Shown piece by piece: positions 1 through 64,000 of a DNA stretch of 64,000 nt. The stretch spans positions 1-64,000 of the forward strand of contig CACWNQ010000009.1 of NCBI GenBank assembly GCA_902762385.1. The letters are read 5' to 3'. The notes beneath the pieces were generated by a model, which saw only the letters and a program-made list of their open reading frames with translations, was not told the DNA's origin and searched no databases. Position 1 is the first letter of the stretch. Each line of letters starts with the position of its first letter. The DNA is from an uncultured Bacteroidales bacterium (GTDB taxonomy: Bacteria > Bacteroidota > Bacteroidia > Bacteroidales > Muribaculaceae). The position numbers and the translations under genes are program-made.

Positions 1-49
1 AAAAAAACCGCTCAACTCGGAACGGGTCCTCGTGAGCCGAAAAGCGTTG

Positions 50-57
50 CAAAATTA
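50..57 (-). promoter_or_regulatory. -7 promoter element for a leftward gene outside the window
   Basis: The minus strand reads TAATTTTG, matching the Bacteroidetes -7 consensus TAnnTTTG. It would start transcription near position 43, reading off the left edge. The served gene is not visible, so this is a motif-only call. Confidence 0.35.
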
Positions 58-305
58 CAACCGATTCACGACACGGCAAAATATTTTCACGTTTTTTTTT
101 AAAAAAAACGCGCTTCTCCTGAAGATTGCGTGGTTTGGGACACAAGAGTGGACGTTTCGGGACAGCCGGGGATGTGACAGGCGGGACAGCTCCGCGCCTT
201 TTCCCTGGAGAAGGCATTACAGTCAAGGGCCGTACATATTATATATAATAAGGTGTCACATTTTTAAAGCGAAGGCAGCAACAGCAGGCATGAGACGCAA
301 GGTCG
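58..305. other. Intergenic stretch with no recognised gene
   Basis: Together with its flanks, positions 1-381 hold no convincing gene. An open frame runs rightward through it, but it has no ribosome-binding context, a composition unlike its neighbours and no recognisable motif. Apart from the promoter-like element at 50-57 and the hairpin at 306-345 nothing is identified. Confidence 0.5.
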
Positions 306-345
306 AAAAAACACGAAGCACATTTTGTGATGCTTCGTGTTTTTG
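306..345 (-). terminator. Rho-independent terminator after porX
   Basis: A perfect stem, ACACGAAGCA (311-320) with TGCTTCGTGT (331-340), is extended by A/T tracts. On the minus strand it is followed by TTTTTT, so it can end the porX transcript, which stops at 382. It is symmetrical enough to work for a rightward transcript too. Confidence 0.75.
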
Positions 346-381
346 GGGTTGCTAGTTATAGATAATATATAATGTGCGAGG

Positions 382-1926
382 TTACTTGGGCGAGAGGGTA
401 ACGATTGGAACTAGCATTTCTTCCATCGAGATACCACCATGCTGGAAAGTGTCGCGGAAATACTGCACGTAGTAGTTATAATTATTAGGATAGGCAAAGA
501 AGTCACGGTTAGTTGCGAAGATGTAGGTTGAGGCCACGTTAGGACTTGGCAACCCCACCCGCTTGGGATGCTTAATCTCAAAAACCTGCTTAGGATTGTA
601 ACTCAAGTTCTTGCTCACCTTGTAGCGCAGATTGGTATTGGTGTTTCGGTCGCCTATCACTTTAACTGCACTATCCACCTTGATTGTTCCGTGGTCGGTA
701 GTGATGACTACCTTAGCTCCACGTTGAGCAATCTGCTTGAAGATTTCGAAAGCATAAGAGTTCTTAAACCACGACACAGTGAGCGAGCGATAGGCCTCGT
801 CGGTGTTGGCCAGCTCACGAATCATCTTTGACTCGGTTCGCTGATGCGACATCATATCAACAAAGTTGAACACAATAACATTAAGCTCATTCTTATCGAG
901 AGTGCCGAAGTTCTGCAACAACCTCTCACCTGCTGTGGAATCGTTAAGTTTGTTATAAGAGAACTTATAGGGTTTGCGATAGCGCTCTAATATTGTTTTT
1001 ATGAGTGGAGCCTCGTTCACGTTTTTACCTTCTTCCTCGTCTTCATCGACCCAGAGTTCGGGAAACATCTTCTCGATATCAACAGGTAGCAGTCCTGAGA
1101 AGATAGCGTTGCGTGCATATTGTGTGGCAGTAGGCAGAATCGAGGTGTAAAGCCCATCTTCATCGACATTGAAATAATCGCTTAAAAGTGGACTTATCAT
1201 CTTCCACTGATCGAGTCTGAAATTGTCGATAACGATAAAGAACACCTTCTCGCCGTTGTCGAGCAGAGGGAAAATGTGAGTCTTGAAAACCTCATTGCTG
1301 CGCATGGGATGGCTATCATTATCGAACCACTCCTCGTAGTTTCGCTTGATGAACTTTGCAAAAATGCCATTGGCCTCGGTCTTCTGCATCTTGAGCATTT
1401 CGACCATACTCGTGTCGGCGCTTGAAAGGGTAAGCTCCCACCTAACCAGCGTATTATACAGCTCATACCAGTCCTCGATGGTACGAGCCTGCGCAATCAT
1501 TTGGCTTATCTTCATGAAGTCCTGCTGATAGTCGCTGGTAGCCTTCTGCGCCACCAGAGCGTCGCTATGCAGGTTTTTCTTTATCGATAGCAGAATCTGC
1601 ATGGGGTTGACCGGCTTGATGAGGTAGTCGGCAATTTGACTGCCTATTGCCTGATTCATGATGTTCTCCTCCTCGCTTTTAGTAATCATAATAACCGGCA
1701 CATTGGGTTGCGAGATTTTAATTTGCTGCAGTGCTTCAAGTCCGCTGATACCCGGCATATTCTCGTCGAGGATGATGAGATTATAGTTGCGCGAAGTCAT
1801 TGCGTCGAGTGCATCACGTCCGTTGGTCACGGTGTCGACCTCATATCCCTTGTTCTTGAGAAAAAGGATGTGTGGCTTGAGCAGATCTATCTCATCGTCG
1901 GCCCATAAAATCAATTCTTTGTTCAT
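382..1926 (-). CDS. porX: PorX-type response regulator with PglZ domain
   Basis: A 514-aa cytoplasmic response regulator. Residues 1-120 form a receiver domain with the acidic pair D10/D11, phospho-acceptor D54 in LDENMPG, T82 and K104. The rest is an alkaline-phosphatase-fold PglZ domain, with an early VIDNFRLDQW motif and VITTDHGT near the C-terminus supplying probable metal ligands. Length and architecture match PorX, which with the sensor PorY controls the type IX secretion system in Porphyromonas and Flavobacterium; the PglZ part has been described as a nucleotide phosphodiesterase. No sensor kinase is adjacent, as is usual for porX. A -7 box lies at 1948-1955 and a terminator at 306-345, so it looks monocistronic. 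Confidence in the family is high; the regulated targets are inference. Confidence 0.93.
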   Translation of the reverse strand: MNKELILWADDEIDLLKPHILFLKNKGYEVDTVTNGRDALDAMTSRNYNLIILDENMPGISGLEALQQIKISQPNVPVIMITKSEEENIMNQAIGSQIADYLIKPVNPMQILLSIKKNLHSDALVAQKATSDYQQDFMKISQMIAQARTIEDWYELYNTLVRWELTLSSADTSMVEMLKMQKTEANGIFAKFIKRNYEEWFDNDSHPMRSNEVFKTHIFPLLDNGEKVFFIVIDNFRLDQWKMISPLLSDYFNVDEDGLYTSILPTATQYARNAIFSGLLPVDIEKMFPELWVDEDEEEGKNVNEAPLIKTILERYRKPYKFSYNKLNDSTAGERLLQNFGTLDKNELNVIVFNFVDMMSHQRTESKMIRELANTDEAYRSLTVSWFKNSYAFEIFKQIAQRGAKVVITTDHGTIKVDSAVKVIGDRNTNTNLRYKVSKNLSYNPKQVFEIKHPKRVGLPSPNVASTYIFATNRDFFAYPNNYNYYVQYFRDTFQHGGISMEEMLVPIVTLSPK

Positions 1927-1947
1927 AGTTATTTCCGTTTTATGTCA

Positions 1948-1955
1948 CAAAGATA
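1948..1955 (-). promoter_or_regulatory. -7 element of the porX promoter
   Basis: The minus strand reads TATCTTTG (TAnnTTTG), giving a predicted transcript start near 1941 and a leader of only about 15 nt before the porX ATG at 1926. Confidence 0.6.
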
Positions 1956-2009
1956 CAAATTTCTAATGAACTAAAAAAGAGAGAAAACGCGAACATCAAT
2001 TTTTTTAAG

Positions 2010-2017
2010 TATATTTG
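2010..2017 (+). promoter_or_regulatory. -7 element of the serine hydrolase promoter
   Basis: TATATTTG fits TAnnTTTG. It lies 23 bp before the ATG at 2040, giving a short leader, and is divergent from the porX promoter. Confidence 0.6.
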
Positions 2018-2039
2018 CAAGATAAAATACCAACAAACG

Positions 2040-3317
2040 ATGAGAACAAAAATAAAGATTATAATGATTATAGCAATGACACTTGGCTGCTTAATGGGCG
2101 TAAGTGCCAAGAGAGCGAAAAGAAACAGCATCAAGACAGTGAACCTCAAGCGTGTGGAGGCAAGACTTGACTCGGTGTTGCAGTCGCATTACGACTCAAA
2201 ATCGCCTGGTGCAGCGCTACTCATCGCCAAGAACGGCAAGGCTATCTATGACAAGGGCATCGGCATAGCCGACATGGCTACTGGCGAGAAGATTGACGGC
2301 AACACCGCATTCAACATCGCCAGCATCAGCAAGCAGTTCACCGCCATTGGCGCCCTAAAGATGCAGGAGATGGGGCTGATTAACCTCAACAACAGCGTGG
2401 CAAGCTACTTCCCCGAACTCAAACACGACATCTGGAAAAAAATAAAACTTAGCCATCTGCTCAGCCACAGTTCGGGAGTGCCCGACGCCCGTCCTCGCGG
2501 CGACCGCAACTTCATGCTCACCGCCACCGACGAGCAGAGCGTGCAATACATGAAAGACCTCACTGAGCTGCACTTCGAGCCAGGTAGCAACTACGAATAC
2601 ATCAACCCCACATTTGACTTGTTCTACCTCCTTGTGGAAATGAAGACAGGAATGAAGTTTGTTGATTTCCAAAAGAAATATCTTTTCGACAAAGCAGGGA
2701 TGGAAAACGTGCAGTATTTCACTCCCGAAGCAAAGATAGCACACATGGCACACGGTTATATTGCGAACGAGGATGCCGAGGTGAGTGGCAGCGACAGCGA
2801 CTATGCCAAGAAGCGCGAAAAGGTTGAGAATGACTACGTTGATGGCAAGGGTGTGCACTGGGCCGAGTGCGACTACGGCGAGGAGACATTCTTTGCCACC
2901 AAGGCCGACGGTGGCATCTACACCACAACCCACGATTTCCTCAAGTGGGAAAATGCACTGAGCCGCAATACCCTCGTTAGGGAATCTTCTAAGCGTCAAG
3001 CCTATACCCCTCACACCCTGGTCACTGGCAGCAAGTGGAGCGGATATCAAAACCGTGACAACACCTATTACGGTTACGGTTGGTTTATCGATATGACTCC
3101 AGGTCGCGAGAAAAAAATCTACCACACTGGCGACAACGGCGGTTTCCAGGCCTATGCCGCAAAATATGAGCGCAGCCGCGTCAACGTCATCATGCTCGAA
3201 AACCAAAACACCGTCGATCGCTGGAAACTACAACTTGAGATTGAGAGAATCTTGAGAGAGGAGGGAGTTATTTCCAACAAATACCAACAGCGCGAGATTG
3301 AGAGAATCCTGCGGTAA
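2040..3317 (+). CDS. Secreted beta-lactamase-family serine hydrolase
   Basis: A 425-aa class C beta-lactamase/penicillin-binding-protein fold enzyme, probably a periplasmic esterase or peptidase. An N-terminal hydrophobic segment (residues 5-22) acts as signal peptide. The catalytic S95-x-x-K98 motif sits in NIASISKQF, a YxN-type motif occurs in NYEYINPTF, and the third motif is HTGDNGG near residue 363. The C-terminus is odd: a 57-bp (19-codon) tandem duplication starting near 3231 repeats the EIERILR segment. The present TAA at 3315-3317 lies inside the second copy, aligned with a glutamate codon of the first; beyond it the second copy continues to the likely ancestral TAA. The protein therefore carries an extra tail. 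A fragment of a related gene survives at 11345-11435. Substrate unknown. Confidence 0.88.
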   Translation: MRTKIKIIMIIAMTLGCLMGVSAKRAKRNSIKTVNLKRVEARLDSVLQSHYDSKSPGAALLIAKNGKAIYDKGIGIADMATGEKIDGNTAFNIASISKQFTAIGALKMQEMGLINLNNSVASYFPELKHDIWKKIKLSHLLSHSSGVPDARPRGDRNFMLTATDEQSVQYMKDLTELHFEPGSNYEYINPTFDLFYLLVEMKTGMKFVDFQKKYLFDKAGMENVQYFTPEAKIAHMAHGYIANEDAEVSGSDSDYAKKREKVENDYVDGKGVHWAECDYGEETFFATKADGGIYTTTHDFLKWENALSRNTLVRESSKRQAYTPHTLVTGSKWSGYQNRDNTYYGYGWFIDMTPGREKKIYHTGDNGGFQAYAAKYERSRVNVIMLENQNTVDRWKLQLEIERILREEGVISNKYQQREIERILR

Positions 3318-3345
3318 GAAGGTGTTCTTTCAAACAAATAAGGAC
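3231..3345 (+). repeat. 57-bp tandem duplication at the end of the serine hydrolase
   Basis: GAGATTGAGAGAATC begins at 3237 and again at 3294. The two units stay alignable through AACAAATA, ending AAATAC in the first and AAATAA in the second. The second copy carries an in-frame TAA where the first has GAG. Confidence 0.75.
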
Positions 3346-3459
3346 AACTATTCCTTTTTTACCAAATCAAACTGCTCAATAGCGGACAAAACCGATAGTT
3401 GAGGGATGTTTGTGTGTTCATGATTAATGATATGGAAGTGCATCTATGAAAAAAAGTAT

Positions 3460-3467
3460 TATCTTTG
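3460..3467 (+). promoter_or_regulatory. -7 element almost touching a start codon
   Basis: TATCTTTG fits TAnnTTTG and ends 4 nt before the ATG at 3472. Transcription would begin at about 3473, so translation is either leaderless or starts at the second ATG, 3481. Confidence 0.5.
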
Positions 3468-3471
3468 CAAC

Positions 3472-4575
3472 ATGATAAAAATGACAAGAAAAATATTGCT
3501 TTTTGCGGCTTTATTGTTGTCAAGCACATGCTGCATCTATTCACAAACTTATAAAGTTAATGTATCAGTTAGTGCTATGGATAGCATAGACCTTAGAGAA
3601 AAATACTGCGAGAATTGTCATGTTATTTTGAATGATACACTTGAAACTATCACTAATAAATACGGCGAATTTGAGTTCACAAACATACCAAGTGGAATAC
3701 ATAAGCTGTTAATACAAACTTCTTCTTGTTCAAGGACCTACTACATAATAGTTGAGGGCAAAGATTATTATAATGATTATACACTTAACTTTAATCACGA
3801 AAAATACATAACTCAAGCTAAATCAAACATAGAAAATAACACTCCAGTTATATATGAAATAGGTGGCATTGCACCTGTAAGAATACCTGGAGAATATGGC
3901 TTTGAATCATTTCAAAATAAATTCAATACAAAAGTAGAAGTTATAGGCTGCACAATAGACACTGACTTTGAAACTTATGTTGAATGTAACTTCTTAGCTT
4001 TTGAATGGTTAAGCAATCATTTTTGCACAGAGTGGCGTATCGGAAAATGGAGAGAAATGCTAAAATACATTAATGGATTTAGCGATTGGGAGAAAATTCA
4101 TGACCAGGAGTATCTAATTAGTATGTATCCTAATCTTAATCGAAACCCTTTAGTAGTAATTGACGGATTGGTTATTGAGGATAACCCTGCTATTTCTTTC
4201 GACCGTGACAGCATTAACACATTTGTCACCAAAATATGCCCTATCATTCAAGAAAACGACATTGATTATATTAGCTATTTAGATAATCCTTCTAATACAA
4301 ATATCACAATTTGCAATAATAATGGTGCAATCCTTGTTAGAACAAAACCTGAGTCAGGAATAGATACTATTTTATTGAATGGACATGTGTCTAAAAGAAA
4401 GAATAAAGTTGAATTGTTTCATTTTGTTTCATCTAAGCCACCAAAATTTTCTTTACTAGAAAAGAAATGGAATCTTAATAGAATAACATCATTGAAGATT
4501 CATGCCAATGGGAAAGAGGTAATAGATGACAATAACAACAAACACATTATTTTTGTTGAAGTTGAAACCAAGTAG
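3472..4575 (+). CDS. Secreted protein with carboxypeptidase-regulatory and TonB-plug-like parts, no barrel
   Basis: About 367 aa starting at MIKMTRK; a start at 3481 (MTRK) is equally possible because the promoter lies so close. A signal peptide precedes Q-T-Y. Next comes a carboxypeptidase regulatory-like module (NKYGEFEFTNIPSG), a cysteine-containing middle section, and a C-terminal stretch patterned like a TonB receptor plug: PLVVIDGLVIEDNP, then NNNGAILVRTK, recalling the PLVVVDG...GANGVILVTTK signature of SusC-type plugs. No beta-barrel follows, so this is not a receptor. The gene is clearly more AT-rich than its neighbours, with AT-biased codons, and sits in a patch (about 3340-5640) with another unknown secreted gene. 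Function unknown; a soluble partner or decoy of an outer-membrane receptor is speculation. Confidence 0.75.
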   Translation: MIKMTRKILLFAALLLSSTCCIYSQTYKVNVSVSAMDSIDLREKYCENCHVILNDTLETITNKYGEFEFTNIPSGIHKLLIQTSSCSRTYYIIVEGKDYYNDYTLNFNHEKYITQAKSNIENNTPVIYEIGGIAPVRIPGEYGFESFQNKFNTKVEVIGCTIDTDFETYVECNFLAFEWLSNHFCTEWRIGKWREMLKYINGFSDWEKIHDQEYLISMYPNLNRNPLVVIDGLVIEDNPAISFDRDSINTFVTKICPIIQENDIDYISYLDNPSNTNITICNNNGAILVRTKPESGIDTILLNGHVSKRKNKVELFHFVSSKPPKFSLLEKKWNLNRITSLKIHANGKEVIDDNNNKHIIFVEVETK

Positions 4576-4665
4576 AAATTCACCTTAATTCTTTATTTAG
4601 AACAAATTTAATTTCACATTTTTGCGTAGGACTAATCGCAGAATTACTAAAATTATAATATAAAT

Positions 4666-5382
4666 ATGAAATCATATATAAAGAGTTCCGGTTTTCTTAT
4701 TTTATTCTTCTTTCTTGTTGGTAATTGTTATTCTTTTGCCAAGAATAAAGAGATTAAGACTCAATGTATTGAAATAAAATCCCCTCAGAACGATAGCTTA
4801 TATAGTAAATTTGTTTTAAGGGACATGAAACTTGATACTACTTTTGTTTTTAAAACTGGCAATATTGATAGTGTGTTGTCTTGTAGGAATGATTACGACT
4901 GGAAGAAAATTTCCTCCGACATCATAATTGCTCAACAGGCCAATGTTGACAAATCGGCATATACATATTTATATCTTGCTGAAGAGTATCATAAAATGAG
5001 AAATTATGTTAACCTATTGGCATTACATGATTGTCAGATTGGCGACACTCTATTTATAATGGACAACATGAATACTATAGAATGTACAAGATCTGAAGTT
5101 TCATGGAAAAATAGTGACATAAACAATTATTATATAACCAAAATAGATGAATATTATGTATTTGTCATACCATCATCTTCATATGACATAAATTTCTACT
5201 CTAATCAGCAGTCTTTAATATGCAACTGGGATTTGTCTGGATTAATTCAAGAGTATAATTCAAAAAAAGAAATATTGCAGCAATACACTTATAACTTTGG
5301 TGAAATTTTTGTGTCAAGGATAATATTACAAGAAGATGGAATATATAAGTTCGATACCATGGACTATAACGACTATCCATAG
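4666..5382 (+). CDS. Secreted protein of unknown function
   Basis: A 238-aa protein with a clear N-terminal signal peptide (hydrophobic residues 9-24). The cysteine in VGNC is not in a good lipobox, so cleavage by signal peptidase I is more likely. I recognise no family. The body is rich in N, D, Y and S, typical of secreted AT-rich Bacteroidales proteins. It follows the plug-like gene in the same orientation after a 90-bp gap with only a weak CATTTTTG promoter match near 4616-4623. AT-rich codon use matches the gene upstream and differs from the neighbouring core genes. Confidence 0.6.
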   Translation: MKSYIKSSGFLILFFFLVGNCYSFAKNKEIKTQCIEIKSPQNDSLYSKFVLRDMKLDTTFVFKTGNIDSVLSCRNDYDWKKISSDIIIAQQANVDKSAYTYLYLAEEYHKMRNYVNLLALHDCQIGDTLFIMDNMNTIECTRSEVSWKNSDINNYYITKIDEYYVFVIPSSSYDINFYSNQQSLICNWDLSGLIQEYNSKKEILQQYTYNFGEIFVSRIILQEDGIYKFDTMDYNDYP

Positions 5383-5418
5383 ATTTATAGCAATATTGTC
5401 TTTTATAATAAGAATACA

Positions 5419-5460
5419 ACTCCATAATTTTGCGCTAAATAAACCGCTGAATTATGGAGT
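5419..5460 (+). promoter_or_regulatory. 11-bp perfect inverted repeat spanning promoter and start codon of a small ORF
   Basis: ACTCCATAATT (5419-5429) and AATTATGGAGT (5450-5460) are exact reverse complements separated by 20 bp. The left arm overlaps a -7 element TAATTTTG (5425-5432); the right arm contains the ATG at 5454. This could be an operator; the left arm would lie upstream of the transcript start, so an RNA hairpin is less likely. Confidence 0.5.
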
Positions 5461-5609
5461 TAAATTTTAATAGTGTAGAAACTATTGCCAACCTAAATGC
5501 TTCGGCGGCATTCCAGGTTGACAGCGGAAAGGTGTTCATGGATGATGTGGACATCAATCCTGTGATTATCGACAAGAATCTCAAGCGCAAGTCGAGGGCT
5601 TCCTTCTAA
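5454..5609 (+). CDS. Small ORF, 51 codons, unknown
   Basis: The frame starts ATG GAG TTA and ends TCC TTC TAA, encoding a hydrophilic 51-aa peptide with FQVDSGKVFMDDVDINP in the centre and a basic end (KNLKRKSRASF). It has its own consensus -7 box, and its base composition in the second half (GC-richer, choice of CTC, AAG, GTG) is coding-like and differs from the AT-rich genes upstream. It may be a real small protein or a surviving piece of a larger gene. No family recognised. Confidence 0.4.
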   Translation: MELNFNSVETIANLNASAAFQVDSGKVFMDDVDINPVIIDKNLKRKSRASF

Positions 5610-5754
5610 CATTAATCGTTTTTGCAAAAAATCGAACAAAAATAACCGACCACTTTGTTCGAAATTAGCTTTTTGTTGTTATTTTTCTTTTTTTGTGCAA
5701 CATTTTTGCTGCTTGTTGCGTCTAACAAGAAAACAAACAAAACAACAAACAGCT

Positions 5755-6468
5755 ATGAGAAATTTCAAGACTATTGCAATCGCTTTATTAGCGTCAATTC
5801 TATTAAGTTCATGCGTGGTAATTCCAGGCAAAGTTTCACAACACAAAACCGAAGTGAAAGGGCTCAACACCCTGACATCCATGAAAGACTTTTGTGGCAT
5901 CAGCGTTGCTGGAGCAATGAATGTTGTCCTGAATCAAGGTGATGAACCCAGTGTTCTTATTAAAAGCAATGACATAGAAATACTTGACAAGATTGTCATA
6001 TATGTCAAAGACAACACTCTGAACATTGAAACCAAGAAGAAGTTTTTAGATTTTTCCAGTTTCATCAATTGGGACGAAATTTCAATTTATGTGACCACTC
6101 CAAACATTGAATCGATTGAACTGGCAGGCTCGGGAAATATAACTACCGACGAACCCATTGATGCCGACAATGTAAATGTTGAAATAGCAGGATCGGGTGA
6201 CATTGATATTTCAGGTGGCTTCACTTGCAACACACTTGACGTTGAAGTGGCAGGCTCGGGAAACGTGAGTTTTGACCAACTCAAAGCCAATCGCCTGAGA
6301 ACGTCGATAGCAGGTTCTGGCAACGTTTCCTATAACAACATGAATGTGATAAATGTATCTAGCGAGATTGCCGGTTCGGGCAACATAATCATGAAAGGCA
6401 AAGCTTCACATCACTCCGAGAACGTTCTAGGCTCTGGAAACGTCGATATCTCGGGGCTAACCCAGTAG
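5755..6468 (+). CDS. GIN-domain (DUF2807) lipoprotein
   Basis: A 237-aa putative lipoprotein. The start is the ATG at 5755 (MRNFKT), chosen because a lipoprotein signal follows at once: hydrophobic residues 7-17 and lipobox LSSC with C20. The mature part is a head GIN domain, a right-handed beta-helix-like fold, seen as repeated AGSGN/AGSGD turns at intervals of about 20 residues (six clear copies), the hallmark of DUF2807. These proteins are surface or periplasmic and of unknown function, possibly adhesive. A T-rich stretch ending in TTTTTTTG about 60 bp upstream may be its promoter. Confidence 0.85.
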   Translation: MRNFKTIAIALLASILLSSCVVIPGKVSQHKTEVKGLNTLTSMKDFCGISVAGAMNVVLNQGDEPSVLIKSNDIEILDKIVIYVKDNTLNIETKKKFLDFSSFINWDEISIYVTTPNIESIELAGSGNITTDEPIDADNVNVEIAGSGDIDISGGFTCNTLDVEVAGSGNVSFDQLKANRLRTSIAGSGNVSYNNMNVINVSSEIAGSGNIIMKGKASHHSENVLGSGNVDISGLTQ

Positions 6469-6503
6469 AATAATCGCGCATTTATTATAGTTAAATTGCA
6501 TTC

Positions 6504-7388
6504 TTAATACTTGATTTTGAAATAATCAAGCATGGCTTTGAAGAGGTCTTGTGCTGTGAGGCAAGTATCGAGTAAATAACCTCGCACGCGCGGCCACTCT
6601 CTTAGCCCTCGATAATAGAACATCTTCAGTTCATCGGTTATAATGAATGGCACAATGCCGGCAGCAAGGCATTCCTTAAACATAATCAGTCGCCCCACTC
6701 TTCCATTTCCATCTTGAAATGGATGAATTGACTCAAATTGCTGATGGAAGTCTATTATCTCCTCGATAAAGTGCACTTTCTTTTTGTTGTACCCATCAAG
6801 TAAGGCCTTGACATGACAATGCACATCACCTGGAGATGATGTCTCAATCCCTCCCACTTCGTTTGGCAGACGCTTATAATCACCCACTGCAAACCAGGTC
6901 TTTCGCGAATCGGCTGTTCCGGTTTTTAGTATTTCATGGAGTTTCTTTATGAATGCCTCAGTAAGTTTTGATTCAGCTTGGTCAATAATAAAATCTATAC
7001 ATCGAAAATGATTGATAGTTTCAATGATATCGTCAACGTTTATGACGCTATCACTAATGCCAATGGTATTGGTTTCAAAAATATATCGTGTTTGATCATG
7101 AGTGAGCTTGCTGCCTTCAATGTGATTAGAATTATAAGTAAGATCTATTTGCACTCGATGATATATGCCACCTTTCATCCTGCTCTCCTTTTGTTCGCGC
7201 AATGCAGTCAATAGTGGTGACACTTTTGACTTTTTGCGTCGTGAGGGCAACGCAGCATCTATGGGAATATTCCAGGTCTTTCCTACTAGAAATGCTCCAT
7301 CTATCTTTCCAAGTGCACAATAGTTGCGTGCTGTACGCTCCGAAATGCCATATTTCTCAGCAAACTGCCTAACTGATATATACTCCAT
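6504..7388 (-). CDS. Fic-domain AMPylase-type protein with N-terminal HTH
   Basis: 294 aa from the ATG at 7388 (MEYISVRQF). An upstream in-frame start at 7439 would lie inside the operator and upstream of the promoter, so it is rejected. Residues 1-45 form a MerR/excisionase-like helix-turn-helix (VRQFAEKYGISERTARNY). Residues 87-92, SNHIEG, match the S/TxxxEG/N inhibitory helix of class II Fic proteins, which blocks ATP gamma-phosphate binding. Residues 222-233, HPFQDGNGRVGR, are a complete Fic active site, so the enzyme should transfer AMP from ATP and be self-inhibited. No small antitoxin gene is adjacent, as expected when the inhibitory helix is internal. The promoter is overlaid by a 24-bp palindrome, which suggests autoregulation through the HTH (inference). 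Target protein unknown. Confidence 0.88.
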   Translation of the reverse strand: MEYISVRQFAEKYGISERTARNYCALGKIDGAFLVGKTWNIPIDAALPSRRKKSKVSPLLTALREQKESRMKGGIYHRVQIDLTYNSNHIEGSKLTHDQTRYIFETNTIGISDSVINVDDIIETINHFRCIDFIIDQAESKLTEAFIKKLHEILKTGTADSRKTWFAVGDYKRLPNEVGGIETSSPGDVHCHVKALLDGYNKKKVHFIEEIIDFHQQFESIHPFQDGNGRVGRLIMFKECLAAGIVPFIITDELKMFYYRGLREWPRVRGYLLDTCLTAQDLFKAMLDYFKIKY

Positions 7389-7396
7389 AATACTTC

Positions 7397-7409
7397 TATC
7401 GGCAAGAAA
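7397..7409. promoter_or_regulatory. Third half-site of the Fic operator
   Basis: TATCGGCAAGAAA repeats one arm of the palindrome at 7439-7462. It lies between the predicted transcript start and the ATG at 7388, where bound protein could block elongation or initiation. Confidence 0.55.
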
Positions 7410-7427
7410 AAACATCAAATCATGCCA

Positions 7428-7458
7428 CAAAAATACCATTTCTTGCCGATATCGGCAA
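7428..7458 (-). promoter_or_regulatory. Promoter of the HTH-Fic gene
   Basis: The minus strand reads TATTTTTG (7435 to 7428) as the -7 element, with CTTG supplying a -33 TTG (7458-7456) after a 20-bp spacer. The spacer and the -33 element lie within the palindromic operator. Confidence 0.6.
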
Positions 7459-7462
7459 GAAA
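7439..7462. promoter_or_regulatory. 24-bp perfect palindrome, probable Fic autoregulatory operator
   Basis: TTTCTTGCCGAT followed directly by ATCGGCAAGAAA is an exact palindrome. It occupies the spacer and -33 region of the Fic promoter; a further half-site is at 7397-7409. Binding by the Fic protein's own N-terminal HTH is inferred from position. Confidence 0.7.
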
Positions 7463-7622
7463 TAAGAGGAAAAAGTGTTTTTAATCATGCTACATCTTAT
7501 CTTGAATGCACAAAAAAGTAACTTCGGTAATTAAAGCACAACAATCCGTAAAATGGTCACAAAACCTTTTGCGGATTGTTGCTTATTTTGCACTCGATAA
7601 AAACCTCCAAAACTTAAACAAG

Positions 7623-8756
7623 ATGAAGATATTTACCAAAACATTAATGATTATGTTAGCGCTACTGATGGGTAGTTGCGCCGATAAGAGCAACGAGGCA
7701 ATCGCCCAAACCACTTTGTCGCAAAAGATGTATATCACCATCGACGGCGTATCGCAACCAGTAACTCTCTACAACAATGCAGCCACCCAGGCATTGGTTG
7801 CAAAACTGGAAGAGGGACCAGTGACCGTGACACTCAACTCAAGCGGTGGTTTTGAAATTTGGGGTGCACTAGGTTTTTCATTGCCCACCAGCAATGAGCA
7901 AATCACCGCCCAACCTGGTGATGTGATACTCTATAACGGCAGCAACATTTGCCTTATGTATGGTTCCAACTCATGGAGCTACACACGCTTGGGTCACATC
8001 GACGCGCTAAACGAGAGCGAGCTGCGCTCATTCCTCAAGGCTGGCGATAGCAATATCGAGGTAACCTTATCACTCCAGCCCGCTAGCTCTGAACCCACCA
8101 GCAACACACTTGTGATATATTACAGCTACACCAATCATTGCCACGAAATTGTGCAAACGCTGACCTCACAAATTGATGCCGATGTGTTGCGCATTTATCC
8201 TAAGGACAAGAATCAACAATATGAGGCCAATGGCTACGCAATAGGGATGCAACTGCTGAACACCATCAATGCCAATCCCAATAGCGCCGATAGTTATCCC
8301 GAAATTGACCCCGTTTCGGTTTCTCTTGATGACTATGACACCTTTATCATTGTCACACCGCTATGGTGGAGCCAAATGGCAGCTATTCTTCAAACCTACC
8401 TGTTCCATCACGGTGCAGAGATGGCTGGCAAGGATGTAGGACTTATTGTATCGAGCCACAGCAGCGGAATTAGCGGAGTAGTAGCCGATGCTGAGCGTCT
8501 CATTCCAGATGCCAATTGGATGGGCCAGGCTTTGTGGATTAATAATGCCAATCATGGCAACCGTGCCACATTGATAAAAAATTGGTTATCAGATATAGGC
8601 TATTCTGACATATCAACCATCATTGAAGATATAAATACTGACTCACACGTTGGTCTACCAGGCATTTACAATCTTAACGGACAAAAGTTAGAAACAGCTC
8701 CCGACAGTGGTATATACATAGAGAATGGAGTTAAAAAAATAGCAACTAAGAAATGA
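7623..8756 (+). CDS. Lipoprotein with cyclophilin-like and flavodoxin domains
   Basis: 377 aa from the ATG at 7623, chosen over an upstream in-frame ATG at 7506 because it begins a lipoprotein signal (MLALLMGSC). After the lipobox comes a cyclophilin-like domain (about residues 30-145; ITIDG, GALGFSLP, PGDVILYNG) of the type often linked to flavodoxins. A flavodoxin domain follows (about 160-330), with a phosphate-binding loop IYYSYTNHCHEI and VTPLWWSQMA in the flavin region. The last 35 residues (GIYNLNGQKLE...GIYIENGVKK) look like the short C-terminal tail seen on many exported Bacteroidales proteins. It overlaps the next gene by 4 bp (ATGA), so translation is coupled. Probable periplasmic or surface FMN redox protein; partner unknown. 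Confidence 0.82.
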   Translation: MKIFTKTLMIMLALLMGSCADKSNEAIAQTTLSQKMYITIDGVSQPVTLYNNAATQALVAKLEEGPVTVTLNSSGGFEIWGALGFSLPTSNEQITAQPGDVILYNGSNICLMYGSNSWSYTRLGHIDALNESELRSFLKAGDSNIEVTLSLQPASSEPTSNTLVIYYSYTNHCHEIVQTLTSQIDADVLRIYPKDKNQQYEANGYAIGMQLLNTINANPNSADSYPEIDPVSVSLDDYDTFIIVTPLWWSQMAAILQTYLFHHGAEMAGKDVGLIVSSHSSGISGVVADAERLIPDANWMGQALWINNANHGNRATLIKNWLSDIGYSDISTIIEDINTDSHVGLPGIYNLNGQKLETAPDSGIYIENGVKKIATKK

Positions 8757-9841
8757 AAAACACAATTTTAGCATTGGCTATCTTTTGCTTAGCCTTTACT
8801 TCGTACAGCAATAACCCAATAAAAAGAGACAAAATGAATACAACATTGCAACTCACTCAAGAGTGGGACAAGACATTCACCAAGAGTAACAAAGTCGACC
8901 ACAAGAAGGTCACGTTCAAGAACCGTTATGGCATTGAACTTGCCGCCGACATGTACACTCCAAAAGACGCAAACGGCAAACTGCCTGCTATCGCCGTGAG
9001 CGGTCCTTTCGGTGCAGTGAAGGAGCAGAGCAGTGGCCTTTATGCTCAACACATGGCTGAACGTGGTTTCTTGACCATCGCCTTCGACCCCTCGTTCACT
9101 GGCGAAAGTGGAGGTGAGCCTCGTCGCATGGCATCGCCCGACATCAACACCGAGGATTTTCTTGCTGCAGTTGATTTCCTGAGCGTGCAGGAGAATGTAG
9201 ACCCCGAGCGAATTGGCATCATTGGCATATGCGGTTTTGGTGGCATGGCTATCAACGCTGCTGCCCTCGACCCACGCATCAAGGCAACTGTTGCATCAAC
9301 AATGTATGACATGAGCAAGGTGAACGTGGAAGGTTACTTCAAAAGCGAGGACACCAAAGAACAACGCATGGAGAAGCGCAAAGCCATTGCCGCACAACGC
9401 ACCCAGGATTTCAAGAATGGCTCCTACAAACGTGCCGGTGGCGTGATTGACCCACTGCCCGAAGATGCGCCATTCTTTGTGAAAGACTATTACGACTACT
9501 ACAAGACCAAGCGTGGTTACCACAAGCGCAGCGGAAACAGCAACGACGGTTGGAACGTGATAGGCTGCCAGTCGTTCATGAATCAGCCACTGCTTGCATG
9601 GGCACATGAGATTGAAGCTCCTGTGCTGCTCATTCATGGCGAGAAGGCCCATTCGCGTTATTTCTCAGAGTATGCCTTTGAGAATATGACTGGAGTTCAC
9701 GTTGAGGGAGAGAGTAAAGCTGTAGATAACAAAGAGTTGATGATTATACCAGGTGCAGTTCATACCGACCTCTATGACGACGTGAACAATCGCATCCCAT
9801 ATGATAAGATGGAATCATTCTTTAAACAAAACCTAAAATAA
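8753..9841 (+). CDS. Alpha/beta hydrolase with Cys at the nucleophile elbow
   Basis: 362 aa. The N-terminus is hydrophobic enough to be a signal peptide; an internal ATG at residue 28 is an alternative start for a cytoplasmic form. It is an alpha/beta hydrolase of the YcjY/dienelactone-hydrolase-like group: oxyanion-side motif AVSGPFGA, FDPSFTGESGG, nucleophile elbow GICGFGG (C160) and late PGAVHTDLYD carrying the probable catalytic His. A Cys nucleophile recalls dienelactone hydrolases. Member of a tightly packed operon with a flavodoxin upstream (4-bp overlap) and an FMN reductase 2 bp downstream, suggesting linked hydrolysis and reduction of a small organic substrate; the substrate is unknown. 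Confidence 0.85.
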   Translation: MKNTILALAIFCLAFTSYSNNPIKRDKMNTTLQLTQEWDKTFTKSNKVDHKKVTFKNRYGIELAADMYTPKDANGKLPAIAVSGPFGAVKEQSSGLYAQHMAERGFLTIAFDPSFTGESGGEPRRMASPDINTEDFLAAVDFLSVQENVDPERIGIIGICGFGGMAINAAALDPRIKATVASTMYDMSKVNVEGYFKSEDTKEQRMEKRKAIAAQRTQDFKNGSYKRAGGVIDPLPEDAPFFVKDYYDYYKTKRGYHKRSGNSNDGWNVIGCQSFMNQPLLAWAHEIEAPVLLIHGEKAHSRYFSEYAFENMTGVHVEGESKAVDNKELMIIPGAVHTDLYDDVNNRIPYDKMESFFKQNLK

Positions 9842-9843
9842 TT

Positions 9844-10380
9844 ATGAAAAAAGTTGTAGTTATCTCTACCAGCCTGCGACCTGGTTCAAATAGCCACATG
9901 ATGGCTGAGAAGTTTGCCGAAGGTGCAAAATCAGCAGGTCATGACGTTGAAATCATATCGTTGAGAGGAAAAGAAATCAAGTTCTGCATCGGTTGTCTGT
10001 CATGTCAAAATACTGGTGCATGCGTGTTTAAAGACGATGTTCCTGCAATCATGGACAGCGTGCTCAACGCCGACGTTGTGTGCTGGGCAACACCCATTTA
10101 TTACTACGAGATGAGTGGGCAGATGAAGACCCTCATCGACCGTATGAACGCCATGTATCCTAAAGATTACCGTTTTCGCGACATCTATCTGCTCACCACA
10201 GCCGCCGAGGATGAAGCACGAGTTCCTGAGCGTGCCGAAAGTGGTCTGCAAGGTTGGATTGACTGCTATGAGAAATCGTCACTTAAAGCACACCTGTTCT
10301 GCGGTGGCGTGGGTGCCCCGCGCGACATTGACGGGAAAGATGCGCTACAAGAAGCTTACGACTTGGGCAAGAGTGTATAG
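9844..10380 (+). CDS. NADPH-dependent FMN reductase / iron-sulfur-flavoprotein-like
   Basis: 178 aa, flavodoxin-like fold of the NADPH-dependent FMN reductase superfamily. The N-terminal ISTSLRPGSNSHMMA loop binds FMN phosphate. A cysteine cluster C-I-G-C-L-S-C-x5-C near residues 42-53 resembles the compact motif of iron-sulfur flavoproteins and of flavodoxin-like reductases with CxxCxxC. ATPIYYYEMSGQMKTLIDR is the conserved central motif. It starts 2 bp after the hydrolase gene and is clearly cotranscribed. Likely a cytoplasmic quinone or aromatic reductase; whether it holds a cluster cannot be decided here. Confidence 0.85.
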   Translation: MKKVVVISTSLRPGSNSHMMAEKFAEGAKSAGHDVEIISLRGKEIKFCIGCLSCQNTGACVFKDDVPAIMDSVLNADVVCWATPIYYYEMSGQMKTLIDRMNAMYPKDYRFRDIYLLTTAAEDEARVPERAESGLQGWIDCYEKSSLKAHLFCGGVGAPRDIDGKDALQEAYDLGKSV

Positions 10381-10428
10381 TTCACCACAGGGAAATAAAT
10401 ACCCTTACTTTACGTTTAATTAAGTGAG

Positions 10429-11343
10429 ATGATGTTCAAACTCGACAATATCGACCAGTATAACCATGCCTTGGGCATTGAGACCGTGCACCCGCTAGTG
10501 ACCGTGTGCAACCTCAAGGATGTGCCCAATCGTGAGCTAATCGACAACGAGGTGACATGGCACTACGGCGTGTATGCCCTTTACTTGAAGAATACGCGCA
10601 GCTGCTTGCTGTCCTACGGTCACAAAGAATATGACTACAGCGACGGCACTGTAACGAGCTTCGCTCCCATGCAGACGGTGACTTCCACCCCCATCCCGGG
10701 CTTGGATCACGATGTGGTGGCTCTGCTGTTCCACCCCGACCTGATTCGTGGAACCTCGCTTGCCAAAAGCATTGCCGACTACCGTTTCTTCCAATATTCG
10801 TCGAACGAGGCGTTGCACATGTCGGAACGTGAGCGTGCCATCTATCTCGATTGCATCGAGAAAATCAAGGAAGAAATCAACCATCCACTCGATAAGTTCA
10901 GTCGCAAGCTAATATGCCGCAACATCGAGTTGCTGCTCGATTACTGCATGCGCTTCTATGACCGTCAGTTCATTACTCGTGAGTTAGAAAACAGCAGTGT
11001 GATGGCGACATTCGAACAAGCCCTAAACGACTACTTCCAAAATCGCGAGACTTCGTTCATGAACGGATTGCCATCGGTCAAGTACTTTGCCGATAAATGT
11101 TGCCTATCGTCAAACTACTTTGGCGACCTTGTGAAGAAAGAAACCGGCAAAACACCCCTGGAATTCATTCAGCAGAAGATTATAGGCATCGCTAAAGAAG
11201 AGTTGCATTCATCGGATGTAACCATCACCGAAGTCGCCTACCGACTCGGCTTCCAGAGCAGCCAGCACTTCAACCGCTACTTCAAGCGCAACACAGGCAT
11301 GACGCCAACAGAATTTCGCAAGCGAAGCCGCCACACAGCTTAA
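10429..11343 (+). CDS. AraC-family transcriptional regulator
   Basis: 304 aa. The N-terminal 180 residues form a cupin-like effector domain with no obvious sensory motif. The C-terminal 100 residues carry two HTHs: VKYFADKCCLSSNYFGDLVKK and ITEVAYRLGFQSSQHFNRYFK, the second followed by GMTPTEFRKR, the AraC signature. The gene lies 48 bp downstream of the redox operon and probably controls it or belongs to it. The last codons run into the remnant of another gene (11345-11435), so its present C-terminus may have been set by a deletion. Confidence 0.9.
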   Translation: MMFKLDNIDQYNHALGIETVHPLVTVCNLKDVPNRELIDNEVTWHYGVYALYLKNTRSCLLSYGHKEYDYSDGTVTSFAPMQTVTSTPIPGLDHDVVALLFHPDLIRGTSLAKSIADYRFFQYSSNEALHMSERERAIYLDCIEKIKEEINHPLDKFSRKLICRNIELLLDYCMRFYDRQFITRELENSSVMATFEQALNDYFQNRETSFMNGLPSVKYFADKCCLSSNYFGDLVKKETGKTPLEFIQQKIIGIAKEELHSSDVTITEVAYRLGFQSSQHFNRYFKRNTGMTPTEFRKRSRHTA

Positions 11344-11344
11344 G

Positions 11345-11435
11345 CGCTACCGTGTAAATGTAATTATGCTTGAACGCCTAAGCACCTTCGACCGATGGAC
11401 ACTCCCAGCTTGAGATTGACAGAATTTTGCGATAA
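11345..11435 (+). pseudogene. 3' remnant of a second serine hydrolase
   Basis: Reading from 11345, RYRVNVIMLERLSTFDRW matches the C-terminal region RSRVNVIMLENQNTVDRW of the hydrolase at 2040-3317. One extra C in a CCC run near 11404-11406 shifts the frame, after which QLEIDRILR and TAA (11433-11435) match its QLEIERILR. Nothing upstream of this tail survives. It is what remains of a paralogue deleted from between the AraC gene and the phosphate transporter. Confidence 0.8.
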
Positions 11436-11502
11436 TAAGGAGTGGCTCCGTTAAGGCATAGATAACTGGAAGATTTACAATGATTTTTTTGAAAAAACAA
11501 AA

Positions 11503-11520
11503 TGTAACCAAAACGTAACA
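11503..11520 (+). promoter_or_regulatory. PHO-box-like direct repeat
   Basis: GTAAC occurs at 11504-11508 and 11515-11519, an 11-bp-phased direct repeat (TGTAACC, four bases, CGTAACA), the geometry of PhoB-type winged-helix sites. It lies about 33 bp upstream of the -7 box at 11552, where a good -33 element is missing, as in activator-dependent promoters. The regulator is inferred. Confidence 0.45.
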
Positions 11521-11551
11521 GTCTTTTTATTATTTATCTACATTTTATCTG

Positions 11552-11559
11552 TACTTTTG
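11552..11559 (+). promoter_or_regulatory. -7 element of the Na/Pi cotransporter promoter
   Basis: TACTTTTG fits TAnnTTTG and lies 29 bp before the ATG at 11589. No TTG is present at the expected -33 position. Confidence 0.6.
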
Positions 11560-11588
11560 TTTCATAAATAATTCAAACTACAGACAAA

Positions 11589-13547
11589 ATGACTATTGGC
11601 ATAATATTCCGGCTTCTCGGATCTCTGGCGTTGCTCATTTATGGAATGAAGACAATGAGCGAAGCGCTTCAAAAAATGGCAGGTTCCAGTTTACGTCACA
11701 TTCTAGGACGGATGACATCCAACCGCTTCAGTGGAATGCTGACAGGCACTTTTGTGACCTGTGCAGTGCAGTCATCTTCGGCCACTACGGTGATGACGGT
11801 ATCGTTTGTTTCGGCTGGACTATTGACGTTGTCACAGGCGATATCGGTCATAATGGGCGCCAACATTGGCACGACCCTCACTGCATGGATTATGTCATTG
11901 GGCTACAATGTAGACTTGACTAGTGTGGTCTTTCCTGCATTTCTCATCGGTATGGTTCTCATTTACAAGAAACGGCACCGATATGTGGGAGATTTCCTAT
12001 TTGGAATTGCATTTTTGTTTTGGTCATTAGTGATGTTAAGCAGTGTGGGCAAGGACTTAGATCTCGAACACAATGCTGAAGTTGTAGCATTCTTTGCCTC
12101 ATTCGACACCAACAATTATCTCACGATCCTCGCTTTTCTTGGAATTGGCACCATCATAACCTGTATTGTGCAGTCGTCGGCTGCAGTTATGGCCATCACC
12201 ATCCTGCTCTGCTCAACAGGAGTGGTCCCCATTTACATGGGAATTGCTCTAGTGATGGGTGAAAACATTGGCACCACCGCCACTGCCAATCTTGCAGCAC
12301 TTAAAGCAGGTGTGAGGGCACGACAGGCAGCATTTGCCCATCTGCTTTTCAATGTGTTTGGTGTGATTTGGGTGCTATTCGTGTTTTACCCATTTGTCGA
12401 TACGGTATGTAAGATGGCAGGCTATAACCCTTCTCTTTCGGGTCAAAATGAAAGTCTCCCCATCGTATTAGCTCTATTCCACACATGTTTCAATGTGATA
12501 AATACCGCGATTCTCATCAGTTTCATACCACAAATGGAGCAAATTGTAAGGTGGGTCATCAAGGATAAGCCAAAGGTCAAAACAGTTAAACGCCTTCAGT
12601 ATATTGACAACGGACTGATGGCTACACCAGAGATTTCAATACTTCAAGCGCAAAAAGAGATTGTGCTCTTTGCTGAACGCTTGCAGCGCATGTTTGGCAT
12701 GGTGTGCGTCCTACTCGACGAGAAAGACAAGAAAGAATTTGAACGTCAATACGAGCGCATTGTCAAGTACGAAGACATTGCCGACAATATGGAATTCGAA
12801 ATTGCTTCTTACCTGAAAGAAGTAAGCAACCAACATTTGTCGGACGACTCTAAAAGTAAAATTCGTAGCATGCTTCGTCAAATCAGCGAATTAGAGTCTA
12901 TAGGTGATGCTTGTTATACACTAGCCCGCGCCATCCAGCACAAGCACAATGGACGTGAGGATTTCACTGCCCAACAATATAACAATCTCCATGAAATGCT
13001 GCGCTTGGTGAACGAGGCATTGACTCAGATGATGGTCGTCATCAGTGGACGACGCGAGGATTTAACCATTGATATATCGCAAGAGATAGAACATGACATC
13101 AATGTGCTTAGAGACAAACTAAGGGCAGAAAGCTTAAACGACATCAACGAACATAAGTATTCTTACGCCCTTGGTTCTTACTATGAAGACATCATAACAA
13201 GATGCGAGGAACTTGGTGACTACGTGATGAACGTTATAGAAGCTCGACTTGGAAAGCACTTCCTCACATTCCGTGGCCTGCGAGTGAGTCTTGACCGCAA
13301 AACCGTCACCATCGACGGCACTCCAACAAACCTCACTCGAACCGAATTTAACCTACTATGCGAACTCATGTCTAATAGTGGTCAGGTATTATCACGACAA
13401 GAGCTCATGAACAGCATTTGGGACGGTGTTATCGTCACCGAGCGCACAGTGGATGTCAATATAACTCGACTGCGAAAGAAGCTAGGTCCTTATGCCCAAA
13501 ACATCGTCAACCGACAAGGCTTCGGATATGTTTTTGAAAAGAATTGA
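11589..13547 (+). CDS. Na/Pi cotransporter-PhoU protein fused to PhoB-type winged helix
   Basis: 652 aa in one uninterrupted frame. Residues 1-320 are a Na+/phosphate cotransporter (NptA/PNaS family) with the two inverted-repeat signatures QSSSATT (Q61) and QSSAAVM (Q195) and paired GANIGTT/GENIGTT motifs. Residues about 340-550 form a PhoU-like helical domain, normal in bacterial NptA proteins. Residues 557-652 are an extra OmpR/PhoB-type winged-helix DNA-binding domain: LTRTEFNLLCELMSNSGQVLSRQELMNSIW, recognition helix TERTVDVNITRLRKKLG and wing NRQGFGYVF, all complete. Known family members end after PhoU. The fusion suggests a membrane protein that imports phosphate, senses flux through PhoU and binds DNA itself, like ToxR/CadC one-component regulators (inference). 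A PHO-box-like repeat lies in its own promoter and a hairpin terminator follows. Confidence 0.9.
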   Translation: MTIGIIFRLLGSLALLIYGMKTMSEALQKMAGSSLRHILGRMTSNRFSGMLTGTFVTCAVQSSSATTVMTVSFVSAGLLTLSQAISVIMGANIGTTLTAWIMSLGYNVDLTSVVFPAFLIGMVLIYKKRHRYVGDFLFGIAFLFWSLVMLSSVGKDLDLEHNAEVVAFFASFDTNNYLTILAFLGIGTIITCIVQSSAAVMAITILLCSTGVVPIYMGIALVMGENIGTTATANLAALKAGVRARQAAFAHLLFNVFGVIWVLFVFYPFVDTVCKMAGYNPSLSGQNESLPIVLALFHTCFNVINTAILISFIPQMEQIVRWVIKDKPKVKTVKRLQYIDNGLMATPEISILQAQKEIVLFAERLQRMFGMVCVLLDEKDKKEFERQYERIVKYEDIADNMEFEIASYLKEVSNQHLSDDSKSKIRSMLRQISELESIGDACYTLARAIQHKHNGREDFTAQQYNNLHEMLRLVNEALTQMMVVISGRREDLTIDISQEIEHDINVLRDKLRAESLNDINEHKYSYALGSYYEDIITRCEELGDYVMNVIEARLGKHFLTFRGLRVSLDRKTVTIDGTPTNLTRTEFNLLCELMSNSGQVLSRQELMNSIWDGVIVTERTVDVNITRLRKKLGPYAQNIVNRQGFGYVFEKN

Positions 13548-13609
13548 AAATGTAGAATACTGAACTGAAGATACGGAGTTTTATCAGCAAGAAAATGGGA
13601 AAAACAATC

Positions 13610-13648
13610 AAAATCACATCTAAGGAAGTATACCTTTGATGTGATTTT
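13610..13648 (+). terminator. Hairpin terminator after the transporter fusion
   Basis: AAAATCACATCTAAGG (13610-13625) pairs with CCTTTGATGTGATTTT (13633-13648) with one mismatch around a 7-nt loop. The T-run is part of the stem, so it would work in either direction. Confidence 0.6.
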
Positions 13649-13697
13649 GGCATTATATATCAGTTAAGAGCGCTAAGTAATATACTTAACGCTCATG

Positions 13698-13772
13698 TGG
13701 TAGCCCATAGCAGAGTCGAACTGCTCTTTCAAGAATGAAAATCTTGCGTCCTAACCGATAGACGAATGGGCC
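13698..13772 (-). tRNA. tRNA-Glu (UUC), CCA encoded
   Basis: On the minus strand a complete cloverleaf is visible: acceptor GGCCCAT/ATGGGCT, anticodon arm CAAGA-TTTTCAT-TCTTG with anticodon TTC, T-loop GTTCGACTC, discriminator A at 13701 and encoded CCA at 13700-13698. Its 72-nt body is identical to the copy at 14160-14231. It is the last gene of a tRNA-rpsT-tRNA unit. Confidence 0.93.
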
Positions 13773-13861
13773 ATCATGTGAAGACCTGGCCTCGATGTGC
13801 CAAAATCTCCATGAGAAATTTATGCTAGACTGAGAGGGCTAAACTCTCAGGGGAGAAGCAT

Positions 13862-14122
13862 TTAGGCAACTTCGAGCTTGTTGACGTGCTTAGCGAGCTT
13901 GCTCTTGAGGTTAGCAGCTTTGTTCTTGCTGATAGTGCCCTTGCGACCCAGCTTGTCGAGCATAGCCGAAACTTTCTTATAAGCAACAGCAGCCTCCTCT
14001 TTGTTCTCCATTTTGCGCAGGTTGCGAACAGCGTTGCGCATAGTCTTTGCGTAATAACGGTTACGCTCGTTTCTTGTCTTAGTTTGACGAATACGTTTGA
14101 TAGATGATTTATGGTTTGCCAT
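13862..14122 (-). CDS. rpsT: 30S ribosomal protein S20
   Basis: 86 aa, very basic, with the S20 signature: [22 protein letters not shown] at the start, then RNAVRNLRK and a C-terminal [18 protein letters not shown]. It binds 16S rRNA in the body of the small subunit. It lies between two identical tRNA-Glu genes on the same strand, 38 nt after the upstream one, so it is probably released by tRNA processing from a common transcript driven by the promoter at 14260-14289. Confidence 0.96.
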
Positions 14123-14159
14123 AATTTATGTGTAAAAAATTTAATTGTTTGATTATTAG

Positions 14160-14231
14160 TAGCCCATAGCAGAGTCGAACTGCTCTTTCAAGAATGAAAA
14201 TCTTGCGTCCTAACCGATAGACGAATGGGCC
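14160..14231 (-). tRNA. tRNA-Glu (UUC), CCA not encoded
   Basis: Same 72-nt sequence as the tRNA at 13701-13772, anticodon TTC. After discriminator A (14160) the minus strand reads CTA instead of CCA, so the tail must be added by CCA-adding enzyme. First gene of the tRNA-rpsT-tRNA unit. Confidence 0.92.
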
Positions 14232-14259
14232 CCTCGGTGTGCTTTTTTTAAAGCGACTG

Positions 14260-14289
14260 CAAAATTAGGTCAAATTTTTGAAACAGCAA
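14260..14289 (-). promoter_or_regulatory. Consensus promoter of the tRNA-Glu/rpsT unit
   Basis: The minus strand shows TTTTG, a 19-bp spacer and TAATTTTG, an exact Bacteroidetes -33/-7 promoter. Transcription would start about 20 bp before the first tRNA-Glu, fitting strong stable-RNA expression. Confidence 0.75.
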
Positions 14290-14387
14290 AATTTATTGTG
14301 GTTAAAACTTTAAAAGACAAAGTTTTTTTGATAATTTGGGCATAAATTGAGCAAAAAAGAGTAACTTCGCAATAGTAAAAACAGAAA

Positions 14388-15113
14388 ATGCAAGAGAAAC
14401 TCGAAGGCATAGTATTGAACGTTATCAAGTATAACGAGAAACACAATATCGCCCGCATCTACACTGACAAGATGGGGATGCTATCGTTTCTTGTGCGCCA
14501 AGGCTCAACCCATGCCGCAAGGATGCGCAATGCGATGTTCATGCCATTGTCGGTAATTGGTTTTGAGGGACGCCTGCAATCGGGGCGCGACCTTGGCACC
14601 CTTCACGACGTGCGTCGAGTGCTTAGCCTACAGTCGATTTACAGCAATCCCATGAAGAACGCTATCGCAATGTTTCTGAGCGAATTGCTCTCTCACACCA
14701 TTCATGAGCAAGAGCAGAACATGGTTCTATACAGTTATCTGAAAAGTTGTATTTCAAGGCTAGAAGACAACAAAGGCAGCGTTGCCAACTTCCACATTTG
14801 CTTCTTGTACAGGCTTGGCCAGTTCATAGGCATCCAACCCGACATTGAGAGTTACCGCGAAGGTTACTGGTTCAACATGAACGATGGCGTGTTCACCTCA
14901 TCGCCCAGTGCAGGTATGAAGACATTGACACCAGCACAGGCTCAAGTGCTGCCACTGCTGTCGCGCATGACATTTGACAACATGCACCTGTTCAAGTTCA
15001 ACCGTGAGCAACGCAACGAGATGATCGACGTAATGCTCAGCTACTACCGCATACACAACTCCACACTGGGCACACTGCGTTCGCCTGATGTGCTTAAACA
15101 ACTATTTATATAA
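14388..15113 (+). CDS. recO: DNA repair protein RecO
   Basis: 241 aa. The N-terminal OB-fold is recognisable (KLEGIVLNVIKYNEKHNIARIYTDKMGMLSFLVRQG), followed by the helical region with LSELLSHTIHEQEQN and FHICFLYRLGQFIGIQPD typical of Bacteroidetes RecO. RecO loads RecA with RecR in gap repair. There is no obvious four-cysteine zinc site, common in this phylum. A near-consensus -7 box, TAACTTCG (14362-14369), lies just upstream, divergent from the tRNA-Glu promoter. Confidence 0.92.
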   Translation: MQEKLEGIVLNVIKYNEKHNIARIYTDKMGMLSFLVRQGSTHAARMRNAMFMPLSVIGFEGRLQSGRDLGTLHDVRRVLSLQSIYSNPMKNAIAMFLSELLSHTIHEQEQNMVLYSYLKSCISRLEDNKGSVANFHICFLYRLGQFIGIQPDIESYREGYWFNMNDGVFTSSPSAGMKTLTPAQAQVLPLLSRMTFDNMHLFKFNREQRNEMIDVMLSYYRIHNSTLGTLRSPDVLKQLFI

Positions 15114-15152
15114 CCATCCCACCTGAATAATATTCCAAAACGCATATAACCA

Positions 15153-16748
15153 ATGAGAAAGGTAATCACACTTGTAATAGCTATAGCCACCATTGCTTGT
15201 GGCTGGGCTTTGGATAAACAACAGTCAAAACTACAATTCGACCCCACCGTGGGTGAACTGCGCACAATGACCATGGTCGATGGTAGCAAAGTAAACTACA
15301 TAGCCTATGAGCACCTCTACTACGTTACCAACATCGAAGACTCGACCTATCAATACCTGAACATTTACGTTCCCGAGCATTCAGACTTCAAGGCACCAAT
15401 ACTTCTGCGCACCTACGTGGGCGGCTACATGGCATCGGAAGCTGGTCGTCCACAGGCTGGCGACGCCAGTGGGCGTGCATTGAAAGAAGGCATGGTGGTA
15501 GTGATACCTGGCACACGAGGCCGCAACTCGATTGTAAAAGCTGCTAAAAACGACAAGAAAGCCGGTGTGAAAAAAGGCGATAAAATATATACCGGTCGTG
15601 CTCCAAATGCCATCCTCGACCTAAAAGCAGCCATTCGCTACATACGCTACTTTGACGACGAAATACCTGGCGATGCCGAGAAGATAATCACCGACGGCAC
15701 AAGCGCTGGTGGCGCAATGTCGGCCTTGATGGGAGCTACAGGCAATAATCCCGCCTATGAGCCCTTGCTCCAAGCAATGGGCGCTGCCCCTGTGCGCGAC
15801 AACGTGCTTGCCTCGGTGTGCTACTGCCCTATCATTGACCTTGATCATGCCGACATGGCCTATGAGTGGCTTTATAACTGCACCGTGAGCCGCCAGACTG
15901 GCGACCCTGCCGTACTTGCCGTGAGTGATGAACTCAAAGCACAATACCCTGCCTACTTAGAGAGCCTGAACTTGCACACTGCTGATGGCACATTACTCAC
16001 CGCCGATAATTACCTTGACTATATTAAGAAAGAGCTCATTCGCTCGGCTCAGCTAGCCAAGAACGCCGGTGCCGATATTCCCGACAGCCTGGGTTTCACA
16101 TTCAGCGAAGAAGCAAGCTTTGGTGCGCCACCCATCAACGGTGTTACCCCCTCGCCTGCTGGCAGAGCCCCACTGGGCGCTCGTGGACAAAGAACAATGC
16201 CTGGACGCATGGGCGGCAAAAAAGTTGGAGAATACATCACCGACCTCGATATGGACAAATACCTGAACTATGTGGTGAGCACTCAACCATTGAAGACTGC
16301 TCCAGCCTTCGACACCCAGGGTGTTGTGGGGCAGAGAGCCTCGGGCGAGAACGAGGAGTTTGGCGACTCAAAGGGCAGCAGCGTGAACTTCACCGACTAT
16401 AGCGCCAAGATAACAGGAACTGTTGTGGCCGAGGAAGTGAAGCGCAACGTCGCGCTGATGAACCCTATGAACTACATAGGCGACGGAGTGAGCGATGTGG
16501 CCCAATACTGGTATATAAGGCATGGCGCTCGCGACCGCGATACAGCATTCCCAGTACCTATCAATCTGGCCCTAAAACTGCAAAATGCCGGCAAGAGCGT
16601 TGATTTCCTACTAGCCTGGAACCGCCCTCACAGCGGTGACTATGCCCTCGATGAGATGTTCCAGTGGATAAAGCGCTGCCTGCTAGACCAAAGCATCAAA
16701 GAGAGAGCGACAATTTCAAAAAAATCATCAGTCAGTGATTTATATTAA
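15153..16748 (+). CDS. Secreted tannase-like alpha/beta hydrolase (subtype B)
   Basis: 531 aa with a short signal peptide (VIAIATIACGWA). The fold is alpha/beta hydrolase: early LRTYVGGYMAS, nucleophile elbow GTSAGGAMSALMG, then the conserved PIIDLDHADMAYEW segment, and HGARDRDTAFPVPINLA plus NRPHSGDY near the end carrying the probable catalytic Asp and His. This arrangement matches subtype B tannases and related feruloyl-esterase-like enzymes, which cleave gallate or aryl esters; a large lid-like insertion (about residues 280-420) is consistent with them. The true substrate is unproven. It follows recO by 39 bp and may share its transcript. Confidence 0.8.
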   Translation: MRKVITLVIAIATIACGWALDKQQSKLQFDPTVGELRTMTMVDGSKVNYIAYEHLYYVTNIEDSTYQYLNIYVPEHSDFKAPILLRTYVGGYMASEAGRPQAGDASGRALKEGMVVVIPGTRGRNSIVKAAKNDKKAGVKKGDKIYTGRAPNAILDLKAAIRYIRYFDDEIPGDAEKIITDGTSAGGAMSALMGATGNNPAYEPLLQAMGAAPVRDNVLASVCYCPIIDLDHADMAYEWLYNCTVSRQTGDPAVLAVSDELKAQYPAYLESLNLHTADGTLLTADNYLDYIKKELIRSAQLAKNAGADIPDSLGFTFSEEASFGAPPINGVTPSPAGRAPLGARGQRTMPGRMGGKKVGEYITDLDMDKYLNYVVSTQPLKTAPAFDTQGVVGQRASGENEEFGDSKGSSVNFTDYSAKITGTVVAEEVKRNVALMNPMNYIGDGVSDVAQYWYIRHGARDRDTAFPVPINLALKLQNAGKSVDFLLAWNRPHSGDYALDEMFQWIKRCLLDQSIKERATISKKSSVSDLY

Positions 16749-16781
16749 TCTACTATAAGGTTTAATTTGAAAGAAAATAAG

Positions 16782-16789
16782 TACCTTTG
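16782..16789 (+). promoter_or_regulatory. -7 element of the ychF promoter
   Basis: TACCTTTG fits TAnnTTTG, 39 bp before the ychF ATG. Confidence 0.6.
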
Positions 16790-16827
16790 CAGTCGATTTA
16801 ATTTTAAAAATATAAATTCATTATAAT

Positions 16828-17928
16828 ATGGCACTTCAATGTGGTATTGTGGGACTTCCCAACGTGGGCAAGTCGACATTGTTTAACTGTTTGTCGAACG
16901 CTAAGGCGCAGTCGGCAAACTTCCCCTTCTGTACAATAGAGCCCAACGTGGGCGTGATTACCGTTCCTGATGAGCGACTCAACAAGCTCGCCGAACTTGT
17001 GCATCCTGCTAAAGTGGTGCCCACCACTGTCGAGATTGTCGACATTGCAGGCCTTGTGAAAGGTGCGAGCCGCGGTGAGGGCCTTGGCAACAAGTTCCTT
17101 GCCAACATTCGTGAGACCGATGCCATCCTGCACGTGCTGCGCTGCTTTGACGACGACAACATCACCCATGTGGACGGCACCGTCGACCCCGTGCGCGACA
17201 AGGAAGTCATCGATACTGAATTGCAACTGCGTGACCTCGAGACCATCGAGAGCCGCATAGGCAAAGTGGCCAAGATGGCTGCCGCTGGTGAACGCGACGC
17301 CAAGATGCAGCACGAGGTGCTCAAGCGCTACCAGGAGGTTCTCACCCAGGGCAAAAGCGCCCGCAGCGTGGTGCTTGAGACAAAAGACGAACAGAAGTTT
17401 GCCCACGACCTGTTCCTCTTGACCAACAAGCCCGTGCTCTATGTGTGCAACGTCGACGACGCAAGCGCCGTTAACGGCAACAAGTACGTTGATGCTGTTC
17501 GCGAAGCCGTTAAGGAAGAGAACGCCGAGATACTCATTGTTGCAGCGCAGACCGAGAGCGACATTGCCGAGCTCGAGACCTACGAGGAGCGCCAAATGTT
17601 CCTTGAGGAGATAGGACTACAGGAGAGTGGCGTGAACCGCCTGATTAAAGCAGCCTACAAACTGCTCGACCTCGAGACCTTCCTCACCGCAGGTCCAAAA
17701 GAGGTGCGCGCATGGACCTACCGTAAGGGTAGCAAGGCTCCACAGTGTGCCGGCGTGATACACACCGACTTCGAGCGCGGCTTCATCCGTGCCGAGATCA
17801 TCAAATATGACGACTACATTCACTACGGTAGCGAGGCTGCTGTGAAAGAAGCCGGAAAAATGCACATCGAGGGTAAGGACTACGTGTTCCAAGACGGCGA
17901 CATCGTGGTCTTCCGCTTCAATGTGTAA
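16828..17928 (+). CDS. ychF: Ribosome-binding ATPase/GTPase YchF
   Basis: 366 aa, full length for the Obg-like family. G1 is GLPNVGKST (residues 8-16), followed by EPNVGVITVPD, G3 DIAGLVKGASRGEGLGNKFL and a C-terminal TGS domain (about 280-364; FLTAGPKEVRAWT...DFERGFIRAEI). YchF binds ribosomes and hydrolyses ATP rather than GTP; it acts in translation quality and oxidative stress. It has its own -7 box and a strong terminator. Confidence 0.97.
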   Translation: MALQCGIVGLPNVGKSTLFNCLSNAKAQSANFPFCTIEPNVGVITVPDERLNKLAELVHPAKVVPTTVEIVDIAGLVKGASRGEGLGNKFLANIRETDAILHVLRCFDDDNITHVDGTVDPVRDKEVIDTELQLRDLETIESRIGKVAKMAAAGERDAKMQHEVLKRYQEVLTQGKSARSVVLETKDEQKFAHDLFLLTNKPVLYVCNVDDASAVNGNKYVDAVREAVKEENAEILIVAAQTESDIAELETYEERQMFLEEIGLQESGVNRLIKAAYKLLDLETFLTAGPKEVRAWTYRKGSKAPQCAGVIHTDFERGFIRAEIIKYDDYIHYGSEAAVKEAGKMHIEGKDYVFQDGDIVVFRFNV

Positions 17929-17950
17929 TATGATACCTTAATAATACAAT

Positions 17951-17989
17951 AACCCCAAGCACCAGTTGTGGTTGCTTGGGGTTCTTTTT
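17951..17989 (+). terminator. Terminator after ychF
   Basis: AACCCCAAGCA pairs with TGCTTGGGGTT, closely followed by CTTTTTG. It also serves as boundary with the convergent metK gene. Confidence 0.88.
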
Positions 17990-18006
17990 GCCTAGTTCAG
18001 TTCTTG

Positions 18007-19299
18007 TTACAAACCGAAAGCTTCGCGCAGTGTGTCGACGTAGTCGAGTTTCTCCCATGTGAAGAGTTCAACCTCGATGTCGCGGTCGCCTTCATAGAGC
18101 GACTTGAAATGCTTAGTCACCACTTGAGGCTCGCGGCCCATGTGACCATAGGCAGCAGTCTCCTGATAGATGGGATTGCGCAGCTTTAGGCGCTTCTCAA
18201 TCTCGTAAGGAGTCATATCGAAGCAGCCTTCGAGTTTTGCAGCAATCTCGGCATCGCTCATGTTCACATGGCTAGTGCCGAATGTGTTGACATAGAAGCT
18301 CACAGGCTTAGCAATGCCAATGGCATAAGAAACCTGCACAAGCATCTCGTCGGCAATACCAGCTGCCACAGCGTTCTTTGCGATGTGACGAACAGCATAA
18401 GCTGCACTACGGTCCACCTTGCTTGGGTCCTTGCCACTGAATGCACCACCACCGTGTGCTCCACGTCCACCATAGGTGTCGACAATGATTTTGCGGCCTG
18501 TAAGACCGGTGTCGCCATGAGGGCCACCAATCACGAACTTGCCTGTTGGGTTCACTTTCAGGTCCTTCTTGTAGTCGAAACCGTCGAAGAGACGCTTCAC
18601 TTCATCGGGTTGCTTCTCAATTACACGAGGCAACAAGATGCCAGCCAAGTCTTGACGAATTTGCGCCAACATCTTATTGTCAGCCTCCTCCTGCGAGATG
18701 CCGTCGGCAGCAGTGATGAAATCATCATGCTGTGTGCTGATGACAATGGTGTGAATGCGCACAGGGCGATGAGTCTCATCGTCATACTCCACTGTGACCT
18801 GACTCTTGGCATCGGGACGCAGATAAGGAATCACATTCTCCTTGCGCAGTGCGGCAAGTTCACGCAAGATGCAGTGAGCAAGGTCAAGAGTGAGAGGCAT
18901 GTAGTTAGGAGTCTCGTTGCAAGCGAAGCCAAACATCATGCCCTGGTCGCCTGCGCCCTGCTGCTCGCTGGTTGCACGATCAACGCCACGGTTTATGTCG
19001 TCGCTCTGCTCATGGATTGCCGAGAACACGCCACACGACTCGGCGTCAAATTTGTACTCGCTCTTGTTATAGCCAATTTTGCTGATAACATCGCGTGTCA
19101 CCTCCATCAGGTCAATGTAGGTCTTACTCTTAACTTCGCCAGCTATTACCACTTGACCGGTGGTCACGAGAGTTTCACATGCTACTCGGCTGTGGGGGTC
19201 AAAAGCCAGAAAATGGTCGAGTAGCGCATCGCTGATTTGGTCAGCAATTTTGTCGGGATGTCCTTCCGACACCGACTCACTAGTAAATAAATAGTTCAT
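18007..19299 (-). CDS. metK: S-adenosylmethionine synthetase
   Basis: 430 aa, the longer Bacteroidetes form. Landmarks: [21 protein letters not shown] at the N-terminus with the catalytic His, [41 protein letters not shown] and [19 protein letters not shown]. It makes SAM from methionine and ATP in the cytoplasm. The 140-nt leader carries a SAM-II-like aptamer and an alternative pairing that could hide the start codon, giving product feedback. Convergent with ychF. Confidence 0.97.
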
Positions 19300-19327
19300 T
19301 TTTCCAAATTTGTTTAATGTGGAAAAA
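19297..19327 (-). promoter_or_regulatory. Expression platform of the metK riboswitch
   Basis: UUUUUCCA (19327-19320) is perfectly complementary to UGGAAAAA (19306-19299), which runs up to and includes the A of the metK AUG; the 8-bp stem would close a 13-nt loop and hide the initiation region. The same strand, extended to UUUUUCCAC, is also a perfect 9-nt complement of the aptamer P1 segment GUGGAAAAA (19412-19404). Pairing choice could thus couple SAM binding to translation. Confidence 0.6.
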
Positions 19328-19363
19328 CGCTAAGATTCTGTGAAAGATTTGAGGGATAATTCG

Positions 19364-19415
19364 CAGTTTTAGCATTTTTTTAAAGTGGTTGCAAGCAGCC
19401 AAATTTTTCCACTGT
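19364..19415 (-). ncRNA. SAM-II-like riboswitch aptamer
   Basis: The minus strand shows the SAM-II pattern in order: P1 5' strand AGUGG (19413-19409), AUUUGG, CUUGCA, P1 3' strand CCACU (19388-19384), an A-rich linker with UUUAAA, and the invariant GCUAAA (19373-19368). P1 has five base pairs. SAM-II pseudoknots bind S-adenosylmethionine and regulate methionine genes, consistent with the position before metK. The call is from consensus recall, not from a covariance search. Confidence 0.75.
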
Positions 19416-19444
19416 GTTAATACTGTTGTTTATTTTTGCGGCTG

Positions 19445-19452
19445 CAAAGGTA
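19445..19452 (-). promoter_or_regulatory. -7 element of the metK promoter
   Basis: The minus strand reads TACCTTTG; transcription would start near 19438, about 25 nt before the riboswitch aptamer. Confidence 0.65.
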
Positions 19453-19493
19453 GTGCTTTTCCATGTATTACGAAAATTTTTGCACGATTATTT

Positions 19494-19664
19494 TCATGAT
19501 GCCATCAAATTGTCCTCAAAGGTAATCAGGCCACAGAACTGCCACCCCAGGTTCTCTTCATAGAACTCCTTTATGTTCATGACTGAGGCGTAGTATTTGG
19601 TGCTGAACCACTTACGCCGTTGGCTTTTTTGCTCGCCAATAGTTTGAAGCCTTAAAAGACGTTG
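19494..19664 (-). pseudogene. Orphan 3' coding fragment, unknown family
   Basis: An open frame from 19664 to the TGA at 19494-19496 encodes 56 residues with coding-like composition (KWFSTKYYASVMNIKEFYEE, then NLGWQFCGLITFEDNL) but has a stop just upstream and no plausible start before an internal ATG. It begins only about 6 bp after the stop of the lipoprotein gene at 19670. It looks like the C-terminal end of a truncated gene. Family not recognised. Confidence 0.4.
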
Positions 19665-19669
19665 CTACA

Positions 19670-20107
19670 TCAGTTATTGTCTATTTTGGTGTCTTTCTTA
19701 AACCGAGCTATTTCCTCTTGGGAATCGGTCTTATACCAAACCATTTCATTCTTTGTGAGTTTGTGTATGTCACACTCAATATAAATCTTGGTCTGCCCAT
19801 CATGTTCCTTGCCAGTGAAGATGTTCATGTGTGCTGTTTCTCCAACTCGGTAATGAAGGTCGGTAACCGTCCATCCTTCATCGGGCCAATTTGATTCATA
19901 AAGCTCAATTCGGCCAGAATAAGAAGTTTCGGGATAGAACACATATTTAACGACACTCACGTCTTGTATTCTACTATCGAACACTTGTGTCCAAATGCCC
20001 TCAAGCTTGCTTGGGTCAAAACTCTTGACATCCTCGTCGCCACATGATGTTGCGGCAAGAAGTGTGATTGATAAAAAGAAGAAACTAAGCCACTTAAATT
20101 TTCTCAT
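19670..20107 (-). CDS. Small lipoprotein, lipocalin-like
   Basis: 145 aa with a lipoprotein signal (hydrophobic 8-19, lipobox AATSC, C22). The mature chain begins GDEDVKSFDPSKLEGIWTQVF, and the sequence (L-x-G-x-W opening, alternating beta-strand pattern, charged C-terminus) resembles the lipocalin-like lipoproteins frequent in Bacteroidales. No functional residues identified. It lies 50 bp after the lipoprotein gene upstream and probably shares an operon with it and with the retropepsin gene. Confidence 0.7.
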   Translation of the reverse strand: MRKFKWLSFFFLSITLLAATSCGDEDVKSFDPSKLEGIWTQVFDSRIQDVSVVKYVFYPETSYSGRIELYESNWPDEGWTVTDLHYRVGETAHMNIFTGKEHDGQTKIYIECDIHKLTKNEMVWYKTDSQEEIARFKKDTKIDNN

Positions 20108-20157
20108 AACTTAAAGATATTATTGAATACTTGTAAATCCCGATTTATCTGTTTTTG

Positions 20158-20844
20158 TTAATCAGCTTTGAAGACAATATGCATATAGTTTCCATTCTCA
20201 TAACCAAAGCGCTGCACGAGCGTGGAACCGTCGTAGATAGCTTCCAGTTGCAGTGTTATGCCTTTTTCAACAAGTGAGCAGAACGCTTTCGACTGTTTCA
20301 GTTCGTCCTCCGTAAACTTGTAATACTGGCTGTTGTTATTAAACTCAATGCGGATGTGATGATCAACACCATCATAGTTCAAGTTTAGCAGCATGACATT
20401 GGGAATGAAAGCCCATTTCACATGAGAATAGTCAGTGTCGTAATCGAAGCCATAGCGGGCAGTGATAGCCTGCTGAGTAGACTCGGCAAGTGCATGGCTG
20501 AGTCCCTCGTCCGCATCCACCACCTTTGAAATCAGCGATATGGGGAAGTCTTGAAAGAAAACATGCAGCATATTGTTGTCTGACACATCAACCTGTACGT
20601 CATTGAAGGTTTCACTATGGGCTACCGTTATAGGTCGACCTGCCTCGTCAGTCCCTTCGACACAATCTTTGTTTTTATAGGTAATGATATACTGACCAGG
20701 ATATTCACCCGAAATGTTCTGCGCATAGGTTTCCTTTTGTTTGCTCGTCAACCGCTTCACAACATCGTCTTCGCTGCTACAAGATGCGAGGTAGAACACT
20801 GTGAACAATAGCGGTATAATTCCTAAAAACTTTAATTTTCTCAT
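20158..20844 (-). CDS. Lipoprotein, DUF4840-like
   Basis: 228 aa. Lipoprotein signal with lipobox LASC (C22) and the acidic SSEDD start of the mature chain, a common surface-export-type beginning in Bacteroidetes. The body (SGEYPGQYIITYKNKD..., VKWAFIPNVMLLNLNYDGVDHHIRIEF) resembles the DUF4840 family of Bacteroides lipoproteins, but this is from memory and moderately certain. Function unknown. It is 66 bp downstream of the retropepsin gene. Confidence 0.68.
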   Translation of the reverse strand: MRKLKFLGIIPLLFTVFYLASCSSEDDVVKRLTSKQKETYAQNISGEYPGQYIITYKNKDCVEGTDEAGRPITVAHSETFNDVQVDVSDNNMLHVFFQDFPISLISKVVDADEGLSHALAESTQQAITARYGFDYDTDYSHVKWAFIPNVMLLNLNYDGVDHHIRIEFNNNSQYYKFTEDELKQSKAFCSLVEKGITLQLEAIYDGSTLVQRFGYENGNYMHIVFKAD

Positions 20845-20910
20845 ATTACTACTCTAATTTACACATTTGCCACAACCAATTAACGCAGGAAAATCGCGAT
20901 TATTATGCTG

Positions 20911-22245
20911 CTACTTTTCAAACTTAACAAACATGTCTCGGAAGTTGATTATGGTTTTGCTGTGCTGCAGAACGGCGGCAATACCTATATTGCCATGGCA
21001 ATGTTCGTCAGCCAGCGTGCTTTCCAGGTCAACAACGGCCTCAACAAGTTGAATCGGCATGTTGCCTATGGAAAGACTGAATGGCCGGATGACTTTCATT
21101 TCCATTGCCCCGGCAATTCCATAACCACCACCTGAGATCGTGTCGGTTGTGGCAATTTTATCTATAATTTCACGATGAGAGTTGTAATAAGCAGCATAGA
21201 GATAGCAGGTATTATTGCTTGCGTTGCCAGTGTCGAAGAGGAATCTGAGGCTTTCACCGCCTGCAGTTGCTTCCACGTGTGAGTTGTACAGCATGTTACG
21301 ACCATAAGCTGGCAGTTGCGATGTTTTGAAAGGGAACAGCATAGTGCTGTCCTTCATGCAAATCTGTGTTTCGCCAATGGCTGATATGACATCACGGCCT
21401 AATATGGGCCCGACTCCTACCAAGTCAAGAAGTTCGCTCTCCTTCTCCAATCCTACGCCCGCTACGATATTGCGGACGGTGATTTCGCCTATTTGCAGGC
21501 TGTCGATGAATGTGCGGAGTCCTTTGGAGTTACCCGTATAGATTACGGAGTCGCCAATAAGTGGCAGGCCCTTCTCCCTGACGAACTTCTCGGTGACAAA
21601 AGTCATTCCTGCTCCCGTGTCAAAATGGAACGGTATGGTTTCGCCTTGAAGCGTTACGGGAATACTCATTAATACCGACTTAGCATCGGGATTTCTTTCA
21701 TCTTTCTTTCTCATCCAAGATTCAATCCGCTTAGGTTTCAGCTCCTTCAGGGTGAATGGAACTGAGACATCATGATTGGGACGCGACAGACTCAGTGCAG
21801 GCAACTCACGCAGAGCATTTACATGCTGATAATAATAGCCCATGGCATCCAACCCTTGCGTCACGCCTTGCCCTTTCAGCTGGTCAAGAACGTTTTTTAT
21901 GAAATCAGCCGCCTCGGCGTAACGCCCCATTTCTTCCAGCAACTGAGCACGCAGGATGATGAAATTAAATACTCCTGCTCCTAGGTCTGACTGGTGATTA
22001 GACAGCAATTCATTCAAGCAATCCAGCGCACGCTCCTTTTGGTTAAAGTTACGGGCAATCATAGCCTCGGCCACCACCTTCAGAAAAGGAGCTTGAATCG
22101 AATCCTTTAATAATGGGTAGTCTTTATCAAGGCCAAACCAATTCTCAGTGTTGATGAGTTCACCAATTCGCTGGTCTGGTTGCTGAGCCGAAATCGTCCG
22201 AAAAGACAATAGCGACAGCAGGATTATTATAACAATTCTCGACAT
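20911..22245 (-). CDS. Secreted retropepsin-like aspartic protease with two DTG motifs
   Basis: 444 aa. Signal peptide (IVIILLSLLSFRTISAQ), a helical TPR-like region (about residues 25-150), then two retropepsin-like domains, each with an Asp-Thr-Gly active-site loop: IPFHFDTGAGMTFV near residue 208 and LRFLFDTGNASNNTCYL near residue 325. Retropepsins need two DTG loops for one active site, normally by dimerisation; here both are in one chain, so it may fold as a single-chain pepsin-like enzyme. Probably periplasmic. Heads a likely operon with two lipoproteins. Confidence 0.8.
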   Translation of the reverse strand: MSRIVIIILLSLLSFRTISAQQPDQRIGELINTENWFGLDKDYPLLKDSIQAPFLKVVAEAMIARNFNQKERALDCLNELLSNHQSDLGAGVFNFIILRAQLLEEMGRYAEAADFIKNVLDQLKGQGVTQGLDAMGYYYQHVNALRELPALSLSRPNHDVSVPFTLKELKPKRIESWMRKKDERNPDAKSVLMSIPVTLQGETIPFHFDTGAGMTFVTEKFVREKGLPLIGDSVIYTGNSKGLRTFIDSLQIGEITVRNIVAGVGLEKESELLDLVGVGPILGRDVISAIGETQICMKDSTMLFPFKTSQLPAYGRNMLYNSHVEATAGGESLRFLFDTGNASNNTCYLYAAYYNSHREIIDKIATTDTISGGGYGIAGAMEMKVIRPFSLSIGNMPIQLVEAVVDLESTLADEHCHGNIGIAAVLQHSKTIINFRDMFVKFEK

Positions 22246-22488
22246 TTAAAATCTGATTTATCGTTATGTTTACAACGCAAAGTTCGTTATTTTTTAGTTA
22301 TTTGCCTATGTTTTTCGGTGATTTATTATTGATTAAACGTTAATTTCTTGTTGATTATTATTGAGGATTATTTGAATTTAAGGTTGAAAATGCCTAATGC
22401 TTGCCGAACATATTCAGGAGCCGTGACTCTTGGTATAGATGTGGATATTGCCTGTGCTCACCTTTTTTCACACAGTGTGTCCACTACT
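22246..22488. other. Intergenic region, nothing recognised
   Basis: An AT-rich non-coding spacer upstream of the retropepsin gene and the first MITE copy. No convincing reading frame or RNA is seen; the minus-strand promoter of the retropepsin gene presumably lies near 22260-22300. Confidence 0.4.
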
Positions 22489-22651
22489 TAACGTGAGTTC
22501 GACGAATTTATCATTTGATAATCATTGCGTTAGCACCCCTCTCTAAGATAGAGGGGGTTGGGGGGAGTATGAAACTCTCTCATAAGGAAATCATACTCCT
22601 CAGTCGCTTCGCGACAGCTCCTAGCCATTTATTTTCGTCGAACTCACGTTA
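22489..22651. mobile_element. MITE copy 1 (163 bp)
   Basis: The element runs from TA-ACGTGAGTTCGACGAA to TTCGTCGAACTCACGT-TA: perfect terminal inverted repeats of about 16 bp bounded by TA, suggesting TA target duplication. The inside holds short hairpins (CCCCTCT/AGAGGGG) and no coding sequence. It is nearly identical to copy 2 at 23792-23984 but lacks about 30 bp near the right end. Confidence 0.8.
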
Positions 22652-23020
22652 TTTAAGGCCACAAGACAATCATATAGAAACTTCTATTCATAATATCCTC
22701 AAGGGGACGACATTCTTTTGAGGAAATTTCAGAGTTGCTCATCAACCTATCACTATGGCACTTAGGTTTCTTTTGGCTTTCGCCAACAGTTATAGCATTT
22801 TGTTCAACAGTTTTGTCAAAAACTTTGCTGACATCATTGCACATTGAGAAAAATTTATATAATTTTGTGTTCTGGAAACATAGCTGTTGTTTTTATTGTT
22901 TTGTTTTAGCACTACAAAATCACTGAAAGTGCCGCTATTTTCTAATTCTCAACCAATTATTTTCAAACTCACATCAACTGCATTGGGTTATTTTTTATGC
23001 CACATAAAAACTAAGATGAT
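22652..23020. other. AT-rich intergenic region
   Basis: No gene recognised. It contains a small hairpin (CCTCAA/TTGAGG around 22697-22725) and a TAATTTTG (22860-22867) that could be a promoter for the lipoprotein gene at 23021, though 150 bp away. Confidence 0.35.
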
Positions 23021-23779
23021 ATGAAGAATTTATTTTTTATATTTATTTCATCAATAATTATGTTTACCTCGTGCAACGACAAGTACGAGCCTTTCTCAAA
23101 TCCTACCAATAGAGTTACTCTAAACATGATGGATGAGGACAATGGTAAGACACAGCTTGATGATGCCGACATATATATTGATCGCAACATGAATTTCACG
23201 ACGTCAAAGAATTTTATGTTTTGTAACTACGGCCAGGCAACTTCTTTATATGACATCGAGGATGGAGATCCCGATATGCGCGAAATAACCTATTCAATAC
23301 CTATTGTGCCCCAAGAAGGATATTTGGCATTTCCTCTACATTACTCCGAGCGGTTTCCCTCGGGTTGCTGTGCAATAGCTATCAACAAGCAATACTATCG
23401 ATTGTGGGTAGAAAAATGGATTGACAATGAAGAGGCAAGCCACATCGGCGCCGTGGTGCACGCAGCACAATACACACCTCGCAAGTTTAATCTTCCAGAA
23501 TGGGAGTCGGATGTAGCTGAAATAGATCTCATAAATAATGGTAAATCAAGTACATCTTTTAAGATTCAGAACAAAAATTGTGAGGCGATGTTGGCTGACG
23601 GCTCACTTTACGGGAACTACAAAATAGAAAGGACAAAATCAAAAGATAGTTACACTGAATTCACTTTTTCAATAGAGAATGGAGGATATGAAGTGTTTTT
23701 GCGAAAGCGATTTCCAATTAAACTGCGTGTAAAGAACTCCTTCACTTTGGTTTATATAAAATTTAATGTAAATAATTGA
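23021..23779 (+). CDS. Lipoprotein, DUF5036-like, between two MITEs
   Basis: 252 aa, lipoprotein signal with lipobox FTSC (C18). The mature part starts NDKYEPFSNPTNRVTLNMMDEDNGKTQL, which resembles the DUF5036 group of Bacteroidales lipoproteins (recalled, moderate certainty). Rest is beta-rich with a paired cysteine (SGCCAI). Function unknown. The gene is flanked by two directly oriented copies of the same MITE (22489-22651 and 23792-23984) and is AT-rich, so the segment may have moved or been duplicated as a unit. Confidence 0.68.
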   Translation: MKNLFFIFISSIIMFTSCNDKYEPFSNPTNRVTLNMMDEDNGKTQLDDADIYIDRNMNFTTSKNFMFCNYGQATSLYDIEDGDPDMREITYSIPIVPQEGYLAFPLHYSERFPSGCCAIAINKQYYRLWVEKWIDNEEASHIGAVVHAAQYTPRKFNLPEWESDVAEIDLINNGKSSTSFKIQNKNCEAMLADGSLYGNYKIERTKSKDSYTEFTFSIENGGYEVFLRKRFPIKLRVKNSFTLVYIKFNVNN

Positions 23780-23791
23780 ATATCCTCTATT

Positions 23792-23984
23792 TAACGTGAG
23801 TTCGACGAATTTATCATTTGATAATCATTGCGTTAGCAACTCCCCCTCAAAATAGAGGGGTGGTTGGGGGGAGTATGAAACTCTCTCATAAGGAAATCAT
23901 ACTCTTCAGTCGCTTCGCGACAGCTCCTCTATCTTAGAGGAGCGACCTGATATACAGCCATTTATTTTCGTCGAACTCACGTTA
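23792..23984. mobile_element. MITE copy 2 (193 bp)
   Basis: Same ends as copy 1 (TA-ACGTGAGTTCGACGAA ... TTCGTCGAACTCACGT-TA) and same orientation. It carries an additional hairpin CTCCTCTA-TCT-TAGAGGAG that copy 1 has lost, and differs in the G-rich centre. Non-autonomous; no transposase is nearby. Confidence 0.8.
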
Positions 23985-24001
23985 AATTAAAATCCTCTGT
24001 T

Positions 24002-24353
24002 TCACGCCTGATTCGTGCCATTTTTTTCGGAGAAGCCACCATTTCCCATAAAGTCTTGCTCCAAGCGCTCGAGTTGTTTAAAGAGCAAGTAGTCGGCTTG
24101 ATTAATGAGAACAATGACCATGTTGGCAATAGTTTCTGGAGGACGAGTACGACAAATTCCCATAAAGAATGAGGCATCGTTATGCTCACGTCCAAGTTTT
24201 CGCATTGCCACCCATTCTTCCGATTCTTGTTCCCACTGCCTGTGGTTGCGAGTGCGAAGATAGTCGATGTAGTCTTCAAGCAATTCCTGTAGTCTTTTGG
24301 TAAGAAAGCAATTTGCGATAGTTGCCACTATGTCGAATCAATTTTTCAGGCAT
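24002..24353 (-). pseudogene. Decayed four-helix-bundle protein (S23-like, suffix domain)
   Basis: The start MPEKLIRHSGNYRKLLSYQKT (ATG at 24353) is the N-terminus of the Bacteroidales four-helix-bundle family. It then runs out of frame and stops at 24276-24278. The matching C-terminal half continues in another frame: LQELLEDYIDYLRTRNHRQWEQ, EHNDASFFM and RPPETIANMVIVLINQADYLL to 24002. The central 60-70 residues expected in the family are missing, so an internal deletion near 24290 joined the two halves out of frame. The C-terminal half could be mistaken for a 108-aa gene. Family function unknown. Confidence 0.8.
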
Positions 24354-24429
24354 GATGCTTGATTTTTTAAAATTAATTTTCTCGTTAAGGACTTTAAGGT
24401 CATTAAGGACCTTAAGGACGTAAGATTTG

Positions 24430-26058
24430 TTAGAATCCGGTCCAGGTTTGTCGCCACAGGGTGCGTGCGAGCTCATCCCAGCGCACGATTGTAGCCCCAA
24501 AGAAGTCGGCAACGTAGCCGTTAAGCATTTCCTGTGCAGCCTTAGGGTTCTCACTGTTGAGGCTTTGCCAGGTGTTTTCCACAAAGGTAAGCTCACGCTG
24601 GCCCTTTGCGGTGAAATAGTCGCGCACTGGCTCCAGAGTCTTGCGGTAGGTTCCCCAGCGCACGGTGGCAAGTCGGTTAGCCTTGCGGTAGTGCCACAGT
24701 GCAGCATCGTCGCGATCGCTGTGCTGACCGCACACCAGCAACAGTTTTGGCAGCTCGGTTGTTCCGGCAAAAATCGGGAATCTGGGACTCTCGCCGGGAT
24801 TATCTAGCGCAATCCAAGCCACGCCTCCCACCTCGTCGGGAAGCCATGAGCGCAATTGAATCACAGTGCTGTAGGCACACCAAGGCACACTCACGGTGCG
24901 AATGTTCTTCATCGCCGAGTCGCCCATAGCGTAATACATATTTATCTCATCGGGCCGCATCCAGGGGTTGCTGTAGGGCGAGACAATGCTGTCAGGCTCA
25001 TTCTCCACCAGGTTACCCTTCTTGTCCTTGCGCTTGGGGTTGGGGATAATGTGACGGCCGCTCAGGTTCATGCTGGTTCCCTCGTAATAACTGCCAAGCA
25101 ACTGCATCACCTGCTGTGGGCTAACCAGTGTGTCGGGCTTCACGCTCACTGGCAATTCCTCGACTGTGTCGCTCAAGTGCTTCGATGGCGCCAGTGCATT
25201 CATGATGAAGTGCTCACGCACGCTGTAATTCTTAGTCTCCTTCATGTAATTGCCACCACTATAGGCTCGCCAAAAGCTGAACTCGCTCTTGCCATCCCAC
25301 AGCTTGAGCTCACGGGCCAGGCTCTTGACATTAGAAGAAGCCATGAAGTGGTCTTTATCGTTCAGGTCAATCTTGCCGATGCGTGATATGTTGGCCGAAA
25401 CGGCAATCTCATCGTCGGGGATGCGCTGAGCGGCCCACACGGCACCCACCTGCTTGGGACCGGCGCCGAAAATCTCGAAAATCCACACCTCGCGTGGGTC
25501 GGCAACGGTGAGGCACTCGCCACTGTCGCCATAGCCATACTGCTCGGCAAGGCTTCCCATCAGGGCGATTGCCTCGCGTGCAGTGGTGCAGCGCTCGAGT
25601 GCGATGCGTTCGAGCTCCTCGATCATGAACAGGCCTTTCTTGTTGCGCAGCGTGTCGCGACCGCCTATGGTGGTCTCGCCCATGGCCACCTGCTTCTCGT
25701 TGAGGCAAGGATAGGCAGTGTCGAGATAGCGATAGGTATGTCGCACCTGTGGAATGGTGCCACGGCGATAAAGCTTAGTGCTGTCGCTTGCAGCCTGAGT
25801 GTGCATGCGCCCCTCGTAGATGGCGGTGATGGTGTCGCGCTCATAGTCACGAGCTGGCGTCATGGTCATCCAGGTGCGATACCACGAGTCGCAGGTGTGC
25901 GATGTCATCACCGAGCCATCGGTGCTGGCGCTGCGTCCCACCATGATGCTGGTGCACGACAAGCGATTACGGCCAGCAGAGGTCGACTCATCAACTTGTG
26001 CTGCTACAGGCAACATTGCAGCTGCCAGAGCTATTGTTGCAAGGAATTTCAGTTTCAT
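24430..26058 (-). CDS. Secreted C69-family dipeptidase
   Basis: 542 aa from the ATG at 26058 (MKLKFLAT), chosen because a signal peptide follows directly; a longer frame to 26274 crosses the promoter and repeats. Peptidase family C69 (PepD/dipeptidase A, Ntn-hydrolase fold): the probable N-terminal nucleophile is C35 in RLSCTSIMVGRSAS, followed by DGSVMTSHTCDSW. Conserved later parts include GESVTVADPREVWIFE-like text (ECLTVADPREVWIFE), VSANISRIG and the C-terminal VGGVAWIALDNPGESPRFPIFAG. It likely degrades dipeptides in the periplasm. Its promoter is supplied by an intergenic repeat at 26148-26179. Confidence 0.9.
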   Translation of the reverse strand: MKLKFLATIALAAAMLPVAAQVDESTSAGRNRLSCTSIMVGRSASTDGSVMTSHTCDSWYRTWMTMTPARDYERDTITAIYEGRMHTQAASDSTKLYRRGTIPQVRHTYRYLDTAYPCLNEKQVAMGETTIGGRDTLRNKKGLFMIEELERIALERCTTAREAIALMGSLAEQYGYGDSGECLTVADPREVWIFEIFGAGPKQVGAVWAAQRIPDDEIAVSANISRIGKIDLNDKDHFMASSNVKSLARELKLWDGKSEFSFWRAYSGGNYMKETKNYSVREHFIMNALAPSKHLSDTVEELPVSVKPDTLVSPQQVMQLLGSYYEGTSMNLSGRHIIPNPKRKDKKGNLVENEPDSIVSPYSNPWMRPDEINMYYAMGDSAMKNIRTVSVPWCAYSTVIQLRSWLPDEVGGVAWIALDNPGESPRFPIFAGTTELPKLLLVCGQHSDRDDAALWHYRKANRLATVRWGTYRKTLEPVRDYFTAKGQRELTFVENTWQSLNSENPKAAQEMLNGYVADFFGATIVRWDELARTLWRQTWTGF

Positions 26059-26147
26059 AGTAAAGTCTTTTTTTAAAACCATATTGCCATGACCCCCGTC
26101 GGGGCCCAATAATTCTACAACCAAGCTTGCCTCGATTAAGTGTGGCA

Positions 26148-26179
26148 CAAAATTAGTGCAAACCGAGAGAAATACAAAA
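26148..26179 (-). promoter_or_regulatory. Repeat-borne promoter of the C69 dipeptidase
   Basis: The minus strand shows TTTTG (26179-26175), a 19-bp spacer and TAATTTTG (26155-26148), an exact Bacteroidetes promoter lying in the edge of the repeat at 26148-26231. The same layout recurs at 55516-55547. Confidence 0.7.
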
Positions 26180-26231
26180 TGAAAGACGAAGTTTTTCATT
26201 TTTATTGCCGAGGCGCAGCCTAATTTATCCA
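26148..26231. repeat. Promoter-bearing intergenic repeat, copy 1
   Basis: The unit reads from TTAGTGCAAACCGAG through hairpin AAAATGAAA/TTTCATTTT (26176-26202) to GCCGAGGCGCAGCCTAATTT. It is closely related to the repeat at 55516-55601, where the hairpin is AAAATCAAA/TTTGATTTT: a compensatory G-C to C-G swap that keeps the stem. Confidence 0.75.
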
Positions 26232-26234
26232 ACA

Positions 26235-26427
26235 TTAGTGCAAACCGAGTGAAAAATGCGATTAAGCGAGACAAAGCTTAGCTTGCTCAACGCTTTGCGA
26301 GCGTGAGCATTTTATCTAAATACAAAATGAAAGACGAAGTTTTTCATTTTTTATTGCCGAGGCGCAGCCTAATTTATCTAAAACTAAGCTTGCTCAACGC
26401 TTTGCGAGTGTGAGCTTTTTATCTAAT
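26235..26427. repeat. Rearranged intergenic repeat array
   Basis: It contains a partial unit (26235-26253, TTAGTGCAAACCGAGTG), a second hairpin part with the same AAAATGAAA/TTTCATTTT stem (26324-26350) and GAGGCGCAGCCTAATTT tail, and two copies of another unit with GCTTGCTCAACGCTTTGCGAG (from 26281 and 26388). It looks like nested insertions of two repeat families. No coding sequence. Confidence 0.7.
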
Positions 26428-26484
26428 CACAAAAAAAAACAACATTTTGTTGGCAATAATGGCCGTGAGATGGCCTAAAGTTGC

Positions 26485-26492
26485 TATATTTG
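26485..26492 (+). promoter_or_regulatory. -7 element before the SPOR-like gene
   Basis: TATATTTG fits TAnnTTTG, 67 bp before the ATG at 26559. Confidence 0.55.
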
Positions 26493-26558
26493 TGCAATCA
26501 AGTTAAACTCTAATCGACTATTGTAGTCAAAAAAATAAATTCTAATACTTTTTTTCTT

Positions 26559-26984
26559 ATGAAAAGATTTCTAAAACTCACCTTGCCGGTTGTGATGCTG
26601 GCAATGATTTTGGGCATGGGCCTCGACGCTCAAGCCAAGGGAAAGAAGACGACACGCACGGTTTATTACATCGTTTGCGGCAGTTATTCATCACTCGACC
26701 AGGCCATCAAGTTCTGTGAAGAGATGAGCGAAGTGGTGTTCTATGAGGTATTTGAGGCAAAGGCCAACGGAAAGACGGTGTACCGCACTTGTTGCGCGTG
26801 CTACTACAATATTGCCGATGCCAAAAAGGACTTGAATGGCATTTACAGTAGTTTTGGCAATGGCGACTGGTGGATATGGCCGTCGAAGGGACTTGCCAAG
26901 TGTGTGTATCGCCCCTACTCGCCAGCCGATGGCGAGACCCGAATCCCGGTGTTAAAGCCCAGCACAAGAGCTTTTACCGAATAA
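26559..26984 (+). CDS. Secreted SPOR-like protein
   Basis: 141 aa with signal peptide (VVMLAMILGMGLDAQA). The mature part reads YYIVCGSYSSLDQAIKFCEEM, then VFEAKANGKTVYRTCCACYYNIADAKKDL, the two-half pattern of a SPOR (sporulation-related) repeat: Y-x-V-x-x-G-S-Y...A at the start and a second G/C-x-Y...A-x-x-D. SPOR domains bind denuded peptidoglycan glycan strands, often at the septum. Five cysteines in the domain are unusual and may form disulfides. Single-gene unit ended by a strong terminator. Confidence 0.65.
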   Translation: MKRFLKLTLPVVMLAMILGMGLDAQAKGKKTTRTVYYIVCGSYSSLDQAIKFCEEMSEVVFYEVFEAKANGKTVYRTCCACYYNIADAKKDLNGIYSSFGNGDWWIWPSKGLAKCVYRPYSPADGETRIPVLKPSTRAFTE

Positions 26985-27000
26985 CGGCTATAAAAAAGAA

Positions 27001-27038
27001 AAAAGGTCCTTGAGGTTCGAACCTCGAGGACCTTTTTT
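27001..27038 (+). terminator. Bidirectional terminator
   Basis: AAAGGTCCTTGAGGTT pairs with AACCTCGAGGACCTTT, followed by further T residues, between the SPOR-like gene and the convergent DUF4421 gene. Confidence 0.88.
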
Positions 27039-27072
27039 ACGATACTCTTGCGCCGGTGACCAGAACCATCGC

Positions 27073-28287
27073 TCAGAACCTGATGCCCGCCAGTGCCGAG
27101 AACTCGAGCAAGGAGCTCACAAGGCGGCTGTCGTGCTTCTTGTAACGGTGATGATCGCCATAGGCCTGGAAACCCATAAAGAAATTCTTGTGGTTATAGA
27201 CTGCACCAATGCGGGCCCTTATGTTAAGCGAGAAGTCGCTTTGCCTCTCGTCGGGCTGTGGCTTGATGTTGTAACGATAACCCAGATAAGGGGTCAAGGT
27301 GAAATTCAACAGCCACTTGGGGCTCAACACCCAGTTGTAGCCATATCCCACAAGCACGCAGTAGTCGTTATAAAGAATGCGTGGCAGCTCGGCCTGCATG
27401 GGGATATAGTCGTAGGCCTCTTCGGGCATCTTCTCGGGATCAAACTTCACGTCGAAATGCTGCATGCTGATTCCCGCCAAGAAGGAGCCGGCACTGCGCC
27501 TCTGATACTTTGAGAAACAGTAGGCAGCAGCCTGTGCATAACGCTTGTTGTTGAAGAAATAATAGGCCGTAAGCCCCATCGCCTTGCGGCTGACCCCTGA
27601 CTGCCTGATTTTGTGCCGCTCGTTGTCGGTGTTCTTGTCTACATAGATGACATTGATATCGTTCTGGTTCTCCCAGTAGTAGGCATCGGCGGTAAATCGT
27701 GCGCAAGTGAAAGAGAAGTCGACCTTGTTTGACACTTTGCCACCATGAATGAGGTTGCTAATGCTGACCGAGTAGCCCAAGCTCACAGCCATGAACGATA
27801 GCGTCACACCAATGTTTGACACCAAGTGGCTGTTCATTATCACCTTCATGTCCTTGAAGGGTGTGCCAATGTAGGAGTCGAACCAGTTGTTGCTCTTGAG
27901 AAAGAGTTTCCAGTTCTTGCCAGTGGGTTTCACATAGGCACTGTCGTAGCTGTTGAAGGCTCGGTCGCCCCACATGTAAGTGTTGTAGCAAAACATGACA
28001 AACTTGGGATATCCCATAGTGCTGTCCTTGAAGTTGATTTTGCCATGCTTCATGGCTCGCCACCAGTAGCGCTTGTCGCGCGTGGTGTCGTAGGGCTCGT
28101 TGAGCTTATCGTTGATGCGCTGAGTGATATTTTGCTTCAACTGCTGGAACTTGCTCAACTTAGGCACGGTGTCTTGCTGCACGGTGTCTTGCTGCTCGGG
28201 CACAACAGGTTGCTCCGCAGTCTGTCCCCACGAGAGGGCAGTCATGCAAAGCATGAGCATTAATATCAAGTAGAGGCGCTTCATCAA
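27073..28287 (-). CDS. DUF4421 outer-membrane protein
   Basis: 404 aa, signal peptide (LYLILMLMLCMTALSWGQ), a Q/T/V-rich linker containing a doubled QQDTV, then a long beta-barrel-like region ending in aromatic F (GIRF), typical of outer-membrane proteins. Blocks such as SFMAVSLGYSVSISNLIHG, KFDFSFTCARF-like text and GISMQHFDVKF match the DUF4421 family of Bacteroidales. It follows the phospholipase A gene by 11 bp, so the two are probably cotranscribed outer-membrane lipid-related genes. Function of DUF4421 unknown. Confidence 0.82.
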   Translation of the reverse strand: MMKRLYLILMLMLCMTALSWGQTAEQPVVPEQQDTVQQDTVPKLSKFQQLKQNITQRINDKLNEPYDTTRDKRYWWRAMKHGKINFKDSTMGYPKFVMFCYNTYMWGDRAFNSYDSAYVKPTGKNWKLFLKSNNWFDSYIGTPFKDMKVIMNSHLVSNIGVTLSFMAVSLGYSVSISNLIHGGKVSNKVDFSFTCARFTADAYYWENQNDINVIYVDKNTDNERHKIRQSGVSRKAMGLTAYYFFNNKRYAQAAAYCFSKYQRRSAGSFLAGISMQHFDVKFDPEKMPEEAYDYIPMQAELPRILYNDYCVLVGYGYNWVLSPKWLLNFTLTPYLGYRYNIKPQPDERQSDFSLNIRARIGAVYNHKNFFMGFQAYGDHHRYKKHDSRLVSSLLEFSALAGIRF

Positions 28288-28298
28288 CTATAGAATCT

Positions 28299-29150
28299 TT
28301 AGAAGTCGCTGAAGAATGATGGGCGAATGAGTAATCCCAAGCGCAAGCGGCAGTGGTACTTGTTGTAGTCGAGCATGTTCTCGCCGTAGCCGTCATAGAA
28401 GTGGAGCATGATGAACTGGTTGTCCTTCTCGCGGATGCGGAAGCCCACGTTGAGAATGGTGTTGAAACTGAAGTTCCAACCCTGGCGCTTAACGAAGGTC
28501 ACGTCGGCAACCCAGCGCCTGTTGTTAGAAATGAATTGAGCGCCAAACTGGAAGATACCACTATACTTAAGGATATCCTTGTTTTGCTGGCCATCGATGA
28601 TGGGAATCCACACCTTGCCATGATACATCAGGTTGCGGTTGATAAATGCTGAACCAGCAAACGAGATTTTGTTCCAGCTGCGCGAAGCCTCACCGTCACG
28701 ACCGTTGGATTCATGCTCAATCATGATAAGGGTGCTACCCACAAGGCGACCCTTAACGAAAATAGGCGTCTGCACACCAATTCCAGGGTTGAAGTTCAGG
28801 TCGTGGAATGGCAGCGACTCCTCAAAGATGTTCCACATCGCCTTTTGCGAATAGCTCAAGAAAAGGTGGCTGTGAAGTGGAAGAACCGACTTTGTGAGTC
28901 GCTGGCGGAAACTGATTTGGAACTTCACATCGCTGTTATACTCGTTGGGCTTTTGGTTAATGGCTGTGCCGAGAGCGAAATAGTTGTCCTTGAAGATTCC
29001 AAAGAATGGACGATTATCAAAGTCGTGAATGAGGCTATCGACATTGAATTGTTGTTGCTCTTTGCCCAACATCTTTGTAACAATTTGTGCCTGAGAAGGG
29101 CAAGCAACACCTGCAAGAACCAATACTATTATAATTCTAAAAAGTTTCAT
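28299..29150 (-). CDS. pldA: Outer-membrane phospholipase A
   Basis: 283 aa with signal peptide (IIIVLVLAGVACPSQAQ). The OMPLA catalytic signature is clear: H146-E-S148-N-G, then SRSWNK at 157-161, where Asn/Ser/His in E. coli PldA form the catalytic triad; Y-S-Q-K-A-M-W before it matches the strand with the conserved YTQ/W. Barrel strands end with FF-rich C-terminus. It hydrolyses acyl chains of mislocalised phospholipids in the outer leaflet. First gene of a pair with DUF4421. Confidence 0.87.
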   Translation of the reverse strand: MKLFRIIIVLVLAGVACPSQAQIVTKMLGKEQQQFNVDSLIHDFDNRPFFGIFKDNYFALGTAINQKPNEYNSDVKFQISFRQRLTKSVLPLHSHLFLSYSQKAMWNIFEESLPFHDLNFNPGIGVQTPIFVKGRLVGSTLIMIEHESNGRDGEASRSWNKISFAGSAFINRNLMYHGKVWIPIIDGQQNKDILKYSGIFQFGAQFISNNRRWVADVTFVKRQGWNFSFNTILNVGFRIREKDNQFIMLHFYDGYGENMLDYNKYHCRLRLGLLIRPSFFSDF

Positions 29151-29204
29151 TTCTATTATCGTTTTTGTTTATTCTATTTTATACTTTACTATTTCACCGT
29201 TCAA

Positions 29205-30254
29205 TTATACCACAGTGAAATTCACAATATCAATGTGATCGTACTTGGCGATTATCCTGTCGTTCATCCAAATAAAAAAGTCTAAACTTGTATCAGTCTC
29301 GCCATTTGGCAATTTATACTCGTAACACTCAAAACTGAGCATATACAAATCATCGCCATAGGCCATCAGCTCTTCGGCAAAGGAGAAAAGAACTTTTTCT
29401 TGACGGCCTGAATGAATGTGTTGTGGAACACCGTCAACCCACAGCACAGCTCGCATGTTGTGATCCTCATCATCTTCATAGCCGCAAGCATAGATGTGGC
29501 CATTGAGATAAGTGGTCGAGCTCACGTGACCAAGAGGAAGGTCGTACTCATAAGGTTGTGGGTTAAGAGTGCGAGGTAGAACTTGCAGCTCCTTGTCAAC
29601 CCAGATGCAGGGCTCGGTTCCCACATGGCCACCCACGATAGTGTGGTCGGTGTCGTAAGCATAGATATTGGTTGCATGACCACTCACATCTGGACTGGGC
29701 TTGGGGAGGATAGCCTTGGCATAGCGACCCTTGTACTCATAGTAGAGCACGGCATCGTTAGGCTCGCCATGGTGGTATTCCATTCCCGCGAGATAGCACT
29801 TGCCGTTACTCACTGCAATGCACTGTCCCGAAGTGTTGAAATCCTCACAATCCTCGATAGGGAAAATACCACTGTTTTTCAAGATGTAAGGATAGTCAAA
29901 GAGGTAGATGTAATAGTCCCACTTGGCTATACCTTGCGTCTCGTGGCTCACATTATCGATAAAATCGATGTGCAGAGTGTTCCACTTGCCGTTTTTCCAG
30001 TATCCCACCTTGTCCTTGGTGCTTTTTCCTGAGACAAAATAGTCATCACCATCGCTAATTATCTCACTGGCGTACTCGCAGTTGGGGAGCTCCATTATCC
30101 TGTCGCCCATCAGGTCATAGATGTGACCTTCGGAAGTGAGCACATAAATCTGTCGCTCGCCACGGCGCTTGACTTTAATCTCCTCTTTATCGCAAGACGA
30201 GAGCAGCACCAAAAAACAAATTGTTATTAATAAATAAATATTTCTCTTTTGCAT
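29205..30254 (-). CDS. Lipoprotein with propeller-like repeats, unknown
   Basis: 349 aa from the ATG at 30254 (MQKRNIYLL); an upstream in-frame ATG at 30284 would precede the promoter and is rejected. Lipoprotein signal with lipobox LSSC. The mature chain (DKEEIKVKRRGERQIYVLTSEGHIYDLMGDRI...) has repeated blades of the type IYVLTSEGHIY, DYFVSG, YYIYLFDYPYI, GKCYLAG, GHIYACGYED, DDLYMLSFE, suggesting a beta-propeller. No catalytic motif. Own -7 box at 30274-30281. Confidence 0.68.
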   Translation of the reverse strand: MQKRNIYLLITICFLVLLSSCDKEEIKVKRRGERQIYVLTSEGHIYDLMGDRIMELPNCEYASEIISDGDDYFVSGKSTKDKVGYWKNGKWNTLHIDFIDNVSHETQGIAKWDYYIYLFDYPYILKNSGIFPIEDCEDFNTSGQCIAVSNGKCYLAGMEYHHGEPNDAVLYYEYKGRYAKAILPKPSPDVSGHATNIYAYDTDHTIVGGHVGTEPCIWVDKELQVLPRTLNPQPYEYDLPLGHVSSTTYLNGHIYACGYEDDEDHNMRAVLWVDGVPQHIHSGRQEKVLFSFAEELMAYGDDLYMLSFECYEYKLPNGETDTSLDFFIWMNDRIIAKYDHIDIVNFTVV

Positions 30255-30273
30255 ATTATGAAAAATTATGGCG

Positions 30274-30281
30274 CAAAGATA
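30274..30281 (-). promoter_or_regulatory. -7 element of the propeller lipoprotein gene
   Basis: The minus strand reads TATCTTTG, 20 bp before the ATG at 30254. Confidence 0.6.
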
Positions 30282-30304
30282 CAAAAAAATTTACTTAAAC
30301 AACA

Positions 30305-30345
30305 AATATCTACTCTTTCACCTAAATTTTAAAAGAGTAGATATT
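30305..30345 (-). terminator. Hairpin ending the RND efflux operon
   Basis: AATATCTACTCTTT (30305-30318) and AAAGAGTAGATATT (30332-30345) form a perfect 14-bp stem with a 13-nt loop just after the last efflux gene (stop at 30365). The following minus-strand sequence is T-rich but lacks a long uninterrupted T run. Confidence 0.6.
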
Positions 30346-30364
30346 CTATTCTTATATATTTAAA

Positions 30365-31747
30365 TTATCTAGTTGCTCCGCCCAGAGCTATGTAAAGAGC
30401 AATGACAGCCCTTGCTGCATCATACATATTGGTCGCCTCGTTGAGCTGGGCGCTGAGCAGGGTTTCTTGTGCAGTGAGCACTTCGAGATAGCTAGCCTTG
30501 CCGCTGTTCATGAGCTCGTGAGTGCCATTGTAAGCATCGTGGAGCACCTCAACCTGGCGATGATAATAGCCATGCTTCTCGCTTGCAGCCTGGCAATCGG
30601 CTATTGCCTCGTTCACCTGATTTCCTGCCTCGATGACGGTTTGTACATAACGTTGTGCCACATCTTCTTGCTGTAACTTTGCAATCTCGAGATTGCCCTT
30701 GAGCTTGCCGCGTGCAAAGAGTGGTTGAGCGATAGAACCTATTATATTGGTCAATATCTTACCTGGGTTCACAACGCCTCCTCCAGCGCTGTTAGTCCAG
30801 CCCAACGTTCCCGATAGCGTAATGCTGGGGAAGAACGCTGCGCGTGCCGACTGCATGTTGTAGAATGCTTCTTCCATAACATAGTCGGCAAGGCGAATGT
30901 CGGGGCGATATTGCAGCATTTGTGCTGAAATACTCTCAAACACCATTTGAGGCATGACGTAGCCTCCCCAACGGCTTCGCTCGATGCGCTGAGGTGGAAT
31001 GGCAAGAATGCGACAAATGGCATTTTCGGTGCTGCGAATGCTTCGGCGCACGTCCACGATCTGTGTCTTCACACTCAAGTAAGACGACTCCATCTGGTTG
31101 ACGCCAGTGGAATAAACCTTGCCAAACTCCCAGAGGATTTTTTCAGTTTCGAGCGACTTATTCCACAGGCTGTCGGTCATCGTGAGAATCTCTAGCTGGC
31201 GGTCAAGAACCTGTAGCAGACAATACTGCTGGGCAACGGTCGAGATGAGGTTAGCGCGTGTTGCCTCTTCACGGGCTTGAGATTGCAAGAGCACGGCATT
31301 AGCAGCGCGTTTCTTGTTGGTAATCGAGCCTATTGAACCATATTCCCAGCTGGCCTGCAATGGCAGATTATAAGTTTGTGAAGTGTTACTGCCGAAACTG
31401 GAGAATGACGTCTGTGGTGCGAAATTCAGTGAAGGCAGAATGGCCTTCTTGGCCATTTGCAACGAAATCTCACTCTTCTCGACGGCAATGCGTGCCGAGT
31501 TGAGGTCGGTGTTGCGCGCCAGTGCCGAGTCAATAAGCTGCTGCAACAGTGGGTCGAGAAAGAAATCTCGCCACGACAACTGTGCAGGTGGAGTAACGGC
31601 AAGCGAGTCGACAGTGCTGAAGCCATACACATCATTAGGGATCGTGGCATTTGACTCATACTTGTCATATAGACTTTTAAATGAGCTACAACTATCGACC
31701 ATGAAGCACACGAGGGCAAAACTCAATATGTAGGATAATTTTTTCAT
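30365..31747 (-). CDS. RND efflux outer-membrane channel (NodT/OprM type)
   Basis: 460 aa lipoprotein of the outer-membrane efflux family. Lipobox near VDSC; then paired OEP domains: early PPAQLSWRDFFLDPLLQQLIDSALARNTDL and late YNGTHELMNSGKASYLEVLTAQETLLSAQL, the duplicated signature of TolC/OprM-like trimers. It forms the exit duct for the adaptor and pump encoded just upstream in the same operon; 2-bp spacing to the pump gene. Confidence 0.93.
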   Translation of the reverse strand: MKKLSYILSFALVCFMVDSCSSFKSLYDKYESNATIPNDVYGFSTVDSLAVTPPAQLSWRDFFLDPLLQQLIDSALARNTDLNSARIAVEKSEISLQMAKKAILPSLNFAPQTSFSSFGSNTSQTYNLPLQASWEYGSIGSITNKKRAANAVLLQSQAREEATRANLISTVAQQYCLLQVLDRQLEILTMTDSLWNKSLETEKILWEFGKVYSTGVNQMESSYLSVKTQIVDVRRSIRSTENAICRILAIPPQRIERSRWGGYVMPQMVFESISAQMLQYRPDIRLADYVMEEAFYNMQSARAAFFPSITLSGTLGWTNSAGGGVVNPGKILTNIIGSIAQPLFARGKLKGNLEIAKLQQEDVAQRYVQTVIEAGNQVNEAIADCQAASEKHGYYHRQVEVLHDAYNGTHELMNSGKASYLEVLTAQETLLSAQLNEATNMYDAARAVIALYIALGGATR

Positions 31748-31749
31748 TT

Positions 31750-34700
31750 TTATTCTTCGGTTGTATTCACTTCTTCATTTGATTGTTTCTCGTCATTGCT
31801 TTCAGCGAGTTCCTTCACTTCATCTTTGGCAACAATGCTAACTTCACTAGTTTCGAGTGCTTGGGTGCCTTGGAATTTCTCATGAAGCTTCTGGAACACG
31901 ATGAAGAAGGCGGGAACCACGAATAGCAGAGCAAGAGTGCCCACTGCCATACCAGCCGTAACACCGAGTGCGAGCACGCGGTTTCCGTTGGCACCAGCAC
32001 CACCAGCGATGATAAGAGGAATCATACCAGCAATCATCGTTACAACTGTCATCAAGATTGGACGCAGACGCTCCTCGCATGCAGCAAATGCCGCATCGCG
32101 AATGCTCATGCCCTGGGCGCGGCGCTCGGAGGCAAACTCGGTGATAAGAATTGCAGTCTTTGCCAGCAGACCAATGAGCATAATGACACCCGTCTGCAGG
32201 TAGATGTTATTATCCATGCCTGGCAAGTGCAGTAGTGACACAAGCCATGTTACACCGAATGAGCCCATCAGTCCAAATGGCACACTAAGAAGCACAGCCC
32301 ATGGTGTGAACCACGAGTTGTAGAGTGAAGCCAAAATTAGATAGATGAGGATAACGCAAATCACGTAAATTAGTGCTGTGGCATTGGAGCCCGACGCCTC
32401 TTCAACCTCGCGCGACATGCCGCCATACTCGTAGCTATATCCCTTGGGCATCTCGGCCTCAAACACCTCGGCAATAGCTTTGTGCGCATCGCCTTCGGAG
32501 TAACCGTTGGCAGTCATCACACCACAGGTTATGCTCTGGAACAGGTTGAAGTGATCGACTGAGGCCGAGCCCACGATTTCTTTCAGAGTCACGAACTCTG
32601 AGATAGGCGCCATTTTGCCACCTTGCACTCTCACGAAAATGTTGTTGAGCGACGATGGGTCCAGACGGTACTCGGGCGCTGCGTTGGCCATGATGCGATA
32701 CACCTTTCCAAACTGGTTGAAGTTGCCCACGTAAGAACCACCACAGTAAGCACCAAGCGTGCGAAGCACTGCTGCTGGTGATACCCCGGCACGGTCGCAT
32801 TGGGTGGGGTCGATGTCAACTTGATATTTAGGGAATCGCTCAGAATAGGTCGACATTGCCATCATGATTTCGGGCCGTTCATTAAGTTTTGTCAAGAACT
32901 TGGTGGCATCGACATTGAAATCGGTCATTGAGCGGTCCTGCATGTCCTGCAATACAAGGTTAACGCAACTGTTGGAGCCATAACCTGGCACTTGTGGCAT
33001 TTGAAACGGAATAACCTTGGCATTCTTGATTTCCTTGCAGTCGAAGGCAAAACGACCATAGACGAGCATGATATTATGATTCATACCCGGGCGATCGTCC
33101 CAGTTCTTGAGGCGGATGATGAGCGTTGCATAGCAACTTCCCGAGCGCCCTGCCATCATGCCGTATCCACTGATTACGGCATAACTCTCGAGTTCGGGAA
33201 TCTTCTTCACCTTTTCCTCAACTTTCTTGACAATCTCCTGTGTTTCATGCAAGGTGCAACCCTCGGGGGCACGTACCTCGGCAAAGAACACGCCCTGGTC
33301 TTCTTGAGGAACGAGGCCCGATGGCAACGAGCGCATGAAGAAGATGAGTAGTATAGCAGCACCAACTAGCAAGGCACCTGAAATCCATGGGCGCTTGATG
33401 AAACGGCCCACACTTTTCTTGTATTTCTTTAGGATAGCGTTGTAACTAGCTGTATAGGCCTTGGTAACATAGTAGTTCAGATTCTTCTTCTTCTTGCCGT
33501 CCTTAGAATAGCGCATCATGATGGCACACAAGGCAGGACACAGCGTCAAAGCCGACACGCACGAAAGGCCCACGGCCGATGCCAGTGTGACACCAAACTG
33601 CGTGAAGAACGAGCCCGACGTGCCGGGCATGAATGCCACTGGAATGAACACTGCCATAAACACCAAGGTGCACGAGATTACGGCAATCGACACGTCGCTC
33701 ATGGCTTGGCGTGTAGCCTCTCGGGCATTGGTAATGCCACTTTCCATCTTCGCCATCACCGCCTCGACGACCACAATAGCATCATCCACCACCGTACCGA
33801 TGGCCAGCACCAGTGCGAATAGCGTTAGGATATTCAGCGAGAATCCCGCTAGCGACACGATTGCAAACGTGCCCAGCAACGACACAATGATTGAAATAGA
33901 CGGGATAACCGTCGCCTTGAAGCTCTGCAGGAAGAAGTAAACCACAAGCACCACCAGGATGATAGCGATAACAAGCGTCTCAACCACATTGTGTATAGCA
34001 GCAAAGAGGAAGTCGTCACTGGTCTCCAATATCTCAAACTCTAGTCCCGCAGGCATTGTGGGTTTCAGCTCCTCATAGAGTTTGCTGATGCGGGCGTTCA
34101 CTTCGGTAGCGTTGGCACCAGGAGCCTGGAACACCATGTAGATGGTGCCTGGCTTGCCGTCGATGTTAGATGTGAAATTGTAGCTCACGGCACCAATCTC
34201 TACCTCGGCCACATCGCCCAGGTGCAGCAAGTGACCACCTTCGTCGGTGCGAAGCACGATCTCTTTAAATTCCTCAACGGTCTTCAACGTGCCCTTGTAT
34301 TCCATCGAATACTGGTAAGAGTTCTCCGACTGCTCTCCCAGTGAACCAGTAGCAGCAACGAAGCTCTGCCCACCAATAGCTGCAAAAACGTCGTTAGGCT
34401 CTAATCCATACTGCGCCATCACGTCGGGCTTGAGCCATATGCGCAAGGCATAGGTGTTACCCAGAGCCAACACGTCGCCCACACCGGTGATGCGCATGAG
34501 TCGGGGGCGAACGTTGATGTCAATATAGTTGGCAATAAAGTCGGCATCATATTTGCCGTCAACACTCTTCAGAGCTCCAATGTGCAGAATGTTGCTCTGC
34601 TGCTTCATCACCTGCACGCCCACCTTTGTCACCTCCGATGGCAGCAGTGCTGTGGCACGGCTCACACGGTTCTGAACGTTGACGGCGGCAAGGTCGGGGT

Positions 34701-34998
34701 CGGTTCCCTGTTCAAAAAAGACCTGAATCGACACATCTCCCGATGCCGAAGCCGAGCTAGTGATATAGGTCATGCCAGGCACGCCGTTGATATTCTCCTC
34801 AAGTGGCTGCACAACACTCTTCATGATAGTGTTGGCATCGGCACCAGTATAGGAGGTTGACACGCGCACTGTGGGCGGTGCAATGTTAGGATATTGCTCG
34901 ATGGGAAGTGTACTCATGCATATGATTCCCACCAGAGTGATGACAATCGCTATGGCGCATGCCATCACATATCGGTTGATGAAAATGTTATTCTTCAT
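31750..34998 (-). CDS. RND efflux pump, HAE1 family
   Basis: 1082 aa, inner-membrane RND transporter of the AcrB/MexB group. The N-terminus IFINRYVMACAIAIVITLVGIICMSTLPIEQYPNIAPPTV is characteristic, as are two periplasmic porter domains and twelve predicted membrane segments. The proton-relay Asp pair is in LALVLAIGTVVDDAIVVVEAV (TM4). The C-terminus ends in an acidic tail. It exports hydrophobic compounds or drugs by proton antiport. Middle gene of an adaptor-pump-channel operon; start is 3 bp after the adaptor stop. Confidence 0.96.
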   Translation of the reverse strand: MKNNIFINRYVMACAIAIVITLVGIICMSTLPIEQYPNIAPPTVRVSTSYTGADANTIMKSVVQPLEENINGVPGMTYITSSASASGDVSIQVFFEQGTDPDLAAVNVQNRVSRATALLPSEVTKVGVQVMKQQSNILHIGALKSVDGKYDADFIANYIDINVRPRLMRITGVGDVLALGNTYALRIWLKPDVMAQYGLEPNDVFAAIGGQSFVAATGSLGEQSENSYQYSMEYKGTLKTVEEFKEIVLRTDEGGHLLHLGDVAEVEIGAVSYNFTSNIDGKPGTIYMVFQAPGANATEVNARISKLYEELKPTMPAGLEFEILETSDDFLFAAIHNVVETLVIAIILVVLVVYFFLQSFKATVIPSISIIVSLLGTFAIVSLAGFSLNILTLFALVLAIGTVVDDAIVVVEAVMAKMESGITNAREATRQAMSDVSIAVISCTLVFMAVFIPVAFMPGTSGSFFTQFGVTLASAVGLSCVSALTLCPALCAIMMRYSKDGKKKKNLNYYVTKAYTASYNAILKKYKKSVGRFIKRPWISGALLVGAAILLIFFMRSLPSGLVPQEDQGVFFAEVRAPEGCTLHETQEIVKKVEEKVKKIPELESYAVISGYGMMAGRSGSCYATLIIRLKNWDDRPGMNHNIMLVYGRFAFDCKEIKNAKVIPFQMPQVPGYGSNSCVNLVLQDMQDRSMTDFNVDATKFLTKLNERPEIMMAMSTYSERFPKYQVDIDPTQCDRAGVSPAAVLRTLGAYCGGSYVGNFNQFGKVYRIMANAAPEYRLDPSSLNNIFVRVQGGKMAPISEFVTLKEIVGSASVDHFNLFQSITCGVMTANGYSEGDAHKAIAEVFEAEMPKGYSYEYGGMSREVEEASGSNATALIYVICVILIYLILASLYNSWFTPWAVLLSVPFGLMGSFGVTWLVSLLHLPGMDNNIYLQTGVIMLIGLLAKTAILITEFASERRAQGMSIRDAAFAACEERLRPILMTVVTMIAGMIPLIIAGGAGANGNRVLALGVTAGMAVGTLALLFVVPAFFIVFQKLHEKFQGTQALETSEVSIVAKDEVKELAESNDEKQSNEEVNTTEE

Positions 34999-35001
34999 CG
35001 G

Positions 35002-36345
35002 TTAGTCTTCTTTTTTGGCTACTGCAGGGAATAGCACGCGTTGTCCTTCTTCCAGATTATTGGCACCCACGGTAACGATGCGATCACCCACTTTTAGTCC
35101 TTGAGTCACAATCACGTCCTTGCCATTGCCGGCATCGGCAGTAGTCACAGTCACTGCAGTAGCGGTGCTGTCGGCCTTTACTTTATACACCAGCGATTTG
35201 TCTTGCAGGCGCACCACGGCATTTTGAGGTATCACCATCACATTTTTCTCGCTGAACGGTATCACCACAGTGCCTTGAATGCCCGAGTAAAGAAGGCCGT
35301 CGGGGTTAGGGAACACGGCTTTACACGACAGCGTTCCGGTTGCTGCATTCACCATACCGGTTATGCTAGTAATGCGTCCCTTGTGTTGATATTCAGTACC
35401 ATTCTTCATGACAAAAATCACGTCGGGAAGGCTGGCGATGTTCTTTGCTTTGTCGCTTTGAGTGTAGCCCTCGCTCACTCCAGCTTCGAGAACCGACTCG
35501 TTGACCGCAAACTCTGCCTCCATCTGCTGGTTGCCACTCACAATCGTGAGCTGAGTAGCAGGAGAAACCTGGTCGCCAGCGCGCACCATAATCTCGCCCA
35601 CTATGCCACTCACTGGCGAAGTGATGGTACAGAATCCCAAGTTCACCTTGGCACTGTTAACAGCCGACTGAGCCTGACTCACCGAGGCCCGCGACTGCTC
35701 GGCGTTGGCTCGGGCTTGTTGCATCGAAGCCTGGGCTTGCGCCACCGAGGCCTTGGCTTGCTCAACGGCAGCTTTTGCTTGCGCCACGGCCGCTTGTGCC
35801 TGACGGTAGTCGTTGAGCGAGTTCTCAAGGGTGTAGTCACTCACGATTTTCTTCTCATGAAGCTTCTTGTTGCTGTCATATTCGAGCTTGGCGCTGCCAG
35901 CACGGGCTTGTGCCGCTTGCAGGTTGGCTTGTGCACTCTGCACATTGGCTTGCATCGATGCCACGTTGGCGCGCGACGACTCGATGGTTGCGCTCGACGA
36001 CTCGGTGCTGGCTTGCGACGCTGCCAGGGTGGCTTGTGCCTTCTCTACCTCGTGCTGCGCATTGCGTGAGTCGACAACAAACAGCACCTGGCCCTTGGTC
36101 ACCTGCTGACCTTCGGTAACGCATATTTTCATCAACTGACCACTCACCTGGGGTGTTATGGCCACATCGGCCTGACCTTTCATCCTGGCACTGTACTTAA
36201 TGGGGATCTCGATGTCGCTCTTCTTCACGGTCATCGTTTCAAACGAAGACTCGGTTTCCTTGGGCATGTCGATGCCACATGCCACTAGCAGTAGCGACAA
36301 TAGCGTTAGCATGCTTAGCTTTTGTATTCGACTTATTCCTGACAT
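35002..36345 (-). CDS. RND efflux periplasmic adaptor (MFP)
   Basis: 447 aa membrane-fusion protein, lipoprotein-like N-terminus (LSLLLVACGID). A lipoyl half motif (VAITPQVSGQLMKICVTEGQQVTKGQVLFVVD) is followed by an unusually long Ala/Gln/Ser-rich coiled-coil hairpin (about residues 95-225) built of short degenerate AQA-type repeats, then the second lipoyl half (FCTITSPVSGIVGEIMVRAGDQV), beta-barrel and membrane-proximal domains. It bridges pump and channel. First gene of the operon. Confidence 0.94.
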   Translation of the reverse strand: MSGISRIQKLSMLTLLSLLLVACGIDMPKETESSFETMTVKKSDIEIPIKYSARMKGQADVAITPQVSGQLMKICVTEGQQVTKGQVLFVVDSRNAQHEVEKAQATLAASQASTESSSATIESSRANVASMQANVQSAQANLQAAQARAGSAKLEYDSNKKLHEKKIVSDYTLENSLNDYRQAQAAVAQAKAAVEQAKASVAQAQASMQQARANAEQSRASVSQAQSAVNSAKVNLGFCTITSPVSGIVGEIMVRAGDQVSPATQLTIVSGNQQMEAEFAVNESVLEAGVSEGYTQSDKAKNIASLPDVIFVMKNGTEYQHKGRITSITGMVNAATGTLSCKAVFPNPDGLLYSGIQGTVVIPFSEKNVMVIPQNAVVRLQDKSLVYKVKADSTATAVTVTTADAGNGKDVIVTQGLKVGDRIVTVGANNLEEGQRVLFPAVAKKED

Positions 36346-36433
36346 AGGATGTAATTTTATATTAGAAATCTAAAAAAATAACAACACTGATTTAATATTA
36401 AGGACTATTACATATTAATTCATAATCAAGTTG

Positions 36434-36441
36434 CAAAAATA
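36434..36441 (-). promoter_or_regulatory. -7 element of the RND operon
   Basis: The minus strand reads TATTTTTG, about 90 bp upstream of the adaptor ATG. No adjacent regulator gene is present. Confidence 0.55.
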
Positions 36442-36489
36442 GAAATAATTTTCAAAACCTAAGCAAAGTTCTTTACTATTTTAAAAAAC

Positions 36490-36519
36490 TAACTCACGGA
36501 AATCGATTTCCGTGAGTTT
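36490..36519 (-). terminator. Terminator after the TGS-uridine kinase gene
   Basis: AACTCACGGAAAT and ATTTCCGTGAGTT form a near-continuous palindrome; on the minus strand it is followed by AGTTTTTT. Confidence 0.85.
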
Positions 36520-36549
36520 ACATTTCTTTTGAAATCCCTAATAATAAGA

Positions 36550-38223
36550 TTACTCCCTGAAGCTGCTGCCTCCCAGGAACTCCCTGATGAGGCTGGTGCT
36601 GGGAATGGTGTTGTCGCTAATGGGCTTGAAGTAACGCAAGAATCGCAGCAGTCGGCTGGCCTCGGCATACTCGGGCACGTTGGTTGGCACTTGTCGCAGC
36701 ACTGTCTCGGCCTGCTCTTTGATGACAGCGAGCTCAAAGAGGAGCGACGAGTTGAGCATGGCGTCGGCATTCTCCTGATAAGGGAAAATCCATTTCTCTT
36801 CGCCTCGGCGCACGCTGGGCCATCGCGCGATGCTCGACCGGGCGTCGACGCTGCGGTACTTGTAGTCGCGCACGATGCGGCGCAGCAATCGGTTGTCGCT
36901 AGTCGATACCCAGTTGTGATCGTCGATGCTCAGAGTGGTGAGCGCGCTCACATAAACGCGGTATTTCATTTCCTCGGGAATCTCCTTGGTAAGCTCTGGG
37001 TTAAGGCCGTGAATGCCCTCCATGAGCAGGATATTGTTGTCCTTGAGCTGGAGAGTGTCACCACGATATTCGCGCTCACCGGTGTGGAAGTTATAGGTAG
37101 GCATTTTCACCTCCTCGCCATTGATGAGTGCCTTTAGGTCCTTGTTGAACTGCTCCAGGTCAAGGGCATAGAGCGACTCGTAGTCATACTCGCCCCGCTC
37201 GTCGCGTGGCGTGTGGGCACGGTCGACAAAGTAGTTGTCGAGCGAGATGACGCGGGGCACGATATAGTTGGTGAGCAGCTGAATGGCGAGGCGCTTGCTC
37301 GACGTGGTCTTACCACTCGACGAGGGGCCTGCAATGAGCACCACGCGTGCTCCACCGTTGTGGTAGCGCTCGGTGATGTCGTCGGCTATGCGCGAGAACA
37401 TCTTCTCGTGCAGTGCCTCGGCAACGTTGATGATGTCGGGCGCCCAGCCACCATCGATGCCCTTGTTGAGAGTGCCCACATCGTCAAGGCCCACAATATC
37501 GTTAAACTTCACATAGCGGGTGAACGCCTTGAACATTTTCTCCATGGGATAGGACTTGCGAGGCAGCTCAGGGTTATCCTTGTCGGGGCCCAGCAGCAGC
37601 ATGCCGTCCTTGTAGGGCTCGAGGTTGAACACCTTGATGTATCCTGTGGAGGGCGCCAGTGGCTCATAGTAGCTGTCGATAACGTTGTCGAGTTTGTAGA
37701 ACACAGTGTAAAGGTCGCTGCTTGACTCCAGTAGTCGCACCTTGTCGTTGAGGCCTTGCTTGCGGAACATCTCCACGACGTCGGTTGTGAGACGCTCACG
37801 ACGCACAAACTTGATGTCCTGGTCGATAATCTCCTGCATTCGAGCTTTGAGGCGCTCGATATTCTGTGGCGTGAGCAGCTTCTCATCATGCTTAATGGTG
37901 CAGTAGAAACCACCCGAGATGCTGTGCTCAATGCGCAAGCGTTTGCCAGGGAAAAGGTCGGCGATGGCTTTGTAGAGAATCATGCACAACGAGTGGATGT
38001 AAACCCTGATGCCTTGTGGCGAAACAGGCTCTATGTATTCTACCATCTTGGGCCCGAAAACTGGATAGTTGAGGGCTTCGAGCTTGTTGTTGACCAGAGC
38101 GCAGATGGGTCTGAAGGGAATGCGCTTCTCTATTGTCTCATATATATCTTGTAAGGTGTCGCCACCGTCTATGTCGATATACTCTTGTGTGTTTTTACAA
38201 AAAATCTTTAAGTCGTTATCCAT
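36550..38223 (-). CDS. TGS-domain uridine kinase-like protein
   Basis: 557 aa. Residues 1-70 form a TGS domain, then a region like the threonyl-tRNA-synthetase second additional domain (HSISGGFYCTIKHDEKLLTPQNIERLKARM), and a C-terminal P-loop uridine/cytidine kinase domain: Walker A GPSSSGKTTSSKRL near residue 300, ISLDNYFVDRAHTPRDERG and LLMEGIHGLNPEL. This architecture is common in Bacteroidetes and Firmicutes and annotated as nucleoside kinase; the TGS part suggests a ribosome or nucleotide-sensing role. Monocistronic with its own terminator. Confidence 0.92.
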   Translation of the reverse strand: MDNDLKIFCKNTQEYIDIDGGDTLQDIYETIEKRIPFRPICALVNNKLEALNYPVFGPKMVEYIEPVSPQGIRVYIHSLCMILYKAIADLFPGKRLRIEHSISGGFYCTIKHDEKLLTPQNIERLKARMQEIIDQDIKFVRRERLTTDVVEMFRKQGLNDKVRLLESSSDLYTVFYKLDNVIDSYYEPLAPSTGYIKVFNLEPYKDGMLLLGPDKDNPELPRKSYPMEKMFKAFTRYVKFNDIVGLDDVGTLNKGIDGGWAPDIINVAEALHEKMFSRIADDITERYHNGGARVVLIAGPSSSGKTTSSKRLAIQLLTNYIVPRVISLDNYFVDRAHTPRDERGEYDYESLYALDLEQFNKDLKALINGEEVKMPTYNFHTGEREYRGDTLQLKDNNILLMEGIHGLNPELTKEIPEEMKYRVYVSALTTLSIDDHNWVSTSDNRLLRRIVRDYKYRSVDARSSIARWPSVRRGEEKWIFPYQENADAMLNSSLLFELAVIKEQAETVLRQVPTNVPEYAEASRLLRFLRYFKPISDNTIPSTSLIREFLGGSSFRE

Positions 38224-38225
38224 TG

Positions 38226-38306
38226 GTGAGTTTTTGAGTTATGAGTTTTGAGTTGTGAGTTGTGAGTTTTTGAGTTGTGAGTTGTGAGTTATGAGTTATG
38301 AGTTTT
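38226..38306. repeat. TGAGTT-type short tandem repeats
   Basis: About ten irregular copies of (R/T)TGAGTT(T/A/G) separate the uridine kinase start from the next gene. Similar arrays lie at 43746-43797 and 45733-45772. Confidence 0.8.
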
Positions 38307-38311
38307 TTCTC

Positions 38312-38581
38312 TCACAGGGCTGCTACGGCAAAAATTGCGGCGTAACTGAACCAGAGCAGCAGGATAAGAATCCACATTACCTCGGGGCGCTCGTTGCGGC
38401 AATGCCATGCCAGCAGCACCGAGCCTAGCGCATAAAACGGGAACAGAATCATGAGCAGGCGCTTAGTGCCGTCCCACAGGTAGGCACTGTCGTGAATAAT
38501 CGACACTGGCCACCACAATAGTGGCAGCAGCGAGAGCCATATAATCAGCTTTTTCCAGCGTGGGGTCTTTTCTTGCTCCAT
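38312..38581 (-). CDS. Small membrane protein, unknown
   Basis: 89 aa with three likely membrane segments (KLIIWLSLLPLLWWPVSII, LLMILFPFYALGSVLLAWH, VMWILILLLWFSYAAIFAVAAL). Basic start, no known domain. It starts 8 bp after the second TPR gene and is probably the last gene of that operon. Confidence 0.65.
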   Translation of the reverse strand: MEQEKTPRWKKLIIWLSLLPLLWWPVSIIHDSAYLWDGTKRLLMILFPFYALGSVLLAWHCRNERPEVMWILILLLWFSYAAIFAVAAL

Positions 38582-38589
38582 AGTAACAG

Positions 38590-40566
38590 TTATTTAGCAG
38601 GTTTATACTCTCCTTTTAACCAACGAGTTTTGAACTCATTTATTATATTCAGGAATTCAGGGTGTTGTCGCACGTTGTCGAAGTCGTAGTCGAGGATAGA
38701 GTAATCATAGTTGATTGCGTCGTCTTGTTGACTCTCGAAGTGCTGCTTCAGATATTGCAACGACTTGTCGGTGTCGCCATGCAACGAGAAGGCACAAGCA
38801 AGATTGTAGAGCGACATCACCTCGGGCAACTGCTCAGCCTCTTCTATCTCGTTGCTGCTCATAGCCCTCACTTGCTCGGTACTAGCAGCGAGCCTGTCGA
38901 GAATCGCCCTAGACTCGGTGGTGCGACCAAGATAGTATAGAATGTTCATCTTCATCTCTTCATTGCCGGTGAAGTCGTTCGAAGCAAGAATTCCTGTGAG
39001 AATCTCGCGTCCTTCATTCACTTGCCCTGCCAGGACTAGCGCACGTGCTTTATAGTAGGCGGGAATCATGTTACCCTCGTCACTCTTAGCCCACTCATCA
39101 TAGCATGCTATCGCGTTTTTCCAGTCGCCTTTGGCACTCAAGGCCCAGCCCAGGCAGCTGTAGCTGAAGGGCATCAAGTCGCTGTTGCCAAGATAGCTCT
39201 GCACCTTAGAGTCGGTGATTACCCTATCGGCCATGCCGCAGTTCATCTCCTTATCGATTTTGCTCTTCAACACATCATCATTCTCTTCGTCTCTGGCAGC
39301 AGTCACGTCGAGGATGTAGAGTACCTTGTCAACATCGCCCAGTTTGTAATAGACATCGGCCAAAAACATAAGGGTCGAGACGTTGTTGCTGATATTTACA
39401 GCTTTCTTGGTACACTCTAGTGCTTTAGGGTAGTCGTGGGCAATATTGTTTTGCATCATTGCCTCGATAAACGGCCAGTTCATGGGCAGCTCATCGGTGA
39501 CCTGACGCTGCTCCTGACTGCGAATAGCATCGAGCACCATGTTCAAGTTTTCATCGCTAGTGACGGCAATGGCTGCCAGTGGAGTGTACGCGTCGTCGAG
39601 GGCATCGGCATTGGCCATAGCCACCAAGTCGTCGACTGCCTCACGATATCGCTTGGCGTGAGTGAGCGTTGAGGCCCTCATCTTAAGCAGCTCGGCATTG
39701 TCGGGATCGTTAGCGATGAGCAGATTAATGATTACAAGCGCTTTGTCATAGTCGCCAGCTTTCACAGCGCAGGCAGCCTTATAAGACTGCACTATGGCAT
39801 TTTCGGGCAAGTAAGACTCGGCTTCTTGAGCACATTTTTCAACCATCTCGGTGTTGTTGCGCTCGCTGTAGAAGTACAAGAGATTGAGATAACTCTCGTC
39901 GCAGGGATGAACCTTGGTTGCCTCGACAAGGCAAGCCTCCTGAACTGCATCGTCAAAGTCGTTATCCTTGAGAATTTCACTCTTTGCAAGCAGGGCCTTG
40001 CAGCGCGACTGCTTGTCGGCAGCAGGGAGCATTGCAATTCCCTCGTCGAGCAACTTCAAGGCATTATTGACAGCACTCTCCTTCTCTTTCAGTTTCTCTT
40101 GGTAGAAGGCTTCGAGCAGTGCCATTTTCTCCTCGTCGCTGGTGCCTAGGGGTATTTTTATCACATCTTCGCCATTGAAGATATCGACCAGTGTCTTATT
40201 GAGACTGATGCTCGCAATGTGGGTCTCGCATATCGCGATGTTGCACTTGGCATAGGCGTTGCGTGGGTGCTGCTTGAGTTCTTTCTTGAAAAGGGCAATG
40301 GCGCTCTTGTAGGGTTCGGCCTCATCGACCTCGGCGTCATCAGTTGCAACAGCATCTATTTCATGGGGCATTGATTGCACTCCGAGCACGAAATTCTTGC
40401 TGCTGGTCCACTTGTTGTATTGCTTGCTGTCGATAACCTCGGCCAGCGTTTCGTCATTGTCGGGCACGGTCTCGTCGTTGACATAATCGTCTTGACACCA
40501 TGCTGTTGCTGCCAGCATCGCAATGAGGGTTGCCGCTAATATCCTAAACTTATTCATTGTGGTCAT
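38590..40566 (-). CDS. Secreted TPR protein (paralogue 2)
   Basis: 658 aa; the start could also be the internal ATG at 40557 (MNKFRIL). Signal peptide (LAATLIAMLAATAWCQ), then about a dozen TPR-like helical pairs (KSAIALFKKELKQHPRNAYAKCNIAIC, WKNAIACYDEWAKSDEGNMIPAYYKARALVLAG and others). It is paralogous to the gene upstream: both share the QYN-W-T-S-NF-G opening and the FDKE/FKKE-x-KQHP-N-YA-CN block. Probably a periplasmic scaffold; partners unknown. Three bp separate the two genes. Confidence 0.8.
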   Translation of the reverse strand: MTTMNKFRILAATLIAMLAATAWCQDDYVNDETVPDNDETLAEVIDSKQYNKWTSSKNFVLGVQSMPHEIDAVATDDAEVDEAEPYKSAIALFKKELKQHPRNAYAKCNIAICETHIASISLNKTLVDIFNGEDVIKIPLGTSDEEKMALLEAFYQEKLKEKESAVNNALKLLDEGIAMLPAADKQSRCKALLAKSEILKDNDFDDAVQEACLVEATKVHPCDESYLNLLYFYSERNNTEMVEKCAQEAESYLPENAIVQSYKAACAVKAGDYDKALVIINLLIANDPDNAELLKMRASTLTHAKRYREAVDDLVAMANADALDDAYTPLAAIAVTSDENLNMVLDAIRSQEQRQVTDELPMNWPFIEAMMQNNIAHDYPKALECTKKAVNISNNVSTLMFLADVYYKLGDVDKVLYILDVTAARDEENDDVLKSKIDKEMNCGMADRVITDSKVQSYLGNSDLMPFSYSCLGWALSAKGDWKNAIACYDEWAKSDEGNMIPAYYKARALVLAGQVNEGREILTGILASNDFTGNEEMKMNILYYLGRTTESRAILDRLAASTEQVRAMSSNEIEEAEQLPEVMSLYNLACAFSLHGDTDKSLQYLKQHFESQQDDAINYDYSILDYDFDNVRQHPEFLNIINEFKTRWLKGEYKPAK

Positions 40567-40569
40567 GAG

Positions 40570-42369
40570 TTACTTGTTGCTTTTCCATTGATAGTAATAC
40601 TTGTCGATGAGCTGCTGGAACTCGGGCAGCTTCTTGATGGCATCGAAACGGCGGTCGAGGGCCATGTAGCCGAAGTTGTAAGGCAGCTCATCGTTCTCGA
40701 AGTGCTTTGCAGTCCACTCACAAGCCTTAGCGTTGTCGCCCATCATGGCGTAGACCGCGGCGATGTCGTAGCAAGTCACATCGCTGCCGTCGAGGGTCCT
40801 GTTCTCATCGGAGATAAAGAGAGGGTTTGGGTGCCAAGCCTTCTCTAGCGATTCAAGAATTGTGCGCGCCTCGTCGTTGCGACCCAGCATTGCGCACGCT
40901 TGGGCCTTGATGGCCTGGCTAGTAGTCGACAATTCTTCAGTCACAAAGCTGATAACTTCCTCTAGTGGCTTAGTAGCCTCAGCACTTCGGCCCACATCGG
41001 TGAGAGCCATGGCGTAATAGATATTGGCCTGCAGTGAATGAGGTGTGGTTGACATAGCCTTGCTCAGCGGTTCCAGAGCTTGCTCAGGACATTTCTTGAG
41101 CACGTAGTACTTGCCCAGTTTCACATAATCGTCAGTTTCAATCGTGAACACGTCGCTGAGCGAGAGCTTTGTGTTGATATCGTTGATGAGCGGGTCAATC
41201 ATCCCCTGGCTTTCCTGCAATTGTTGCAGGCTGCCGGTAACACACAGATTGGTGGCCGCTTGCGCGTGAAGCAAAGCATTAGGGATATCGCCCATCAAAT
41301 AATAGCTGTAACCTATGCACTGATTCCAAACGCGATGTTCGTTATCATTTTTCGCTTTCAGGAAACTTTCGGTCGCAGCCTTGTAATCGTGCTTGTCGAA
41401 GCAGTAAATCAAGCCACGAAGCATGTTCCACACCACAGGGTTGCCTTCTTCGGTAAACTCGCGCTGCCCTATCTTTGAGAGAACCATATTGGGGTTGGCG
41501 CCAATGCGTTTCAGGCTGTTATACAGAAATAGATAATCAACACCACCTGTGAGCAGGAAATCGGTAGCATCGTCGGGGTGTCCATTCTGAGCCAGTGCGT
41601 TAGCATAGGCCATTACTACATCTGAATCGATTTCGCCCTCTTGTTGCCTTGCCAGTTCAAGGTATCGACCGGCATAGTTGAGCACGGCATCGTGGTCTTC
41701 TCGTTGTGCAGCCACGCTGGCCATCAACACCAGGAATTCACTGTTCTCGGGGAACTTTTCAATGGCTTTGAGCGCATATTCTTCGCTCTTGCTAGTGTCA
41801 TCTTCATCCCATGCAAGTTCAATAAGCACCCTGTATATGTCGGCATTGGGTCTATACTCTGTAGATTTTTCCAGACAAGACACCATCTGCATCGAGTCCA
41901 GTGGTTCACAACTCTTGTGGAAATAAGCCATCCATAGCCAAGCATTGGCGTGCATAATCGAGTCGGCGGCAGGAATGAGCTGGCGACCTTGATCCATAAG
42001 AGCTAGCGCTTGATGCATGCCCTTGTTTACCGATTCCTTACCCATTGCTATCGAGTCGGGGGCTTCAGTATCCATGAAATCATAGCTTTTAAACATGGTT
42101 TGCATTGCCACAATCATCGATTTATTACAAATGGCATAACCGTTGAGTGGATGTTGCTTAATCTCTTTATCAAAGCAGGAAATGGCATCGTCGAGATCTT
42201 CTTCCTGTTTTCCTTCTTTAATGATTTTTATTCCGTTGGCGAAATTGGTGCTGGTTGTCCATTGGTTATACTGGTCGCTGTCGAACCACAAAATCAATTC
42301 GTCGGCGCGGCCCAGAACAACAGTCACCAAAAATAATGTAAGGAAGATTAGCCTTGTCTTCATTTTCAT
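40570..42369 (-). CDS. Secreted TPR protein (paralogue 1)
   Basis: 599 aa, signal peptide (LIFLTLFLVTVVLGRA). After the sequence LILWFDSDQYNQWTTSTNFANG come TPR-like repeats, for instance DAISCFDKEIKQHPLNGYAICNKSM and GKYYVLKKCPEQALEPLSKAMSTTPHSLQANIYYAMAL. First gene of a three-gene unit with its paralogue and a small membrane protein. A -7 box is at 42395-42402. Confidence 0.8.
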   Translation of the reverse strand: MKMKTRLIFLTLFLVTVVLGRADELILWFDSDQYNQWTTSTNFANGIKIIKEGKQEEDLDDAISCFDKEIKQHPLNGYAICNKSMIVAMQTMFKSYDFMDTEAPDSIAMGKESVNKGMHQALALMDQGRQLIPAADSIMHANAWLWMAYFHKSCEPLDSMQMVSCLEKSTEYRPNADIYRVLIELAWDEDDTSKSEEYALKAIEKFPENSEFLVLMASVAAQREDHDAVLNYAGRYLELARQQEGEIDSDVVMAYANALAQNGHPDDATDFLLTGGVDYLFLYNSLKRIGANPNMVLSKIGQREFTEEGNPVVWNMLRGLIYCFDKHDYKAATESFLKAKNDNEHRVWNQCIGYSYYLMGDIPNALLHAQAATNLCVTGSLQQLQESQGMIDPLINDINTKLSLSDVFTIETDDYVKLGKYYVLKKCPEQALEPLSKAMSTTPHSLQANIYYAMALTDVGRSAEATKPLEEVISFVTEELSTTSQAIKAQACAMLGRNDEARTILESLEKAWHPNPLFISDENRTLDGSDVTCYDIAAVYAMMGDNAKACEWTAKHFENDELPYNFGYMALDRRFDAIKKLPEFQQLIDKYYYQWKSNK

Positions 42370-42394
42370 TGCGAGATGTAATACTATTAACCCC

Positions 42395-42402
42395 CAAAGA
42401 TA
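42395..42402 (-). promoter_or_regulatory. -7 element of the TPR operon
   Basis: The minus strand reads TATCTTTG, 26 bp before the ATG at 42369. Confidence 0.6.
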
Positions 42403-42488
42403 AACATTATTTAGCAGATATAAAGCATTAAAGAGCGAAAAACATAAAAAACACTATAATTTCGCGTTGTAGTAAAACTTATTATTTG

Positions 42489-42496
42489 TAATTTTG
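42489..42496 (+). promoter_or_regulatory. -7 element of the Ste24 protease gene
   Basis: TAATTTTG, 25 bp before the ATG at 42521; divergent from the TPR operon promoter. Confidence 0.6.
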
Positions 42497-42520
42497 TAAC
42501 CATGAATTCACATTAAAGTT

Positions 42521-43750
42521 ATGCCTACATTATTAATTGTTATTATAGCGTTTGTGCTGCTGGAGTTTGCAGTGAGCAGTGTGCTCTCGTGGCTCAACGG
42601 CAAGTGGCTGACGCATCCCATCCCCAAGGTTCTTGAGGGACTCTACGATGAAGAGAAATATCGCAAGCAGCAGGAATACACTCGCGCCAATCGCCGCCTT
42701 GGGTGGATAGAGCGTTGCGTGACGCTGGTTATCACGCTAGTGATTCTGCTCACGGGTGTTTTCGGCTGGCTTGACGACTTAACTGCCAGGTGTAGCCACG
42801 GGCTGCTCATTCAGCTGCTCATCTTCTTTGGTATATATGCTGTGGTTTCGGCTATCATCAGCTTGCCGTTCAGTTATTATGATACCTTCGTGATTGAGGA
42901 GCGATTTGGCTTCAACAAGACCACTCGCACCACATTCTGGCTCGACTCGCTCAAGAGTCTTGCACTCACCTTGGTTCTGGGCGGCATTGTGCTGAGTGTG
43001 GTGTTTTTGCTTTACAGCTATCTGGGCTCTACATTCTGGCTGTGGGCGACGCTTGCATGCGCTGCATTTATAATCTTTTTCTCGCTATTCTACAGCAACT
43101 TGATAGTGCCACTTTTCAACAAGCAGAAGCCGCTGGAGCAGGGCGAGCTGCGCACTGCCATCGAGACAGCAGCAAGCCAAATGGGGTTCTCTATCAAGAA
43201 CATTTATGTAATGGATGGCTCCAAGCACAGCACCAAAGCTAATGCCTATTTCACCGGCTTTAGCGCTAAGAAGCGCATTGTGCTCTTCGACACTCTTATC
43301 GAGCAACTCAACACCGATGAGATTGTGGCAGTACTCACCCACGAACTAGGCCACTACAAGCATCACGACACCATCATGAGCACTATCATGAGCATTGTGA
43401 TGGTGGCGGTGAACTTGTGGGTGTTCTCGCTGCTGGTCGACAATCCTGAGCTCTCTCATGCCCTAGGAGGCACTCGCGACCACTCGTTTGCCTTGTCGCT
43501 CATCGCCTTCTCGTTGCTGTTCTCACCCATCGACTTGGTGCTCGACCCAATAATCAACGGCATCTCTAGGCGCTGCGAGTACCGTGCCGATGCCTATGCC
43601 GCGCATTATGGTCATGGCGAGGCATTGATTTCGGGCCTCAAGAAATTGAGTGCCAACACCCTGAGCAACCTCACACCCCACCCCGCTGTGGTGTGGATGG
43701 ACTATAGCCACCCCACGCTAGCACAGCGCATTGAAGCGATAAGTTTATGA
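42521..43750 (+). CDS. M48 membrane metalloprotease (Ste24/CAAX protease type)
   Basis: 409 aa with about six membrane segments. Peptidase family M48A: zinc motif HELGHYKHHD near residue 275 and downstream glutamate in CEYRADAYAAHYGH; the N-terminal RKQQEYTRANRRLGW, FVIEERFGFNKTT and SSRSHS-like GSKHSTKANAYFTGF blocks are conserved in Ste24p/HtpX relatives. Bacteria lack prenylated CAAX proteins, so the role is more likely membrane-protein quality control. Followed by a TGAGTT repeat array. Confidence 0.93.
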   Translation: MPTLLIVIIAFVLLEFAVSSVLSWLNGKWLTHPIPKVLEGLYDEEKYRKQQEYTRANRRLGWIERCVTLVITLVILLTGVFGWLDDLTARCSHGLLIQLLIFFGIYAVVSAIISLPFSYYDTFVIEERFGFNKTTRTTFWLDSLKSLALTLVLGGIVLSVVFLLYSYLGSTFWLWATLACAAFIIFFSLFYSNLIVPLFNKQKPLEQGELRTAIETAASQMGFSIKNIYVMDGSKHSTKANAYFTGFSAKKRIVLFDTLIEQLNTDEIVAVLTHELGHYKHHDTIMSTIMSIVMVAVNLWVFSLLVDNPELSHALGGTRDHSFALSLIAFSLLFSPIDLVLDPIINGISRRCEYRADAYAAHYGHGEALISGLKKLSANTLSNLTPHPAVVWMDYSHPTLAQRIEAISL

Positions 43751-43797
43751 GTTGTGAGTTTGTGAGTTTGTGAGTTGTGAGTTTTGAGTTGTGAGAG
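43746..43797. repeat. TGAGTT-type short tandem repeats
   Basis: Six irregular copies of TGAGTT with G/T-rich spacers fill the gap between the Ste24 and cinA genes. Confidence 0.8.
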
Positions 43798-43848
43798 GGC
43801 TGTTTTTTGAAACGAAAAAGATAAGTCATTAAAACAATAAACGTAAAA

Positions 43849-45084
43849 ATGAAATACTCAACAATAGTAATAGGTGATGAATTGCTAATTGGGCAGGTCA
43901 CCGACACCAATTCGGGATGGATAGCACGCCACATGGCACCTTTTGGTTGGGAGCCTCAGAACGTGCGAGTTATAGCCGATGACGCGAGTGAGATAAAACG
44001 CGCCATCGATGAGGCGTTTGCACTCACCGACCTGGTGCTGATGACTGGCGGAATAGGTCCCACCAAGGATGATATAACCAAGGCGACACTGTGCAACTAC
44101 TTTGGTGGCGAGATGGTGCTCAACGAGGATGTGAAGCGCAATGTCGATGAGATGTTTGCCCGACGTGGCATTGCGATGAATCGCCTCACGTCGCTGCAGG
44201 CCATGGTGCCATCGTCGTGCCAAGTGATACAGAATGAAGTGGGCACGGCACCCATCATGTGGTTCGAGAAAGGCAAAAAGGTGCTTGTGTCGATGCCTGG
44301 CGTGCCTCACGAGACTCAGACCATGATGGAGCGCGCAGTGATTCCGCGATTGGTTAAGCACTTCAACAGCGATGTCGACATCGAGTATCGCACCTTCGTG
44401 GTAATTGACTATGCCGAGAGCGCACTGGCCGAGAAACTTGAAAAGTTTGAGCAGGATATGCCCAGCTATCTACATCTCGCCTATTTGCCTATGCAAGGAG
44501 TCATCCGCCTGCGACTGACGGGCACTCATGCCGATCGTGAGAAGTTAAACAGCGAAATGGATAAGCAGTCGAAACAACTGCACAAACTCTTGGGTAAGAG
44601 CATTATTGCCGATGCCGACAAGCCGCTGGCACAGATAGTGGGAGAACGGCTGCGAGAGCTGCGACTTACTCTATCAACAGCCGAGAGCTGCACAGGCGGC
44701 AATATTGCCCACGTGATTACCGAGATTGCCGGCAGCAGCGACTACTTCATGGGAAGCGTGGTAAGCTACAGCAACGATGTGAAGAACCGTGTGCTGGGTG
44801 TTGACCAAACAATCCTCGACACCTGTGGAGCAGTGAGCCAACCTGTAGTGGAGCAGATGGTCAACGGTGCATGTGCTGTGTGTCACACCCACTGCGCTGT
44901 GGCAACTAGTGGTGTGGCAGGACCCGGTGGCGGCACACCCGACAAACCAGTGGGCACTGTGTGGATGGCTGCAAAGGTGGGCAACATCGTCGTTAGCAAG
45001 TGCCATCACTTCAACGGCAGCCGAGCTCAAATAATCGACCGCGCTACCACTCACGCACTAATCATGCTTCTTCACCTGTTATAA
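43849..45084 (+). CDS. cinA: CinA: molybdopterin-binding domain plus NMN amidohydrolase domain
   Basis: 411 aa. N-terminal COG1058/MoCF-like domain (residues 1-170; IGDELLIGQVTDTNSGWIA, MTGGIGPTKDDITK) and C-terminal CinA domain (about 255-411; LSTAESCTGGNIAHVITEIAGSS, VATSGVAGPGGGTPDKPVGTVW) with the PncC-type nicotinamide-nucleotide amidase signature. It recycles NMN to NaMN and acts as an ADP-ribose pyrophosphatase in some bacteria. Single gene with its own terminator. Confidence 0.95.
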   Translation: MKYSTIVIGDELLIGQVTDTNSGWIARHMAPFGWEPQNVRVIADDASEIKRAIDEAFALTDLVLMTGGIGPTKDDITKATLCNYFGGEMVLNEDVKRNVDEMFARRGIAMNRLTSLQAMVPSSCQVIQNEVGTAPIMWFEKGKKVLVSMPGVPHETQTMMERAVIPRLVKHFNSDVDIEYRTFVVIDYAESALAEKLEKFEQDMPSYLHLAYLPMQGVIRLRLTGTHADREKLNSEMDKQSKQLHKLLGKSIIADADKPLAQIVGERLRELRLTLSTAESCTGGNIAHVITEIAGSSDYFMGSVVSYSNDVKNRVLGVDQTILDTCGAVSQPVVEQMVNGACAVCHTHCAVATSGVAGPGGGTPDKPVGTVWMAAKVGNIVVSKCHHFNGSRAQIIDRATTHALIMLLHLL

Positions 45085-45098
45085 AGCAGTGCCTAGAA

Positions 45099-45130
45099 CA
45101 AAAAACGCTTACTCAAGTAAGCGTTTTTTG
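45099..45130 (+). terminator. Bidirectional terminator between cinA and rnhB
   Basis: AAAAAACGCTTAC, short loop, GTAAGCGTTTTTT: perfect stem with flanking A and T runs. Confidence 0.9.
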
Positions 45131-45136
45131 TATAAC

Positions 45137-45733
45137 TTAATCAAACAGCGACAACTGCCCTACTAGGTTGAAGCTCTTGCGGTGGTAGGGCGAGATGCCG
45201 TGTGCCACGATGGCAGCGCGATGATCTTTAGTGGGATAGCCTTTGTTCTTTGCCCAGTTGTAGTGTGGGAATTCCTCGGCAATCTTTCTCATATACTCGT
45301 CACGGTGAGTCTTGGCAAGGACACTCGCTGCAGCTATGCTCATCATCTTGCCGTCGCCCTTTATTACGGTAGTGAAAGGAATATCATTATAAGGATAGAA
45401 ACGGTTACCGTCGACAAGGATGTGCTCGGGCCTGATTGTGAGCTGGTCGAGGGCACGATGCATGGCAGTGATAGAGGCCTTGAGGATGTTGATGCGGTCA
45501 ATCTCCTGGGGCGCGACCATTGCCACAGCCCATGCAAGAGCCTCACGCTCGATGATGGGGCGCAACAGGTCGCGCTGGTGCTCGGTGAGCTGCTTACTGT
45601 CGTTGAGCAGTTCGTTCTCAAAGTCGGGTGGCAAAATCACTGCGGCAGCCGTCACAGGTCCTGCCAGGCATCCACGCCCTGCCTCATCACACCCGGCCTC
45701 AACGCGGCCTTCCTGCAAGTATCGTTGTAACAT
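45137..45733 (-). CDS. rnhB: Ribonuclease HII
   Basis: 198 aa. Catalytic motif GCDEAGRGCLAGPVTAAAVIL (acidic DE near residues 15-16), later D in ILVDGNRFYP and KGDGKMMSIAAASVLAKTHRDEYM, all RNase HII hallmarks. It removes ribonucleotides from DNA with 5' incision. Convergent with cinA; -7 box at 45785-45792. Confidence 0.96.
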   Translation of the reverse strand: MLQRYLQEGRVEAGCDEAGRGCLAGPVTAAAVILPPDFENELLNDSKQLTEHQRDLLRPIIEREALAWAVAMVAPQEIDRINILKASITAMHRALDQLTIRPEHILVDGNRFYPYNDIPFTTVIKGDGKMMSIAAASVLAKTHRDEYMRKIAEEFPHYNWAKNKGYPTKDHRAAIVAHGISPYHRKSFNLVGQLSLFD

Positions 45734-45772
45734 AGTTATGAGTTATGAGTTTTGAGTTTTGAGTTTTGAGTT
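45733..45772. repeat. TGAGTT-type short tandem repeats
   Basis: Five copies of (A/T)TGAGTT directly abut the start codon of rnhB, occupying its leader region. Confidence 0.75.
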
Positions 45773-45784
45773 GTCAACTAGGTT

Positions 45785-45792
45785 GCAAAGGT
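45785..45792 (-). promoter_or_regulatory. -7 element of the rnhB promoter
   Basis: The minus strand reads TACCTTTG. The transcript would contain the repeat array in its leader. Confidence 0.55.
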
Positions 45793-45905
45793 AACGATTT
45801 TTGCGTTAACTGCGCTGAGGTGGCTTTATTATTTTTAGGTTTTAAGGGTGGACACCGTGTGTGATGCCCACCCTTAATTATCATTAAATCAATAAAGTAA
45901 GATAA

Positions 45906-47540
45906 TTAACGTATTACCTTGCTGGTAGTAACCTTGCCGTTCTTGTAGGTGGTGCGCACGATGTTCACACCGTTCTCCAATCGGCTCACACGGCGGCCAT
46001 CTATAGTGTATATTTCGGTCGACATCACCTCATCGCCAGTAGGCACCTTGTTGATGGCATCGACAGTGCCTGCAATGTCAACACACATCACAAACATGCC
46101 GCCCTCGCCATCTTTGCCATAGTCGGGATCTTGGGTGTAGAAGATATAGGCATTCTTGTCGTCATAGACAACCGAGAAGCCACTCGACTTGAAATTGTCC
46201 TCGCAAATCTGCTTGATCCATAAAACAGCGCCATCATCATCAATCTTCACTACCATGAAGTTGGCACCGTTCCAACTTGTGCAGTTGCCGTAGAGCACTA
46301 CCCAACCGTCGCTCGCGGGAATCACCTTAACTGGCTTATAGCCCCATGAACTATTGGTCTCGAGTGTGAAACCATAAACGAGGTCATCTTCCCAATAGTA
46401 CCAGTTGTTGTCATCAACCACGTTCACATTCATGCGATTCTCCGAGGCCGAATAAGCATATTCCCATGCCACCATAGCACGGTCCTCCTTAATGCCCATA
46501 GCGGCTGGTCCGGCATCGCCGTCGATGTTTCCGGCCAGGGTCACTGGATCGTCGGCTGTTCTGCCATCGGGGCCAACGAAGTTGGCTACCTGATAGCCGT
46601 AGAAGTCGGTCAATACCCTGTAGGACAACATCAGAATGCCATACTCGTCAACCTCGGCAAGAGGTGTGGCTACATACATGCCAGTAGTTATAGCTCTCTC
46701 CTCAACCACGATGGGCTCGCCCCACTCGTTTGCCACGTCGGCATTGAGTAGCTGTCCCGAGAGTCCAAGCTCCTTGTTGTCATACACAAGAAAAGCGTTA
46801 CCGCCTGTTGATGGCTCCATAATCAGCATTTTTGAATCAATCTCCATGGTGTTCTCGCTTGCCAATGAGCCATCGTTGTTAATGCGCTTTATCAGCCATT
46901 TGCTCTCGCTAACGATTACCGAGTCGGGCATGTTGGGGTTCCAGGGAGTTGGAGTCCAGTTGCTCTCGTCGGCCTTTGCCTTATAATACTCGGTGTGGTT
47001 AACTGCGGCATAGATGTTGTTGCCACTCACGCACATCACAGGATTTATGTCCTCGACCGACAGGGCATTCTCATGAAACTGTCCTGCTGGGAACAGAACA
47101 CCGTCGGCATCCCACACGGGTTCGCCCGCTTGGGTATAGCGATACAAATAGCTCTCGGCAAAGTCCTCGTTGGGGTCATTTCGGATGTCGGTGTAGCCCA
47201 AGAGGATGTCGCCGTTTGGCGCCAGCTTAAGCGCATAGTCGGTAGTGTAAGTGCGAGTGCGCTTGTCACACACGATAATGCCCTCGTCGCCAAACATTTG
47301 GTTGCCCTCGGCATCAAAAATCTGCAGATGCAGTTGATAAGAGAACACGTTGTTAATTCTCTCGCCGCGGAGCCAACTCAAGATGATTTTGCCATCATCG
47401 GTCCTGATGGTCTTCATCTGCAATTGCCCATTAGTGCCCTCGGCGTCAAGACGGGTTGCTTCGGTGTCACTAGGCTGCCAGTTTGCCATCATCGAGCCAA
47501 CACAAAGCAGCATCATTGCTAAAGTAAAAATCTTTTTCAT
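45906..47540 (-). CDS. Secreted beta-propeller-like protein with type-IX-like C-terminal tail
   Basis: 544 aa, signal peptide (MKKIFTLAMMLLCVGSMMA). The body repeats blades such as DGKIILSWLRGE, NGDILLGYTDIRND, GGNAFLVYDNKEL, DRAMVAWEYAYS and DGWVVLYGN, suggesting a propeller. The last about 45 residues (TEIYTIDGRRVSRLENGVNIVRTTYKNGKVTTSKVIR in outline) resemble the Por-type C-terminal signal (TSS type A) used by the type IX secretion system, with the typical IYTIDGRRV start and conserved G-x-Y/V-I. No catalytic motif. Possibly surface-displayed; dependence on PorX-controlled export is inference. Confidence 0.78.
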   Translation of the reverse strand: MKKIFTLAMMLLCVGSMMANWQPSDTEATRLDAEGTNGQLQMKTIRTDDGKIILSWLRGERINNVFSYQLHLQIFDAEGNQMFGDEGIIVCDKRTRTYTTDYALKLAPNGDILLGYTDIRNDPNEDFAESYLYRYTQAGEPVWDADGVLFPAGQFHENALSVEDINPVMCVSGNNIYAAVNHTEYYKAKADESNWTPTPWNPNMPDSVIVSESKWLIKRINNDGSLASENTMEIDSKMLIMEPSTGGNAFLVYDNKELGLSGQLLNADVANEWGEPIVVEERAITTGMYVATPLAEVDEYGILMLSYRVLTDFYGYQVANFVGPDGRTADDPVTLAGNIDGDAGPAAMGIKEDRAMVAWEYAYSASENRMNVNVVDDNNWYYWEDDLVYGFTLETNSSWGYKPVKVIPASDGWVVLYGNCTSWNGANFMVVKIDDDGAVLWIKQICEDNFKSSGFSVVYDDKNAYIFYTQDPDYGKDGEGGMFVMCVDIAGTVDAINKVPTGDEVMSTEIYTIDGRRVSRLENGVNIVRTTYKNGKVTTSKVIR

Positions 47541-47589
47541 AAGCTTTAAAAACTAATGGTTATAGAATCGGTTTAAAACATTTTTCATG

Positions 47590-47597
47590 CAAAATTA
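47590..47597 (-). promoter_or_regulatory. -7 element before the propeller-like gene
   Basis: The minus strand reads TAATTTTG, 50 bp before the ATG at 47540. A second candidate, TACTTTTG, is at 47600-47607. Confidence 0.45.
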
Positions 47598-47716
47598 TAC
47601 AAAAGTATTGCTACTTTTACCCCTATTTATAGAATTAATATGCAAAAGTAATACATATTTTTAAAATTAGATGGTTTTATCCAAAAAAAATGGAAAGACT
47701 GGAGAAATCGAAAATT

Positions 47717-47746
47717 ATGCATTGTGCATTATGCATTATGCATTAA
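47717..47746. repeat. GCATTAT short tandem repeats
   Basis: Four copies of (T)GCATT(A/G)T lie next to the 3' end of the GH3 gene, overlapping its last codons and stop. Confidence 0.75.
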
Positions 47747-49249
47747 AGAGAGCATTTGGTCGATGGTGGTGCGGTTGTTGTTGAGGCGTGGGATTTTGCG
47801 CTGGCCGCCGAGTTTGCCGGTGGAGCCTAGCCATTGGTCGAAAAGGCCGCGTCGTGCCACCACCACTTGAGGCGCATCGAGGAAGATGCTCTGGTAGCGT
47901 TTGGCTTGGTAGTCGCCGTTGTCTTCCTGGAGGTACTTGTCGAGCAGAGCAGCAAACTCGTCAAGGCTCGTGGGTTCCTTTTCAAATTCTATGAGCCACT
48001 GATGACGGCCCTTACTCTTGTCGCCAGCATAGACAGGCGCTGCGGTGTAATTGAGCACCTGTGCTCCAGTTTCTTGCGAGGCACGCGTTATTGCCTTGTC
48101 GGCATTGTGCACCATCAGTTCCTCGCCAAAGGCATTGATGAAGCTCTTGGTGCGGCCTGCAATGTTGATTTTCACGGGATTAAGTTGCTCGATGTGCACT
48201 GTATCGCCTATGCGATAGCGCCACAGTCCGTTGCAGGCAGTTATGATAAGTTCGTAGGTCTTACCTTCCTCTATCTCCCAAATGGGCAGCACGTCGGGGT
48301 GGTCGCTGTCGACCTCGCTCAACGGTATGAACTCGTAGAACACACCCACATCGAGCAGCAACAACATTGCCGTAGTGCTCCAGTCGCTCTGAGTGGCGAA
48401 AAATCCCTCGCTGGCGTTGTAGGTGTTGAGGAAGTGCATCTTGCTCATGTCGCACAGGCGCTCATACTGCTCACGATAAGGCTCGAAAGCTATGCCACCG
48501 TGGAAGAATACCTCCAGGTTGGGCCACACGTCGTGGATGCAGTCACGACCAGTGGCTTTAAGCACTTCCTTGATGACTGTGAGAAACCACGATGGTACGC
48601 CACTCAAGTTAGTGATATCTTCGCCCTTACTGGCCTCGACGAGTGCCGGCAATTTCACAGCCCAGTCTTCGAGCAGCGCAGTGCGCTTGTCGGGCACACG
48701 GAACCAGTTGGCAATGGGGTTGATATTGTTGATTAGTGTTGCCGAGAGGTCGCCCACTTGGGTGCCACGAGGCAGGTCAAGCTCGTTGGCAAACGAGCCT
48801 CCCAAAATCAGCGCTTTGCCCGAGAACAAGCGACTCTCGGGGTTAAGGTTAAGGTAGTGCGACACCACATCGCTTGCGCCCTTGTAATGGTTCCATCGCA
48901 GCGACTCGGGGGTGATGGGAATGTACTTGTGGTTGCCGTCGCTAGTACCTGAGGACTGTGCAAAGTTGAAGCATCGCCCTGGCCACAGCACGTCTTTCTC
49001 GCCACGCACCATGCGCATGATTTGTGGCTGTAGATCCTCATAGCGATAGAGAGGAATGCGTGAGGCAAACTCCTTGTAGGTGCGAATTGTCGAGAAGTCA
49101 TATTTGCGGCCAAACCAAGTGAGTGCAGCACGCTCCTTGAGCCGCATTAACTGCTCCTGTTGCACGCTATCGGCATGGTCGATGTATCGCGCATGATCTT
49201 TCAAGCGCGAGAGCAACCGAGGACGTGCTATGGGAGTGAAGTTAAGCAA
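47729..49249 (-). CDS. GH3-family acyl-adenylating protein
   Basis: 506 aa, GH3 (auxin-responsive promoter) superfamily of ANL-like adenylate-forming enzymes common in Bacteroidetes. Visible motifs: FNFAQSSGTSDGNHKYIPIT (phosphate-binding SSGTS loop), NTYNASEGFFATQ (the YxASEG motif) and GLWRYRIGDTV. Plant GH3 enzymes conjugate amino acids to acyl hormones; the bacterial role is not established. The C-terminal stop lies in a short tandem repeat. Confidence 0.9.
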   Translation of the reverse strand: MLNFTPIARPRLLSRLKDHARYIDHADSVQQEQLMRLKERAALTWFGRKYDFSTIRTYKEFASRIPLYRYEDLQPQIMRMVRGEKDVLWPGRCFNFAQSSGTSDGNHKYIPITPESLRWNHYKGASDVVSHYLNLNPESRLFSGKALILGGSFANELDLPRGTQVGDLSATLINNINPIANWFRVPDKRTALLEDWAVKLPALVEASKGEDITNLSGVPSWFLTVIKEVLKATGRDCIHDVWPNLEVFFHGGIAFEPYREQYERLCDMSKMHFLNTYNASEGFFATQSDWSTTAMLLLLDVGVFYEFIPLSEVDSDHPDVLPIWEIEEGKTYELIITACNGLWRYRIGDTVHIEQLNPVKINIAGRTKSFINAFGEELMVHNADKAITRASQETGAQVLNYTAAPVYAGDKSKGRHQWLIEFEKEPTSLDEFAALLDKYLQEDNGDYQAKRYQSIFLDAPQVVVARRGLFDQWLGSTGKLGGQRKIPRLNNNRTTIDQMLSLMHNA

Positions 49250-49255
49250 AACGAA

Positions 49256-49336
49256 GCAGTAAGTAGTAAGTTATAAGTAAGAAGTAGTAAGTAGTAAAAA
49301 GTAAGAAGTGATGAAGTAAAAAGTAATAAATAGTGA
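49256..49336. repeat. AAGTAGT short tandem repeats
   Basis: Around ten irregular copies of (G)TAAGTAGTAAG-type units (AAGTAGT, AAGTTAT, AAGAAGT, AAGTAAA) form the leader of the GH3 gene. Confidence 0.8.
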
Positions 49337-49373
49337 GATTGCGCCTGCGGCGCGCTTCTCGGCATTTGCACCA

Positions 49374-49381
49374 CAAAAATA
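49374..49381 (-). promoter_or_regulatory. -7 element of the GH3 gene
   Basis: The minus strand reads TATTTTTG. The transcript leader would consist largely of the tandem repeats. Confidence 0.5.
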
Positions 49382-49414
49382 GTGCTTTTACCATTTGCTG
49401 GCAAATTTTAGCGA

Positions 49415-49454
49415 CAAAAAAGTGCCTCGGGACTGCTCTTCAGTCTCGAGGCAC
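49415..49454 (-). terminator. Terminator after the giant carbohydrate-binding protein gene
   Basis: GTGCCTCGGGACT (49422-49434) pairs with AGTCTCGAGGCAC (49442-49454); on the minus strand TTTTTTG follows. Confidence 0.88.
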
Positions 49455-49505
49455 ACATGTAAAAAGTTTGGGTTTATTTAGGCGTTTTTCTTTATTGGGG
49501 TGTTA

Positions 49506-52500
49506 TCACCAGCCGCCACCACCAGAATAGTTCGAAAGCGATACTGACGAACCACCGCTGGCATTGCTATAGCCGTTACCACTCCAGAACGAGGTGCCGC
49601 TACCAGTTACGCCACTATAGAGTTTGCACGATGGTGAGGTTACCACCATGGTATTGCCACCACTGCCGCCACCAGGGCCATAACCGCCACCACTACTACT
49701 CAGAGCAGGTGTCCGGAATGCGGCAACTACGGTGTTGCCGTTATATAAGGCATACCAGGTCTGTGAAGTAGCCGTTGCTGAGTAGCATGTCTGGCTGATT
49801 GATGCGCCACTCTCAATGGCACCCATGCTACGGCCTATAGCGGCAAGATTGGCACCACTTTGGATATATACCTTGTAGCCACCTTCGCTGTTGGCATCAA
49901 GGCCCTCTTCACTGCCACAGCAGAACACCATGCCACCGCTCAAGTACATGTTGCCGTTACTATCGATGGCATCGTTGTTGGTAGCCACAGCATAGACGTA
50001 GCCACCCTTGATATACATGTGCGAGGCACAGTTCAGAGCATCATCATAGGTGTTGCTTTCAACGTAACCGCCGTTGATGGTCATGATTTGCTTGCTCTCG
50101 ATGCCCTCACTACCTTCACCGCCTGTAGCGCTCACTTTAACAGAGCCGCCGTTGATGGTGATATTGCCCACCACCTTGATACCCTTGGCCGAACCACTGA
50201 CGGAGCTACCGCCACCAGGTCCCCAACCGCCACCAGACGATGTAGCGGCAGCAGTGCCGGTTGTAGAAACGGTGAGTGTAGGACCGGTGCCGTCGGTGTT
50301 GCCTTGCACGTAGTTGCCGTTCACCTTAATGCCCTTACCGCCTTTGCCCGTCATGGTGATGGTGATGGTGCCACCCAGCAGATTCATGTTACCGTCGGCC
50401 TTGAAGCCCTTGGCTGTGTAGTAGTCGCCAGTGGTGCCAGCTGCCTGAGCTGCACCTGTATTGTTGATTGTGATAGATCCGCCGTTGGTTGTGATATCAT
50501 ATTTTGTAGAAATGCCCTTTCCAGCCGCGCCACTTGAGTTAATCTTAAGCACGCCGCCATTCATTTCGAAGTAATCAGCCTTGATACCACTGCTGTAGCT
50601 GGCATCGCTGTTGATGACCTGCATGGCACCGCTAGGAGTGAGGGTGATGTCACCGCCGTTGATAGCAACGGTAGCTTTGCTCTTGATGCTCTTGCTCATC
50701 GAACCGCTGTTGGCAACGGTGATAGTACCTGCGTCGATAGTAATGTTTCCGTCAGCCTTGATACCGGCAGCGTTGTAGCTGGTACCGTTATCCTCACTGG
50801 TATCGCTTGTTCCGCCGTAGGTGGCAGTAACGTTATTGAGAGCGAAGGTGCGAGTAGAACCACTTGTCGAGTAGGTGCCAATCTGGTAATAGATGTCCTC
50901 ACCGGTAGTGGGGCCACTGAAAGTGGTCGACTGAATGGCGTATGTACCGCTACCGCCCATGCTGGTGTAGTTGTCGCTCTTGAAGTAGTAAGTTCCACTG
51001 TTGGCAGAGCCAAAGTCGTAGTAGTAGAATGTGAGTGTACTGTAGCCCGAAGTCTTAGTAACGGTGTTGTTGGTGATGTTTGCCACCATAGTGCCGTTGC
51101 TGTTGTATAGGTACATGTTAGTCCAGTTGTTGCTACCAGTGCCAGAGGGCTTAGCGACATAAATCCTGTAAGAAGCAGTTGTGCCACCACTTGAGCTTCC
51201 AGCCTCGGCAGTGCCGCCCTGGCCATTGGCCTTGATGGTGATGGTCGTAGCGGTGTTAGCCTCGTCGATAGTGATAGTGCCGTCGGCATTCAGTCCCTTG
51301 CCACCTTGAGCGGTGTTGTTAAGGTCAACAGATCCACCATGAATCAGGATGTCGCCACCAGCCTTAACGCAGGTGCCGTAGTCAATGTCGCCATCGCCAG
51401 CCACGAGATTACCACTCTGAACCATCTTGAGGGTGCCCTTGAGCATGATGAAGCTTGATGCAGCCTTGATGCCCTTGCCACCTGCACTGGTCATGGTCAT
51501 ATCGAGAGTACCGTCCTTGAGGGTTACCTCACCGGTGTTCTCCTCGTCTTCCACAATCTGGTCGTTGTCGTCGGTCTCATAGCTTACCTGGATACCATCG
51601 TCGGCAACGTTCTTTACAGTCACCTTACCACCATTCTGCAGGTAGTACTGGTTGATGTTGAAACCGTCGCCCTTAGAACCGAGGATATTGATTTCGCCCA
51701 CGGTCTTCTTAACCTCGACATACTCCTTACCCCAGAATGCGTGGCTTGAGTTACCAGTGATGTTAAGGATACCAGCACCCTTGAACTCGGTGTGTCCCTT
51801 AACGGCGAAGCAGCCCTTCTGCGAGCCACCAGTGCCATCGGTAAGATTGTTGGTAGTTCCCTCGACGAGTTCCACAGCGATGCGCTTGCCGTCGCGAATG
51901 TTGATGGCTGCGCTATCGGGGTTGTTAAGAGTAAGGCCGTTGAGCTGCACTGTGGCTTTAAATTCACCATCCTGATAGAACGAACCGTTATTTGAGTTAC
52001 CTGCAAGTGTGTAGGTAATCTCCTCGGCAACGTCGGCATCTTGCAGGGCCACCACGTGTGCACCGTTAACGCTTGCAGTCATGTTCTTGGCAATGTTACC
52101 AGCCACAATCACCTTGGCAGTATTGCCATTGTAGGTCACCTTCACAGTGTTGTCAGGCACAAGAGTGTTGTCAACATATATTTGATCAACATCGGCAATG
52201 TTGAAGGTCTTGCCCTGAGCGGTAAACGAAGTGCCATTCTCGTAGGGCATGGTCTCGAGTTGAGAAGTGGTGAATGCCCAGCTCACGTCGCCAGTCACAA
52301 CCCACATAGTCTGGTCGCCCTCGGTAATCTCGCCAGCCTTGCTGTTAAGAAGGACTCCATAAACAAATGTCACATCGCCCGAAGTGATGCTTCCATCACC
52401 GTCCTGGTCGCCATTCACTATTGAGCTGCTATCGTTGTTGAGGATGCAGTCGTAGAGAGCAGTGATGTCGCTCGAAGTTACAAAACCGTCACCGTTAACA

Positions 52501-52757
52501 TCACCCACAACCACTGTGCCACCCTCATCGCCCAGGCCAAACACCATGTGCAGCACATTAGTCAAATTATTAGAACCTGCCTGCACACCTCCGTTATAGG
52601 CCACAAGCTTGCCGTTCTCAAATTTCAGCGTCAATTCACCTGTTGGATATGACGCGTCTGAACCATTGTTCAGTTTCACATTCAGGTAGGGATAGATGGC
52701 AGCTGTCGCAGCTATCACACCCAACGAGATTAGAATTGATAAGATTGCTTTTTTCAT
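49506..52757 (-). CDS. Large secreted carbohydrate-binding protein (Cthe_2159-like) with dockerin
   Basis: 1083 aa with signal peptide (ILSILISLGVIAATAA). Residues 83-142 form a complete type I dockerin: GDVNGDGFVTSSDITALYDCIL and GDQDGDGSITSGDVTFVYGVLL, two calcium-binding repeats. The rest is a DUF4353/Cthe_2159-type right-handed beta-helix known to bind cellulose or pectin: dozens of GI-K-A-D-G-N-I-T-I-xGG turns. A 120-residue insertion (51178-50812; ASYRIYVAKPSGTGS... to TATYGG) of different character splits the helix in two. The C-terminus (about 1010-1083) is Gly/Ser-rich. No enzyme motif. Dockerin without a cohesin partner nearby implies attachment elsewhere. Probably a surface glycan-capture protein. 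Confidence 0.85.
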   Translation of the reverse strand: MKKAILSILISLGVIAATAAIYPYLNVKLNNGSDASYPTGELTLKFENGKLVAYNGGVQAGSNNLTNVLHMVFGLGDEGGTVVVGDVNGDGFVTSSDITALYDCILNNDSSSIVNGDQDGDGSITSGDVTFVYGVLLNSKAGEITEGDQTMWVVTGDVSWAFTTSQLETMPYENGTSFTAQGKTFNIADVDQIYVDNTLVPDNTVKVTYNGNTAKVIVAGNIAKNMTASVNGAHVVALQDADVAEEITYTLAGNSNNGSFYQDGEFKATVQLNGLTLNNPDSAAINIRDGKRIAVELVEGTTNNLTDGTGGSQKGCFAVKGHTEFKGAGILNITGNSSHAFWGKEYVEVKKTVGEINILGSKGDGFNINQYYLQNGGKVTVKNVADDGIQVSYETDDNDQIVEDEENTGEVTLKDGTLDMTMTSAGGKGIKAASSFIMLKGTLKMVQSGNLVAGDGDIDYGTCVKAGGDILIHGGSVDLNNTAQGGKGLNADGTITIDEANTATTITIKANGQGGTAEAGSSSGGTTASYRIYVAKPSGTGSNNWTNMYLYNSNGTMVANITNNTVTKTSGYSTLTFYYYDFGSANSGTYYFKSDNYTSMGGSGTYAIQSTTFSGPTTGEDIYYQIGTYSTSGSTRTFALNNVTATYGGTSDTSEDNGTSYNAAGIKADGNITIDAGTITVANSGSMSKSIKSKATVAINGGDITLTPSGAMQVINSDASYSSGIKADYFEMNGGVLKINSSGAAGKGISTKYDITTNGGSITINNTGAAQAAGTTGDYYTAKGFKADGNMNLLGGTITITMTGKGGKGIKVNGNYVQGNTDGTGPTLTVSTTGTAAATSSGGGWGPGGGSSVSGSAKGIKVVGNITINGGSVKVSATGGEGSEGIESKQIMTINGGYVESNTYDDALNCASHMYIKGGYVYAVATNNDAIDSNGNMYLSGGMVFCCGSEEGLDANSEGGYKVYIQSGANLAAIGRSMGAIESGASISQTCYSATATSQTWYALYNGNTVVAAFRTPALSSSGGGYGPGGGSGGNTMVVTSPSCKLYSGVTGSGTSFWSGNGYSNASGGSSVSLSNYSGGGGW

Positions 52758-52802
52758 TAGCTTAAGATATTATGTAAGTTACTTTTTTATCCAGAAAACT
52801 CA

Positions 52803-52810
52803 CAAAATTA
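52803..52810 (-). promoter_or_regulatory. -7 element of the carbohydrate-binding protein gene
   Basis: The minus strand reads TAATTTTG, 46 bp before the ATG. Confidence 0.5.
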
Positions 52811-52960
52811 TTGACAATCAACAAATAAACCAATTTTTTTCAACAAAAAACCCCGTTTTTTAAACAAACACAACCTTTCAAGCAACGATTCTCAATCATC
52901 GTTGCCAGGCTTTAAAACATCAGTTATTTGTTATTGAATGGCAAAAAAGGGCAGATGCCG

Positions 52961-53446
52961 CTACTTGTAATTACGGGCTATCGAAGCCATCTCAATAGCG
53001 GCATCGGCTGCCTCGGTGCCCTTGTTGCACAACGCGCCTCCAGCACGGTCAATGGCTTGCTGCTCATCGTCGGTGGTAAGAACACAGAAGATAATTGGCA
53101 CATTTTGGGTGGCATTAAGAATTGCGCATCCCTGAGTAGCATTGTCGCACACATAATCAAAGTGGGGAGTGCCACCACGAATCACGCATCCTATCATTAT
53201 CACGGCGTCGTAGTTGCCACTTCGTGCCATCTGTGACGCTGCAAAAGTCAGTTCAACTGTGCCTGGCACTCGCTGCACTGTAATGCAGTCGCGTGAATAA
53301 CCCTGCTCAACAATTCGGTCGATTGCACCATTGAGCAATGGTTCGGTCACTTGGCTGTTCCATCGTGCTGCCACGATTGCCACCTTGAGTCCTTCAATGT
53401 GGGGCAACTCAATCGACAGGGGTTGAGATTGTAATTGTGTCGACAT
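52961..53446 (-). CDS. ribH: 6,7-dimethyl-8-ribityllumazine synthase
   Basis: 161 aa. Typical motifs: VAIVAARWNSQVTEPLLNGAID (substrate Phe/Trp pocket), VPGTVELTFAASQM, IGCVIRGGTPHFDYVC (with the catalytic His) and PIIFCVLTTDDEQQAIDRAGG. It condenses ribulose-derived butanone phosphate with the pyrimidine to make the riboflavin precursor and assembles as 60-mers or pentamers. Cotranscribed with the TPR gene 54 bp upstream, an arrangement usual in Bacteroidales. Confidence 0.96.
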   Translation of the reverse strand: MSTQLQSQPLSIELPHIEGLKVAIVAARWNSQVTEPLLNGAIDRIVEQGYSRDCITVQRVPGTVELTFAASQMARSGNYDAVIMIGCVIRGGTPHFDYVCDNATQGCAILNATQNVPIIFCVLTTDDEQQAIDRAGGALCNKGTEAADAAIEMASIARNYK

Positions 53447-53500
53447 TATTTGTTCTTTGTTAAAGGTTTATCACGAGGGCTGAAATCACCTCATTATGAT

Positions 53501-54493
53501 TTAGAATAAGCTCTTGAGCAACGACATGATATTGGTGTTCTTGCTCTTGTTGTTGAGAAGATTCTCAATCTCAATCTGCTCGTTCACGGCATTAAGTCGA
53601 CGCGCAAGTGGCTGCAACGACTGGAGCAGTTGCTCGGCACTCTCTCGGCGATTGGCAACCTTATTCAAAGCCTTTGCCAGGCCTATCGAGAGCACCAGTT
53701 CCTTGTGCCCCATGTGATTGCTAACCTTCTTTTGATAGCGCAGCGCCTTGGTGTAATACTTAGCGGCATTGCGTCCATTGCCCATCTCAAGCATTATATC
53801 GCCCTCTTTTTTTAACGAGTTAACGAGGTTGACAAGCGCCTCACGTGTCTTCTTGCTGTCGCCATTGTTGAGCATGCTGGTGTAGAGCTTCACCTCGTCG
53901 TCGTAATGCTTAAGCACCTCCATTTGCTTAGTCTTCGAGGTGATGATGCTGGTCGATGCCTCAATGGCATAAAGCAGCATTGGCGAAAAGCGGCGCTCGT
54001 TCTTCTTAACTAGTCGCTCAAAGAGTTGTTGGCACTTGGTGAGTTCTTTCTTGGCGCGAGCATTATCGCCAAGGCTATTGTGAACCGACGCCAAGTTATA
54101 AAGCAACGACGCAAGTATGGCAAGGAAGTCTTCCTTCTTCTTATTGGTAATGTCGACCATCTCTGTCAAGGCATTCTCGGCTGCACCAAGCGCCAGCATG
54201 AAATCGCTGTTGCTGATGAATATAGTCATTCGGGCAAGCCACAACCAGCTCACGTGCAGGCGTGGCATGTCGCTATAGCTCTCGTCAAAGACTAGAGTGT
54301 CGATGAGTGGTGCTGCATCCTCACCGCGACCACTGGTAATCAAGTCTAGAACTTGCAATAACTTTATCTCAAGAACTGCCGCACGAGTCAGCCCTTCATC
54401 AAGATGAAGTTCCGACACATCATACTGCAACCTGAAATTGCTCAGATCGCAACTGAGTTTAGGAAACGACGATTCAATAAGTAAAGATTTCAT
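53501..54493 (-). CDS. TPR-repeat protein upstream of ribH
   Basis: 330 aa, no signal peptide, hence cytoplasmic. Helical repeats such as ILASLLYNLASVHNSLGDNARAKKELTKCQQLF and KEGDIMLEMGNGRNAAKYYTKALRYQKKV are TPRs. A protein of this kind commonly precedes ribH in Bacteroidales; role unknown. Confidence 0.75.
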   Translation of the reverse strand: MKSLLIESSFPKLSCDLSNFRLQYDVSELHLDEGLTRAAVLEIKLLQVLDLITSGRGEDAAPLIDTLVFDESYSDMPRLHVSWLWLARMTIFISNSDFMLALGAAENALTEMVDITNKKKEDFLAILASLLYNLASVHNSLGDNARAKKELTKCQQLFERLVKKNERRFSPMLLYAIEASTSIITSKTKQMEVLKHYDDEVKLYTSMLNNGDSKKTREALVNLVNSLKKEGDIMLEMGNGRNAAKYYTKALRYQKKVSNHMGHKELVLSIGLAKALNKVANRRESAEQLLQSLQPLARRLNAVNEQIEIENLLNNKSKNTNIMSLLKSLF

Positions 54494-54523
54494 TTATCTG
54501 TATTAAGTGGCTTAATTAAAATT

Positions 54524-55453
54524 TTAGGGCAATAGTTTAGACTGCTCCTGGGCATAACCTGATGGGAGGCAATTGGTATCACTCTCGGCGCACTGCTTAG
54601 CGAATTCAAATGCCTTCTCGAGCATTGGTTTCCACTGTTGTTGCGTGAGCGTTGCAACATCGCCATGCTTTATGTCACCTGCAATCAGGCTATAGATAAT
54701 GCCTGCTATGAATCCTGCTTGCCAACCCAGGTGGTTGTCGCTGTCGCAGCTGAAATCGTACACAAATTTCTCCGACCCCTGATATACCGAGGCGTTCAAG
54801 CTTGGATTGATGTGCACATAGGAGCACTCATAGAACTTTATGTGATTGTTATACACCTTATCGCTATCCTGGTTGGGGAACATGTTGTTGATGTCCTTGT
54901 CGTGATCGATAACCAGCGACGCTACCTCAAAGTTCTCAAGGATGTTAGGCATCACCTTTGTGAGATTAAACTGAGTGCCATGCTGGAATCCAGGCAGGTA
55001 AATCAATATCGCTTTGCGCTCGGCTGCATAACTCAAGAGGTCATAGAGTCGCTCACGCTGAGGCGAGTCGATGGCATAATATGAACCAAAGAGCACTATA
55101 TCGTCCTCATCGATGCGAGGCCATATCACACTGAATCGATTTAATGGATACTCTCCATAGTTGACAATCGACTCGCTGCCGTCTTCTTCCTTGAAGATGG
55201 CAGCAAATGGTGTAGAGCCGTCGGTGTAACGGTCAATAGAATGTGTGTCAACATGGTGTTTCTCAAAGAAATCTACCACCCAGTCGCCTACCTTGTCGGT
55301 GCAGCACTCGCTCACCATCGATACTGGCAAGCCAAGCTCGCCTAGCGAGGCAGCGGCATTGCTCACGCGACCACCCACAAAGGTGCGATTGGGACAACCG
55401 TTGGTATAAACGGCATCTAGGATAGATTCACCTATGGCAATGATTTTTCTCAT
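54524..55453 (-). CDS. PfkB-fold protein lacking the GAGD kinase motif
   Basis: 309 aa, ribokinase fold. N-terminal IAIGESILDAVYTNG and GGRVSNAAASLGELGLPVSMVSECCTDKVGDW match the Bacteroidales PfkB carbohydrate kinases, and the middle DDIVLFGSYYAIDSPQRERLYDLLSYA aligns well. The second PfkB signature, normally ending TxGAGDxFxAG with the catalytic Asp, is here SDNHLGWQAGF (residues 237-247), so both the anion hole and the base are lost; the usual DxNFR-type sugar/ATP loop also reads LPGFQHG. It is therefore probably a pseudokinase or an altered enzyme. Its promoter is supplied by an intergenic repeat. Confidence 0.82.
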   Translation of the reverse strand: MRKIIAIGESILDAVYTNGCPNRTFVGGRVSNAAASLGELGLPVSMVSECCTDKVGDWVVDFFEKHHVDTHSIDRYTDGSTPFAAIFKEEDGSESIVNYGEYPLNRFSVIWPRIDEDDIVLFGSYYAIDSPQRERLYDLLSYAAERKAILIYLPGFQHGTQFNLTKVMPNILENFEVASLVIDHDKDINNMFPNQDSDKVYNNHIKFYECSYVHINPSLNASVYQGSEKFVYDFSCDSDNHLGWQAGFIAGIIYSLIAGDIKHGDVATLTQQQWKPMLEKAFEFAKQCAESDTNCLPSGYAQEQSKLLP

Positions 55454-55515
55454 TTCTTCCTGAAAAAATATATTTATAAATAATGTGCGATTTAAGGGTA
55501 TCGCTTTTCGATATG

Positions 55516-55547
55516 CAAAGTTAGTGCAAGTTGAGTGAAATACAAAA
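55516..55547 (-). promoter_or_regulatory. Repeat-borne promoter of the PfkB-like gene
   Basis: The minus strand shows TTTTG, 19 bp and TAACTTTG inside the repeat at 55516-55601, the same layout as at 26148-26179. Confidence 0.7.
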
Positions 55548-55601
55548 TCAAAAATAAAGTTTTTGATTTTTATTTCCTAAGCGCAGCCTAACTTATCTAA
55601 A
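55516..55601. repeat. Promoter-bearing intergenic repeat, copy 2
   Basis: From TTAGTGCAAGTTGAG through hairpin AAAATCAAA/TTTGATTTT (55544-55570) to GCGCAGCCTAACTTATC. Related to 26148-26231 with compensatory stem changes. A truncated second unit (TTAGTGCAAGTTGAGTGAG) follows at 55602-55640. The remaining spacer to 55771 holds nothing recognised. Confidence 0.75.
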
Positions 55602-55771
55602 GTTAGTGCAAGTTGAGTGAGGCATGCAAGCAAGCGAGTCCATATTATAGCAATGACAATCAATTCAACTTGTTACCGTTAACAGTCAACCATTCACTGA
55701 GTTTTTATCATCATACATTTAATTCTAACAGTAAAAATGCCGAAAATATACTATCAATCAAAAAAAATGAC

Positions 55772-55779
55772 TATATTTG
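55772..55779 (+). promoter_or_regulatory. -7 element of the zinc-ribbon gene
   Basis: TATATTTG fits TAnnTTTG, 55 bp before the ATG at 55834. Confidence 0.6.
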
Positions 55780-55833
55780 CACCAAAATATAAGGATTTTG
55801 AGTAACTAACTATTGCAAGAAAAACCAACAACC

Positions 55834-56418
55834 ATGCTATTTCAGTGTCCACAATGCAACAAATATATTGACATGACACTCGAGGAACTTGCCTTGAGCA
55901 AGAAGGTTGTTGTGTGTCCGCAATGCCTGAATGAGTTTTTGGCGCAAGGTGTCGACATTCCTGCTTCTATGCTCAGGACCAACGTTGCCACTAAGAGTTC
56001 TAGCCGCCAGCTCTACTGCCACAACTGTGGTGAGTCGCTGCCGGTAGCTGGTCTTAAATTCTGCCCCTATTGTGGTTCATCACAAAACCTGGCAACCACT
56101 GCTGTCGCCACCACTAGCGAGCAACCTGTTGCTGCCACTGCCGAACCCAGCACGCAAGCCCTGGGCGACAAAGAGCTGAAAACCAACGAAGACCAAGTTG
56201 TGGTTGAAGACGATGCCCACGACATGATTTCACGGCTTCCTCTCATCAGGCCTCTGCCACGATTGCGCAGCAAGCGCGAAGTGATGGGCTCACCACTGAC
56301 GCGCATAATATGCTACATCATTATCGTGATACTCATTGGCATCTTCCTCTTCATCCTTTATCTGTCAAATTTCGACGAGAACGGAAGCGTGGCACGCTCA
56401 ATAGGACTTAACATTTAA
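55834..56418 (+). CDS. Zinc-ribbon membrane protein
   Basis: 194 aa from the ATG at 55834; a TTG-started frame 21 bp upstream is less likely. Two zinc ribbons are visible: CPQC at the start paired with CPQC near residue 30, and YCHNCGESL paired with FCPYCGSS near residues 60-80. A low-complexity Thr/Ala/Glu linker follows, then a single C-terminal membrane segment (IICYIIIVILIGIFLFILYL). This tail-anchored zinc-ribbon layout occurs widely in Bacteroidales without known function. Confidence 0.75.
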   Translation: MLFQCPQCNKYIDMTLEELALSKKVVVCPQCLNEFLAQGVDIPASMLRTNVATKSSSRQLYCHNCGESLPVAGLKFCPYCGSSQNLATTAVATTSEQPVAATAEPSTQALGDKELKTNEDQVVVEDDAHDMISRLPLIRPLPRLRSKREVMGSPLTRIICYIIIVILIGIFLFILYLSNFDENGSVARSIGLNI

Positions 56419-56442
56419 TTTCCCAACCATAGTACTAAAATA

Positions 56443-56481
56443 GGCACGACCAGCGCTATGCGCCAGCCGTGCCCGCTTTTT
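56443..56481 (+). terminator. Terminator after the zinc-ribbon gene
   Basis: GGCACG pairs with CGTGCC, with an inner GCG/CGC stem, followed by CGCTTTTTC. Confidence 0.7.
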
Positions 56482-56505
56482 CTCATACAACTATAGGTTT
56501 CTCCT

Positions 56506-57819
56506 CTATTTCTGACGGAAGTAGAGGTTAATGGGTGTTCCACAGAAGTCCCACTTCTCGCGAATCTTGTTCTCAAGATAGCGCTTGTAGGGGTCCTTTA
56601 TCCACTGTGGCAGGTTGCAGAAGAACACAAACGATGGCACTCTTGCCTCCTTGAGCATAGTGATGTACTTAATTTTCACATACTTGCCCTTGGTGGCTGG
56701 TGGTGGCACCGCAGCAATGGCCTCTTGCAGCACATTGTTGACCTGTGAAGTCGAAATCACAGTCTTGCGCTTCTTGTAGACGGCAATAGCCTCCTCGAGC
56801 ACGCGCAAAATGCGCTGCTTGGTAATTGCCGAACCGAAGATGATGGGAAAATCGGTGAACGGAGCAAATCGCTCACGAATGGTGTTCTCCATATAGGTAA
56901 TGGCCTGCTGCGACTTCTGCTGGGCAATGTCCCACTTGTTAACTAGCACAACCAGTCCCTTGCGGTTCTTCTCTATTATTGAGAATATGTTCACGTCTTG
57001 CGACTCAATGCCACGAGTGGCGTCAATGAGCAGGATGCACACATCGCTGTTCTCGATGGCACGAATGCTGCGCAACACCGAGTAGTACTCAATATCCTCA
57101 TTCACCTTATTCTTCTTGCGGATGCCCGCAGTATCAACAAGATAGAAGTCAAAGCCAAACTTATTATAGCGCGAATAGATGCTATCGCGTGTAGTTCCTG
57201 CTATGTCGGTAACGATGTTACGGTCCTCGTCCATGAGAGAGTTAACCAGCGACGACTTGCCGGCATTTGGTCGACCCACGATGGCAAATCGAGGCAATTC
57301 CTCCTCGGGTTGATCAAGACTCTTCTTAGGCATAAGGCGATACACCTCATCGAGCAAGTCGCCAGTACCAGTACCGTTGATTGCCGAGATGGCAAAAGGT
57401 TGTCCCAAGCCCAAAGTATAGAACTCGCTCTCGCCATAATAACCCTGGTTATTGTCGTCTTTGTTGACAACTACCACCACTGGTTTCTTGCCGCGACGCA
57501 GAATCTCGGCAACATGGTCATCGAGGTCGGTGACACCAGTCTTGATGTCGACCATGAAGAGAATCACATCGGCCTCCTCAATAGCGAGGTACACCTGCTT
57601 GTTGATTTCACTCTCAAACACATCGTCGCTGCCCTCGACCCAACCACCGGTGTCGACAACGCTCATTTCAAGGCCGTTCCATTCCATAAGGCCATACTGG
57701 CGGTCGCGTGTGGTGCCACTAGTGTCGTTGACAATGGCCGCACGAGTCTTGGTCAATCGGTTAAAAAGGGTGGATTTGCCCACATTAGGGCGTCCCACTA
57801 TTGCTACTAATCGTCCCAT
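56506..57819 (-). CDS. der: Ribosome assembly GTPase Der (EngA)
   Basis: 437 aa with the two tandem G domains unique to Der: [16 protein letters not shown] (residues 7-22) and [15 protein letters not shown] (about 183), each with DTGGW/DTAGI switch II and NKDD/NKWD specificity motifs, then a KH-like C-terminal domain. Needed for 50S subunit maturation. Part of the conserved yceD-rpmF-fabH-era-der cluster, separated from era by a short repeat array. Confidence 0.97.
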
Positions 57820-57821
57820 AT

Positions 57822-57862
57822 ATTTATAGTTCAGAGTTTATAGTTCAAAGTTCATAGTTTTT
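57822..57862. repeat. TAGTTCA-type short tandem repeats
   Basis: About five irregular units (ATAGTTCAGAGTT, TATAGTTCAAAGTTCATAG) between era and der. Confidence 0.75.
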
Positions 57863-57883
57863 CATAGCTACTCATAGCCAATC

Positions 57884-58768
57884 CTATTCGATATATCCAA
57901 ACTGCCGCAGCTTGTTCTCCTGGTTGCGCCAGTCTTTCTCAACCTTAACGTAGAGTTCAAGATACACACGTTTCTCGAAGAATTTCTCAATATCTTTGCG
58001 CGCCTCGATACCCACGTGCTTGAGTTTCTTGCCCTGATGACCAATGATGATACCCTTCTGGCTGTCGCGCTCCACATATATCACTGCCATGATGTGAATC
58101 GACTTCTCATCCTCGGTGAACTTCTCCACAATGACCTGAGTGGCATAGGGTACCTCCTTGTCGTAGGTGAGCAGAATCTTCTCGCGAACAATTTCGGTGA
58201 CAAAGAACCTTGAGTTGCGATCGGTCAATGCGTCCTTGCCAAAGTAGGGAGGACTCTCGGGCAGCAACTCCACGATGCGTTGCATAATGTTGGAAACATT
58301 GAAATTGTGGAGTGCACTTGTAGGGAACACCTCGGCCTGTGGCAACAGTTGCTTCCATTGCTCTACAAGCGCCTCAAGTTCCTGTTGACCTCCTGTTAGC
58401 AAGTCAATCTTGTTGATAACCAGCAGCACAGGAATTTTCTCCTTTGCCACCTTGTCGAGGAAGTCCTGATTCTTGGTCGGGGTCTCTACCACATCGGTGA
58501 CATAGAGCAGCACATCGGCATCGATGAGTGCTCCACGCGAGAAGTCAAGCATCGACTCCTGCAACTTGAACTTGGGCTTGAGCACACCAGGAGTGTCGCT
58601 AAACACAATCTGGTAGTCCTCGCCGTTCACTATGCCCATAATGCGGTGGCGCGTGGTCTGCGACTTGCTAGTGATGATTGAGAGTTTCTCGCCCACCAGC
58701 AGGTTGCTGAGCGTCGACTTTCCCACATTGGGATTTCCTACTATATTTACAAATCCTGCGCGATGCAC
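57884..58768 (-). CDS. era: GTPase Era
   Basis: 294 aa. G1 [17 protein letters not shown]3 SDTPGVLKPKFKLQ, G4 NKIDLL, followed by a C-terminal KH domain (GIIIGHQGKKLKHVGIEARKDIEKFF) that binds the 3' end of 16S rRNA. Essential for 30S maturation. Confidence 0.97.
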   Translation of the reverse strand: MHRAGFVNIVGNPNVGKSTLSNLLVGEKLSIITSKSQTTRHRIMGIVNGEDYQIVFSDTPGVLKPKFKLQESMLDFSRGALIDADVLLYVTDVVETPTKNQDFLDKVAKEKIPVLLVINKIDLLTGGQQELEALVEQWKQLLPQAEVFPTSALHNFNVSNIMQRIVELLPESPPYFGKDALTDRNSRFFVTEIVREKILLTYDKEVPYATQVIVEKFTEDEKSIHIMAVIYVERDSQKGIIIGHQGKKLKHVGIEARKDIEKFFEKRVYLELYVKVEKDWRNQENKLRQFGYIE

Positions 58769-58775
58769 GATAGAA

Positions 58776-58812
58776 AAGTATTAAGTGTTAAGTAATAAGT
58801 GTTGAGTTGTTA
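58776..58812. repeat. TTAAGTR-type short tandem repeats
   Basis: Four units (ATTAAGTGTTAAGTAATAAGTGTTGAGTT) in the leader of era, just before its start codon. Confidence 0.7.
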
Positions 58813-58814
58813 CA

Positions 58815-58869
58815 TTAAAAAATGCGTGGCCACCAGGCATGGTGATGCCTATGGTGGTCAAACGCATTT
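58815..58869 (-). terminator. Terminator between fabH and era
   Basis: On the minus strand AAATGCGT...ACGCATTTTTT encloses an inner GGCAT/ATGCC stem, forming a long hairpin with a T tail just after the fabH stop. Era and der probably use a further promoter. Confidence 0.75.
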
Positions 58870-58885
58870 ATGATTAGGCAAAGCT

Positions 58886-59881
58886 TTAGATAGCCCAAAC
58901 GATGTAAGCTGCTCCCCAAGTGAAACCAGCACCAAATGCAGTGAGGACAATCTTGTCGCCCTTCTTAAGAAGGTGCTTGTTCTCGTCAAGACACAAGGGT
59001 ATTGACGCTGCACTGGTGTTGCCGCGATGCTGAATGTTGACCAGTATCTTCTCCTCGGCAATACCCAGACGGCTACCCACAGCCTCGATGATGCGAAGGT
59101 TGGCCTGATGAGGCACAAACCAATCGATATTCTCGTTGGTCAGGTTGTTGCGCTTCATCACGTCGCGAGTTGAGGTGAGCATATCGACAACAGCGTGACG
59201 ATACACAGCACGACCCTCTTGATACACAAAGTGCTCTCGAGCCTTAACGGTCTCAATCGACGCAGGACGTGCCGAGCCACCAGCTTTGTATACCAAGTGC
59301 TCCAAGCCACTACCATCAATGTGGTAGATACCGTCGATGATACCTTCCTCGGCATTCTCGGTGGGCTCAATGAGCACAGCGGCACCAGCGTCGCCAAAGA
59401 GTGGACATGTAGCACGATCCTCATAGTCGGTCATGCTTGTCATCTTCTCGGCAGTCACTAAAATAACCTTCTTGTAGAGACCCGATTTAATGTAGGCATT
59501 AGCTGTATAGGTGCCTACGACAAATCCAGCACATGCTGCCTGAATGTCGAAGCCATAGCATTTCTTGCCTGCACCATCCATGCCACAGTTATGCATGATA
59601 ATTGAAGCGGTAGATGGGAATCGGTAGTCGGGGTTTGAAGTTACACAAATGAGAAGGTCTACATCGTTAGGGTTAGTGCCTGTCTCTTCAAGCAGCTTCT
59701 TTACTGCCTGAGTGCCCAGGAAAGAGGAACCTTTCCCGTTCTTGAGAACACGCCTCTCCTTGATTCCCACGCGAGTGGTAATCCACTCGTCGCTAGTGTC
59801 AACAATGTGAGAAAGCTCCTCATTGTCGAGCACGTCATCAGGAACATACGATGCTATGCCTGTTATCTTTGCGTTAAGCAT
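58886..59881 (-). CDS. fabH: Beta-ketoacyl-ACP synthase III
   Basis: 331 aa. Catalytic triad: C117 in QAACAGF, His in VPHQANLRI and Asn in GNTSAASIP. It condenses acetyl-CoA (or branched starters) with malonyl-ACP to begin fatty acid synthesis. Follows rpmF with a 170-bp spacer that contains a long inverted repeat. Confidence 0.97.
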   Translation of the reverse strand: MLNAKITGIASYVPDDVLDNEELSHIVDTSDEWITTRVGIKERRVLKNGKGSSFLGTQAVKKLLEETGTNPNDVDLLICVTSNPDYRFPSTASIIMHNCGMDGAGKKCYGFDIQAACAGFVVGTYTANAYIKSGLYKKVILVTAEKMTSMTDYEDRATCPLFGDAGAAVLIEPTENAEEGIIDGIYHIDGSGLEHLVYKAGGSARPASIETVKAREHFVYQEGRAVYRHAVVDMLTSTRDVMKRNNLTNENIDWFVPHQANLRIIEAVGSRLGIAEEKILVNIQHRGNTSAASIPLCLDENKHLLKKGDKIVLTAFGAGFTWGAAYIVWAI

Positions 59882-59935
59882 AAAGCGTGAGTTTTACTAA
59901 ATTCTAGTGTTCTAGTTAAAAGTGACATCAAAAAA

Positions 59936-60015
59936 CAATCCTAAATATGTGCCTCATCATTTCTGACGGCCTTTACATTGCTTCAAGTACGACAGGAGGC
60001 GAATATTTAGGATTG
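59936..60015 (-). promoter_or_regulatory. Long inverted repeat between rpmF and fabH
   Basis: CAATCCTAAATATGTGCCTC (59936-59955) and GAGGCGAATATTTAGGATTG (59996-60015) pair at 18 of 20 positions around a 40-nt loop. A second hairpin, CGATAAT/ATTATCG, lies at 60030-60051 next to the rpmF stop. Candidate attenuator, processing site or element remnant. Confidence 0.5.
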
Positions 60016-60052
60016 AATTGTCATTTAATCGATAATGAGACTTGATTATCGG

Positions 60053-60238
60053 TTATACGGCAGCCTCATCTTCAAACACCTTCTTGCCGCGATAGTAGCC
60101 ACACTCGGGGCATACGGTGTGATAAACATGCCATGCACCGCAGTTGCTGCAGCGGGCGATAGTTGGGGCAACAGCCTTATCGTGAGTTCTTCTCTTGGCT
60201 GTGCGAGTCTTTGATTGTCTACGTTTTGGATGTGCCAT
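60053..60238 (-). CDS. rpmF: 50S ribosomal protein L32
   Basis: 61 aa: MAHPKRRQSKTRTAKRRTHDKA, then a zinc ribbon with CSNCG and CPECGYYRGKKV. Zinc-type (C+) L32. Between yceD and fabH as usual. Confidence 0.97.
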   Translation of the reverse strand: MAHPKRRQSKTRTAKRRTHDKAVAPTIARCSNCGAWHVYHTVCPECGYYRGKKVFEDEAAV

Positions 60239-60246
60239 TTTTCAAT

Positions 60247-60810
60247 TTATTTTTTATTGTTGTTGTTTTCTAGTAATTGCTCAAGCGCTGCCCATCGGGG
60301 ATCGATTGAACCGCCAGCGGCGCTCTCGCTATCACTGGGAGGCGTCTCAAAATCCTCGTCGCTGCTGTAGTCACGGGCAGCGTGCTCCTCGAGGTGGCCA
60401 AGCATCTCGGTGTTGCACTCACCTGGGGCGTGAGTATGCATCATCGGGATGGTGAGTAGCACGGTGTCGCGCACTAGCGGCGCAAGGTCGAGTGTCCTCC
60501 ACGACGACGGTATCACCAGCACGCCATCTACGCTGTCGTCTAGTGCGTCGCCCATCTTAACTGTAAGCAGGTAATCAGTGTCAACCATGTGCTCCATGTC
60601 GTCAAGGCAACGGTCGCAAGGTATAGTGATTACGCCATTGCACACGAAGTCGAACTCGTAGATTCCCTCCTGAGTGTGAGTCACGGTTAGGGCGACATCA
60701 ACACTTCCGGAGCGAACTTCGGAGGCTTCGATTTCGTTGAAAAACTCACCGTCGACATGGTAGTTAAATTCCTGTTTGCCAAACGGTAAAGACGAAATGG
60801 ATAACTTCAT
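60247..60810 (-). CDS. yceD: YceD (DUF177) large-subunit accumulation protein
   Basis: 187 aa from the ATG at 60810; a TTG start at 60828 is possible but less likely. DUF177 signature: IPCDRCLDDMEHMVDTDYLLTVKMGD in the centre and late LLTIPMMHTHAPGECN with C-terminal DPRWAALEQLLENN. It is associated with 23S rRNA/L32 balance and sits directly upstream of rpmF (8-bp gap). Confidence 0.9.
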   Translation of the reverse strand: MKLSISSLPFGKQEFNYHVDGEFFNEIEASEVRSGSVDVALTVTHTQEGIYEFDFVCNGVITIPCDRCLDDMEHMVDTDYLLTVKMGDALDDSVDGVLVIPSSWRTLDLAPLVRDTVLLTIPMMHTHAPGECNTEMLGHLEEHAARDYSSDEDFETPPSDSESAAGGSIDPRWAALEQLLENNNNKK

Positions 60811-60850
60811 TTCAGCCACTTTTTCCAACTATTTCTCGTTAAAATCGGCG

Positions 60851-60858
60851 CAAAGTTA
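60851..60858 (-). promoter_or_regulatory. -7 element of the yceD-rpmF-fabH operon
   Basis: The minus strand reads TAACTTTG, 41 bp before the yceD ATG. Confidence 0.6.
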
Positions 60859-60998
60859 AGAACATTCTCGTTAATAATCAACGATTTTGCCACCTTTTTT
60901 ACTTTTTTTAGGCAAAAACCCCTATTTCGACACTGCTCTACACTTCACAAAATGAGCGGAAGGCGCTAAATTTCACGCTTGCCGCTCATTGCATTGAG

Positions 60999-61072
60999 TC
61001 GGGGTGAGAAGACTCGAACTTCCGACCTCCACGTCCCGAACGTGGCGCGCTAGCCAACTGTGCTACACCCCG
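60999..61072 (-). tRNA. tRNA-Pro (CGG)
   Basis: On the minus strand: acceptor CGGGGTG/CACCCCG, D-arm with AGTTGGCTAGCGC, anticodon arm CCACG-TTCGGGA-CGTGG with anticodon CGG, T-loop AGTTCGAGTC, discriminator A. CCA is not encoded. Promoter at 61094-61101. Confidence 0.93.
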
Positions 61073-61093
61073 CACTATTTCGCTTTGCGGCTG

Positions 61094-61101
61094 CAAAGGT
61101 A
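61094..61101 (-). promoter_or_regulatory. -7 element of the tRNA-Pro promoter
   Basis: The minus strand reads TACCTTTG, about 21 bp before the tRNA 5' end. Confidence 0.6.
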
Positions 61102-61135
61102 ACATTTTTTTTAATACCACATGCTTTTTTCGCGC

Positions 61136-61175
61136 AAAAAACTCCAGTGCCTCCCCTTAACACAAGAGGCACTGA
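61136..61175 (-). terminator. Terminator after the SemiSWEET gene
   Basis: CAGTGCCTC (61145-61153) pairs with GAGGCACTG (61166-61174); on the minus strand GAGTTTTTTG follows. Confidence 0.8.
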
Positions 61176-61206
61176 AGTGATGCCGAAAAACCAAGGTCCT
61201 AGACTT

Positions 61207-61533
61207 CTATTTCTTGTCCTTGTCTTTCTTGAAGTAGTCGTTATACATCTTGATACCGAAGATGATAACGCTACATATCGTGGTGATGAGGTTGGTCCAA
61301 AAGATGGCGAATCCCTCACCAAATATTCCCAACATACCACCTTGAAGCATGAAGGCGATGCCGCCAATGCCAATCATCAAGAAAGTGGGCAATGCAATGT
61401 CATCGGTCTTGCGAGTGCGAATGGTTTGGATTGCCTGAGGCACATATCCCAAAACCAGTCCTAGCGAAGCAACGATTCCACATATCCAGAAGAATGTTCC
61501 CGTAGGGTCAAAAAAACTTTTAAGCAATAACAT
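61207..61533 (-). CDS. SemiSWEET sugar transporter
   Basis: 108 aa, three membrane segments with the PQ-loop motif GYVPQAIQTIRTRKTDDIALPTF in the first and a conserved Asn in FWTNLIT of the third: the half-unit SWEET architecture that dimerises to transport mono- or disaccharides. Slightly longer than typical (85-95 aa), with a charged C-terminal tail. Confidence 0.9.
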   Translation of the reverse strand: MLLLKSFFDPTGTFFWICGIVASLGLVLGYVPQAIQTIRTRKTDDIALPTFLMIGIGGIAFMLQGGMLGIFGEGFAIFWTNLITTICSVIIFGIKMYNDYFKKDKDKK

Positions 61534-61534
61534 A

Positions 61535-61575
61535 AAAAGTAAGTTTTAAGTTATAAGTGTTTAGTTTCAAGTTTG
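61535..61575. repeat. TAAGTTTTAAG-type short tandem repeats
   Basis: Irregular AAGT-containing units in the SemiSWEET leader, similar in kind to the arrays before era and GH3. Confidence 0.65.
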
Positions 61576-61638
61576 CGCTAGTGGCGTTTGAATGTAGACG
61601 TTAATAGTTCACGTCCCCATTCCATGCCCTAAGCGTTA

Positions 61639-64000
61639 TTACTTAATCTGTTTCATCAGTTCCTTAGTGGCAGTGATGAGCTGGGTGTCGATGCCCTTAA
61701 CCACCTCGGCAGGATCGTTAAGAACCTTGATGTCGGGCTCAAGCTGGGTGTTCTCAAGATAGGAGCCATCGGGCAGGCGATAGCCTATGATGGGCATTCC
61801 ATATATGAGCGATGAGTCTTGAAGTGTCTCCCACGACACACTGCTCATGGTGCCTGGCACTGGTGCACCCACTAGCTTGCCTATGCCGGTGTGCTTATAC
61901 ACCCAGGGAGTGCCGTGAGCGTTGCTGTAGCATGCCTCACACTGCACCATGATGCTGGGTTTGTTCCAGCGGCGGCTGGGCATGTCGCATGCCTCACGGC
62001 CACGAATCACCTGTGTGAAGTATTTCTTGCCGCTAAAGAGCACCTCGATGTCCTCGTGCAGGCGGCCACCACCGTTGAAGCGAATGTCGATAACGATGCC
62101 ATCCTTCTTGTAGTACTTACCCATTACCTGGCTGTATACCTCGCGGTAGCTCTCGTCGTTCATCGACTGGATGTGAACATAGCCCAGGCGTCCTCCCGAC
62201 AGGCTGTCGACCAGGTGTGCGTTACGCTTTACCCAGCGCTTGTAGAGCAGGTTGTTCATTGCTCCGTTAGTGATGGGAAGGATTACTTCTTCAAATGTGT
62301 TACCTCCCTTGTCGCGCAGGGTCACCAGGGTCTTCTTGCCTGCCAAGCCATTGAGCAGCTGAGTGTAGTCATTCTCATCATCGATTTCGATGCCGTTGAT
62401 TTTCTCTACAATCATGCCGGGACGCACCTTGCTAGTAGAGCGGGCAAACGGACCTTTCTCTACCACCTCATCTATCTTGAGTCCCTTGCCGGTGTAGGTC
62501 CAGTCAAAGAGCAATCCCATATTGGCAGTTGCCTCACTGCTATTGCTAGGATAGTAGCGACTGCCTGAGTGCGACACGTTGAGCTCGCCTAGCAGCTCAC
62601 TCAGCAGGTTGGCATAGTCATAGTTGTTGTTGATGTGTGGCAGGAACTTGCGATAAGTGTCGCACATCATGTCCCACTTGCAGCCATTGAGGTCGGTGCG
62701 GAAGAATCGCTTGTTGACCTGATGCTGCACATGGTTGTACATGTACTCTCGCTCGGCAGCGAGGTCCATCTTAACCTCGGCTTTGTAGGTGATGGGAGTG
62801 ATCTTGTCGCTAGCCACTGTCAGCTTGTTCATTGCCGATCCCAGTACAAACATTTCCTTGCCGTCCTTGCCCATTTGGATATTGGCCCAGCCAGAGTTCA
62901 TCTTGTTCACGAGCTTGGTGGAATGCTTGCGCATGTCAAGCTTCCACAAGTCATAGCCGCTCTCAAACTTCGACAAGTAATACAGGTTGTCACCGTTGTT
63001 GGTAACCATGGCGCTGGCTATGCTGCTTGAGTTGGGGGTGAGGCGCACCACACGGTCCTCGATGCCATCGAGCTCAACTACGATGTCCTTCACCTCGTCT
63101 TTCTTCTCGCCTGCAGCCTTGTCATCTTTCTTTTTATTATTTTTTTCCTCTTCGGCCTTTTTCTTGTCGGCCTCTTTCTTGGCTTCCTTCTCGGCTTCCT
63201 TCACGAGCTCGTAGTCCTCCTTGCTCATGCGATACTTGTCATAGGCATCCTGGTTGACAAATGCCAACAGCACGTCGTCCTGCGAACCCCACGAACCGTG
63301 GGCTCTCATGCCATAGCGGTTGCTGGTGAAGAGGATTGCATTGCCTTCCATCACCCACTTGGGCGACTCGCTGAAGTAGCCACTACCTGTGATGTTGGTG
63401 ATTTTGCCTCCGTCGGCACTCACAATACCAACGTCGGTGTAGGGGTCGCGCTGGTTGGCAATGTAGGTGAGGGTGAACCACTTGCTATCGGGCGACCATG
63501 AGTAGTCAAAGCCTCCGTTGGTCTCATACCATGTGGAGCCATCTGTAACTTGATGCACCTTGCCGCTTTCTATATCCATGACCATGAGGCGGTTGCGATC
63601 CTCGATAAAGGCTAATTTCTTACCATCGGGGCTAACATCGGGGGCAGCACGCTCAACTGTGCTCGATGGCAACAGGATTTCTTCTTTAATGGTGGTTGCG
63701 TTGGGGAAGTTTGGGTCTTCCTTGCGCTCAATGGTGGCTTTTACTAGCTGCCAGTTTCCACTGCGCTCGGTGGCGTAGTAGAGTGTGCGATTGTCACTGC
63801 CCCACGACAGTCCAGCCTCGGCCTCGGGAGTGGTAGTGATGCGCTTGGTGGTGGCATACTCTACCGAAGTGACAAACACTTCGCCACGGGCTATGAAGGC
63901 CACTTGCTTGCCGTCGGGCGAGGCAACTGCGGCGGTCGCGCCTCGAGTCATTGAGGTGCGCAACACGTCATCTGAGTCGTCGTGGAAGAGGGCGACTTTT
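61639..64000 (-). CDS. Tricorn-like protease/S41 peptidase, N-terminus outside window
   Basis: At least 786 residues; the frame is open to the right edge (…FHDDSDD before VLRTSMTRG), so the N-terminus and signal peptide are missing. An N-terminal WD40/TolB-like propeller (repeated DGKQVAFIARG, SPDGKKLAFIEDRN, WSPDSKWFTLTY) is followed by a strongly charged Lys/Glu linker (roughly 63100-63210), a second propeller part, a PDZ domain (VEKGPFARSTSKVRPGMIVEKING) and a C-terminal S41 core (GRLGYVHIQSMNDESYREV, IDIRFNGGGRLHEDI, EACYSNAHGTPW with the probable catalytic Ser, KLVGAPVPGT). Tricorn-type periplasmic peptidase that trims oligopeptides. Confidence 0.9.
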   Translation of the reverse strand, partial: KVALFHDDSDDVLRTSMTRGATAAVASPDGKQVAFIARGEVFVTSVEYATTKRITTTPEAEAGLSWGSDNRTLYYATERSGNWQLVKATIERKEDPNFPNATTIKEEILLPSSTVERAAPDVSPDGKKLAFIEDRNRLMVMDIESGKVHQVTDGSTWYETNGGFDYSWSPDSKWFTLTYIANQRDPYTDVGIVSADGGKITNITGSGYFSESPKWVMEGNAILFTSNRYGMRAHGSWGSQDDVLLAFVNQDAYDKYRMSKEDYELVKEAEKEAKKEADKKKAEEEKNNKKKDDKAAGEKKDEVKDIVVELDGIEDRVVRLTPNSSSIASAMVTNNGDNLYYLSKFESGYDLWKLDMRKHSTKLVNKMNSGWANIQMGKDGKEMFVLGSAMNKLTVASDKITPITYKAEVKMDLAAEREYMYNHVQHQVNKRFFRTDLNGCKWDMMCDTYRKFLPHINNNYDYANLLSELLGELNVSHSGSRYYPSNSSEATANMGLLFDWTYTGKGLKIDEVVEKGPFARSTSKVRPGMIVEKINGIEIDDENDYTQLLNGLAGKKTLVTLRDKGGNTFEEVILPITNGAMNNLLYKRWVKRNAHLVDSLSGGRLGYVHIQSMNDESYREVYSQVMGKYYKKDGIVIDIRFNGGGRLHEDIEVLFSGKKYFTQVIRGREACDMPSRRWNKPSIMVQCEACYSNAHGTPWVYKHTGIGKLVGAPVPGTMSSVSWETLQDSSLIYGMPIIGYRLPDGSYLENTQLEPDIKVLNDPAEVVKGIDTQLITATKELMKQIK

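Follow-up and report, generated by a model that had tools for sequence, protein, structure and literature searches.

How PhoU couples phosphate transport to PhoB has long been an open question. PhoU is needed for the dephosphorylation of PhoB in phosphate, and the accessible part of a review lists the component that senses phosphate scarcity as unknown (PMC4415409). The DNA-binding part of the protein described here is like PhoB (NF053854; B. fragilis PhoB, PMC3547664; E. coli 1gxq/1gxp) in its winged helix, fold and 11-bp direct-repeat site, but it has no receiver, no phosphorylation, and is joined to a transporter. For B. fragilis PhoB, the available portion of the report describes experimental evidence of binding to the pstC promoter (PMC3547664). 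The Na/Pi cotransporter-PhoU proteins (PF02690 and PF01895; TIGR00704) have the same transporter and PhoU over their full length, and the fusion adds a C-terminal PhoB winged helix to this arrangement. In CbrA, which we take to be a fusion of a transporter and a histidine kinase, a transporter is similarly joined to a signalling module, but there the output is a kinase, whereas here it is a DNA-binding domain.

ToxR and CadC are built from an N-terminal winged helix, one membrane helix and a periplasmic domain. The fused protein has a different layout, with a C-terminal winged helix behind PhoU, a multi-spanning transporter as membrane part, and no periplasmic sensor domain seen. An earlier note on this DNA had likened it to ToxR and CadC; the analogy holds for the logic, since the accessible part of the literature describes these transmembrane one-component regulators as likewise having a DNA-binding and a membrane part in one chain (PMC10269533), but fails for the layout. 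Rsp of Neisseria gonorrhoeae is by analogy a precedent for such joining: it combines the membrane and DNA-binding parts of a former two-component system, but, in the portion of the source at hand, its membrane part derives from the kinase PilS rather than from a transporter, and it represses pilA (PMC10269533). Archaeal regulators of the PhoU family also tie PhoU to transcription control; within the available text the PhoU-like domain is itself counted as the DNA-binding domain and no transporter part is told of (PMC6316755). Our literature search, with subscription papers mostly outside its scope, returned no earlier report of a transporter fused to a PhoB-type DNA-binding domain.

The fused protein and its conservation

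The window is a stretch of 64,000 nucleotides from an uncultured Bacteroidales bacterium (contig CACWNQ010000009.1). One of its genes encodes the fusion:

11589..13547, + strand: fused gene, Na/Pi cotransporter-PhoU-winged helix, 652 aa, a single uninterrupted frame
11589..12578, + strand: membrane transporter part, residues 1-330 (PF02690; QSS motifs at 61-63 and 195-197)
12627..13250, + strand: PhoU domain of six helices, residues 347-554 (PF01895; AlphaFold helices; Foldseek to 1t72 and 2i0m)
13251..13259, + strand: three-residue junction from the last PhoU helix to the first winged-helix strand, residues 555-557
13260..13544, + strand: PhoB-type winged helix, residues 558-652 (PF00486; NF053854 positions 130-225; Foldseek to 1gxq/1gxp)
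13440..13502, + strand: recognition helix, residues 618-638 (AlphaFold; R627 L628 R629 K630 K631 in 76/76 aligned proteins)

Pfam confirms the continuous frame proposed in the earlier note: the 652-aa protein contains Na_Pi_cotrans (E 1.6e-56, two stretches), PhoU (E 3.2e-08; two stretches at a loose threshold, one at 0.001) and Trans_reg_C (residues 577-649, E 1e-20), and all three domains occur in 27 of 27 scanned members. The note had also taken transporter and PhoU to be normally separate, which is incorrect, as unfused transporters carry PhoU too and only the winged helix is unusual. The winged helix, which it placed at 557-652, begins at about residue 558.

The protein exceeds the cut-off of TIGR00704 (226.1 versus 210.1 bits), and its transporter part matches SLC34 by sequence. 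In the features tested it belongs to the Na/Pi cotransporter-PhoU family, and sodium-coupled transport is predicted. The nearest model for the winged helix is that of Bacteroidota PhoB, NF053854, which is matched only from position 130 to 225 of 225, so the receiver is missing. Lacking the receiver with its phosphorylatable Asp, the fused protein is not a response regulator; it has an OmpR/PhoB winged helix with an intact recognition helix, in one chain with membrane segments.

In the AlphaFold model the six PhoU helices extend to residue 554, and the winged helix opens with a strand at 558. A shorter model of PhoU and winged helix has the same boundaries at high confidence (pLDDT 90.5, pTM 0.69); confidence in the full-chain model is low (pLDDT 78.6, pTM only 0.46), such that the arrangement of the domains is not readable from it. 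At the top of the Foldseek ranking stands the PhoB effector domain of E. coli, both unbound and bound to pho box DNA (1gxq/1gxp), with the PhoU structures 1t72 and 2i0m at ranks 14 and 38 and no transporter structure among the best 50. From the biology of PhoU and SLC34, the winged helix is presumably on the cytoplasmic side.

To collect relatives, we searched named contigs using the last 182 residues of 11 fused proteins as queries and took the best 80 of 497 as loci. Each covers nearly the whole query at 57-96% identity. According to the record titles, many of these loci are from ruminants, and some bear no mark of metagenome assembly (Prevotella ruminicola KHT3, Prevotella sp. khp7, HUN156, MN60 and P6B1). 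The three domains share one frame in 78 of these best 80 loci, three of the 78 having a transporter truncated by the contig end; in L161 and L167 only the winged helix and part of PhoU are in frame. An alignment of 76 proteins, the window's and those of 75 loci, has a single length across the junction (residues 551-564) and retains both QSS motifs throughout. The ExxxD residues of PhoU, to which we attribute a role in metal binding, are kept in 75-76 of the 76, and the run R627-K631 in the recognition helix is identical in all, so no part looks decayed. Median dN/dS is 0.059 for the transporter, 0.069 for PhoU and 0.115 for the winged helix (200 pairs, dS 0.05-1.3). All three parts are under purifying selection, and the winged helix is the least constrained.

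Just downstream of the fused gene, two tRNA-Glu genes (anticodon ttc in both) lie on the minus strand at 13698-13772 and 14159-14231, and the small gene between them presumably encodes ribosomal protein S20.

Origin and distribution

We examined 13 non-fused neighbourhoods, picked for the presence of a PhoB-like winged helix. In nine of them a transporter-PhoU gene, a PhoB-like regulator and a kinase follow one another on the same strand; three have a regulator-kinase pair without a transporter, and one is a different locus. A regulator gene adjoins 17 of the 31 unfused transporters that have readable upstream DNA. Most unfused transporters of the genus have their C-terminus at, or a few residues past, ...GDYVVNVVEARFG; in the fused proteins these residues are present and the winged helix follows directly. 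Relative to the transporter-phoB-phoR operon, the fusion is without receiver, linker and kinase. The likely source is thus such an operon, as found in congeners, with loss of the receiver and the kinase. The receiver would have been lost between the neighbouring transporter-PhoU and phoB genes, and after the fusion PhoR, and in most fused lineages PhoB too, would have disappeared.

The fusion most likely arose once. In the PhoU tree a single branch splits 74 fused from 32 unfused rows (SH-aLRT 100), and in the winged-helix tree a single branch splits 72 fused from 35 regulator rows (SH-aLRT 97); a mixture model recovers the same single splits with support of 100 and 89, respectively. With one change each, several independent fusions are not needed for PhoU or for the winged helix. 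The transporter tree requires three changes, of which at least two are forced by starred branches. Here the transporter half of eight loci (L101, L102, L103, L114, L117, L119, L128 and L164) groups with unfused proteins of another lineage, PhoU and winged helix of the same loci group with other fusions, and the placement of L169 is ambiguous. We read this as exchange of the transporter half, with PhoU and winged helix inherited as a unit, and this joint inheritance speaks for a shared function of the two. A possible but less simple history is that of separate fusions in which the remaining parts were exchanged later.

The distribution of the fusion is patchy. It occurs in at least 3 of 61 relatives, 7 of 101 genomes of the window's genus, 2 of 393 genomes sampled from the order and 1 of 395 sampled from the phylum, as well as in at least 4 of 18 genomes of the family of one further fused genome, G487; the best 80 of 497 relatives do not represent an occurrence rate. 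In the same family as G487, PhoB-like regulators of about 146-148 aa are found with most of the receiver gone (L087:1489-1929 in G885 and L092:1489-1935 in G890), and a short frame in a third genome (G891:C128:2539-2826) resembles them. The regulator in G885 adjoins an intact regulator and kinase. These receiver-poor proteins are possibly a second route to a PhoB without receiver.

Neither PhoR nor PhoB orthologues were found in the neighbourhoods, with flanks of up to 6 kb, of the 80 fused loci (best 80 of 497). Probes for kinase and receiver gave matches there only at 22-42% identity and in only four of these loci; kinase matches of 41-100% identity were present in all 13 non-fused neighbourhoods and in none of the seven fused ones of the same set. 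Among 50 fused genomes examined (50 of the best 80 loci: L093-L133 and nine later ones), five have a separate full PhoB over the family cut-off. Many of the 45 scored as PhoB-less are metagenome assemblies, in which assembly gaps may explain some absences, and in one (G933, L130) a receiver alone is matched, at 198 bits, which may belong to a partial PhoB. No PhoB over the family cut-off was found in the window's genome. Within the genus, PhoB is present in 2 of 7 fused (among the matches listed) versus 51 of 94 unfused genomes, a weak contrast; the count of 5 in 50 spans other taxa, so its contrast with the genus is partly taxonomic. Two genomes, G107 (L058, L059) and G011 (L053, L065), have the fusion and in addition an intact PhoB with kinase, and in G011 this pair stands without a transporter. 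The window's genome has a second, unfused Na/Pi transporter-PhoU gene (G000:C25:25064-26758, L002), 55% identical to the fused one, with neither the promoter repeat described below nor an adjacent phoB.

The promoter repeat

A direct repeat with an 11-bp period (TGTAACCRAATTGTAACC), first seen on aligning the upstream DNA of fused genes, precedes the gene in the window:

11503..11519, + strand: Pho-box-like direct repeat TGTAAC-N5-CGTAAC, predicted site of the gene's own winged helix
11552..11559, + strand: TACTTTTG, Bacteroidota -7 type element TAnnTTTG, 49 bp from the repeat start

We take TAnnTTTG to be the -7 promoter motif of Bacteroidota. The repeat in the window is an exact match to the consensus. 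Absent from the earlier note, it is the strongest functional evidence obtained. TGTAAC-N5-TGTAAC occurs with at most two mismatches in 71 of 74 fused upstream regions versus 5 of 222 first-order Markov sequences, and with at most one mismatch in 58 of the 74. Nearly all of these repeats (69/71) precede the script-assigned start by 60-72 nt, those of L135 and L147 by about 250. At two mismatches no repeat was found in three of the 74 promoters: L139, which has one with three mismatches, and L119 and L164, which belong to the group with exchanged transporters. TAnnTTTG follows at 49 or 50 bp from the repeat start in 64 cases among 72 fused regions, and anywhere downstream in 65 of the 72 versus 18 of 360 controls, with a T-run between repeat and element. 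According to the available part of a review, the Pho box consists of two direct repeats with a period of 11 nt (PMC4415409), and the same arrangement, upstream of promoter elements, is found here.

The repeat is also present at 16 of 17 unfused transporters with an adjacent phoB-type regulator versus 2 of 14 without (Fisher p 7.6e-6), and in the 16 operon promoters its distance to TAnnTTTG is 39, 49-50 or 61 bp, in steps of about one helical turn. Such helical phasing of a repeat upstream of promoter elements suggests activation. Directly after the first TGTAAC, 58 of 60 non-redundant fused promoters carry a C, versus 1 of 16 operon promoters. It thus seems that the fused proteins use a box variant of their own, by which they could be kept apart from PhoB where the two coexist. 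The repeat persists in genomes that lack PhoB. Some other factor must therefore preserve it there, most obviously the fused winged helix.

The fused gene itself makes up essentially all of the predicted regulon. In the window's genome the only exact match to the core is in the gene's own promoter, and 16 core sites are found at up to one mismatch versus 51 for the backward pattern. One of the single-mismatch sites (G000:C6:11088) is located towards the end of a 515-aa frame; the neighbouring gene we take to be electron-transfer-flavoprotein-like, and no phosphate gene is evident there. A longer pattern gave 26 sites in 14 fused genomes, 13 at the fused gene and 13 elsewhere, versus 17 for the backward pattern; of the nine sites with no or one mismatch, the fused gene accounts for eight. 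Thirteen of the 14 genomes have a site there, the exception being Prevotella ruminicola KHT3 with a promoter site that is too weak. A wider regulon was sought in the window's genome and in these 14 and none was found, other sites being at background level.

A candidate one-component phosphate switch

Architecture, conservation, constraint, the repeat with its position and the scarcity of PhoB were computed; from them we infer that the winged helix binds DNA, while held at the membrane, in response to a signal and as an activator rather than a repressor. The one-component switch suggested in the earlier note gains support from the lack of PhoR and PhoB orthologues near the fused genes, the 5 in 50 genomes with PhoB, and the presence of a Pho-box-like repeat in the promoter of the fused gene. 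We consider it probable that the protein is a self-regulating transporter and thereby a one-component phosphate switch, its DNA-binding domain acting at the promoter of its own gene under the control of PhoU. The membrane part would act as a Na/Pi symporter, and PhoU, about three residues from the winged helix, would read transport or cytoplasmic phosphate and take over the receiver's role as gate. When phosphate is plentiful, PhoU would hold the winged helix off productive binding. Under scarcity, the winged helices of two fused molecules would occupy the 11-bp direct repeat as a head-to-tail pair, immediately upstream of the fused gene's own promoter, and transcription of this gene would rise.

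With somewhat less assurance, we lean towards a further step, a transporter serving as its own transcription factor, in which the state of transport would pass through PhoU, along one chain with a short joint, to the PhoB DNA-binding domain on the protein's own promoter and replace the entire PhoR-PhoB relay. If true, PhoU can act directly on a PhoB effector domain. Candidate signals are flux, cytoplasmic phosphate, or metal-phosphate on PhoU, between which the sequence does not discriminate.

It is possible, though unlikely, that the winged helix acts at its own promoter without phosphate gating, either constitutively or by plain repression to a fixed transporter level. Without its receiver, the effector domain of PhoB is capable of constitutive DNA binding, according to the accessible part of the review (PMC4415409), and sensing is not evident from sequence alone. 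However, PhoU is retained with its ExxxD residues and stayed with the winged helix while the transporter part was swapped; the repeat, like an activator site, sits upstream of the promoter elements with a constant spacing in phase with the DNA helix.

Release of the winged helix by proteolysis or from an internal start, with the membrane part controlling only the release of a soluble regulator, appears improbable. Membrane-bound regulators of other kinds commonly release their regulator part, which counts for this explanation, as does Met547 just before the winged helix; but while 67 of the 76 aligned proteins have Met at position 547, the other 9 have Ile. Moreover, the junction of about three residues has no disordered linker in the models and one length in all 76, and so short a junction speaks against a freely swinging or cleaved-off winged helix.

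There is very little to recommend the idea that another OmpR-family regulator reads the repeat, with the fused winged helix serving as a scaffold or persisting as a decayed remnant. Further OmpR-type regulators do exist, e.g. G000:C6:96970 (184 bits to the PhoB model), but the conserved recognition helix (76/76) and the winged-helix dN/dS of 0.115 contradict decay, and the repeat persists in genomes without PhoB over the cut-off and is mostly missing (present in 2/14) at unfused transporters without adjacent phoB. Finally, an assembly join or accidental read-through of two adjoining genes, which the earlier note had proposed as a test together with sporadic, frameshifted fusions, can be rejected with near certainty: transporter and phoB do adjoin in congeners, but the frame is intact in 78 of the best 80 of 497 loci, the junction is identical in 76 of 76 proteins from many assemblies and, by record title, several isolates, and the winged helix is under purifying selection.

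In conclusion, a rumen-bacterial transporter probably controls its own production without a separate relay of sensor and regulator. With transporter, PhoU and PhoB effector in one chain and without a kinase, a single protein, read out through a single promoter, suffices for studying the coupling. Both states occur in one genus and illustrate the reduction of a two-component operon to a one-component switch.
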